A stretch of DNA of 37,530 nt from a virus, in IMG/VR virus record IMGVR_UViG_3300044627_001483, positions 1-37,530 of that record, one strand, 5' to 3'. Made by a program: the position numbers and the translations under genes. The notes beneath the pieces are model-generated. The model saw only the letters and a program-made list of their open reading frames with translations. It had not been told where the DNA came from and did no database searches. Shown piece by piece: positions 1 to 37,530 of the stretch; the stretch's first letter is position 1; every line of letters starts with the position of its first letter.

Positions 1-1
1 T

Positions 2-340
2 CGATACATCAAAAAAGAACCATTATCAATACATTCGAATAAATTGATGGACTTTTTTTATATGAAAGATTTAATAAATCTTGTCGATCACTATATTCAA
101 AATAATGATCTAGATAAAATTGTTAATTGTTCTTATGAAACAAAAAGTACTTTAGTAAATATAGCAAATTTTATTAATACTTTATCAAATTATACTGTTC
201 CGATTACTGTACAAAATAAACAAAATTTAGACTTTTATTGTGGTGACAGTTATTTGCCTATAAAAACAATTGGTTTAGAACAAGGTATCGTAAATACCTA
301 TAAAATACTTAAAGAAAATACTTGTCTTTTTAAAAAATAA
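2..340 (+). CDS. NAD-dependent sugar epimerase/dehydratase, C-terminal part (5' truncated by window edge)
   Basis: The frame is open from the first bases of the window, so this is the C-terminal part of a longer gene and its start lies outside. A TTG at 44 could serve as a start but would cut into the domain. The segment IHSNKLMDFFYMKDLINLV resembles the C-terminal substrate-domain motif (F-Y/V-x-x-D-L) of extended short-chain dehydrogenases such as UDP- and GDP-sugar epimerases. This is family-level similarity only; the Rossmann fold and YxxxK site are not in the window. The gene is AT-rich and is followed after gp55 by gmd and a fucose synthase gene, so it probably belongs to the same nucleotide-sugar group. 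Its substrate cannot be told. Confidence 0.6.
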   Translation, partial: RYIKKEPLSIHSNKLMDFFYMKDLINLVDHYIQNNDLDKIVNCSYETKSTLVNIANFINTLSNYTVPITVQNKQNLDFYCGDSYLPIKTIGLEQGIVNTYKILKENTCLFKK

Positions 341-349
341 TGATATATT
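322..349 (+). promoter_or_regulatory. Candidate sigma70-like promoter of gp55
   Basis: The -35-like TTGTCT (322-327) and -10-like TATATT (344-349) are exactly 16 bases apart, the same spacing as six other promoters in the window. The -10 box abuts the ATG at 350, so a start seven bases after it falls on the in-frame GTG at 356. The -35 match is weak in its last three bases. Confidence 0.4.
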
Positions 350-919
350 ATGGATGTGAAAAAACCAAAAAAAAAGAAAAAAGCATCCGATGCTGATTAT
401 GTAAGTAATCAAGATTTACTTGATTCATTAATAGATTACAAGAAGAAAAAAGATGAAGCAGAAGATGCTGGCCGTAAAAAGCCAAAACTTCCAGACTTCA
501 TTGGCGAGTGCATTCTTAAGATTGCATCTCGCCTTTCTTATAGGCCAAACTTTGCAAATTATCCATACAGAGAAGAGATGGTATCGGATGCAGTATTAAA
601 TTGCATAACATACATCGACAACTTTGACCCCGGTAAATCCAGCAGCCCCTTTGGTTATTTGACCCAAATCTGCTGGTTTTCTTTTGTAAGAATAATAAAC
701 AAAGAGAAGCGTGAAAAGTATACTCAATATAAGTTTGCTGAACAACAAAACGATAAAGACTTCCACGCATGGTTCAATGAAACTTATGCTGGGGTTGATA
801 TCGGACGTAGAGACTTCTTTGGGTTAACTGATCTTGATATGGAACGATTTGATGATATGCTTGGCTCAAAGAAGACAAAAAGAACACGTAAATCAAAAAA
901 ACAAGGACTGGACATATAA
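350..919 (+). CDS. 55: Late-transcription sigma factor, T4 gp55 homologue
   Basis: This is a 189-residue protein that aligns along its length with T4 gp55 (185 aa), the sigma-family factor that directs host RNA polymerase to late promoters. Conserved stretches are [18 protein letters not shown] near the N-terminus and, at about residues 75-125, the region-2-like core ([33 protein letters not shown]). In T4 the C-terminus of gp55 binds the sliding clamp. Here the C-terminus is a lysine-rich linker ending KKQGLDI, which could be a short clamp-binding peptide (inference). The N-terminus also carries a run of lysines. The ATG at 350 touches the -10 box of the candidate promoter, so an in-frame GTG at 356 is a possible true start. 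The gene's presence agrees with the many CTAAATA/TATAAATA motifs found here. Confidence 0.92.
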
Positions 920-921
920 AT

Positions 922-1941
922 ATGAAAGTTGCATTAATTACCGGAATTTCTGGTCAAGATGGCAGTTATCTTGCAGATTTATTATTATCAAAAGGATATG
1001 AAGTCCATGGAATTGTAAGAAGAAGTTCTTCATTTAACACTTCAAGAATTGATCATCATATGACAAATCCAGAAGTGTATAATAAATCTTTCTTTTTGCA
1101 CTATGGGGACTTGAGTGATTATAATAGTGTTTATCACATAATTTCAAAATGTAACCCAAACGAAGTTTACAATTTAGGTGCACAAAGTCACGTTAAAGTA
1201 TCATTTGATATGCCCATTTATACTGGAACTATTGATGGTATTGGAACATTAAATGTGCTTGAAGCGGTTAAAGAATATCAGGAAATTAATAAAAAACAAA
1301 TACGGTATTATCAAGCATCAAGTAGTGAGATGTTTGGAAAGGTTCAAGAAGTTCCTCAAAAAGAAACCACCCCATTTTATCCAAGATCACCATATGGTTG
1401 TGCAAAAGTATATGGTCATTGGCTAACTGTAAATTATCGTGAAAGTTATAATATGCACGCTTCTTGTGGAATTTTATTTAATCATGAAAGTCCAAGAAGA
1501 GGAGAAACATTTGTAACAAGAAAAATTACAAGAGCAATTGGTAGAATATATTATGGACTCCAATCCGAATTAAGATTGGGAAATCTTGATGCTATGAGAG
1601 ATTGGGGTTACGCAGGTGATTACGTAGAAGCAATGTGGAAAATGTTACAACAAGAAACTCCAGATGATTATGTTGTGGCAACAGGAAAAATGATTTCAGT
1701 AAAGGAATTCTGTAAATATGCATTTGATCTGGCCGGATTGGATTACAACAAATATGTTATTATAGATTCAAAATATTTTAGACCAGCAGAAGTTGATGAA
1801 CTTCTAGGCGATCCAACAAAAGCAAAAGAAAAATTAAATTGGATGCCAAAAACTGATGTTTATGAACTTGCAAAAATGATGGTTAATGCTGATATGGATC
1901 TAGCAAAAAAAGAATATGTACTAAAACAAAATGGTCTTTGA
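922..1941 (+). CDS. gmd: GDP-mannose 4,6-dehydratase
   Basis: This 339-residue enzyme would convert GDP-D-mannose to GDP-4-keto-6-deoxymannose, the first step towards GDP-L-fucose and related deoxyhexoses. The NADP-binding motif GISGQDG (residues 8-14), the SSSEMFG catalytic segment, the YGCAK (YxxxK) motif and the [15 protein letters not shown] signature are all intact, and the length is normal for the family. The start follows the gp55 stop by two bases. The next gene, the partner enzyme, overlaps its end by 11 bases. The coding sequence is distinctly AT-rich compared with gp47 and gp45-44, which suggests later acquisition of the sugar pair. The product may feed O-antigen, capsule or virion glycan synthesis; the acceptor is unknown. 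Confidence 0.95.
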
Positions 1942-2830
1942 AAATACATTAATAACTGGTGGATCTGGATTAGTTGGGTCTTGCTTGAATTTTGGTAAAA
2001 AGCCAAGTAGATCCGAATTAAATGTTATAAACTATGATGAATTAAAAAGTTATGTTTTAAATAATAATATAACACAAATTGTTCATTGTGCCGCTAAAGT
2101 TGGTGGTGTGGCTGGAAATAGCAATAATATGCTTGAATATTTTTCAGACAATTTGACTATAAATTCTAATATTATTAGATGTTGTAAAGAAACAAATATT
2201 CAAAGATCAATTTTTATTCTTTCTACTTGTGTATTTCCAAAAAATGCAATAAATCCTTTAAACGAAACCATGCTACATGAAGGAGAACCACATGAAACAA
2301 ATTATGGATATGCATATAGTAAAAGAATACTAGAAGTCGGATCAAGATGTTTAAAAAATTCTATATGTTTAATACCTTGTAATTTGTATGGGTTGAATGA
2401 TAATTATAATATTGAATCTGGTCACGTAATACCAAGTTTGATTCATAAATGTTATTTGGCAAAACAAAATAATACAGATTTTATAATATGGGGTTCGGGT
2501 GATGCTGAAAGAGAATTTATGTTTGCAGAAGATTTTGGTAAAGTTATAACAGAGATAATTTGCAATCAACATTCTTATCCAAAAAAAATTATTGTATCTC
2601 CTGATAATTGTGTAACAATAAAAGAATTGGCATTTATGATAGCAGAACTTATGGATTACCAAGGAAATATAATTTTTGATACAAAAAAATTAGAAGGAAT
2701 TAAAAAGAAAAATACATGTAATAATGTATTTAAAAAAGTATTTCCAATGTTTCAATTTACAGATTTAAAAAATGGCCTTCAACAAAATATTGAATGGTTT
2801 GTTAAAAATTATAATATGGTAAGAAAATGA
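1931..2830 (+). CDS. fcl: GDP-L-fucose synthase (GDP-4-keto-6-deoxymannose epimerase/reductase)
   Basis: This 299-residue short-chain dehydrogenase acts directly after Gmd, epimerising and reducing GDP-4-keto-6-deoxymannose to GDP-L-fucose. Visible signatures are the N-terminal GGSGLVGS nucleotide loop, [14 protein letters not shown], the catalytic YAYSK (YxxxK), and HVIPSLIHK, which contains the family histidine. It is slightly shorter than the roughly 320 residues usual for the family. It overlaps gmd by 11 bases and gp47 by 4 (ATGA), so all three are probably translated together. Like gmd it is AT-rich. A functional pair is likely because no catalytic residue is missing, although the final glycan is unknown. 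Confidence 0.92.
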
Positions 2831-3876
2831 AAGCAATAATTCTTAACGATTCTCACTTTGGCTACAAAGCCGATTCTGGTGTTGTATTAGAATATTTTCT
2901 CAAGTTCTTTGAGGAACAATTGTTCCCATACATGAAAGAGAATAATATCTATACACTCTTTCATTTGGGTGATGTATTTGATCGTAGAAAATACATCAAC
3001 TTCAAAACTCTTCATGAAGTCAGAAAGAGATTCTTTGAACCTCTTCAGGAGATGGGTGTCAAGTGTATTGCCATTTGTGGAAACCACGATACTTATTTTC
3101 GTAACAACAATAATGTAAATTCTCTTGAAGAGATTGCCACTAAATATACGAACTGGGATATCTACAGTGAACCAACAGAAATTCAAACATCAGCAGGTTG
3201 CGTTGCACTACTTCCCTGGATTAATCCTGAAAATGAAGGTCAGGCGGCAAAGTTCCTTTCGGAGACTACGTGTTCGCTTCTGCTCGGCCATCTTGAACTC
3301 TGTGGCTTCCAGAGTATTCGTGGGATATTTATAGAGCAAGGTTATGACCCCAAGCATTTTGATAAGTTTGAATTTGTTCTTACTGGTCATTATCATATTA
3401 AGTCTAGCCGTGACAACATACATTATCTCGGCACGCAATACCAAATGGCTTTCTCAGATGTTTGGGAACCAAAGGGCTTCCATACATTCGATTTTGCGAC
3501 GAGAACGCTTGAATTTATTGAAAATCCAAGAAAACTTTTCTATACGCTTGATTATAACGAAGACGAACCGGAAAAGTTAGACTATAGTAAGTTTAAGGAC
3601 TGTTATGTGAAGATCTTCATTAAGAAGAGAACCAAAGCAGCCCCCTTCGAGAAGTACATGGATAAGTTCTATGAGGCCGGTGTTGCCGAATTGGCTGTTA
3701 CAGAGGAAGTGACAGCAAATCCAGACGTGGTTGCCGTAGATGTCCATAAGGACACTCTTGAACTGTTGCATGAAGAGATTGCAACTATAACCGAAAAGTC
3801 GGTAGATAAGAATGTACTTGCCAACATCATAAACACAGCGTATAATTCGGCATTATCAAAGGACGACAATGATTGA
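2827..3876 (+). CDS. 47: Recombination endonuclease subunit, T4 gp47 homologue (Mre11/SbcD family)
   Basis: This 349-residue metallophosphoesterase is close in length to T4 gp47 (339 aa). It has the full set of metal-binding motifs: D8-x-H10, GDxxD at 48-52, GNHD at 85-88, GHLE at 154-157 and GHYH at 187-190. With gp46 it forms the Mre11/Rad50-type complex that resects DNA ends for recombination-dependent replication and degrades host DNA. It starts inside the end of the fucose synthase gene (ATGA) and overlaps gp46 by 8 bases, so the two subunits are translationally coupled. A weak promoter-like pair, TTGAAT (2790-2795) and TAATAT (2812-2817), lies just upstream inside the fucose synthase gene. 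Confidence 0.95.
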   Translation: MKAIILNDSHFGYKADSGVVLEYFLKFFEEQLFPYMKENNIYTLFHLGDVFDRRKYINFKTLHEVRKRFFEPLQEMGVKCIAICGNHDTYFRNNNNVNSLEEIATKYTNWDIYSEPTEIQTSAGCVALLPWINPENEGQAAKFLSETTCSLLLGHLELCGFQSIRGIFIEQGYDPKHFDKFEFVLTGHYHIKSSRDNIHYLGTQYQMAFSDVWEPKGFHTFDFATRTLEFIENPRKLFYTLDYNEDEPEKLDYSKFKDCYVKIFIKKRTKAAPFEKYMDKFYEAGVAELAVTEEVTANPDVVAVDVHKDTLELLHEEIATITEKSVDKNVLANIINTAYNSALSKDDND

Positions 3877-5590
3877 GTTTTTAAAGGTTAGATTTAAGAA
3901 CTTTGGATCGTTTGGAAACAATTTTTCAGAAATCGACTTAAACACCAAAAAGACCACTCTGGTTACTGGAACAAATGGACATGGAAAGTCTTTTGCGCTA
4001 TTGGATTCGTTGTGCTTTGGTTTGTTTGGAAAACCCTTCAGACCCATCAATATCCCGCAATTGGTCAACTCGGTTAATGCGAAACAATGCTTGGTTGAAA
4101 TTGAATTCAATAAAGCCGGGTCACACTATCTGATTCGTCGTGGTCTCAGCCCCAAAATTTTTGAAATAGTCAAGAATGGGGAGATGATTGACCAGCACGC
4201 CAAATCCAAGGATTACCAAGAATACCTTGAGGAACATATCCTAGGGTTCGATTACGCAGCCTTTAAACAGGTCGTAATCCTTGGTAAGTCCAACTTCATC
4301 CCGTTCATGCAATTGACCCCTACAGAGCGCCGTAAGATCATTGAGGGGCTTCTGGAGTTGGATATCCTAGCAGACATGAACGTATATGTCAAAGGCCAAC
4401 TGGCGTCTTTAAAGGTCTCTATTGCAGAGCATCAAAGTTTGTTAAAAATTGCTCATGAAAAGATAAAGTCTCAAAAAGAATTTGTCGAGCAAGTTAAATC
4501 AAGCAATGCAGATGACATTAAGGCAATAGATGATAGAATTCAAGAATTTTATTCTGAAATAGACATAGCCACAAAAGAATTGGGTTTCCAATTAAGTGAG
4601 CATCTTAAAATTTCCGATTCAATAAAAAGTACAAAGAAAAAGATTGAATCTTTAAAAGATGTTCCTGCTATGCTTGTAAAGGCTGAAACTTTAAAAACAA
4701 CTCTTCTAGAAGAAATAAAAGCTTTGGAAGAAAATGCAACTTGTAAATGTTGCTTACAAGTTCTTCCCGAAGAACAGAAACAAAAACATTTACAAGAAAA
4801 GCGTAAAAAGTCAGAAGAATGTTTTGAAGTACTTAAAGTTGCCAGAAAAAAAGAAACAGAACTTGAAGAACTCAAAAAAGAGTATGATAAGTTGATGATT
4901 CTGTCAAATACACACAGCAGTGATATAAATGGATTTAATTATCGTATTGGAAATGCTGAGTCTAATATTAAACTTTTGCAGAAAGACAAAAAGGATAAAG
5001 AGGCTGCAAATAATCTGACCTCGCTCCTAAATAGTCTTGAAGAGTCTGAGAAGAAAAAGAATGAAATTGCTACTAAGTTGGAAAGCCTTGTTCAAGACCA
5101 AATTCACCATGATGTTGTCTATGATATCCTCAAAGATGGTGGGCTCAAGAGCCGGATCATCAAACATTATGTTCCAATCATCAACGGGCTGGTCAACAAA
5201 TTCCTCGGAAAACTCAACCTATATGTTGACTTCACAATCGATGAAGAATTCAAGGAAACCATACGATCCCGATACAGAGATGCATTTTCATATTCCTCTT
5301 TCTCTGAGGGTGAGAAACAGCGTATCGATCTGGCCATATTGCTGACTTGGCGTGAAATTGCCAAGATGAAGAATAGCCTTAACTGCAATCTATTGATATT
5401 TGATGAGATTTTGGATTCATCGTTGGATGCAACAGGCACAGAATCGTTCCTAAAGATCCTAAACAAAATGAAAAACAAGTGTTCGATTTACATTATAAGT
5501 CACAAGGCAGATGCCTTAATTGATAAGTTTGATCAAACTTTGCAGTTTGAGAAGAAAAACAATTTTTCTAAGATTAAGACCCAAGTCTAA
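3869..5590 (+). CDS. 46: Recombination endonuclease subunit, T4 gp46 homologue (Rad50/SbcC family ATPase)
   Basis: This 573-residue SMC-like ATPase is similar in length to T4 gp46 (560 aa). Walker A is GTNGHGKS (residues 34-41), followed by a long coiled-coil half. The zinc-hook CxxC is formed by C292 and C295. A second coil leads to the ABC signature FSEGEKQRID, Walker B LLIFDEILDSS and a late SHK switch histidine. The protein bridges DNA ends and powers gp47. The coiled-coil stretch (about 4440-5000) is visibly more AT-rich than both ATPase ends. The stop codon TAA lies inside a CTAAATA late-promoter motif, so early transcription of 46 runs directly into a late-expressed gene. Confidence 0.95.
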   Translation: MIEFLKVRFKNFGSFGNNFSEIDLNTKKTTLVTGTNGHGKSFALLDSLCFGLFGKPFRPINIPQLVNSVNAKQCLVEIEFNKAGSHYLIRRGLSPKIFEIVKNGEMIDQHAKSKDYQEYLEEHILGFDYAAFKQVVILGKSNFIPFMQLTPTERRKIIEGLLELDILADMNVYVKGQLASLKVSIAEHQSLLKIAHEKIKSQKEFVEQVKSSNADDIKAIDDRIQEFYSEIDIATKELGFQLSEHLKISDSIKSTKKKIESLKDVPAMLVKAETLKTTLLEEIKALEENATCKCCLQVLPEEQKQKHLQEKRKKSEECFEVLKVARKKETELEELKKEYDKLMILSNTHSSDINGFNYRIGNAESNIKLLQKDKKDKEAANNLTSLLNSLEESEKKKNEIATKLESLVQDQIHHDVVYDILKDGGLKSRIIKHYVPIINGLVNKFLGKLNLYVDFTIDEEFKETIRSRYRDAFSYSSFSEGEKQRIDLAILLTWREIAKMKNSLNCNLLIFDEILDSSLDATGTESFLKILNKMKNKCSIYIISHKADALIDKFDQTLQFEKKNNFSKIKTQV

Positions 5591-5593
5591 ATA
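5587..5593 (+). promoter_or_regulatory. Late promoter motif CTAAATA
   Basis: CTAAATA overlaps the gp46 stop codon (5588-5590). Taking the T4 rule that the last A lies at -6, the transcript starts at 5599, two bases before the ATG at 5601. No Shine-Dalgarno sequence is present. Confidence 0.7.
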
Positions 5594-5600
5594 TTTGTAA

Positions 5601-5885
5601 ATGTTCAGAGGAAATTTTAAATTTAATAGTGCCAACGGAAATAAATTGATGTATTCCAATGGTGATGTAGTACTCCACCAGGGAAAACTTTATAAATCCC
5701 GAGCAACTACACAAAATAGTCCCCTTCAGGCACCAAAAGATTGGGAGTTTATTGCTTTATCGGAGCCTTTTAGGGGTACAAATCCACCAGCAAATCCAAA
5801 AGAAAATCAAATTTGGATTTCAGATGATGGTGTCAGTTATGTTTATTTTTATGATGGAAATTCATATCAATGGATTTCTACTTGA
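5601..5885 (+). CDS. Small adhesin-like protein with carbohydrate-binding-type and fibre modules
   Basis: This 94-residue protein sits between gp46 and the 51-aa gene inside the replication block. Residues 20-52 (NGDVVLHQGKLYKSRATTQN, then a W) resemble small chitin-binding or CBM5/12-like modules in which a ligand-facing W/Y follows a G-x-V-x-x-x-G-x-x-Y pattern. The second half (NPPANPKENQIWISDDG, then YVYFYDGNSYQWI) is clearly related to a segment in the collagen-like fibre at 13700-13800 ([27 protein letters not shown]). It is therefore probably a virion or fibre accessory protein. The preceding CTAAATA motif supports late expression, unlike its neighbours. Its role is inferred from modules only. 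Confidence 0.7.
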   Translation: MFRGNFKFNSANGNKLMYSNGDVVLHQGKLYKSRATTQNSPLQAPKDWEFIALSEPFRGTNPPANPKENQIWISDDGVSYVYFYDGNSYQWIST

Positions 5886-5909
5886 TTTTGATTTTATTGG
5901 AGTTATATT
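5882..5909 (+). promoter_or_regulatory. Candidate sigma70-like promoter, 16-base spacer
   Basis: TTGATT (5882-5887) and TATATT (5904-5909) are 16 bases apart. The predicted start, seven bases after the -10 box, is 5916, the A of the ATG of the 51-aa gene. It would restart early transcription for the 45-44-62-regA operon downstream of a late gene. Confidence 0.6.
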
Positions 5910-5915
5910 GTAATC

Positions 5916-6071
5916 ATGAATGAAGACAGTTTTGAAAAGTTTACGAATCGTCGCAAGAACAAACCATCGGGCCTAGGTAAGAAGCAGCAGAAGCGCAACA
6001 AGCGTGGCAGTCGTCACGAGCAGAAGCAGCAATTGAATGATTCCATTTATCGTAAAGACGAACAGGTTTAA
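5916..6071 (+). CDS. Very basic 51-aa protein of unknown function
   Basis: A complete reading frame (ATG 5916, TAA 6069) encodes 51 residues, beginning MNEDSFEKFTNRR and ending IYRKDEQV. The middle is dominated by K, R and Q (for example LGKKQQKRNKRGSRHEQKQ), which suggests nucleic-acid or acidic-protein binding. The frame fills the space between the adhesin-like gene and gp45, and codon use resembles that of gp45. The predicted transcription start lies on its ATG. In T4 several small proteins, including the RNA-polymerase-binding RpbA, lie between 45 and 46, but no sequence similarity to them is visible. It could be a transcription or replication accessory factor (speculative). Confidence 0.65.
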   Translation: MNEDSFEKFTNRRKNKPSGLGKKQQKRNKRGSRHEQKQQLNDSIYRKDEQV

Positions 6072-6084
6072 AGAAAGAATATAT

Positions 6085-6756
6085 ATGACAACTGTGACTA
6101 AAATGCGTCTATCCAAAGACACCTATAACATTCTTAAAAACTTTGCAGCAATCAACTCCAACATTCTTATTCAGCCCGGAAATGTCCTAAAGACTGTTTC
6201 GGCTGGTAAGAACATCTATGTTGAGGCCAAGGTATCTGAGGACTTTGATGTTCAGGTTCCAATCTGGGACCTAAACAAGTTCCTAGGGGTCGTTAGTATG
6301 TTTAACAACCCTGATCTAGAATTTCACGACAGCCATGTTGTCGTAACCAACGGTCGTTCTAGCGTAACTTATTACTACTCTGAGCCCAGTCTGTTAACTG
6401 TTCCGAAGAGTGAATTGAAGATGCCAAAGACCAAAATTAGTTTTGATCTTGATGAGAAGGATCTTAACGAGATTCTAAAGGCTGCTAGCATTCTTCAGGT
6501 CAATGACCTAAAGATGGTTGGTGGCGAAGGCAAGTTCAAGATCATGGTTGATGATGCTAGTCAGAGCACAACCAATAGTTTTGAGATTGTTTTGGATGAG
6601 AACTATGGCGACAGTGACTTTGAGGGTACAATCAATGTATCTGAAATCAAGTTCATTCCCGGTTCTTATACCGTAGAATTGACTGACACAATCATCTCTA
6701 AGTTCAAGCACAAGACTCTGGATCTTTCCTACTACATCGCTATCAAGCGAGGTTAA
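6085..6756 (+). CDS. 45: Sliding clamp, T4 gp45 homologue
   Basis: This is a 223-residue protein (T4 gp45 is 228). The segment MRLSKDTYNILKNFAAINS aligns with MKLSKDTTALLKNFATINS of T4, followed by conserved DFDVQVPIWDLNKFLGVVS and a matching C-terminal domain. The trimeric clamp encircles DNA and tethers gp43, and in T4-type phages it also activates late transcription through gp55. The start is taken at ATG 6085 because it follows a purine-rich AAAGAAAG; the frame is open further upstream but only with rare start codons. It heads a tight 45-44-62-regA operon in the same gene order as T4. Confidence in function is high. Confidence 0.95.
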   Translation: MTTVTKMRLSKDTYNILKNFAAINSNILIQPGNVLKTVSAGKNIYVEAKVSEDFDVQVPIWDLNKFLGVVSMFNNPDLEFHDSHVVVTNGRSSVTYYYSEPSLLTVPKSELKMPKTKISFDLDEKDLNEILKAASILQVNDLKMVGGEGKFKIMVDDASQSTTNSFEIVLDENYGDSDFEGTINVSEIKFIPGSYTVELTDTIISKFKHKTLDLSYYIAIKRG

Positions 6757-6757
6757 T

Positions 6758-7702
6758 GTGACCGACATCAATAATCTGATCTGGGTCGAAAAGTATCGCC
6801 CCAAGACGATATCCGATTGCATTCTTCCTATAGACCTTACCGCCGTATTCAAGGGTATGGTCAAGGAAGGTACCATTCCCAACATGCTCTTCTATGGAAC
6901 TGCTGGCACAGGTAAGACCACAGTTGCAAGAGCCTTGTCAAAGGATATCGGTGCAGATAGCATTCTTATCAACTGCTCTGAAGAGAGCGGTATCGATACT
7001 CTGCGTACAAAGATCCGTAACTATGCATCTACAGTATCTTTGAACGGAGAACTCAAGGTAGTTATTCTAGACGAGTTTGATTACGCCAATGCAAACTCAA
7101 CTCAGCCCGCTCTTCGCGGATTTATTGAAGAGTTTGCTGCCAACTGCAGATTCATCATTACCTGCAACTACAAGAGCAGAGTAATTGACCCCCTACATTC
7201 TCGTTGCACAGGAATTGATTTTACAATTCCTAACTCCGAGAAGGCTCAGGCCGCAATGAACATTCTCAAGCGCATAGAATTTATTCTAAAGCAAGAGAAC
7301 ATCCCTTATGAGGTTCCTGTTCTTGTCAATCTTATCAAGAAGCATTTCCCTGACATTCGCCGCATTATTAACGAGTTGCAGCGTTATTCTTCTTCTGGTA
7401 AGATTGATGTTGGAATCTTGGCACAAGGCAGCAGCGAGTCCTATAAGGAACTCCTAGGCTACATGAAGGGTAAGGATTTTGCATGTTGCCGTAAGTGGGT
7501 TGTGCAAAATTTAGATCTTAACACAGCAGAGTTCTTTAAGCGTCTGTATACTGAACTATATACAGCCCTCAAGCCAAGTTCTATTCCGCAAGCAATCTTG
7601 ATCATTGCAGAATATCAGTACAAGTCAGCATTTGCAGCAGATCAAGAAATCAATACAATGGCTCTTATTGTCCAACTAATGATGGATTGTGAGTTCAACT
7701 GA
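6758..7702 (+). CDS. 44: Clamp loader large subunit, T4 gp44 homologue (AAA+ ATPase)
   Basis: This 314-residue protein (T4 gp44 is 319) loads gp45 onto primer-template junctions with gp62. It opens with the RFC-like WVEKYRPKTISDC box. It then shows Walker A GTAGTGKT (residues 47-54), Walker B VVILDEFD, the arginine-finger SRC (LHSRCTG) and sensor 2 near FPDIRRIINEL. The start is GTG at 6758, one base after the gp45 stop; the ATG at 6756 is in another frame and is followed immediately by a stop. The end overlaps gp62 by one base (TGATG), so the two loader subunits are translationally coupled, as in T4. Confidence 0.95.
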   Translation: MTDINNLIWVEKYRPKTISDCILPIDLTAVFKGMVKEGTIPNMLFYGTAGTGKTTVARALSKDIGADSILINCSEESGIDTLRTKIRNYASTVSLNGELKVVILDEFDYANANSTQPALRGFIEEFAANCRFIITCNYKSRVIDPLHSRCTGIDFTIPNSEKAQAAMNILKRIEFILKQENIPYEVPVLVNLIKKHFPDIRRIINELQRYSSSGKIDVGILAQGSSESYKELLGYMKGKDFACCRKWVVQNLDLNTAEFFKRLYTELYTALKPSSIPQAILIIAEYQYKSAFAADQEINTMALIVQLMMDCEFN

Positions 7703-8085
7703 TGAAACTGGGAGACTTTTTATCCAGTATCAATTACGACAAAAAACCTTTGCTGGATACGGACGAATCCGCTACTCGCCTTTATCCAGCGTTTGTTGTT
7801 AATCGATGTCTATCATATTTTGTGGACACAATATTTCATTCAAATGAAATGAATTGTGTCCCTTGGTTGGACAATAAGAGCCAGTTTGATTTCCACCGAT
7901 TGTCTATTCGTAAAAAGAGACGGTTTTCCAATTGGGTTAAGAAGGAAACCGAGGACGATATAGAACTAATAAAACAGGCTTATGGCTATTCAGAACGGAA
8001 GGCTATAGAAGTCCTAAATATTATTGGACCGCAGCAAATGGACCAAATAAGAAAGTCCCTCTATAAGGGCGGTACCGATAAGTAA
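7702..8085 (+). CDS. 62: Clamp loader small subunit, T4 gp62 homologue
   Basis: This 127-residue protein is placed exactly where gp62 lies in T4-like phages, coupled by TGATG to gp44. Sequence similarity to T4 gp62 (187 aa) is faint. However, the segments YPAFVVNRCLSYF, NEMN and LDNKSQFDFHRLSIRKKRRF, then WVK, are the pattern of the shortened gp62 proteins of marine T4-like phages (from family knowledge). It acts as the single non-ATPase subunit of the gp44/62 loader. The short length is typical of those relatives and not a truncation. A CTAAATA string at 8014 lies inside this gene and is probably chance. Confidence 0.85.
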   Translation: MKLGDFLSSINYDKKPLLDTDESATRLYPAFVVNRCLSYFVDTIFHSNEMNCVPWLDNKSQFDFHRLSIRKKRRFSNWVKKETEDDIELIKQAYGYSERKAIEVLNIIGPQQMDQIRKSLYKGGTDK

Positions 8086-8099
8086 ATAAGGATTTTGTC

Positions 8100-8525
8100 A
8101 TGTCTGATGCTTCTAAGCGTGTTTTTAATGATGTTGGTGTACATATAAAATTATTTGACGACGAAGACTTCATGGTCGTCAGAGAGACCCTTACAAGAAT
8201 GGGTGTCTCGCCAAAAGGCAAAAATATATTGTACCAGTCCTGCCACCTTGTTCACAAGGATGGCGTTTATGTCGTTGCACATTTTAAGGAATTATTTGCC
8301 CTTGATGGGTTGCCTTCAAACGTGTCAACCGAAGACATTCAGCGTCGAAATGCTATTGTAAAATTGCTAGAAGATTGGGAGTTGCTTGAGGTAATTGATA
8401 AAGAAAAGATCAAAGACCAAATGCCACTCACGGGAATGAAGATAATTAAGTATGGAGAGAAAGACAACTGGGAATTGATTCCCAAGTTCAATCCAGGTAC
8501 TTTGCGTAAATTTTTTAATTCATAA
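8100..8525 (+). CDS. regA: RegA translational repressor
   Basis: This 141-residue protein (T4 RegA is 122) contains the closely conserved stretches VRETLTRMGVSPKG, LYQSCHLVHKDGVYVVAHFK, LLEDWELLEV and WELIPKF. RegA binds the start regions of phage early mRNAs (in T4 including 44, 45 and regA itself) and lowers their translation. It has an AAGG about ten bases before the ATG. It is the last gene of the 45-44-62-regA operon. In T4 the next gene is 43, whereas here the DNA polymerase gene begins about 17.6 kb further on. The extra C-terminal residues (TLRKFFNS) are basic and aromatic, and their role is unknown. Confidence 0.95.
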   Translation: MSDASKRVFNDVGVHIKLFDDEDFMVVRETLTRMGVSPKGKNILYQSCHLVHKDGVYVVAHFKELFALDGLPSNVSTEDIQRRNAIVKLLEDWELLEVIDKEKIKDQMPLTGMKIIKYGEKDNWELIPKFNPGTLRKFFNS

Positions 8526-8533
8526 GGATGACT

Positions 8534-9772
8534 ATGTATAATATGACTTTGAGTATGATCGTTAAGAACGAGGAATCTAACATTGTTGGATGCCTAGAAT
8601 CAGTTTTACCTTACATCGATTACTATGTAATTTGTGATACTGGTTCAACAGACAAAACAAAAGAATTGATTAAGGAATTCTTTGATTCAAAAGGAATCTC
8701 CGGTGAAATTCATGATCATGAATGGGAAGACTTTGGAACAAATCGTTCCAAGGCATTAAAACTTTGTCATGAAAAAACTAAGTGGGCATTGATGATCGAT
8801 GCCGACGATAGAATTACTGGAAAATTTCCAATTGATAAACTAGATGATAAAATTGACGGATATGCTGTCAACATTAAAAGAGGTCCATTTGTTTGGGCAA
8901 GAGCGCAAGTATTCAATCTAGGTAAAAAACTTTGGTGGTACGAAGAGCCTCTGCATGAATATGCAGTTTGCGAACAACCAATGCAAGTTGCAAAACTTGA
9001 AGGTGATTATGGTTGGGATGTTCGTACAGAAGGTTGCAGATCAAAACAATTTAATGATGATGTTGCAAAATACAAAAATGATTATGAAATATTGAAAAAA
9101 TATCTGGATAAAGATCCAAATCAACCAAGAAAACAATTTTATGCAGCACAATCCGCATTTGATTCAAGAATGTATGATATAGCAGAGCAAGAATATTTGA
9201 AACGAGTTGAATTGGGAAGTTGGGAAGAAGAGATCTTTTTCTCTTGGATGAGAGTTGGAATTTGCAGAGAATTGCAACAAAAACCATTACCAGAAGTTAT
9301 CGATGCTTTCATGCGAGCATACGAGATCAAACCAAATAGAGTAGAGCCTCTATATCATATGTCCTGCATTTATAGAGCACATGATAGACCAAAAAATGCA
9401 TTCTTGATGGCAGCTCAGGGATTGGGAATTCCAATTCCAACTACAGAAATTTTATTCGTAGATACTGCAAATTATCTATGGGGAATTTTAGATGAAATTG
9501 CCACAACATCATTCTATGCTGGAAGAATACACATGGGTCTTGCTGCATGTGAAAAATTGCTATCAGAAAAACATCTTCCAGAAGAACACAGAGAGCGTGT
9601 AACAAATAATAGAAACGCTTATTTAAATGCAGTTCAGCAGATGCAGATGCAGGCAAATGGGAATCATATGCAACAAATGCAGAATGTAAAAGAAGCTGCT
9701 GAAAAAATTGCAAATCAAGCAAAAAAGACAACTTTAGACATAGATCCAGAAAAATTAGTAGTAAAACTTTAA
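8534..9772 (+). CDS. Family 2 glycosyltransferase with C-terminal helical repeats
   Basis: The protein is about 412 residues. The N-terminal 100 residues form a GT-A domain: TLSMIVKNEESNIVGCLES, DTGSTDKT and the metal- and nucleotide-binding IDADD. Residues about 200-330 look like TPR-type helical repeats (FYAAQSAFD, MYDIAEQEYLKR, VEPLYHMSCIYR). The C-terminus is glutamine- and methionine-rich (QQMQMQANGNHMQQMQ) and probably flexible. Family relatives add sugars to LPS, capsule or protein; the donor is unknown, but GDP-fucose is possible given gmd and fcl in the window. ATG 8534 is preferred over 8528 because AAGG then lies six bases upstream rather than abutting the start codon. It is AT-rich like the sugar genes. 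Confidence 0.85.
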   Translation: MYNMTLSMIVKNEESNIVGCLESVLPYIDYYVICDTGSTDKTKELIKEFFDSKGISGEIHDHEWEDFGTNRSKALKLCHEKTKWALMIDADDRITGKFPIDKLDDKIDGYAVNIKRGPFVWARAQVFNLGKKLWWYEEPLHEYAVCEQPMQVAKLEGDYGWDVRTEGCRSKQFNDDVAKYKNDYEILKKYLDKDPNQPRKQFYAAQSAFDSRMYDIAEQEYLKRVELGSWEEEIFFSWMRVGICRELQQKPLPEVIDAFMRAYEIKPNRVEPLYHMSCIYRAHDRPKNAFLMAAQGLGIPIPTTEILFVDTANYLWGILDEIATTSFYAGRIHMGLAACEKLLSEKHLPEEHRERVTNNRNAYLNAVQQMQMQANGNHMQQMQNVKEAAEKIANQAKKTTLDIDPEKLVVKL

Positions 9773-9784
9773 ATCATTAGTAGC

Positions 9785-9791
9785 CTAAATA
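9785..9791 (+). promoter_or_regulatory. Late promoter motif CTAAATA for adhesin block
   Basis: CTAAATA lies in the 25-base gap after the glycosyltransferase. The predicted start is 9797, one base before the ATG at 9798. No Shine-Dalgarno sequence precedes that ATG, so the transcript would be effectively leaderless. Confidence 0.7.
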
Positions 9792-9797
9792 TTTGAA

Positions 9798-10193
9798 ATG
9801 GCTATTAACTCTGATTTAACCTATGTAAAAGGCGATACAGTTAGACTAACAGCATACCTAACAGGTACAACTGGAGCACCTTTAAACTTAACTGGATGCA
9901 CTCTAAGTGCTCAATTAAGAAAAGGGTATTATCCTTCAACATTGGTAGTTTCATATCAGACATATATTTCGTCTGGTATGACTCTTGCCAGTGTTTATGG
10001 ATTTACTGGAGGGTTGGCCGCTTCTGCCACCGGAGGTACTGCATATTTGGTATTTGGCTCTACTTACATGAATCGATTAAGTCCAAACACAACTGCAAAA
10101 TATGATTTACAATTATATGATCCAATTACAAAAGATATAATAACTTTAGTAAGAGGAAGTATAGAAGTTTTGCCTGAGGTAACATATCTATAA
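9798..10193 (+). CDS. Small virion/baseplate-type beta protein
   Basis: This 131-residue protein has the pattern of a BppU/upper-baseplate-type N-terminal domain: LTYVKGDTVRLTAYLTG near the N-terminus, LNLTGCTLSAQLRK, a central TYMNRLSPN segment and the ending ITLVRGSIEVLPEVTYL. Similar single-domain proteins occur beside tail-fibre genes in many phages (family knowledge, no search run). It is the first gene after a late promoter and abuts the next gene (TAATGA), so it probably belongs to the fibre assembly set. The exact structural role is not known. Confidence 0.65.
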   Translation: MAINSDLTYVKGDTVRLTAYLTGTTGAPLNLTGCTLSAQLRKGYYPSTLVVSYQTYISSGMTLASVYGFTGGLAASATGGTAYLVFGSTYMNRLSPNTTAKYDLQLYDPITKDIITLVRGSIEVLPEVTYL

Positions 10194-10510
10194 TGACAAG
10201 TTATAATGTAAACATCTCACCCACAGTATTTGGTGGAAGTTTAAGTCCACAGCAAGTTGGTACACAGGGACCTGTTGGTCCTATAGGAGTTACTGGACCA
10301 AGGGGAAGTACTGGTTCTACCGGTCCCCGTGGCCCTACTGGATCTACTGGACCAGATCCAAGTGTAGATTTTGCCAGAGAAGCAACATTGATTTCAATGT
10401 TGGCAACTTTAACATCTTTAAGTACAACTGTTTCTAATCTATCTGAAATACAACAATCCTTGACATACATTGGTGGAATGACTTGGCGCAATGAATTAAG
10501 ATCACAGTAA
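10193..10510 (+). CDS. Short collagen-like virion protein
   Basis: This 105-residue protein carries a run of about eleven Gly-X-Y triplets (residues about 23-55, for example GPRGSTGSTGPRGPTGSTGP). The run is followed by a helical segment (ISMLATLTSLSTTVSNLSEIQ) that could form a coiled coil and trimerise the collagen helix, and the end is MTWRNELRSQ. Phage collagen-like stretches usually form thin trimeric rods in fibres. It starts directly at the stop of the gene before and its own stop overlaps the next start (TAATG), so the three are co-translated. It is probably a fibre linker. Confidence 0.7.
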   Translation: MTSYNVNISPTVFGGSLSPQQVGTQGPVGPIGVTGPRGSTGSTGPRGPTGSTGPDPSVDFAREATLISMLATLTSLSTTVSNLSEIQQSLTYIGGMTWRNELRSQ

Positions 10511-11622
10511 TGTTTATTTTAAATTATAATCCAAAAATTCACGATATATTTTTATATGACGAAACTAATTCAGGGTATCCAGTTGGATTGAATCCAGACC
10601 ATCCATTATATGGTTATAAAAAATCTTTAATGGCTATTGGTGCAAGAAGCAGAACATACTCGGAATATCAAAAAAATCCAGATTATCCAAACGGTCCACC
10701 TGCAGGGACTTCTTTAAAACAGTATCCAAATTATTATAACAATAATCAAGTTTTATCTTGGTGGATAAGTGAGGATACTTTAGGATCGTCTGTTCATTAT
10801 ACTCCAACAAAACCATCAGATAGCCCACAAACTCCACCAGTAAGCAAAAAAACTACATTACAAGATTCAAGAACATTAAAATTTTGGGAAAATTTAAATT
10901 TTTCTTCTTTTGAAGATTATACAAATTTTTATAATATATACACACACGTTCCTTCAAATTTAGTAAGAACTACAAATATTGATTCTAGATATTTTTCAGG
11001 ATCACCAGAGATACCGGGATTTGCTACAGGATCAACTTTTTATCAAGTTTCAAATAAGGATTATGGTTTCTTACATTTAATTTCTGGTGCTTATAAAAAT
11101 ACAAATTATTTAAAAACTATTTCTTTAGCAAGTTTAATGAGATCAAAGGGAATAAATATAAAATTAGAGACCGAATATTATTTGTATAATGATTGTTATC
11201 TTTGGGATGGTCAAGACAGAGTAATACCTGTATCTTTAAAAATTTTATTTGATGGTGATTATTTAACACAAACTGTAATTGTCTTTAGTGATGTAATTCA
11301 AAAAGTATGGGATGGAGATTCGTCTGGACTGCTTTTATATGCTGATGGAAATGATCTATTTTCGATAGGACATATTTTATCATTTTCAGTTGAAAACGGA
11401 AATATAATTGTTAATTGTGTATTACACAACAATGAAAAATATCCAGTTTTAAATTATCTTGTAAATAATAATTTAGTTGGATCAAATTATATTGTATCCA
11501 AATCTACAGAAACTGTAGGTGCATCTTCTGGTGGGATCACCGCATTGAATATATCTTTATCAAATGCTCTCACCATTGCTAATGATAAATTGGCTGAATT
11601 GATTGCTACCCCACCAATATAA
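10510..11622 (+). CDS. Virion-associated protein of unknown function
   Basis: This 370-residue protein is acidic to neutral and rich in Asn, Tyr and Ser, with no signal peptide, membrane segment or recognised catalytic motif. The first 120 residues contain many Pro, Tyr and Asn residues (NPDHPLYGYKKS, DYPNGPPAGTS, QYPNYYNNNQ). The middle (about 125-330) is probably beta-rich and could be a carbohydrate-binding jelly roll (TTNIDSRYFSGSPEIPGFA, then VIPVSLKILFDGDYLTQTVIV). The C-terminus (SLSNALTIANDKLAELIAT) is helical. It is coupled to the collagen-like gene by TAATG and ends inside a late promoter. Its place in a fibre cluster is the only functional clue. Confidence 0.6.
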   Translation: MFILNYNPKIHDIFLYDETNSGYPVGLNPDHPLYGYKKSLMAIGARSRTYSEYQKNPDYPNGPPAGTSLKQYPNYYNNNQVLSWWISEDTLGSSVHYTPTKPSDSPQTPPVSKKTTLQDSRTLKFWENLNFSSFEDYTNFYNIYTHVPSNLVRTTNIDSRYFSGSPEIPGFATGSTFYQVSNKDYGFLHLISGAYKNTNYLKTISLASLMRSKGINIKLETEYYLYNDCYLWDGQDRVIPVSLKILFDGDYLTQTVIVFSDVIQKVWDGDSSGLLLYADGNDLFSIGHILSFSVENGNIIVNCVLHNNEKYPVLNYLVNNNLVGSNYIVSKSTETVGASSGGITALNISLSNALTIANDKLAELIATPPI

Positions 11623-11625
11623 ATA
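11618..11625 (+). promoter_or_regulatory. Late promoter TATAAATA
   Basis: This is a perfect match to the T4 late consensus. The TAA at 11620-11622 is also the stop codon of the gene before. With the last A at -6 the transcript starts at 11631, the A of the next ATG, and no Shine-Dalgarno sequence is present. Confidence 0.75.
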
Positions 11626-11630
11626 AATAT

Positions 11631-12128
11631 ATGAGTTACGCACAAGGACCAATACAACCAAGATTAAATGCTACAGTTGCTGCATTGCCGTATATTAATA
11701 CAACTGCAAATGGAACGACATGTGCTTTAGGAGCATATGAAATTTCTATGTCGGCGCCTTATGCTATATTTGGCTTAACTGCAGATTCTTTCTGCAAATT
11801 ATATGCAACAAATTATTTTGGTACACAAGCACTACAAGCAAAAAATACTATTTCAGGATTTTATCCAGACTTTTATATTGCATCTCCAACAGAAGTCAGA
11901 AGTACTTGGACATCATTTAATAATATTACTTTATCTGGTAGCTCAGATGTAAAATATGAAGTTATATATGTCTTTTATACTAGCGTTACGGCAAATCTTG
12001 ATATTGATGGACAACCAGTTGAAACAAATGTTGTTACTGATGCACAATTAAAAATTGAAATAAAGAGTGGCGGAGATATTGTTGCTGGAGTCGGATATTA
12101 TAGAAAATTAGGAAACATTATTACATAA
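11631..12128 (+). CDS. Virion-type protein of unknown function
   Basis: This 165-residue protein has no recognised catalytic motif. The composition is rich in Ala, Thr, Tyr and Asn with beta-prone segments ([40 protein letters not shown]). It lies between two fibre genes, has its own perfect late promoter and ends one base before the collagen-like fibre gene, so it is probably a virion or fibre-attachment protein. It does not resemble its neighbours closely enough to be a duplicated module. No function is assigned. Confidence 0.6.
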
Positions 12129-12129
12129 A

Positions 12130-14142
12130 ATGTTTTTTGGCCGGAATAAAAATTCTCTTAAATTAATAAAGCAACACCCAGAATTGCTGATGGGTGGTAC
12201 TTATCATATAACAGACCCAAACCCAAATGCAAAAACAATAAAAATTGGTTCTGGCATTACTGAACTTTATGTTCGTAATGATGATGGTGAAGTATATCTT
12301 ATAGAAGGAAACGCAACAAAGATTAAAGAAATGTTCCAAGCAGTATTGCTGTTCGAGAACATGGAAGGGGAAATCTATAAATTAAAACGTCCAGTTGGCT
12401 CTTTGCTTCAAAATGTTCTATTGAAAGAGGTTAACGCTCTTACAGCAGATGAAAAGGTTTATGTTGGAAACGGAATCACTGAGCGTTATTTTATAGAAAA
12501 ATCCAACAACAGAGTAATAAAATTTATTGGTAATTCTACTCAAATTAAGAATCTTGTAGAAAAAGTAGAACTACCAAAACCAGTTGTTCCAGCGCCAGTA
12601 GTAAAAATTATTGAAAAACCTGTAGTACAATTACAAGAAAAAATAATTATAAAAGAGACCACGCCAGTTGTTGGAGCGCAAGGTCTTCGTGGCGAAAAAG
12701 GTGAACAAGGACCGCAAGGTGTGCGCGGACCGATGGGCCCAGAAGGTCCAAAGGGTGAAACAGGTCTCCAAGGTGAACGCGGCGAACAAGGGCCACACGG
12801 GCCCAAAGGCGATCACGGTGAACCCGGTTTACAGGGCATCCGGGGCCCGAAGGGAGATAAGGGTGATAAGGGAGATCAAGGAGATGTTGGTCCACAAGGT
12901 CCTATTGGTCCTCAAGGCCCTCAAGGAGAACAGGGAGAAAAGGGCGAAGCGGGAAGCCCGGGCCCGGTTGGCCCGCAAGGTCCGATGGGCTCTAGAGGAG
13001 ATGAAGGCCCGCAAGGCCCTCAGGGACCGCAAGGATTAAGAGGCCCTGTTGGACCACAGGGTTCACAGGGAATTCAAGGCCCGCAAGGTGAAATGGGACC
13101 ACAAGGTCCCTCAGGTGTGTCTCCTGTAGTAGAAGCACAATATCCTCTAATTTTAGAGGATGGAATTTTATCATTTGATTCTGAAAAAGTATCAAGTGTT
13201 CTTGATAAATTTAAGAATGATGATATTCAAAAAGCCATAAATCAAATGGCCCAAATGACAACTCCGGCAGGTGGTGGTGCTGTAGATGTTGCATTAAATG
13301 GTAAAAAGATAATAAGATCTGTAAACACCATGAATTTTATTGGTGATAATGTTACAGTCACCAGAAGAAGAAAAAATGTAGATATTTCTATAAGTGGTGG
13401 GGGAGGTGGTTCTGGGGTTTCAAGTTTAATTGCTGGTCCCGGAATAGGTTTAAGTAGCTCAACTGGAAATGTTACTGTTACAAATTTATTGAGTGTAAAG
13501 GCTACTTATGGTGCTATTCAGTATGCAAATAGTGGATTAACAGATCTTGAGGCAACAAACGCATTTAAATTGGATTTTGGGTCTAATGATCTTTATATCC
13601 CTAAAGGTCTAAAATTAAACAGCACGTCAACATACTCCGATTCTTTTATAGAATTTGCTGATGGAACAACGCAAGCATCGGCTCCATTAAAATTTACATA
13701 TAACGTAAATCCACCATCAGGAGCAACGATGGGTGATCGTTGGATGGATTCCGACAACGGTATTGAATACGTTTATATTAATGACGGAAATTCTAGTCAG
13801 TGGATTCAACCAACAAATACCAGCACAGGATCTTCTACTGCCGTATCAATTCTTGCAACAACTGGTGTTACTGGAGCCACCTACGCAGCTTTAGCATCAG
13901 ACTATTATATTGGAGTAAGTTATGCTGGTCCGGTAATAATTACTTTACCAACAAATCCAGAAACAGGAAGAGAAATTGTAGTCAAGGATGAATCGGGGAA
14001 TGCAGGAAACGGAATCAATCGTCAAATAACGATTGTCGGAGCCACAGCATCTCAGAAGATTGACAATCAAAGTTCAGCAATAATTAATCTAGACAATGCC
14101 GGGTTACATTTCATTTACAGAAATGGATGGAGAATAATATAA
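12130..14142 (+). CDS. Collagen-like tail fibre protein
   Basis: This is a 670-residue fibre candidate. Residues 37-74 and 110-147 are an internal duplication ([19 protein letters not shown] against [20 protein letters not shown]). After a Pro/Val/Lys linker, residues 182-331 form fifty uninterrupted Gly-X-Y triplets. A helical segment and glycine-rich turns follow. Next comes the module [14 protein letters not shown], with [13 protein letters not shown] (also found in the 94-aa protein at 5601). The C-terminal domain of about 100 residues ([18 protein letters not shown], ending [10 protein letters not shown]) resembles the C-terminal domain of the next large fibre. The collagen part is much more GC-rich than the flanks. 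It is probably a trimeric adhesin. Confidence 0.8.
12673..13122 (+). repeat. Fifty Gly-X-Y (collagen-like) triplets
   Basis: 450 bases encode G-x-y triplets such as [10 protein letters not shown] and [10 protein letters not shown], rich in K, E, P and Q. Charged triplets (GEK, GDK) may stabilise a triple helix in the absence of hydroxyproline. Codon use here is GC-rich against an AT-rich background. Confidence 0.9.
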
Positions 14143-15377
14143 TGTCATACCTATACAACGACGAAGTTGGTTTTAAAGGAACTGCGGTCGATGCATTTAA
14201 TCGTCTTAAAGTTTCTAGTCCTTTTACACTGTTTGATAGCCAACAGAGATACCAAATTAGTGACAAGTGGGATTATGTTGGAGCAACAGGTGGAACATAT
14301 TCATACAACATAACAGAAAGCACAGTATCTTTGATAGCAGGTTTGACGATTGGATCAAAGATGTATTCCGAAACAAAAAGAATATTTCCATACCAACCCG
14401 GCAAAGCACTAACAATTATTGATACTTTTGCACTAGCACAACCTAAAAGTGGATTGCGTCAACGAGTTGGATACTTTGGCGTAACTGGTGGATTTACTGG
14501 ATCAACACCATACAACGGAATATATTTGGAGCAAGATGGGTTGACTCTTTCAATCTGTTTGGCTTCTGCTTCTTTGGGGACAACTCAAAAAATACCTCAA
14601 TCAAATTGGAACGGAGATAAGTTTGACGGGACTGGTAATTCGGGTGTAATTTTAAATGTTACTAAAGGAAATATTTTTTGGAAAGATGTTGAATGGCTTG
14701 GAGTGGGTGATGTAAGAACTGGATTCTTCCACGAAGGTAGACCTGTTGTTGCTCACACATTTTACAATGCAAATGTAAATTCAACCACTTATATGACAAC
14801 CGCATGTCTTCCTTTGAGATATGAAATTGAAAATACTTCGGGTCAAACTGGAAGTAGTACTATGCGTCAAATTTGTTCTACTATTTTATCTGAAGCAGGA
14901 TACGAAGGGTTTACCAGAAGATATAATATTACAAAAAGTGGATCTACTCCGGCAACATTGACCACTGCAGGAGTTCAGTATCCGATGATAGCATTACGTT
15001 TAAATTCTAATAGGTTGGATAGCATTGTAATTCCATCAAATTTGTCTGCGGTAGTTGAACCCGGACAAAATAATAAACCAGTAACATTACAATACAGAAT
15101 ATTATTGAATCCAACTTTGACAGGAAATACTTGGACGACGCATTATAACGGTAATGTTGATTATAATATAACAGCAACTGCAGTAACTGGCGGAACTGAT
15201 GTTATTGGAGGTTATCTAAGCAGTAGCGGATCATTGGATATTTCAAACATCAATGATTTTAATTTTCAATTAGGAAGAACACAAACTGGAGTATCAGATA
15301 CATTCGTTTTAACAATGACGGCAATAGAAAGTGGAACGCAAGTTTCTTGTGATCTTTCATGGTTCGAAATCATCTAA
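14142..15377 (+). CDS. Virion structural/fibre-associated protein
   Basis: The protein is 411 residues from ATG 14142, which overlaps the stop of the fibre gene (TAATG) and has GGAG nine bases upstream; the alternative ATG 14127 adds five residues. The N-terminal AVDAFNRLKVSSPFTLFDSQ followed by RY is a recurring motif of large virion proteins in marine T4-like phages (family knowledge). Two-thirds of the protein is predicted beta-rich, with GGTYSYNITES, RVGYFGVTGGFTGS and a C-terminal VSDTFVLTMTAIESGTQVSC. It is probably a particle-surface or fibre-base protein expressed with its neighbours. No enzymatic motif is seen. Confidence 0.65.
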   Translation: MSYLYNDEVGFKGTAVDAFNRLKVSSPFTLFDSQQRYQISDKWDYVGATGGTYSYNITESTVSLIAGLTIGSKMYSETKRIFPYQPGKALTIIDTFALAQPKSGLRQRVGYFGVTGGFTGSTPYNGIYLEQDGLTLSICLASASLGTTQKIPQSNWNGDKFDGTGNSGVILNVTKGNIFWKDVEWLGVGDVRTGFFHEGRPVVAHTFYNANVNSTTYMTTACLPLRYEIENTSGQTGSSTMRQICSTILSEAGYEGFTRRYNITKSGSTPATLTTAGVQYPMIALRLNSNRLDSIVIPSNLSAVVEPGQNNKPVTLQYRILLNPTLTGNTWTTHYNGNVDYNITATAVTGGTDVIGGYLSSSGSLDISNINDFNFQLGRTQTGVSDTFVLTMTAIESGTQVSCDLSWFEII

Positions 15378-15380
15378 ATA
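15374..15380 (+). promoter_or_regulatory. Late promoter motif CTAAATA
   Basis: The motif contains the stop codon TAA (15375-15377) of the preceding gene. The predicted start is 15386, two bases before the ATG at 15388. There is no Shine-Dalgarno sequence. Confidence 0.7.
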
Positions 15381-15387
15381 TTAAGAC

Positions 15388-18225
15388 ATGGCATTAGATT
15401 TCCCTACAAATCCAGCATTAAACGAAATTTACACTTATGGTGGCCGTTCTTGGATTTGGAACGGTACGGCATGGGATGTTTATTCCACTGGAACGGCTGG
15501 AGCAACTGGTGCTACCGGACCACAGGGAAATACTGGTGCCACTGGTCCTCAAGGCATCCAAGGAAACACTGGAAACCCCGGTGCAACTGGGCCTCAGGGA
15601 AACACTGGTGCTACAGGTCCCGTTGGTGACTATGTAATATCTTTTAACGGACTTACTGGAGCAGTTTTAGGTGTTGGATCATATAATGGTTATAATGGTG
15701 GTGATATTGTTGTTTTTTATGGTTCGGGACTTTGTGGTGGTAATGCCTCTGTAGATGATGAAGGTAATGTTAGTTGGACAATTCAAAATACTGGTGTTCT
15801 TAGTTTAAATGGTGGAACTGGCGCAATTGGAATTACTGCTGGCGCAGGAATTTTAATTAATGATTCTTCAAAAACAGCAATACAGATAATAAACCAAGGT
15901 GTAAGAAGTTTTAATGGTTCAACAGGTACCATAGTTGGAATTAATAGTATAAATGGCCTTACAGGAATTGTTGGTATATCTGCTGGATCAAATATAACAA
16001 TTTCTACAACTGGAAATACATTAACAATTTCTGCAGCAGTATTGATTGGTGCTACAGGAGCAACTGGTGCCACTGGAGCCACTGGTGCTCAAGGTATTCA
16101 GGGAAATACTGGTCCAACAGGTGCCACTGGAGCCCAAGGTATCCAAGGAACAACCGGAAACACTGGTGCCACTGGTGCCACTGGTGCCCAAGGCATCCAA
16201 GGCATCCAAGGAAACACTGGTGCCACTGGTGCCACTGGTGCCCAAGGCATCCAAGGAAACACTGGTGCCACTGGAGCCGCTGGTGCCCAAGGCACCCAAG
16301 GCATCCAAGGAAACACTGGTGCCACTGGTGCCACTGGTGCCCAAGGCATCCAAGGAAACACTGGTGCCACTGGTGCCCAAGGCATCCAAGGCATCCAAGG
16401 AAACACTGGTGCCACTGGAGCCACTGGTGCCCAAGGCATCCAAGGCGTTCAAGGAAACACTGGTGCCACTGGTGCCCAAGGCATCCAAGGCATCCAAGGA
16501 AACACTGGTGCCACTGGTGCCACTGGTGCCCAAGGCATCCAAGGCGTTCAAGGAAACACTGGTGCCACTGGAGCCACTGGTGCCCAAGGCATCCAAGGCG
16601 TTCAAGGAAACACTGGTGCCACTGGAGCCACTGGTGCCCAAGGCATCCAAGGCATCCAAGGAAACACTGGTGCCACTGGTGCCACTGGTGCCCAAGGCAT
16701 CCAAGGCGTTCAAGGAAACACTGGAGCGACTGGTCCAGTTGGAGATTATGTAATATCATTTAACGGGCTGACAGGTGCAGTTACTGGTGTTTCTTCTGTA
16801 AATGGTGTTACCGGAACGATTACAAATATTGCTGTAACAAATGCAGCACAAACATTTACTGGGTTACAATCATTTATTACTGGAATTTGTGCTGCTGGAT
16901 TTACATTTACTGGCAGTACAATATATTTAAAAAATGGAACTGTTTTAGAGGGTTCTGGTTTTGGCACCATTCCGATTGCTTCTACAATACAGTTATCTGG
17001 TGCAGACATTGATCTCTCTGATACTAGAATAATAACATTCAATACGGCAACAATAAATTTTGGTTCTGCTGGATTAAGTGGATATCTTGTTACATCTTTA
17101 AAGGCTCCAAATACGGGCACTCCACTCTATGGAGATGTAATAATAAATGGCTCGGCATATATAGGCGCTGCAAGTTCATCAAAAACCATAACAATAACAA
17201 ACCAAGGTGTTCAAACATTTAATGGACTAACTGGTATAGTAACTGGAGTATCTTCTGTAAATGGAACTACCGGAGCGGTTACAAATATTGCTGTTACTAA
17301 TACAGCGCAAACATTCACAGGAACACAAAGTTTTACAAATGGAATTTCGGCGGCTGGATCTACGTTTAGTGGTCTTGTTACATCTGCATCTGGATTTTCG
17401 GGGCCAGTGTTTGGAAATGCAACAACTGCAACAACTGCAACAAATATTTCATTAACAAATACAAATGCAAATACCACTTTATATCCAGTCTTGGCTGGAG
17501 CATGTGGTAGCACATTAGCATTTGTAGATGCAGTAACATCACCTTTTACATATAACCCATCAACAAGAGTTTTGACAGCAGGAAACTTCACTGCTTCTGC
17601 TGGAGCAAATACCACTACATTCACTCAAGACGCAATAGTAGAAAACAATCTTTTAGGATTTTCTATATCCAGCGGTGCTGGAGTTAATATTGATTGCGGC
17701 GGTTCTAGCGTTTTAATTGGTGATGTTTCAGGATTAAACAATGGAACTACACTGAATGTAAACGACGCAACTCTCACCGTAGATGTCAGTGGTGGTCTTT
17801 ACGTATCTGGTGCAGCAAATATTATTTCTGGACTTGGAGTAACAGGAAATGGCAGAATAAATGGAAATTTGACTGTAACATCAGGAATATGTGCTGCTGG
17901 AATAAGTGCAGGATCTTACATTCTAACTTCTTCTGGTATTAAAACTTTAACTGGAACTACTTATACATTTTTAAGCACAGATAATGGTGATGTTTTGACC
18001 ATGAACAATGCATCACCGATTACAGTAACTGTTCCAAGCGGGTTACCAGTTGGATACAGTGTCACTGTAATTCAATTGGGTGCAGGGCAAGTTTCTTTCA
18101 CTGCATCTGGAACCACAATAAATAGTTATCAAAGTTACACAAAGATTGCTGGTCAACATGGTTCAGCATCTTTGGTATCTTACAGTTCAAACGTCTTTAA
18201 TTTAGCGGGGTCATTGAGCGCATGA
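15388..18225 (+). CDS. Large collagen-like tail fibre/adhesin
   Basis: This 945-residue protein starts with a small fibre module ([29 protein letters not shown]) related in pattern to modules in the 94-aa and 670-aa proteins. A short collagen stretch leads to [15 protein letters not shown] (residues 79-93) and a beta-helix-like region. A long collagen stretch of 77 triplets follows, then a second copy of [15 protein letters not shown]. Two related copies of a roughly 45-residue unit come next ([19 protein letters not shown] and [19 protein letters not shown]). The C-terminal domain ([19 protein letters not shown], then [20 protein letters not shown]) resembles that of the 670-aa fibre. It is probably a long receptor-binding fibre. 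The highly repeated DNA makes length variation likely. Confidence 0.8.
16048..16740 (+). repeat. Long DNA-level collagen repeat (77 Gly-X-Y triplets)
   Basis: About a dozen near-identical units of 36, 45 or 54 bases encode variants of [18 protein letters not shown]. Even synonymous codons are the same (repeated GGTGCCACTGG, CAAGGCATCCAAGG), so copies arose by recent tandem duplication or conversion. Long false reading frames on both strands in this stretch are by-products of the repeat. Confidence 0.95.
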
Positions 18226-18389
18226 GACATATAGTAAGTTTAAGAGGATTTGCTACAAACTTCGTAGCAGCGGCTTCTGGTATTTCAACAACCAGAGTAT
18301 TTTATATATTTGGTGATACTGAAATGATTGTAAATAGATATGATTCAACTGCCGGAATTTCTACAGGCAGAGGGTGGTTTTTCCGATGA
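18222..18389 (+). CDS. Small 55-aa protein between the two largest fibre genes
   Basis: A complete frame from ATG 18222 to TGA 18389 encodes 55 residues, beginning [15 protein letters not shown] and ending [11 protein letters not shown]. Its start overlaps the stop of the 945-aa fibre (ATGA) and its stop overlaps the ATG of the 968-aa fibre (ATGA), so all three would be translated in chain. The sequence is neutral to basic with a central aromatic segment ([13 protein letters not shown]). No family is recognised. Tight coupling on both sides supports a real gene, perhaps a small fibre or connector protein. Confidence 0.6.
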
Positions 18390-21292
18390 GAAAAAATAGA
18401 ACATCTAATGGATATGTTGGACAAAATAGATATGGTAATATTTCTTCTGGTGCTATTGCAGCACAAAAATTAGAATCTATTGCAGAATTTGCAACTAGGG
18501 TGCCTGTAGGAGTTACTGCTTATATTAGACCATCAAATGGAAATGGTTATGGTGCAGGAGCAACATGTACTTTAAAAAATTATATTGTAACTGCAGTCAA
18601 TGTAACTGGAACTGGTTCAACGGGATACAGTTCAAATACTTTATTTCAAATTTCTGGTAATGGTGTTACTGGATATGCATCACCAACGATAACTTCTGGT
18701 GTTATAGTAGCAGATGGTAATTTTACCTTTCCTTGGAGTACTGTATTATCAATAGATGTAATTGATGGTGGTTTTGGATACACCTCTGCACCAACTGTAT
18801 CTATCGCCGCCCCCTCTCTTAGTAGTAATGCATCTGGAACTGGAACTATTTCATCTAATACATTGACTGTTACTGCACTTTCTTCTGGATCATTTTATCC
18901 GGGACAATTGATAACTGGAACAGGAATAACCACAGGAACAATAATCACAAATTATGGAACTGGATCTGGAAGTACAGGAACTTATTTTGTAAATAAATCA
19001 CAAACCGTCGGTTCAACTTCTTTAACAGGTTCTGGCACCGCGACCGCAACCGGACAAATATCTGGTGGAAAATTAACTCAAATAAATTTATCATACGCTG
19101 GTGCAAAATATAGTTTGGGCAGCCCACCTTTAGTATCTATATCAGGTGGCGGTGGAAGAGTGCAAGGCAGTGCAGTAGCAAATTTAATTTGCGGAGGAAC
19201 ATATACTTCTCCTCCTACAGTATCAACTATTTTTGGAGGAACTGGGTCTGGAGCAACAATTGTCGCCACAACTTCAGGAGAATTAGATACAATTACAGTT
19301 ACTTCAGGTGGTACTGGATACACTTCACAACCAACCGTATTTATAAATGATACTGAACAAAATTCAATTGTAGGATATGGAACAATTTCTGGTGGATCTG
19401 TGACGGGTGTCACATTTACAAGTAATACAAGATTTATAAATCCACCAACAATAATAATTGGAGGATGGACTCCTCTTCCAACGGTGAGTGTAGGTGAACA
19501 AAAAATAGTAGGAGCATATGCAGTTTATAACAATGATACGAATCGTGTTGCATTTACTATTACTGGATGCCCTTATACTGTAAATTGGGGTGACGGAACA
19601 ACAAGCAGTTACCTTTCAGGTGTATGTGCACAAAAACAATATACTACATCATCATATTCTGGATTTACAGCTCAAGATGTTTTTAGAGGATATAAAACAG
19701 CAATTATAACAATAACACCAACAACTGCTGGAAATACTTTTTCTCAAGTGGATTTCAATGTAAGAAATGCTTCTTTAACATCGGTAACAGGAAGAAGTGA
19801 TGCTTGGCTGGACATGAAAATGGCAAGTCCTACGCTGACTACCTTTTCACTTGGTGGTTCTTTAAGTCCAAATATTTATCACACAATGTTAGAACAATTT
19901 GAATATGTTGGAACCAACAATATAACGTCTCTGGCATTTGCATTTGCCTTCTGTTATGCTTTTAAAAATTTAGTAAGTTTTCATTCATCTAATGCTACTT
20001 CGACAAGTAATATGTTTAATACCTGTTATGCATTAGAGACAATTCCAACAATTGATACCAGAAATGTAACTACATTCAGCAGTATGTTCATAAGTTGTAC
20101 TAATTTAAGATCAGTTCCATTATTAGACAGCAGCTCTGTTACTGATATGAGTAGTATGTTTAATGGTGCAGCTCAATTGACAACAATTCCACTATTTAAT
20201 ACAGTAAATGTTACATCAATGACTAGTATGTTTGCAGCATGTAGATTGTTGTCAATGGTTCCTTTATTTTCTACTGAAAGACTTACAAATATGGACACGA
20301 TGTTTAGTTCGTGTTCTTCATTAAAATCTGTGCCGTTATTTAATACAATCAATGTAACTAGTATGGCAAGTACTTTTTCTGGTTGTGGAAGTTTAGAGGA
20401 AATACCACCATTTAATACACCAAAAGTTACATCAATGAGTGCTTTATTTCAAAATTGCTATTCATTAAAAACAATCCCATTATTAAATACTGGAAGAGTT
20501 ACAACCATGCTCGGTATGTTCAGCGGATGTAATTCTTTACGATCTGTTCCAAAATTAGATACTCGACTAGTTACATCTTTTCAAACAATGTTTTCAAATT
20601 GCGCTAGTTTAAAGAGTGTGCCTTTGTTTAATACATCAAGCAGTCTAACATTTCTTTCAACATTTCAGGGGTGCAGTCTACTAGAAACTGTTCCATTATT
20701 TAATACTGCATTTGCTAGTAGTATGAATACAATGTTTAGTTCATGTACTTCTTTAAGATCTGTTCCATTATTCAATACATCTAGAGTTACGGATATGGGA
20801 TCTATGTTTTCATTATGTAGATCATTACAGGATGTTCCTAATTTTGATACGTCTAAAGTCACTACTTTTAGTTCGATGTTTTCTGGTTGTTCTAGTTTAA
20901 ATAAAATACCATCATTTATAATAGGACGGTCGGGACCCATTTCTGGTCAAGCCTCTAATGCTTATAATAGTATGTTTTTTAATTGTCATTCGCTGGTGGA
21001 AATTCCAGCAGGCATGACTTTTCAGGGTGCTGCAGCATCAACTACAATATACAGTTCAATGATTACAGGATGCCCAAATTTATCAAGAGTCCAATCAACC
21101 GGATTTAACCACAATATTGATTTTACTAACTGTTCTCTCGGTGCAACTGCATTGAATGAAATATATACAAATTTAGCAACAGTTGGCGTAAGCGGTGCTG
21201 GAGCAAAAACAATTACTGTAACAGGAAATTGGGGAACGGTAAATGACAGCCCTGTAATTGCTATTTCAAAAGGATGGGCTGTAACAGGATAA
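18386..21292 (+). CDS. Giant fibre/adhesin with BspA-like (DUF285) leucine-rich repeats
   Basis: The protein is 968 residues from ATG 18386, coupled by ATGA to the 55-aa gene; a GTG at 18374 is a less likely start. The N-terminal third is Gly/Ser/Thr-rich beta structure with repeated SGGTGYTSQPTV, GGGTYTSPPTV and DGGFGYTSAPTV motifs. A central segment has TVNWGDGTTSS, a PKD-like signature. Residues 543-844 are thirteen 24-residue repeats of the form MFxxCxSLxxVPLFNTxxVTxM, typical of BspA/DUF285 surface proteins. The C-terminal cap ends VNDSPVIAISKGWAVTG. BspA-type repeats mediate protein or host-surface binding in bacteria. Here they probably form a solenoid receptor-binding tip (inference). 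Confidence 0.8.
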   Translation: MRKNRTSNGYVGQNRYGNISSGAIAAQKLESIAEFATRVPVGVTAYIRPSNGNGYGAGATCTLKNYIVTAVNVTGTGSTGYSSNTLFQISGNGVTGYASPTITSGVIVADGNFTFPWSTVLSIDVIDGGFGYTSAPTVSIAAPSLSSNASGTGTISSNTLTVTALSSGSFYPGQLITGTGITTGTIITNYGTGSGSTGTYFVNKSQTVGSTSLTGSGTATATGQISGGKLTQINLSYAGAKYSLGSPPLVSISGGGGRVQGSAVANLICGGTYTSPPTVSTIFGGTGSGATIVATTSGELDTITVTSGGTGYTSQPTVFINDTEQNSIVGYGTISGGSVTGVTFTSNTRFINPPTIIIGGWTPLPTVSVGEQKIVGAYAVYNNDTNRVAFTITGCPYTVNWGDGTTSSYLSGVCAQKQYTTSSYSGFTAQDVFRGYKTAIITITPTTAGNTFSQVDFNVRNASLTSVTGRSDAWLDMKMASPTLTTFSLGGSLSPNIYHTMLEQFEYVGTNNITSLAFAFAFCYAFKNLVSFHSSNATSTSNMFNTCYALETIPTIDTRNVTTFSSMFISCTNLRSVPLLDSSSVTDMSSMFNGAAQLTTIPLFNTVNVTSMTSMFAACRLLSMVPLFSTERLTNMDTMFSSCSSLKSVPLFNTINVTSMASTFSGCGSLEEIPPFNTPKVTSMSALFQNCYSLKTIPLLNTGRVTTMLGMFSGCNSLRSVPKLDTRLVTSFQTMFSNCASLKSVPLFNTSSSLTFLSTFQGCSLLETVPLFNTAFASSMNTMFSSCTSLRSVPLFNTSRVTDMGSMFSLCRSLQDVPNFDTSKVTTFSSMFSGCSSLNKIPSFIIGRSGPISGQASNAYNSMFFNCHSLVEIPAGMTFQGAAASTTIYSSMITGCPNLSRVQSTGFNHNIDFTNCSLGATALNEIYTNLATVGVSGAGAKTITVTGNWGTVNDSPVIAISKGWAVTG
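20012..20917 (+). repeat. Thirteen 72-base BspA/DUF285 leucine-rich repeats
   Basis: Twelve full units and one partial unit are spaced exactly 72 bases apart (ATG-type codons at 20012, 20084 and so on to 20876; M is replaced by T or L in three units). Consensus residues are M-F-x-x-C, S-L-x-x-V/I-P, and F-N-T-x-x-V-T-x-M. Variable positions lie between conserved ones, as expected for a binding solenoid. Confidence 0.9.
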
Positions 21293-21296
21293 AATT

Positions 21297-21497
21297 ATGG
21301 AAACTTCAGGATTTTATAAAAATGATGATGGAATGATTTTACACGGACCAAATTTTGTGGAAGCCGGTAGTTATAACATATATCGTGAATATAAGGATAC
21401 TTATACCTATCCAATAGGTGGTTGGTATTGGTTTGATTCAAAAGAAGAAGCTTATATTTTTTGGAATCTTCCATTACCAGAAACAACATTAGACTAA
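21297..21497 (+). CDS. Small virion-type protein of unknown function
   Basis: This 66-residue protein is rich in aromatic residues (GFYKNDDGMILHGPNFV, then YPIGGWYWFDSKEEAYIFWN). The pattern of a short lead, HGPNFV and a Y/W-rich segment recurs in small proteins near fibre genes of marine T4-like phages (family knowledge, not searched). It starts four bases after the stop of the BspA-like fibre and probably shares its transcript. No catalytic motif or signal peptide is seen. It may be a fibre accessory or chaperone-like factor. Confidence 0.6.
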   Translation: METSGFYKNDDGMILHGPNFVEAGSYNIYREYKDTYTYPIGGWYWFDSKEEAYIFWNLPLPETTLD

Positions 21498-21516
21498 TTA
21501 TTATAGGAATAATAAA

Positions 21517-21843
21517 ATGCCAGATACATATAAAAGTTTTGGTACAATAATTTCAGGAACAACCGCTGCAACAACAATATATTCTGGTGTAGTGGGTACG
21601 GCTGTAGTAAATTCAATTAATATTGCAAATGCGGATGATTTTAATTCTAATTACATAGCAATTGAAATGGTAAAGGGGTCTACTGGTTATTTCATAATAG
21701 ATAACGCCCAATTGCCAATAAATACCGCACTTCAAGTTTTAGATGCTCCTATGGTTTTAGATTCGGGAAATACATTAAGAGCAACAGTAGGTTACACTTT
21801 TGCATCAATTCATATTATCACATCTGTTCTTGAAATCACATAA
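21517..21843 (+). CDS. Small fibre-cluster protein of unknown function
   Basis: This 108-residue protein is preceded by a Shine-Dalgarno-like AGGAATAATAAAATG. It is largely beta-prone with small residues (FGTIISGTTAATTIYSGVVG, NADDFNSNYIAIEM, STGYFIIDNAQLP, TLRATVGYTFASIHI). This resembles a single-domain tail or head decoration protein, but no family is recognised. It is the last plus-strand gene of the adhesin block. The promoter of the dUTPase gene begins inside its last codons. Confidence 0.6.
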   Translation: MPDTYKSFGTIISGTTAATTIYSGVVGTAVVNSINIANADDFNSNYIAIEMVKGSTGYFIIDNAQLPINTALQVLDAPMVLDSGNTLRATVGYTFASIHIITSVLEIT

Positions 21844-21857
21844 TTCTGTGATATAAT
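21830..21857 (+). promoter_or_regulatory. Strong sigma70-like promoter of dut
   Basis: TTGAAA (21830-21835), 16 bases, then TATAAT (21852-21857, a perfect -10 box). The predicted start is 21864, exactly the A of the dUTPase ATG, and no Shine-Dalgarno sequence exists, so a leaderless mRNA is predicted. The -35 box overlaps the end of the preceding gene. Confidence 0.75.
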
Positions 21858-21863
21858 CTTTGC

Positions 21864-22382
21864 ATGTTTCTAGAATATACAAAAGCACATTTTAATGTTG
21901 TAGACCCAAATTTTCAAACCAAGATGGCAGCATGCTTTGATCTTGGAGCCTTCATCCCAGCAGATGAAGAGGTAAAAATTTATGTTGGAAAGACTCCAAT
22001 GTCTGCCAAGCCCCTGCACTGTGGGGAACGGAATGAGTCCTACATCACCCTAATGCCCATGGAACGGGCTCTAATACGCACAGGGCTCACCTTTAAGATT
22101 CCTGACGGATACTCCATCCGACTTCACCCACGCTCTGGAATGGCTTTAAAGTACGGTCTTACCCTTGCAAACTGTGAGGGTGTTGTGGACGAAGATTATA
22201 CCTATGAGACCAAAATTATCATGTTGAATACCAGCAACGACCATGTTAAAATTTACAACAGGGATCGTATTGCTCAGGCTGAACTTGTTAAGTACGAACA
22301 ACCACGGTTCCTAGAGATCTTTGAAACGATCACCAAAGAATCAAATAGAAACGGTGGTTTTGGTTCGACTGGCGTAAATTAA
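21864..22382 (+). CDS. dut: Trimeric dUTPase
   Basis: This 172-residue enzyme hydrolyses dUTP to dUMP and pyrophosphate, keeping uracil out of DNA and providing dUMP for ThyX. The five family motifs are visible: AACFDLGA, HPRSGMALKYGLTL, GVVDEDYTYE, NRDRIAQAEL and the C-terminal glycine-rich NRNGGFGSTG that closes over the active site. An extended insert after motif 1 (KIYVGKTPMSAKPL) makes it slightly longer than the usual 140-155 residues. It is read alone from a strong promoter, isolated from the other nucleotide genes by the minus-strand cluster. Its stop codon overlaps the stop of the convergent gene within TTAA at 22379-22382. Confidence 0.95.
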   Translation: MFLEYTKAHFNVVDPNFQTKMAACFDLGAFIPADEEVKIYVGKTPMSAKPLHCGERNESYITLMPMERALIRTGLTFKIPDGYSIRLHPRSGMALKYGLTLANCEGVVDEDYTYETKIIMLNTSNDHVKIYNRDRIAQAELVKYEQPRFLEIFETITKESNRNGGFGSTGVN

Positions 22383-23008
22383 CCGCTTGCAACAATGTTA
22401 GCAGTCAATGTATTGCTGCAAATCGCATTCGAATCTGTTACGTTAGAGAGTCTTATAGTTGCACCATCTGGAACCAATGCTGCCTGAACATTAGCAAACA
22501 TTTGCAACGTATCTCCTGCTGAAAATGTTACTGCTCCGGTAGAAGTATTTTCATTCCAAGTTGTTGTAACCCCGCCGTTTTTCTTGTACTTAATAACTCC
22601 ATCGGTAAATGATCCTGTCACAATATTCCATTTCAAAGCAACTGGAACAGTATTACCTGTAATTGTGAATGTTGGAGTTATTGCAATATCTCCACCTACA
22701 AGGTTATCAAAATTTTGAGTAGTTGGTGAAAAGTTTAATGTATTTATTGTTGGTGATGATGGTGATGATGTCAAAGGAGAACCGCTATCTCCTGATGCTG
22801 TTCCATAATCCATCATGGCGTACATGTCTTGGAATGCGATATTATTCATTTGCATGCCATTATTTGAATTAACCCAAGCATTCAAATTATCATTCCAAGT
22901 AAAAGGGCCCATTGGAGTTGAAATGATCTTTGGACCATATCCTCTTGTTGGGACTACAGCCTCATTCATGGCTGTAAAAAATGTTTTCATTGTGTCTTTG
23001 GCGCCCAT
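22379..23008 (-). CDS. Structural-type protein with C-terminal Ig-like/beta domain
   Basis: The protein is 209 residues. The N-terminal half contains the recurring phage motif PMGPFTWNDNLNAWVNSNNG with FQDMYAMMDYGT, known from small virion or hinge-connector-like proteins of T4-like phages (family knowledge). A Ser/Pro/Gly linker joins a beta domain of about 120 residues (FDNLVGGDIAITPTFTITGN, VALKWNIVTGSFTDGVIKYK, ATIRLSNVTDS). It is preceded by its own late promoter (minus-strand CTAAATA) and AGAGG. It is convergent with dut and lies at the end of the minus cluster. It is probably a particle component; the exact role is unknown. Confidence 0.6.
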   Translation of the reverse strand: MGAKDTMKTFFTAMNEAVVPTRGYGPKIISTPMGPFTWNDNLNAWVNSNNGMQMNNIAFQDMYAMMDYGTASGDSGSPLTSSPSSPTINTLNFSPTTQNFDNLVGGDIAITPTFTITGNTVPVALKWNIVTGSFTDGVIKYKKNGGVTTTWNENTSTGAVTFSAGDTLQMFANVQAALVPDGATIRLSNVTDSNAICSNTLTANIVASG

Positions 23009-23024
23009 TAATATACCTCTGATA

Positions 23025-23031
23025 TATTTAG
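23025..23031 (-). promoter_or_regulatory. Late promoter motif CTAAATA (minus strand)
   Basis: Read on the minus strand, CCTAAATATATC overlaps the stop codon of the PEP-CTERM gene (23028-23030). It lies 16 bases upstream of ATG 23008, with AGAGG between them, so this transcript has a leader and a ribosome site. Confidence 0.65.
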
Positions 23032-23666
23032 GATCTTCTGCGACGATTGGATGGAATTAAAAATAGTGCACCTAACGCAAGAACTCCGGGACCGGGAATT
23101 ACTACGTTTGCACCAAATCCACAATCGTCAATAAAGTTTCCTTGGGTATTACCGCCAACTGCATTTACAGATTCAAATGCAAATCTTGTAAGATTTCCAA
23201 TTGAAGTTACAGTACCTACGTGAAGCCCCCAAGCGGTATTTGAATCAGTAAATTCACCTTGGAATAATACGGTATCATCTCCACCACCATATATTTGGTC
23301 TGCTCCAAGATCGGTAATTGTCAAACGCATTGTGTCTGTACCGTCTCTGCCACGGTGAGCAAACTTCCAATTTATCTGATTATTATCTCCCAACCCATTT
23401 ACATCTTGATATAAAGTTGATGCATAATTTGCATTCAATTCTGCAAAAGAGTTTCCTTCATATGCAGGAACTCCAAGAAATCCGTTTTCCCAAATTTCAA
23501 GAGTATTGTCTGGCGCTGTTGTGGCCCAGTTTACAGTTGGGCTTGAACCTGAATAAAAACCATACCCCCATACAGAAAAGTCTTCAAATCCACCGTTAAC
23601 TAAGTCTGCTTTAGCGGAGAATGAAAGTGTTAGTGTAGCAATTACAGTAAGTAATTTTTTGATCAT
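23028..23666 (-). CDS. Secreted PEP-CTERM-type protein with carbohydrate-binding-like domain
   Basis: This 212-residue protein has three parts. Residues 1-20 (MIKKLLTVIATLTLSFSAKA) are a good Sec signal peptide. Residues about 22-180 look like a jelly-roll or DUF642-like domain seen in exported bacterial proteins (NGGFEDFSVWGYG, EIWENGFLGVPAYEGNSFAE, FAHRGRDGTDTMRL). The end is VVIPGPGVLALGALFLIPSN plus RRRRS: a P-G-P motif, a hydrophobic span and an arginine cluster, the layout of PEP-CTERM sorting signals that exosortases recognise. Such signals are usual in biofilm and exopolysaccharide-forming Gram-negative bacteria, not in phages. ATG 23666 overlaps the upstream stop by one base (TGATG); a TTG at 23669 is also possible. 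It is probably envelope-anchored in the infected host. Confidence 0.75.
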   Translation of the reverse strand: MIKKLLTVIATLTLSFSAKADLVNGGFEDFSVWGYGFYSGSSPTVNWATTAPDNTLEIWENGFLGVPAYEGNSFAELNANYASTLYQDVNGLGDNNQINWKFAHRGRDGTDTMRLTITDLGADQIYGGGDDTVLFQGEFTDSNTAWGLHVGTVTSIGNLTRFAFESVNAVGGNTQGNFIDDCGFGANVVIPGPGVLALGALFLIPSNRRRRS

Positions 23667-24346
23667 CAATTTCTCTTTCTAGTATTGATAAGAGTGCCTA
23701 AAGTCAATACAGACATAGTTCCAGCATCTGGGACGCTTGTACCAGAAGCATTTAAACTACCATAACCATAATACTCACCAAATCCGTAATTGTTTCCTAG
23801 AGCAAGGGTTGTACTGTATACATCAAATGGTAGTGTGCTTGGTGTAAGGAATACAGCGAATGGGTCTGTAGGATTAAGTGTATTAGCATTTATTGGATCC
23901 ATTGGTGTTAAATTTTGATTGTTTCCATAGTATACACTTTGAACTACAGATTGTGGTACTTGTGGTATAACAATTTCAGACTGTTTTTCTTGTTGTGGTT
24001 TCTTTTTTACCATAGCAAGAAGATCTGAATTTTTAAAATTTACTTGTTCTTCTTTTCCTTTTGGTGACTTTGGAGACCAAGGTCTTCCAATTATTCTATC
24101 ATTTAAAGAAGTTTTGGTTGGCTCTTTTGTATCTTTTGCTGTCTTTCCATCTACAGCAGCCATAGCGCTGTTCATGGAATTTACAGTTGATATTACTGCT
24201 TTTGCCCCCTGCTCACCTAATAGGGTCAATGCAGCGGTACAAACTATAGTCAGCGTATATACCCTCTTTTGAAGGATCTTTACGCTTGCCTTTGCTTCAT
24301 CGCAAACTTTAGCACAAGAATCGCAACCGTGAGAATGACTGTTCAT
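23666..24346 (-). CDS. Membrane-anchored protein with VPDxG/PEP-CTERM-like tail
   Basis: The protein is 226 residues. The N-terminal 27 residues are His/Cys/Lys-rich (MNSHSHGCDSCAKVCDEAKA), followed by a hydrophobic segment (VYTLTIVCTAALTLLG) that could be a signal anchor. The middle is a low-complexity Lys/Pro/Gln/Asn-rich linker (KKKPQQEKQSEIVIPQVPQS). The C-terminus has glycine and tyrosine repeats (NNYGFGEYYGYGS) and then SVPDAGTMSVLTLGTLINTR plus KRN. This matches the VPDxG variant of PEP-CTERM tails: a short motif, a hydrophobic stretch and basic residues. It is upstream of and coupled to the clearer PEP-CTERM protein. AAGGAC lies before its ATG and a late promoter about 62 bases upstream. 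The function is unknown. Confidence 0.6.
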   Translation of the reverse strand: MNSHSHGCDSCAKVCDEAKASVKILQKRVYTLTIVCTAALTLLGEQGAKAVISTVNSMNSAMAAVDGKTAKDTKEPTKTSLNDRIIGRPWSPKSPKGKEEQVNFKNSDLLAMVKKKPQQEKQSEIVIPQVPQSVVQSVYYGNNQNLTPMDPINANTLNPTDPFAVFLTPSTLPFDVYSTTLALGNNYGFGEYYGYGSLNASGTSVPDAGTMSVLTLGTLINTRKRN

Positions 24347-24408
24347 GTTAGTCCTTTCGTGAGAGAAACGACGGGCTAATCTAAATTCTCAACAGATGTA
24401 ATTGTAAC

Positions 24409-24415
24409 TATTTAG
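24409..24415 (-). promoter_or_regulatory. Late promoter motif CTAAATA (minus strand)
   Basis: The motif overlaps the stop codon of the lipoprotein gene (24412-24414). It drives the PEP-CTERM pair through a leader of about 60 bases, the longest non-coding leader in the window, ending in AAGGAC before ATG 24346. Confidence 0.65.
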
Positions 24416-24714
24416 GTTTGTGTCTTTTCTTCCTGAATTACTGGGACTTCCTTTGCGGGAGTTCCGGGTTCTGCTTCGATGCAGTTTACAGGCTTTAGAA
24501 CGAATGTTCTGACACCCCACATAAGAGCAATTACTGCAACTGGTCCGTACCAGAAGAGCCAACCATAAGATTCGATTTGTGCTCCGGGTTCTGCAATTTT
24601 ATCCTTTAGTGCCATCATTACAACATTGTCTGATGTATGATCTGGGATGATGACTGGATCAGAGCTGCAGCCAGCGAGAAGAATCATTGAAATTAGAAAT
24701 AGAAATAGTCTCAT
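24412..24714 (-). CDS. Small lipoprotein with one membrane segment
   Basis: This 100-residue protein begins with a lipoprotein signal (MRLFLFLISMILLAGCSS, with a clear LAGC lipobox). It then has an outward segment and a second hydrophobic span (GWLFWYGPVAVIALMWGVRT), ending in a Pro/Glu-rich tail (EPGTPAKEVPVIQEEKTQT). Its position beside a holin-like gene suggests an envelope or lysis role such as a spanin-like partner, but lipid-anchored spanins normally lack the second span, so this is only a possibility. AAGGAG precedes the ATG. It is probably co-transcribed with the two genes to its right from the late promoter at 25788-25795. Confidence 0.65.
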   Translation of the reverse strand: MRLFLFLISMILLAGCSSDPVIIPDHTSDNVVMMALKDKIAEPGAQIESYGWLFWYGPVAVIALMWGVRTFVLKPVNCIEAEPGTPAKEVPVIQEEKTQT

Positions 24715-24724
24715 GGTTCACTCC

Positions 24725-25162
24725 TTATGATTTATTGTTGGCTGCTGCGGAGCCAAAGTAGAATCCTACGATGCTTAGAAGAACTTCACGGTTCTCTGAT
24801 GTCCAGAAGAATCCATTAATTTCTACGAATGCTTTCTTTGCAGATGCTGGGATCAAACCAAACAATGCTTCTGAATTTTTGACATCAACTTCTACGAAAG
24901 TAGGAACGCCAAAGAAGGGAAGAATGAAAGGTGCTGCGAAAGCTCCGAATAGAACGACGAGTACGATGATTTGACGAACAACTCTGCCTGCATCAAGGGG
25001 AACTCTTTGAGCTGCTTGATTTTGATTTTCAGTTGTTTGTTTGTTTGCTTGGATGAGCCGTTCGAACATTTCCTTTTGATCTTGGCTCTTTTGTGCCATA
25101 TAACGAAAAAGAAATCCCGTTGCCCCACCACCTACCATGCTAATCAATTCTGGTGAAAACAT
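24725..25162 (-). CDS. Holin-like membrane protein
   Basis: The protein is 145 residues. An N-terminal amphipathic segment (MFSPELISMVGGGATGFLFR) is followed by a charged helix (QKSQDQKEMFERLIQANKQT), a strong membrane span (IIVLVVLFGAFAAPFILPFF) and a final hydrophobic helix ending VGFYFGSAAANNKS. The charge pattern and the FYFGSAA ending resemble phage holin-type and inner-membrane proteins, but this is based on layout only. GAGG lies nine bases before the ATG. A lysis function would fit its late minus-strand operon with a lipoprotein. No endolysin is visible in the window, so the lysis assignment is open. Confidence 0.55.
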   Translation of the reverse strand: MFSPELISMVGGGATGFLFRYMAQKSQDQKEMFERLIQANKQTTENQNQAAQRVPLDAGRVVRQIIVLVVLFGAFAAPFILPFFGVPTFVEVDVKNSEALFGLIPASAKKAFVEINGFFWTSENREVLLSIVGFYFGSAAANNKS

Positions 25163-25172
25163 AATCTATACC

Positions 25173-25769
25173 TCAATTCTTTTGATATGAAAGTTGCAAT
25201 TCAATCGAAGCACGAATATTTTCAAAGTGATTCATTAAAATTTCTTCTTGAGCCAAATTTGGCATATAATCTTTATGCCATTGGATCAATACGAATCCTA
25301 CATTGATGTGTTTATTTTTTACTGGAAGACACGCAATGTGTGAAACAAATTCATCTTCAAAGAAGTGTTTTGAATGACTGTTATCTGGCATTGCGGCAAC
25401 GCTAAAAATTAATGGCTTGTTTTCTACTACTCTGACAAGAAGAGGAATGAACAAAGAGCATAGAGAGGATTTTAATTTATTTGCTTGGGATGCATACCCT
25501 TTGTGAATAGATTCATGGGTTGTGGAGAACTTTTTCATGGAAATTCCATCCATGGTATATTCACCATTATGGAATTGAATAAGCATAGTTCTCATTGCGT
25601 GGCTTGTTAGACGGAGTTCAGTCAAAAGTTCATTTATTTCGCTGTGAATTAGAATAAAATTGTCAGTCTTTTTCTTAGACTTCCAAAATTTTTTAATTCC
25701 AAGACTTAGGCCCAATAACCCGGCAACTGCAAGACCTATATCCTCTGCTAATTTTATGAAATCTGACAT
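25173..25769 (-). CDS. Membrane-anchored GAF-like protein
   Basis: The protein is 198 residues from ATG 25769 (GGGAG seven bases upstream; a TTG three bases before it is less likely). An N-terminal span (GLAVAGLLGLSLGIKKF) is followed by a basic stop-transfer region (WKSKKKT) and a soluble domain of about 160 residues. Its features are MRTMLIQFHNGEYTMDGISM, FSTTHESIHKG and a late VGFVLIQWHKDY. This resembles a family of small phage and bacterial proteins with a GAF-like fold and an F-H-N-G motif after the membrane helix (family knowledge, moderate). It is the first gene of the late minus operon. It may sense a ligand or assist membrane lysis; the role is not known. Confidence 0.6.
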   Translation of the reverse strand: MSDFIKLAEDIGLAVAGLLGLSLGIKKFWKSKKKTDNFILIHSEINELLTELRLTSHAMRTMLIQFHNGEYTMDGISMKKFSTTHESIHKGYASQANKLKSSLCSLFIPLLVRVVENKPLIFSVAAMPDNSHSKHFFEDEFVSHIACLPVKNKHINVGFVLIQWHKDYMPNLAQEEILMNHFENIRASIELQLSYQKN

Positions 25770-25787
25770 CAAAACTCCCTGTCTGAA

Positions 25788-25795
25788 TATTTATA
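25788..25795 (-). promoter_or_regulatory. Late promoter TATAAATA (minus strand), part of divergent switch
   Basis: This is a perfect T4 late consensus on the minus strand, 18 bases from ATG 25769 with GGGAG between. It lies back to back with the early-type promoter at 25798 that drives the polymerase operon on the other strand. Confidence 0.75.
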
Positions 25796-25797
25796 TC

Positions 25798-25825
25798 TTG
25801 ACGAAGCCGTATTATGGGGTATATT
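25798..25825 (+). promoter_or_regulatory. Sigma70-like promoter of the DUF1599-polymerase operon
   Basis: TTGACG (25798-25803), 16 bases, then TATATT (25820-25825). The start is predicted near 25832, two bases before ATG 25834. It is separated by only two bases from the divergent late promoter. Confidence 0.7.
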
Positions 25826-25833
25826 GGTCATCT

Positions 25834-26160
25834 ATGATGACCCGAGAACAACTATTTGAATTACACCAAAATATCTGCACAGAAGCCCTAGAATTGATGC
25901 GTAAGAAGAACAATGATTACGCAAACGGATTTGATCCGTTCCTAAATTTTAGACGGGCAGAATATCTTGGATTTTCTACCGCAGAACTAGGTGTCCTTAT
26001 CAGAATGACAGATAAGATGTCAAGAATTTCAACATTCCTGAACAAGGGCGAACTTTCTTTGCAAAATGAGAGTGTCCAAGATGCGATTGTTGACATAATT
26101 AACTACAGTGTTATACTTGCTGGTCTGCTGAAGGACAAGGACGACAAGAAGGCTTCATGA
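25834..26160 (+). CDS. Small DUF1599/MazG-like protein
   Basis: The protein is 108 residues from ATG 25834 (a second ATG follows at 25837). Upstream extension of the frame would run through the divergent promoters and into the minus-strand gene, so it was not used. The segments LMRKKNNDYANG, FLNFRRAEYLG and LIRMTDKMSRISTFL, then ESVQDAIVDIINYSVIL, match the small DUF1599 domain, an all-helical fold related to MazG-type nucleotide enzymes and found beside phage nucleotide-modification genes. The conserved acidic residues (NDYANG, D in MTDKM, D in DAIVDI) are kept. It overlaps the polymerase start by 4 bases (ATGA). A role in nucleotide pool control is likely but the substrate is unknown. Confidence 0.75.
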   Translation: MMTREQLFELHQNICTEALELMRKKNNDYANGFDPFLNFRRAEYLGFSTAELGVLIRMTDKMSRISTFLNKGELSLQNESVQDAIVDIINYSVILAGLLKDKDDKKAS

Positions 26161-28667
26161 AATTTTATACTGGCTGTGCAATCAAAGGGAACAAGATTCT
26201 TGTTCGGGGCTATAGCAATGGAAAGCGGTTTACTGACAATGTTAACTTCAAGCCATCGCTATTCCTCAAGAGCGACGAGGACAGCCAGTATAAGACTCTT
26301 ACTGGAGTCAATGTCAAGCGTATCAAGTTTGACAAGATCTATGATTGTCGTGAGTTTCTAGACCAATACCGCGAGTTGGAGGATTGCCCAATCTATGGGA
26401 ACACAGATTTCATTACTCAGTATCTATTGGAGACTTATAAGGGTGAGGTGGACTATGATCTTCCCACCATCAAAGTAGCCTATTTCGACATTGAGTGTGA
26501 GAGTGAAGGCGGCTTCCCTGATCTAGATAATCCGAATGAACGGATCAATCTTATCACGGTGAGAATTTCTGGTTTGAACTATGTGATCGCCATGAAGCCC
26601 CTCAATCTTCCGGCTGGCTGTAAGTTCATTCTTGCTGCATCCGAGAAGGATCTCATTGAGAAGTTCTTCAAAGTCCTCAAGAAAGAAGATCCAGACATCC
26701 TTACTGGATGGAATATCAAGTTGTTCGATATCCCCTATATAATTGGTAGGGCACGACTGTTTTTTGATGAAAAGACAATCCAGAGTTGGCTTCCTTTTGA
26801 ATTGCTGAAGGAACGGATTACGAACATTGGTGGCAGGGATTTCAAGATCTTTGAGATGCCCGGTTACACTATTTTGGATTACATGGATCTTTACAAGAAG
26901 TTCTCTGGAACCAATCAAGAAAGTTACGCCCTGAACTTCATTGCAAAGGCGGAACTAGATGAGCAGAAATTGGATTATAGTGAATACGGTTCTCTTCGGG
27001 AGTTTTATACTAAAGACTTTCAGAGATTTGCGGAATATAATATCCAAGATACTGAACTGGTTGAGAGACTTGACAATAAGCTCAAGTTGATCGATCTTGC
27101 GGTGTCGATTGCGTATGAGGCCAAGATTACCTTTGATACGGTATTCTTTGCCACCCGCATCTGGGAAACCATCTGCTGCGACTATCTCCTGCAGAAGAAG
27201 ATTGTCCCACCACTGAAGACTAAGTATGCCAAGGACGATCAGTTCGTCGGTGCGTATGTCAAAGAGGTCACACCGGGACTGTACAAGAATGTAGTCAGTT
27301 TTGATGCTACCAGCCTGTATCCCAGCATCATCATGGGCTGGAACATTTCGCCTGAAACTTGCACAATAAAGAACTCTTCTCTGAATGCTGACGATTTCCT
27401 TCTTGGTAAGCGTAGTGACATTCCAGAGATGATTGAAGACGCAAAGACACGGAATTCGTGTCTGGCTTGCAATGGATCGTTCTTCACCAATGAGGTTCGT
27501 GGGTTCATTCCAACCTTGATTGAGATCACATTCAATCAGCGCCAAGAAGCCAAGAAGAAGATGATTCAACTTGAGAAGGAATATGAAGGCAACAAGAACA
27601 AAGATCTTATTCCCCGTATTGCTGCTCTGAAGATTCGTCAATCGGTCAAGAAGATTTTGGCAAACAGTCTGTATGGATGCTTGGGCAATCCCGCATTCAC
27701 ATATTCTTCACCTGAACTGGCAACCGCTGTTACCGTAACTGGTCAGGTTATCATCCGTTCTGCAGAGAATGAGATGAACAATTATATCAACAAGGTGATG
27801 AAGAGTCCTGAACCAAAGGATTATGTTATTGCCGTAGATACCGACTCGGTGTATCTGAATCTTGATGATATTATTACAAAAGTTTCTAGTAACAGCAAGA
27901 TTCCAGACATTACATCATTTGTAAATGATATTTGCGAAAAGAACATCCAGCCACAGTTGACCAAGACTATGACTGAACTTTCTTCAAAGTTGAATTGCAG
28001 TCAAAACAAGATCTCATTCAAGCGTGAAGCCATCGCTTCGGCTGGGCTGTTTGTAGCCAAGAAGAGATATGCTCTGCTTGTATATGATCTTGAAGGTGTT
28101 CGTTTCACCGAACCCAAACTTAAGATCATGGGTCTTGAGACTGCTCGTAGTAGCACTCCTGCAATTGTTCGTAATAAACTAAAAGATTCAATCAAGATCA
28201 TCCTTACAAAAACTCCTGAGGAGTTGCGACACTTTGTGAATAAATTTTATGATGATTTTATGAAATTACCTTTGGAAGATGTCGCAGCTCCTCGGGGCGT
28301 TAAGGGACTGAATAAGTATAAGGATGTTACGGACATTTACAAGTCTGGAACGCCTATTGCAACAAAGGCAGCATTGCTGCATAATGACTACATAAAAAAG
28401 ATTGGCATCGACAAGGAAGTTGCTGCAATCGGTGAAAACGACAAGATGAAGTTTGTGTTCCTAAAGGTTCCCAATCCCTATGGAAAGGGTGGCAAGGATG
28501 GAGTCATTGGATTCATCAATAAGCCACCTGCAAAGTTTAATCTAGAAAAATACATTGATCGTAAGAAACAATTTGAGAAAACATTCGGTGAACCTCTGGA
28601 CAATATTCTTGAGGCAATCAACTGGACAATAAAAGAACAAGTGACACTTGAATCCTTCTTTGGGTGA
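26157..28667 (+). CDS. 43: Family B DNA polymerase, T4 gp43 homologue
   Basis: This 836-residue replicative polymerase (T4 gp43 is 898) has a proofreading exonuclease: ExoI YFDIECESEGG, ExoII GWNIKLFDIPYI and ExoIII YNIQDTELV. Its polymerase motifs are A DATSLYPSII, B KKILANSLYGCLGN, C IAVDTDSVYLN and KKRYALLVYD. The last residues, EQVTLESFFG, match the QxxLxxFF clamp-binding (PIP) consensus and would dock on gp45, as the T4 C-terminus does. The gene follows the DUF1599 gene by ATGA and precedes uvsX by 13 bases. In T4 it directly follows regA, while here it lies about 17.6 kb away. All catalytic residues seen are intact. Confidence 0.97.
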   Translation: MKFYTGCAIKGNKILVRGYSNGKRFTDNVNFKPSLFLKSDEDSQYKTLTGVNVKRIKFDKIYDCREFLDQYRELEDCPIYGNTDFITQYLLETYKGEVDYDLPTIKVAYFDIECESEGGFPDLDNPNERINLITVRISGLNYVIAMKPLNLPAGCKFILAASEKDLIEKFFKVLKKEDPDILTGWNIKLFDIPYIIGRARLFFDEKTIQSWLPFELLKERITNIGGRDFKIFEMPGYTILDYMDLYKKFSGTNQESYALNFIAKAELDEQKLDYSEYGSLREFYTKDFQRFAEYNIQDTELVERLDNKLKLIDLAVSIAYEAKITFDTVFFATRIWETICCDYLLQKKIVPPLKTKYAKDDQFVGAYVKEVTPGLYKNVVSFDATSLYPSIIMGWNISPETCTIKNSSLNADDFLLGKRSDIPEMIEDAKTRNSCLACNGSFFTNEVRGFIPTLIEITFNQRQEAKKKMIQLEKEYEGNKNKDLIPRIAALKIRQSVKKILANSLYGCLGNPAFTYSSPELATAVTVTGQVIIRSAENEMNNYINKVMKSPEPKDYVIAVDTDSVYLNLDDIITKVSSNSKIPDITSFVNDICEKNIQPQLTKTMTELSSKLNCSQNKISFKREAIASAGLFVAKKRYALLVYDLEGVRFTEPKLKIMGLETARSSTPAIVRNKLKDSIKIILTKTPEELRHFVNKFYDDFMKLPLEDVAAPRGVKGLNKYKDVTDIYKSGTPIATKAALLHNDYIKKIGIDKEVAAIGENDKMKFVFLKVPNPYGKGGKDGVIGFINKPPAKFNLEKYIDRKKQFEKTFGEPLDNILEAINWTIKEQVTLESFFG

Positions 28668-28675
28668 GGTATAAT
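28648..28675 (+). promoter_or_regulatory. Sigma70-like promoter of uvsX
   Basis: TTGAAT (28648-28653), 16 bases, then TATAAT (28670-28675), lying in the last codons of gp43 and the short gap. The predicted start falls within a base of the uvsX ATG (28681). A GAGG lies 12 bases upstream of the ATG but would not be in the transcript. Confidence 0.7.
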
Positions 28676-28680
28676 ATAAC

Positions 28681-29703
28681 ATGTCAAAATATCTTAAAAA
28701 CTTAATTAGCAAGATTGATAATCCAGACGCAACTCTAGTATCAGAGGGAATCGACGGTGCGGATGTAACCGGATTCATTGATACTGGATCATACGCACTT
28801 AATGCCCTGCTGTCTGGTTCAATCTTTGGTGGATTACCAAACAATAAGATCTCTTGCTTGGCAGGAGATCCGGCAACAGGAAAGACCTTCTATGCCATTG
28901 GCATCGCAGGCCAGTTCCTAAAGGATCACAAGGACGGTGTTGTGATTTATTTTGATACCGAGCAGGCAGTGACATCAGATATGTTCACCGCCCGTGGAGT
29001 TGATCCTGAGCGCATTGCAGTCATTCCTGTTGCCACAATCGAAGAGTTTAAGACTCAATCTCTCAAGATTGTCAATGACATTCTTGAGCAACCTGAGGAC
29101 GAGCGCAAGCCAGTCTTCATGATTCTTGACTCACTTGGAATGTTGTCTACTCGCAAGGAGATGACAGATTCTGCTGAAGGCAAGGATGTCCGAGATATGA
29201 CAAAGGCCCAGCAGACCAAGGCAACCTTCCGGGTTCTCACATTGAAACTTGGCAAGGCAAAGATTCCCATGCTTTTGACCAACCACACATACCAAGTCAT
29301 CGGCGCTTATGTACCGACAAAGGAACTGGGTGGCGGTATTGGCTTGAAGTATGCAGCCAGCAACATTCTAACTCTGTCAAAGAGCAAGGATAAGAGTGAT
29401 GAAGGCGTTGTTGGTAACTTTATTAAGTGCACCAACTACAAGAACCGATTCGTCAAGGAGAACATGCAGGTTGAAACCCGACTGAACTATACTTCGGGAC
29501 TAAGCAGATATTATGGCCTGACTGATTTGGCCATGAAGTATAATATATTCAAGAAGGTATCGACTCGCGTTGAACTTCCTGATGGAACAAAAGTTTTTGA
29601 GAAGAACATTGATGATGAACCTGAAAAATATTTTACAAAAGATATCTTGGAAAAACTTGACAAAGAAATTCAGAAGGACTTTAAGTATGGACAAGGCAGT
29701 TGA
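28681..29703 (+). CDS. uvsX: UvsX recombinase (RecA family)
   Basis: The protein is 340 residues (T4 UvsX is 391). It has Walker A GDPATGKT (residues 62-69), the strand GVVIYFDTEQAV, Walker B VFMILDSLGML, loop region KEMTDSAEGKDVRDMTKAQQ and LLTNHTYQV near the core end. It forms filaments on single-stranded DNA, does strand exchange and starts recombination-dependent replication with gp46/47 and helicase gp41. Its Walker A is closer to the RecA consensus than that of T4 UvsX. It ends 17 bases inside the next gene. The gene order 43-uvsX-41-61 brings replication and recombination genes into one block. Confidence 0.93.
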   Translation: MSKYLKNLISKIDNPDATLVSEGIDGADVTGFIDTGSYALNALLSGSIFGGLPNNKISCLAGDPATGKTFYAIGIAGQFLKDHKDGVVIYFDTEQAVTSDMFTARGVDPERIAVIPVATIEEFKTQSLKIVNDILEQPEDERKPVFMILDSLGMLSTRKEMTDSAEGKDVRDMTKAQQTKATFRVLTLKLGKAKIPMLLTNHTYQVIGAYVPTKELGGGIGLKYAASNILTLSKSKDKSDEGVVGNFIKCTNYKNRFVKENMQVETRLNYTSGLSRYYGLTDLAMKYNIFKKVSTRVELPDGTKVFEKNIDDEPEKYFTKDILEKLDKEIQKDFKYGQGS

Positions 29704-30010
29704 TTTTGACCTATTACCAGATGATACCACGGACTTGACAAATACTTGTCCGATTATCATCAAGAGTGGAAAATTTAAAGACATTGTTTATCGTTATGGA
29801 AAGATTTCATTTAAAGAACTAGAAGATGGTTCTCTGAATGTCAATATGGAAGTTGAAATGATTAAGGCTCCCAAAGATTTTAATCAACAAGATCCAGAAT
29901 TTACTGAGACTGTTGGTAATATCTTTACAAAAATTATAGAAGATCAAGTTACAACACAAGAAAAAGATCTTGAAGCCGATGTTCATGAAGATCCTGTGGA
30001 CAATACCTGA
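29687..30010 (+). CDS. Small acidic protein of unknown function between uvsX and 41
   Basis: The protein is 107 residues from ATG 29687, chosen because AAGGA lies eight bases upstream; an upstream extension of the frame would lie wholly inside uvsX. The protein is strongly acidic. A middle segment (CPIIIKSGKFKDIVYRYGKI, SFKELEDGSLNVNMEVEM) looks like a small beta domain, followed by an acidic tail (EKDLEADVHEDPVDNT). No family is recognised. Its position suggests a helper of recombination or helicase loading, but it does not resemble T4 gp59 or UvsY. The last codons hold the -35 box of the gp41 promoter. Confidence 0.65.
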   Translation: MDKAVDFDLLPDDTTDLTNTCPIIIKSGKFKDIVYRYGKISFKELEDGSLNVNMEVEMIKAPKDFNQQDPEFTETVGNIFTKIIEDQVTTQEKDLEADVHEDPVDNT

Positions 30011-30024
30011 ATAGGTGATATACT
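29997..30024 (+). promoter_or_regulatory. Sigma70-like promoter of gp41
   Basis: TGGACA (29997-30002, one mismatch to TTGACA), 16 bases, then TATACT (30019-30024). The predicted start is 30031, the A of the gp41 ATG. There is no Shine-Dalgarno sequence, so a leaderless message is predicted. Confidence 0.7.
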
Positions 30025-30030
30025 AACAAC

Positions 30031-31446
30031 ATGGAAACAGTAATTCTAAAGAACCTAGTCCTCAATGAGGACTATGCTCGCAAAGTCGTCCCATTCCTTC
30101 AGGAAGAATACTTTCATGATAAGGCCGAGAAGACGGTCTTCAACATTGTCAGTAAGTTTATTCTGAAGTACAACAACATCCCTACAAAGGATGCAGTTCA
30201 TATTTCTCTGGAGAATGATTCTGCACTTTCTGAAGTTGAATTCAAGAAGTGTGTTTCAATTTCCGATGAGATGTACAAGCAAGGTGAAATGTCAGACACC
30301 ATTTGGCTTGTGGAGAACACTGAAAAGTTTTGCAAAGAAAAGGCCATCTACAATGGTATCATGGAATCAATCGGTATCATTGAGGGCAAGGATAAAGAGA
30401 AGACACAGAATGCCATTCCTGAAATCATGTCAAAGGCGCTTTCTGTTTCATTTGATACTCGTGTCGGCCATGATTTTCTAGAGGATGTAGATGAGCGATA
30501 TGAATATTACCACAGAGTTGAAGAAAAAGTCCCTTTTGATCTTGAGATGTTCAATCTCATTACTCGCGGCGGTGTTCGTAAAAAGACCCTTAATGTAGTC
30601 ATGGCAGCTTCAGGCGTAGGTAAGAGTGCTTTCCTATGCCACCATGCGGCTGCGTGCTTGGCACAGAACTTGAATGTTCTTTATATCACGCTTGAGATGG
30701 CCGAAGAAGAAATTGCAAAGCGTATTGATGCAAACCTGCTCAATACGGACATGCATGACCTTGAGCGTATGCCTCTGACCCAATATGAGGGCAAGGTTGA
30801 CACCCTAAGAAAGACTTGCCGTGGCAAACTTATCATCAAGGAATATCCTACCGCCGCCGCAAACGTAACCCACTTCCGTAATCTTATGGAAGAGTTGAAG
30901 ATTAAAAAGAAGTTTGTTCCCGATGTAATCTTTGTTGATTACTTGAACATCTGCTCCTGCGCTCGCTTCAAGTTGGGCAATGGCATGAACAGTTATACCT
31001 ATGTCAAAGGCATTGCAGAGGAGTTAAGAGGGCTTGCAAAGCAGTTCAATGTCCCTCTATGGACAGCCACTCAGGTCAACCGTGAAGGTGCAAAGAGCAG
31101 CGACATGGAGATGACAGATACCTCTGAAAGTTTTGGTCTACCCCAGACTGCTGATCTGTTTTTTGCTTTGATTGAGACCGATGAACTTGCCGAGGCAGGA
31201 CAACTCATGGTCAAGCAGTTGAAGAATCGTGGAAACGATACAACTAAGAATAAGAAGTTCTTGGTAGGTGTCAACAAGTCTAAGATGAAGTTCTTTGATG
31301 TTGACAATGGAAACAATAACTTGGTAAATTCAAATAATACTGACGAAGAAGGATTTGGTTCCGGCTTTGATGGAGCATCTTTTGATCCACAATTTGGAAA
31401 AAAGAAGAACAAAGTTGTCAGTTGGACATTTGAAGAGACTAAGTGA
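30031..31446 (+). CDS. 41: Replicative DNA helicase, T4 gp41 homologue (DnaB-like)
   Basis: This 471-residue protein (T4 gp41 is 475) is the hexameric 5'-3' helicase that moves ahead of gp43 and recruits primase gp61. An N-terminal helical domain leads to the RecA-like core with Walker A AASGVGKS (residues 192-199), LYITLEMAEEEIAKRID, Walker B VIFVDYLNIC and the later FNVPLWTATQVNREG. The C-terminus (NNNLVNSNNTDEEG and a basic tail) is low-complexity. The end overlaps gp61 by ATGA. It has its own promoter with a start site on its ATG. Confidence 0.95.
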   Translation: METVILKNLVLNEDYARKVVPFLQEEYFHDKAEKTVFNIVSKFILKYNNIPTKDAVHISLENDSALSEVEFKKCVSISDEMYKQGEMSDTIWLVENTEKFCKEKAIYNGIMESIGIIEGKDKEKTQNAIPEIMSKALSVSFDTRVGHDFLEDVDERYEYYHRVEEKVPFDLEMFNLITRGGVRKKTLNVVMAASGVGKSAFLCHHAAACLAQNLNVLYITLEMAEEEIAKRIDANLLNTDMHDLERMPLTQYEGKVDTLRKTCRGKLIIKEYPTAAANVTHFRNLMEELKIKKKFVPDVIFVDYLNICSCARFKLGNGMNSYTYVKGIAEELRGLAKQFNVPLWTATQVNREGAKSSDMEMTDTSESFGLPQTADLFFALIETDELAEAGQLMVKQLKNRGNDTTKNKKFLVGVNKSKMKFFDVDNGNNNLVNSNNTDEEGFGSGFDGASFDPQFGKKKNKVVSWTFEETK

Positions 31447-32432
31447 TGAGTATATATATCGATAAGAAGTATGTGAATCTTTGTTCCGGTTCCCTTGAGA
31501 AGTTCAAGTGGAAGAAGGATAACCTAGCGACTTGCCGATGCTTCAAGTGCGGGGACTCAGTAAGGAACAAGACGAAGACAAGAGGTTACTTCTTCGAACA
31601 CAAAGGAAGCTATGTTTACAAGTGTCATAATTGCGGATTTGCTTGTGGTGTATATGGTGTTCTTGAAAGTGTCTGCCCAAATCTCTGCAAAGAGTACACA
31701 TTCGAAAACTTTAGAGAAAAAGAACCAGAGAGACCCGTCGAACAACCAAAACAACAAACTGAAAGTTTGTTTACCGATCTCGGCGTTAGGCTTGACAGGC
31801 TAAACCCGGATCATAAGGCAGTAAAATATGTTGAGTCTAGAGAAATTCCGAAAGAAAAATATAGCAACTTTTATTACTGCAGTGATTTTAGTAAAATCCT
31901 GCGAACTTTTGGCAAAGAAGGCAGAAAGGAAGATCGATTGGTTATTCCTTTCTATGATGAGACCGGAGAGTTGCTGGGTGTCCAAGGGCGGTCGTTTAAT
32001 GAGTGCAAAGATGCAATCCGCTATATCACGCTCAAACGACCGGGTTGCGAAAATCTTTGGTATAATCTAGACAAAGTAGATCCCCGTGAGACTGTGTATG
32101 TCACAGAGGGTCCTATTGACTCTATGTTCATTCCTAATGCTGTTGCCATGCAAGGAGCAAAATGGATGGATGAACTGCCAGAGAAGATCAAGAAGTCAAA
32201 GGTAGTATTCATTTTTGACAATGAACCAAGAAATCATGAAATCGTCAGCATCGTTGGCAAGTACATTGATGCTGGCAGAGATGTGGTTGTTTGGCCTGAA
32301 GAGATAAATAAGAAAGATATCAATGATTTAGTTTTGGCTTATGGCATCTCCAAAACTGTGAGTCTTGTAATAAACAATGTTTATTCTGGACTAAAGGCGA
32401 AGATGCGTTATACTTATTGGAAGCGAGTTTAA
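31443..32432 (+). CDS. 61: DNA primase, T4 gp61 homologue
   Basis: This 329-residue primase (T4 gp61 is 342) synthesises RNA primers with gp41. The N-terminal zinc ribbon is formed by CRCFKCGDS and CHNCG. The TOPRIM-like core shows YVTEGPIDSMFIPNAVA and VVFIFDNEPRNHEI, with the metal-binding acidic residues present. The start is ATG 31443 or 31446 (both overlap the gp41 stop). Order and coupling to gp41 fit a primosome operon. The remaining residues are conserved in layout, and nothing appears missing. Confidence 0.93.
   Translation: MMSIYIDKKYVNLCSGSLEKFKWKKDNLATCRCFKCGDSVRNKTKTRGYFFEHKGSYVYKCHNCGFACGVYGVLESVCPNLCKEYTFENFREKEPERPVEQPKQQTESLFTDLGVRLDRLNPDHKAVKYVESREIPKEKYSNFYYCSDFSKILRTFGKEGRKEDRLVIPFYDETGELLGVQGRSFNECKDAIRYITLKRPGCENLWYNLDKVDPRETVYVTEGPIDSMFIPNAVAMQGAKWMDELPEKIKKSKVVFIFDNEPRNHEIVSIVGKYIDAGRDVVVWPEEINKKDINDLVLAYGISKTVSLVINNVYSGLKAKMRYTYWKRV
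32387..32414 (+). promoter_or_regulatory. Candidate sigma70-like promoter inside end of gp61
   Basis: TGGACT (32387-32392), 16 bases, then TATACT (32409-32414), almost identical to the gp41 promoter. The predicted start near 32421 leaves a 14-base leader before ATG 32435. It would serve the small gene and thyX. Confidence 0.5.
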
Positions 32433-32434
32433 AT

Positions 32435-32674
32435 ATGGAAAATAACGAAGAATTACCAGAAGACATGTCTGAAGAAATGCTAGACATGATCAGCAAGGCT
32501 TATATCAATTTTACAGGAAGATTCAGCGACTACATCAAGGAAATGGATCCAGAACTCTGGGCACGTGCAAGAGCATACGCTGCAGACTATGTTGATGTTC
32601 CTGGTGTTACACTTGAAATTATTGATGAGGATGATGTGAATGACACAGACGACAACAAGCACGGCGCAGATTAA
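32435..32674 (+). CDS. Small acidic protein upstream of thyX
   Basis: The protein is 79 residues from ATG 32435 (TTG at 32417 is less likely). It is acidic and mostly helical: ELPEDMSEEMLDMISKAYIN, FSDYIKEMDPELWARARAYA and a C-terminal acidic run EIIDEDDVNDTDDN. No family is recognised. The gene overlaps thyX by 35 bases in another frame. This, together with the promoter at 32387, suggests a joint transcript. The function is unknown; small conserved proteins in this position are seen in marine T4-like phages (recollection, not searched). Confidence 0.6.
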   Translation: MENNEELPEDMSEEMLDMISKAYINFTGRFSDYIKEMDPELWARARAYAADYVDVPGVTLEIIDEDDVNDTDDNKHGAD

Positions 32675-33371
32675 GTATCCTGTTTTGGATCACGGTCATG
32701 TTGATTTGATTGATTACATGGGATCGGATCTCAGTGTTGTCAATGCTGCAAGAGTTTCATTTAACAAAGAAAGTTCTTGGGACAGTGATCATCATTGGAC
32801 CGGAGCGCAAAAGAAGATTCTATCCGAGAAGGATCAGAAACTAATTTCTTATCTTGCAAAACACAATCACTTCACTCCATTCTGCCACCCACAGGTGAGT
32901 CTTCGTATCAAGTGCCCGATCTTTGTTCGCGCACAACTTGGTAAGCATCAGGTTGGTCTCGTAATGAATGAAGTCAGCAGACGCTATGTTACATACGAGC
33001 CAGAGATCTATGTTCCTTTCTGGCGCTCGGCTCCTACCAATGGAGCAAAGCAAGGTAGTAGCGGTCCTATTGAAGATATGGACAAGTGTATTTCTTTGCG
33101 CCAAGAATACACAACCGTTTCAAATGAATGTTTGAAACTTTACAATGATCTAATAGGAGAAGGCGTCGCACCGGAACAAGCAAGATCAATTTTGCCGCAG
33201 GGCACATACACGGAGTTTGTATGGACGGGTTCTTTGTATGCCTTTGCACGTGTTTATAATCTTCGAATTGACGCACACGCTCAATGGGAAGTTCAGGAAT
33301 ATGCTAAGGCAATTGACAAAATTTTGGCACCAATTTTTCCAGTCTCGTGGAAGACTTTGACATCTAAATAA
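32640..33371 (+). CDS. thyX: FAD-dependent thymidylate synthase ThyX
   Basis: This 243-residue enzyme makes dTMP from dUMP using methylene-THF and FADH2. The ThyX signature is present in the phage-type variant (VRAQLGKHQVGLVMNEVSRR, then Y), with the Q, H, N-E-x-S-x-R pattern kept. The N-terminal VLDHGHVDLIDYMGSD, then VNAARVSF, matches the family. The C-terminal SIFPQGT-like segment (ARSILPQGTYTEFVWTGSLY) carries conserved R, Q and F residues. It overlaps the small gene before it by 35 bases. With dUTPase and NrdJ it completes a route to dTTP. In contrast, T4 itself has the unrelated ThyA-type enzyme. Confidence 0.95.
   Translation: MTQTTTSTAQIKYPVLDHGHVDLIDYMGSDLSVVNAARVSFNKESSWDSDHHWTGAQKKILSEKDQKLISYLAKHNHFTPFCHPQVSLRIKCPIFVRAQLGKHQVGLVMNEVSRRYVTYEPEIYVPFWRSAPTNGAKQGSSGPIEDMDKCISLRQEYTTVSNECLKLYNDLIGEGVAPEQARSILPQGTYTEFVWTGSLYAFARVYNLRIDAHAQWEVQEYAKAIDKILAPIFPVSWKTLTSK
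33364..33370 (+). promoter_or_regulatory. Possible late promoter motif CTAAATA before nrdJ, with adjacent TTGACA
   Basis: CTAAATA overlaps the thyX stop (33369-33371). A perfect TTGACA lies at 33357-33362, but the -10 region 16 bases further (AATTAG) is weak. The class is ambiguous. A clear TAGGAG lies eight bases before the nrdJ ATG. Confidence 0.4.
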
Positions 33372-33395
33372 GGAACCCAATTAGGAGTTAACAAT

Positions 33396-35285
33396 ATGGC
33401 AGAAAATTTATCACCATTTCAATCGTTTATTTTTATCTCGCGCTATTCTCGCTGGCTACCAGAGAAGAATCGTCGTGAGACATGGGATGAGTGTGTAGAT
33501 CGTTGGTGGAATTATTTCACTGGCAAGGTTCCTCAATTGCTTGAGCGCCCAGACGTGAAGGAAGCAATTTTAAATCTAGAAGTTCTTCCTTCTATGCGTA
33601 GTCTTATGACTGCTGGTCCTGCTCTAGACCATGATAACACTTGCTTGTACAATTGTTCTTATCTACCGATTGATTCTATCCAATCATTTGCAGAGTTGTT
33701 TGTTGTATTGATGAACGGAACCGGCGTTGGCTATTCTGTTGAACATCAATACACTGATAAACTTCCAACAGTTGCAAACAAGATTGAAAAAGAATTCAAC
33801 ATCACTTATGTTGTTGAAGATTCAAAGGAAGGGTGGGGCAACGCAATCAAGTTCATTATCGAACACTTGTATGCAGGTCGTCATGTAAAGTGGGATCTAA
33901 GCAAGATTCGTCCTGCTGGTGCAAGACTCAAGACCTTTGGTGGTCGTGCAAGTGGTCCTGCTCCTCTTGACAACCTATTCAAGTTTGCTGTCAAGTTGTT
34001 CTACAATGCACAAGGCCGTAGACTAACTGCCCTTGAATGCCATGATCTCTGCTGTGCCATTGCTAACGCAGTAATCGTCGGTGGTGTTCGTCGTTCTGCT
34101 ATGATCTCGTTGAGCGATCTATCTGATCGTGAGATGGCTCTATGCAAGAGCGGTGCATGGTGGGAGCAGGCTGGCTTCCGTTCATACGCCAACAACTCTG
34201 CTGTCTATCGTGGCCGTCCTCCAATGGGCCAGTTCCTAGAGGAATGGACTTCGCTATACAACAGCCACAGCGGTGAGCGTGGAATGATCAATCGTAATGC
34301 TTTGCAAGCACAGGCTGCTATGTGGGGTCGTGATGTAAACTGTGAGTATGGAACAAACCCATGCTCAGAGATCATTCTGAAGCCATTTGAGTTCTGCAAT
34401 CTTTCAACTGTTGTTGTTCGCCCCGATGACACTCAGGCAACATTGAAGAGAAAGATTGAGATTGCAACAATCATTGGAACAGTTCAATCAACATTTACAA
34501 ACTTCCCATACCTTCGTGAAGATTGGAAGAAGAACTGTGAAGATGAAAGGTTGCTAGGTGTTAGCATGACAGGAATTTTTGATAATAAACTCACCAGCGG
34601 GCTTGAAGGTAAGCCAAAACTCGTGAGATTGCTTGAGACACTTCGTGACCATGCTACGGCCACGAATCTCAAGTGGGCAGATAAGTTGGGGATTGGCCCC
34701 AGCAAATCGATTACATGCGTGAAGCCCGAAGGCACTACATCGTGTTTGGTGGACTCTGCCTCCGGTCTCCATCCTCGCTATGCGGAATATTATTTCCGTA
34801 GAATTCGTTTGGACAAGAAAGATCCTCTATATGAACTCATGAAGGATCAAGGCGTCCCGTGTGAAGATGATGTAATCAACCCAACTTCTACTGCCGTCTT
34901 TACATTTGCGATGAAGGCTCCAAAGGGAACTATGACCACAGAGGAACTTCGCGCACTAGACCATCTTGATTTGTGGAAGACTTATCAAGAACATTACTGC
35001 CACCACAAGCCATCGATTACCGTTAACTATAGGGATTCTGAATTCCTTGAAGTAGGTAACTGGCTATGGGAAAACTTTGATATCGCAACCGGTATCTCTT
35101 TCCTTCCCGGTGGGGACAGCCACACTTATGCTCAGGCCCCCTTCGAGCAGATTGATTCAGCAACCTATACGGCACACCCCAAGGTTAAAGTTAACTTTGG
35201 TAATCTGTCGAAATACGAGGCTGAGGACAATACTGAATCGGCAAGAGAGTATGCCTGCAGCGCTGGCGGTTGCCAGATAGTGTGA
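33396..35285 (+). CDS. nrdJ: Class II (adenosylcobalamin-dependent) ribonucleoside-triphosphate reductase
   Basis: This 629-residue protein is of the monomeric RtpR type (Lactobacillus enzyme 739 aa). It reduces ribonucleotides using a B12-derived radical, with no separate small subunit. N321-P-C323-S-E325 holds the radical cysteine and its partners. C334 lies 11 residues later, the spacing found in RtpR (C408/C419). The N-terminal redox partner is C83 or C87. The C-terminal shuttle pair is C621 and C626 (ACSAGGCQIV). SHSGERGMINRNA is also conserved. The start has TAGGAG eight bases upstream. It requires host cobalamin. A strong terminator follows it 25 bases after the stop. Confidence 0.93.
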   Translation: MAENLSPFQSFIFISRYSRWLPEKNRRETWDECVDRWWNYFTGKVPQLLERPDVKEAILNLEVLPSMRSLMTAGPALDHDNTCLYNCSYLPIDSIQSFAELFVVLMNGTGVGYSVEHQYTDKLPTVANKIEKEFNITYVVEDSKEGWGNAIKFIIEHLYAGRHVKWDLSKIRPAGARLKTFGGRASGPAPLDNLFKFAVKLFYNAQGRRLTALECHDLCCAIANAVIVGGVRRSAMISLSDLSDREMALCKSGAWWEQAGFRSYANNSAVYRGRPPMGQFLEEWTSLYNSHSGERGMINRNALQAQAAMWGRDVNCEYGTNPCSEIILKPFEFCNLSTVVVRPDDTQATLKRKIEIATIIGTVQSTFTNFPYLREDWKKNCEDERLLGVSMTGIFDNKLTSGLEGKPKLVRLLETLRDHATATNLKWADKLGIGPSKSITCVKPEGTTSCLVDSASGLHPRYAEYYFRRIRLDKKDPLYELMKDQGVPCEDDVINPTSTAVFTFAMKAPKGTMTTEELRALDHLDLWKTYQEHYCHHKPSITVNYRDSEFLEVGNWLWENFDIATGISFLPGGDSHTYAQAPFEQIDSATYTAHPKVKVNFGNLSKYEAEDNTESAREYACSAGGCQIV

Positions 35286-35310
35286 GTATTAAAAAAATCA
35301 AAAGATTTTT

Positions 35311-35331
35311 ACCCCCGAAAGGGGGTTTTTT
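35311..35331 (+). terminator. Rho-independent terminator after nrdJ
   Basis: The hairpin is CCCCC (35312-35316), GAAA loop, GGGGG (35321-35325), followed by six T. This is the only clear intrinsic terminator in the window. It closes the replication and nucleotide block and insulates the late-type protease gene. Confidence 0.9.
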
Positions 35332-35333
35332 AT

Positions 35334-35341
35334 TATAAATA
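35334..35341 (+). promoter_or_regulatory. Late promoter TATAAATA of the protease gene
   Basis: A perfect late consensus lies immediately after the terminator T-run, nine bases before ATG 35351. The predicted start is 35347, giving a leader of only four bases. Confidence 0.75.
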
Positions 35342-35350
35342 TTTTTGGCC

Positions 35351-36142
35351 ATGAGTTTGAGGGCATCAATCCTCGCTCTAATATTGGCGACAAGCACCGC
35401 TTGCAATTCGCTATCTTCACCCCAAAATAAAGTTGAAGAACCGGAAAAAACACAAGGAGTGGCGGGAGTCCCTGCGTTTCTTTTGGACTCATCGAAGTAC
35501 GACTCCATAAAGTCCGCAGAGGACGACCGCTACTCCTGTGTAGGTGCTTTGGTTACACCTAGTGCTAAGATCATAGGTTCTGCTGTGTTAATTCACCCCA
35601 GAGCAATATTGACTGCACAACATTGTTTTGCATTGGCAGAAGAAAAGGCCGAATTTTACATGTCGGCGTCTGGCCAATTGATAAAGATTGTAAAAGTCTT
35701 CTTGAAAGAACCATACACTACAATTCTTCCTTGGAATGATATTGCACTTTGCATTCTTGAGGAAGATTGCTACGATCCTCCTTGCGAAATAATGAAAGAA
35801 CACTCCGATCTTACTATGGGAGAAAAACTCACAACTGTTGGTTGGAGTCTTGGATACAAGAAAGTAAGTGAACCTGGAGTAATGAAATATTACGGTACTC
35901 TATTAGAGGATCGTGGGTTGGTTATGAGAATGCTGGCGTCAAGGGGTTCAGTATATTATGGAGATTCTGGTGGTGGAGTATTTGAGGATACTGGAAAGTT
36001 GGCTGGCATAATAAATTTCTTTAGACTAGAAGAAGAAACTAATGAAATTGTAGATAATGGTGCTGCCAGAGTAGATGTGCAATATAAATGGATTGACAGC
36101 ATTTTATCTCGGGAAGTTTGTAACTGGCCATGGTTTGAATAA
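35351..36142 (+). CDS. Secreted trypsin-like serine protease (S1 fold)
   Basis: The protein is 263 residues from ATG 35351; a TTG at 35345 only adds two residues. The N-terminal hydrophobic stretch RASILALILATSTACN is a Sec signal, possibly with lipid attachment at C18, although serine rather than leucine at -3 is unusual for a lipobox. The catalytic triad is visible: H91 in LTAQHC, D130 in NDIALCIL and S206 in YGDSGGG. Several cysteines (C63, C92, C134, C140, C145) may form disulphides, fitting export. Trypsin-fold proteases are rare in T4-like phages. Its late promoter suggests it works at the host surface or envelope, or during particle maturation. The target is unknown. Confidence 0.85.
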   Translation: MSLRASILALILATSTACNSLSSPQNKVEEPEKTQGVAGVPAFLLDSSKYDSIKSAEDDRYSCVGALVTPSAKIIGSAVLIHPRAILTAQHCFALAEEKAEFYMSASGQLIKIVKVFLKEPYTTILPWNDIALCILEEDCYDPPCEIMKEHSDLTMGEKLTTVGWSLGYKKVSEPGVMKYYGTLLEDRGLVMRMLASRGSVYYGDSGGGVFEDTGKLAGIINFFRLEEETNEIVDNGAARVDVQYKWIDSILSREVCNWPWFE

Positions 36143-36145
36143 ATA
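36138..36145 (+). promoter_or_regulatory. Late-type promoter motif AATAAATA
   Basis: The motif includes the stop codon of the protease gene (36140-36142). It lies 12 bases upstream of ATG 36158. The first base differs from the TATAAATA consensus. Confidence 0.5.
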
Positions 36146-36157
36146 TACCAAGAGGCC

Positions 36158-36706
36158 ATGTTTTATATGCTAGTAGGAATTGATTACTCTATAACCAGCC
36201 CGGCTATTTGTTTGTTTGATGAAAAACGGGACTTCTGTTTTCAGAACTGCTCTTTTTACTTTTTGACAAACACTAAGAAATACGCAACAAAAATTGCACC
36301 TAATATAAATGGTGAAAGTTTTGAAGAGTATGCTTATGATACTGAAAGATTTGATACCATATCAGAATGGGCTACCAATCTTTGTGTTGGTGCAGCGGAT
36401 GTTGCAATTGAAGGATACGCATATGGAGCACATGGCAGAATTTTTAATCTTGCTGAAAACTGCGGTATTCTCAAGTATAAGCTCCATAAGCTCGCGGTTC
36501 CGGTAACCATCGTAGAGCCATCCAAGGTAAAGAAGCTCGCTACAGGCAAAGGAAATGCCGATAAACAGGCAATGTATGAGGCTTTCACCAAAGAAACAAA
36601 GACTGATTTGTTATCAGTCTTTGATCAAAAAACTTTGAGTAATCCTGTAACTGACGTGATAGACAGTTATTATATTTTGAAGGCTTTGTTAGCCACCAAA
36701 AATTAA
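36158..36706 (+). CDS. RuvC-like Holliday-junction nuclease
   Basis: This 182-residue RNase-H-fold protein has the phage RuvC-like pattern: first aspartate in LVGIDYSITSPAI, the glutamate in VAIEGYAYGAHGR, the lysine-rich VEPSKVKKLATGKGNADKQA and the last acidic residues in VTDVIDSYYI. Such enzymes cut DNA junctions and could stand in for T4 endonuclease VII (gp49), which was not seen here. AGAGG lies only two bases before ATG 36158 but 11 before ATG 36167, so translation may start at 36167 (MLVGIDYS). It is convergent with the FmdB-type gene, sharing TTAA at 36703-36706. Confidence 0.8.
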   Translation: MFYMLVGIDYSITSPAICLFDEKRDFCFQNCSFYFLTNTKKYATKIAPNINGESFEEYAYDTERFDTISEWATNLCVGAADVAIEGYAYGAHGRIFNLAENCGILKYKLHKLAVPVTIVEPSKVKKLATGKGNADKQAMYEAFTKETKTDLLSVFDQKTLSNPVTDVIDSYYILKALLATKN

Positions 36707-37008
36707 CGAACTATTCTTCCAGCATTCATATTGGCGCTGGCATCAAGTTTTGCATGAAATCTTTTTGGAACTTGGCCACTGGATTTCATTTTGTCAATCA
36801 CTTCCTTAAATTGACTACCAACAACTTTTTGTGGATTCAAAGTTGCATCCATAGCCAAAGATTGTCTTTCACCACCCCAGTCACGAATAATTTTTTTCTT
36901 CTTGCACTTTGGGCAGGGTTTCTTTGTTGGAATATCACGATCATTCACTGGTAAAGTTTCATCGAATGAATGGTCACATTTTTCACATCTAAAAGCATAA
37001 CTAGGCAT
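36703..37008 (-). CDS. FmdB-type zinc-ribbon protein
   Basis: The protein is 101 residues from ATG 37008 (AAGGAC seven bases upstream; upstream in-frame starts are rejected). The N-terminal MPSYAFRCEKCDHSF, CPKCKKKK and the D-W-G-G segment form the short zinc ribbon of the FmdB regulatory family. The rest is helical and basic (FKEVIDKMKSSGQVPKRFHA). Such small ribbons in phages often bind nucleic acid or protein partners, but the function is unknown. It overlaps the HNH gene by 8 bases and is probably translated with it. Confidence 0.8.
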   Translation of the reverse strand: MPSYAFRCEKCDHSFDETLPVNDRDIPTKKPCPKCKKKKIIRDWGGERQSLAMDATLNPQKVVGSQFKEVIDKMKSSGQVPKRFHAKLDASANMNAGRIVR

Positions 37009-37498
37009 TTTTGGTCCTTTTAAAAGCAATCATCATGGACTCTATAAAGAAACCATATTTTGGTTCCTTTGGCTTATTCCTAAGTTCCATCTTGGCTTCT
37101 TTAGGAGTCCTGTTACCTTTATATAGGTTACAATCCTTACAGCAAGTTGCCAGATTGGTCCATGTAGAGCCACCGCCCTTGCTACGGGGAATAACATGGT
37201 CCACCGTAGCGGTCTTGTCACATAGATCCATACCGCAGTATTGGCAGCAATAAGAATCTCTATGAAAGATATTCTTTCTTGATGGTGCGATCTTCTTTTG
37301 GGGAAGTTTGATGTAATACTTAAGAACTAAAATTTTGGGAATCTTAATAGTCTCTTTGACCAACTTCACCTCATGAAATTCATCGGAATCAAAATCAGCA
37401 TAAACCTTATTTTTGGCAATAAGTTTATACGCTTTTTTGACAGTGATAATATTGATAGGGGATTGGTCGAAGTTAAGCAGGAGGACCTGTTTCGACAT
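37001..37498 (-). CDS. HNH endonuclease
   Basis: The protein is 165 residues from ATG 37498. The C-terminal half is an HNH domain: the CQYCG zinc pair, TVDHVIPRSKGGGSTWTNLA with the conserved D-H and N, and the second zinc pair CCKDCN followed by KGNRTPKEA. The N-terminal half (VLLLNFDQSPINIITVKKAY) is typical of the common bacterial and phage HNH family with this lead domain. It may be a homing-type or free-standing nuclease or a DNA-packaging helper. It has a late promoter 10 bases upstream on the minus strand and is followed by the FmdB-type gene. Confidence 0.9.
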   Translation of the reverse strand: MSKQVLLLNFDQSPINIITVKKAYKLIAKNKVYADFDSDEFHEVKLVKETIKIPKILVLKYYIKLPQKKIAPSRKNIFHRDSYCCQYCGMDLCDKTATVDHVIPRSKGGGSTWTNLATCCKDCNLYKGNRTPKEAKMELRNKPKEPKYGFFIESMMIAFKRTKNA

Positions 37499-37508
37499 AT
37501 TCTTTAAG

Positions 37509-37515
37509 TATTTAG
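37509..37515 (-). promoter_or_regulatory. Late promoter motif CTAAATA (minus strand)
   Basis: The minus-strand CTAAATAC lies 10 bases upstream of the HNH ATG (37498). The predicted start falls close to 37503, giving a leader of about five bases. Confidence 0.6.
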
Positions 37516-37521
37516 AGAAAT

Positions 37522-37528
37522 CTAAATA
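37522..37528 (+). promoter_or_regulatory. Late promoter motif CTAAATA at window end
   Basis: CTAAATA on the plus strand faces out of the window, six bases from the divergent minus-strand motif. It probably drives the next gene beyond 37530, so the two motifs would form a divergent late promoter pair. Confidence 0.45.
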
Positions 37529-37530
37529 AT

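Follow-up and report, generated by a model that had tools for sequence, protein, structure and literature searches.

Accessory proteases and lipoproteins of phages are known separately, but their combination, a predicted lipid-anchored protease of chymotrypsin fold as optional late cargo, is one that we did not find described in the open-licence literature. Similarly, our search for reports of phage lipoproteins that have S1 protease activity, which was limited to open-licence papers and incomplete, returned none, and phage-encoded exported proteases have barely been studied. The Rhizobium phages RHph_N3_19 (QIG73066.1) and RHph_TM3_3_14B (QIG68660.1) have annotated trypsin-like proteins of S1 type whose N-termini look like signal or transmembrane segments, and we found no characterization of either in the literature. 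A trypsin-like serine protease has also been ascribed to a cluster of alphaproteobacterial T4-like phages (PMC10783043). Of the phage lipoproteins, T5 Llp and the T1-type Cor are small proteins of the host envelope that inactivate receptors; they are receptor binders that lack an enzyme domain (PMC9586334). Exclusion proteins, which are often expressed early, reduce the number of phages lost by adsorbing unproductively to cells already infected or to fragments (PMC9586334). A further point of comparison is the internal proteins of T4, which are diverse and have only their capsid-targeting sequence in common (PMC3012670).

The open reading frame described here, at 35351-36142, is a real, conserved and unusual phage gene, and we assign a probability of about 0.5 to the reading that it is optional late cargo whose product, a lipid-anchored protease, cleaves proteins of the host envelope as infection ends. 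It lies in a 37.5-kb stretch of viral DNA (the window, meaning the whole of the DNA analysed), which comes from an uncultivated phage of the T4 superfamily. The window has genes for a gp55 late sigma factor, SbcCD-like nuclease subunits, sliding clamp, clamp loader, DNA polymerase, UvsX, helicase, primase, thymidylate synthase and ribonucleotide reductase. The best GenBank relatives of its polymerase are from Synechococcus phages, at about 43% identity, and no close cultured relative was found in that comparison. The gene and its surroundings are laid out as follows.

350..919, + strand: gp55-type late sigma factor, which would read the late box (phrog_234, 2.1e-50)
33396..35285, + strand: class II ribonucleotide reductase (nrd), left flank of the slot (phrog_367, 2.3e-170; cobalamin-dependent relatives)
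35312..35331, + strand: intrinsic terminator CCCCC-GAAA-GGGGG + T6, 3' of the nrd gene (fold -15.6 kcal/mol, z -2.2)
35334..35341, + strand: T4-type late promoter box TATAAATA (same place in relatives; enriched before genes)
35347, + strand: predicted transcription start with a 4-nt leader (inferred by the T4 rule, PMC1524935)
35351..36142, + strand: protease gene, 263 aa and stop (open reading frame, Pfam match, AF2 model, structural alignment)
36158..36706, + strand: RuvC-like resolvase, right flank of the slot (phrog_159, 2.6e-29)

The 263-residue protein matches Pfam Trypsin (PF00089, 1.2e-11) and Trypsin_2 (3e-10), each beyond its own cut-off, as well as PHROG 9683 'protease' (4.5e-10), and it has the His-Asp-Ser order and the HC and GDSGG motifs of peptidase family S1. 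The parts of the protein are these.

35351..35401, + strand: export signal, residues 1-17 (R4 and hydrophobic stretch; conserved in the family)
35402..35404, + strand: Cys18, predicted lipidation site (invariant; lipobox-like site)
35405..35470, + strand: polar linker, residues 19-40 (hydrophilic, variable)
35471..36139, + strand: chymotrypsin-fold catalytic domain, residues 41-263
35621..35623, + strand: catalytic His91 (TAQHC), invariant in the aligned family
35738..35740, + strand: catalytic Asp130 (NDIAL), invariant in the aligned family
35948..35950, + strand: Ser200, at the position of trypsin Asp189 in the specificity pocket (six residues before Ser206; invariant)
35966..35968, + strand: catalytic Ser206 (GDSGG), invariant in the aligned family

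A previous reading of the letters (the sequence-only reading) had described the product as a secreted, trypsin-like protease with an intact triad at H91, D130 and S206. The triad was placed correctly, and its residues are common to all aligned family members, as are Cys63, Cys92, Cys134, Cys140 and D205, the equivalent of Asp194 in vertebrate-type S1A enzymes, whose zymogens are activated through a new N-terminus at residue 16. The fold was also borne out by the structure prediction and S1 family comparison suggested at that time. AF2 given the mature domain with 29 sequences produced a usable model of fair confidence (pLDDT 79, pTM 0.82) with the chymotrypsin fold, a double beta-barrel, whereas the full protein with 17 sequences gave a useless one (pLDDT 33). 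With the mature-domain model, the top Foldseek match was to the chymotrypsin fold (E 2.7e-10), and VIA-align to complement factor D gave Z 23.2 and rmsd 2.3 over 193 residues; elastases and many further S1A enzymes scored equally well. The protein also has a profile alignment to neutrophil elastase. The phage protease thus has the same fold as S1A peptidases such as complement factor D, the elastases and Saccharopolyspora erythraea trypsin (Z about 22-23 over about 190 residues), along with their motifs and order of catalytic residues, but identity in the structural alignments is about 15-22%, Asp189, Cys42 and Cys191 are missing, and the protein is phage-encoded and has a lipobox-like N-terminus. 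As for the vertebrate-type Cys42-Cys58 and Cys191-Cys220 disulfides, Cys92 (58) is present and the family alignment has no Cys at 42 or 191.

The term "trypsin-like" therefore stands for the fold (Z about 23) and fails for the specificity, since Asp189 is replaced by Ser in all members and trypsin-type specificity was rejected. Counting residues from Ser206, together with the profile alignment of the protein to neutrophil elastase, places Val or Ile at position 190 and Phe, Met or Leu at position 216; in such a pocket, with Ser200 in place of Asp189, a preference for Arg or Lys would be unexpected, and one like that of elastase or chymotrypsin is no more than a guess. Three other assignments were rejected: an HtrA/DegP (S1C) protein, as there is no PDZ domain and the only Pfam matches of the 263 residues are Trypsin and Trypsin_2; a relative of the prophage-borne S1 staphylococcal exfoliative toxins, for which the best tblastn match had E 0.7 at 26% identity and only the fold is in common by Foldseek; and a prohead protease, based on the S1 fold and the export signal.

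The N-terminus reads M-S-L-R-A, followed by a hydrophobic stretch (mean hydropathy about 2.2) and by L-A-T-S-T-A-C18-N; that is, the window protein has the positive n-region, hydrophobic h-region and lipobox Cys of a lipoprotein, with an atypical residue at -3. Cys18 is kept in every aligned member that reaches this position, and 26 of the 33 distinct family N-termini with upstream sequence, the window protein's included, have the PS51257-type lipoprotein pattern. The lipobox is not classical, as -3 is Ser or Cys and not Leu, and the remaining seven N-termini miss the strict pattern through Cys at -3 or Asn at -2. For these two reasons signal peptidase I might instead cut after Ala17 and leave a free enzyme in the periplasm or medium, and the S-T-A, C-S-A or S-N-A before Cys18 does supply the small -3 and -1 residues which that peptidase prefers. 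Such cleavage, however, would leave an invariant Cys at +1 unexplained, and we consider a free enzyme improbable and a tethered lipoprotein more likely. Of the earlier description as "secreted", the conserved export segment holds, while the enzyme is probably lipid-anchored in the envelope rather than free. In E. coli, Asn at +2 sorts a lipoprotein to the outer membrane; under that rule, with Asn rather than Asp at residue 19, the protease would probably be anchored there. The sequence-only reading had further contrasted the protein with phage proteases as usually lacking export signals. This contrast is a poor one, as the two annotated Rhizobium phage proteins also begin with signal- or transmembrane-like segments; they differ from the present family in that similarity is barely detectable (tblastn E 0.3-0.5), there is no lipobox and the neighbours are others.

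The previously noted late promoter box just past a terminator was confirmed, with TATAAATA at 35334-35341 directly following the CCCCC-GAAA-GGGGG-T6 hairpin. In the relatives a hairpin is retained at the place of the terminator though its letters differ, and TATAAATA or the variant TCTAAATA is found at the equivalent place upstream of the protease. Late boxes lie at -13 to -6 in T4 (PMC1524935), and known forms are TATAAATA in T4 and NATAAATA in cyanophages (PMC2984593), along with CTAAATA in Aeh1 (PMC1524935). The window has 6 copies of the octamer where 2.9 are expected; as it is not rare there, it is weak evidence alone, and its support comes instead from placement relative to start codons: T[AC]TAAATA was found within 50 nt before starts 15 times in a related 137-kb contig (1.7 expected) and 5 times in the window (0.4 expected). 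The relatives at 54% identity have TATAAATA 8 nt before the ATG and no nrd or ruvC match in the fetched DNA, so the box accompanies the gene in another context too. With a late box upstream and gp55 in the genome, as for T4-type late genes, late transcription is predicted. Sequence, family conservation, modelled fold and promoter agree, and a late-expressed, exported, chymotrypsin-fold protease with an intact triad is well supported.

The late box is most often exactly 5 nt before the ATG (14 cases in the window and the related contig G001, loci L123-L129; for example window 11618-11631). By the T4 rule, transcription would then begin at the A of the AUG itself, and this phage group may have many leaderless late mRNAs.

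The protease is optional late cargo in a variable slot between nrd and ruvC. Among 67 RuvC-anchored loci with both flanks, in which forward ORFs of at least 100 aa were counted, the slot holds the protease in 14, other such ORFs in 32 and no such ORF in 21. On the tree of the flanking proteins, presence of the protease requires at least seven changes, at least four of them forced by well-supported branches, and locus L027, whose nrd gene is 99.3% identical to that of the window over 1,890 nt, has a slot of only 80 bp without the protease. The gene has therefore been gained and lost as an accessory, a feature that was not visible to the sequence-only reading. A role in maturing structural proteins of the virion, with which predicted late expression would be compatible, appears highly improbable, given that the protein has an N-terminal export signal and no capsid-targeting tag, and that it is absent from close relatives which presumably assemble the same virion.

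Other slot cargo has a late box for 21 of 36 distinct ORFs. Ten late cargo ORFs in the slots of sister phages (L004:3167, L008:6203, L011:6749, L014:4027, L041:2778, L042:3774, L043:5992, L054:7461, L076:2125 and L079:6985) have only the N-terminus M[LI][RSK]FK[QEK][FY][LI]xE in common; these proteins of 128-632 aa are mostly unrelated beyond the 10-residue tag, and each gene is preceded by a late box and frequently also by a hairpin. The tag resembles the T4 capsid-targeting sequence in kind, and the tagged proteins are candidate packaged and injected effectors. Like the slot cargo, the T4 internal proteins are optional, diverse, late and host-directed; the tags are on other slot genes, and the protease has an export signal in place of a capsid-targeting tag. 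The PurA-like (adenylosuccinate synthetase) slot proteins of L017:2721, L018:6849 and L021:6876, whose N-terminus was judged by eye, are without a late box.

This company of cargo bears on a counter-defence role, in which the exported protease would destroy a phage-sensing or phage-blocking protein of the host envelope, or a competitor's periplasmic protein, in hosts where these are present. Patchy presence beside other variable late cargo, some of it tagged in a way that recalls the T4 internal proteins that counter host defences, is consistent with such a role, but a late product would arrive after most defences have hit the first infecting phage, and we regard it as unlikely. The same tagged cargo fits a locus of host interaction, which accords with the reading we prefer, namely that the protease acts on the envelope of the host as infection ends. 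That reading is based on four features: the late timing, export that probably leads to membrane anchoring, an active site that is intact, and presence in only some of the phages.

In this mechanism RNA polymerase with gp55 would transcribe the gene from TATAAATA late in infection, and the product would be exported via Sec, cut at Cys18 and lipidated on that cysteine. Through a linker of about 22 residues the catalytic domain would stay attached to the envelope of the host, probably at the outer membrane, and as a chymotrypsin-fold endopeptidase it would cleave exposed host proteins of the envelope or surface. The envelope or receptor proteolysis and the help in release that had been suggested from the letters are plausible. 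The most attractive benefit would be the removal of receptors or surface proteins from the dying host and debris, such that progeny are released and not lost by re-adsorption; loosening of the envelope at lysis is a further possible benefit. We put forward shaving only tentatively; exclusion proteins are often expressed early, whereas the protease looks late. Its likeness to Llp and Cor, as a predicted small phage-encoded lipoprotein of the host envelope, is one of kind, and the window protein differs from them in carrying a protease; if the proposal is true, the surface would be closed by an enzyme rather than a plug.

The late box and the predicted envelope targeting would also suit a lysis helper, which would act beside holin, endolysin and spanin by cutting ties between outer membrane and cell wall or proteins that stabilize the envelope, and the related 137-kb contig has, besides the protease, only one strict-pattern lipoprotein. 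We think this doubtful, since lysis must be independent of a protease that is optional in very close relatives, the gene is flanked in the window by a reductase and a resolvase rather than by lysis genes, and a better candidate is found elsewhere in the window. This is a second, classical lipoprotein candidate of 100 aa with a later hydrophobic segment (MRLFLFLISMILLAGC|SSD; 24412-24714, - strand), directly after a hydrophobic protein (24725-25162, phrog_38283); the two are a possible lysis pair.

If our preferred reading of a tethered protease acting on the envelope at the end of infection is true, the phage would be remodelling the host envelope in a new way. The gene specifies a defined enzyme that can be tested against a clean control with a dead active site, and its slot serves as a ready-made inventory of the optional late genes carried by an uncultivated, T4-like group present in many metagenomes.

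Relatives of the protease were found in about 50 metagenomic viral contigs of IMG/VR at 54-100% identity (83% for L002, about 60-68% for most and 54% for L169-L171), a total that stayed at about 50 when the viral scans were repeated with more diverse alignments, and the family has retained the triad and the export segment, with either the late box itself or the variant TCTAAATA upstream. The proposed search of phage genomes for relatives thus succeeded in IMG/VR but not among 50,697 GenBank phages, where tblastn with the window protein returned nothing even at E 10 and a relative as query gave just weak, generic S1 matches. PHROG 9683 had no match in Sinorhizobium phage phiM12, which we take to be a member of the alphaproteobacterial T4-like cluster mentioned at the outset. 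Two motif-based scans of 84,980 prokaryote species (one genome each), with patterns that reach only fairly close kin, found no relative, and recent capture from a host was rejected to that extent; the family appears to be phage-only as far as searched. Values of dN/dS between relatives are 0.08-0.22 where measurable, so the protease is maintained by purifying selection. Between window 35351-35530 and L002:6001-6180, the first 60 codons, dS is 0.39, about threefold lower than the 1.29 of the rest of the gene, which may reflect either recombination near the 5' end or extra constraint.
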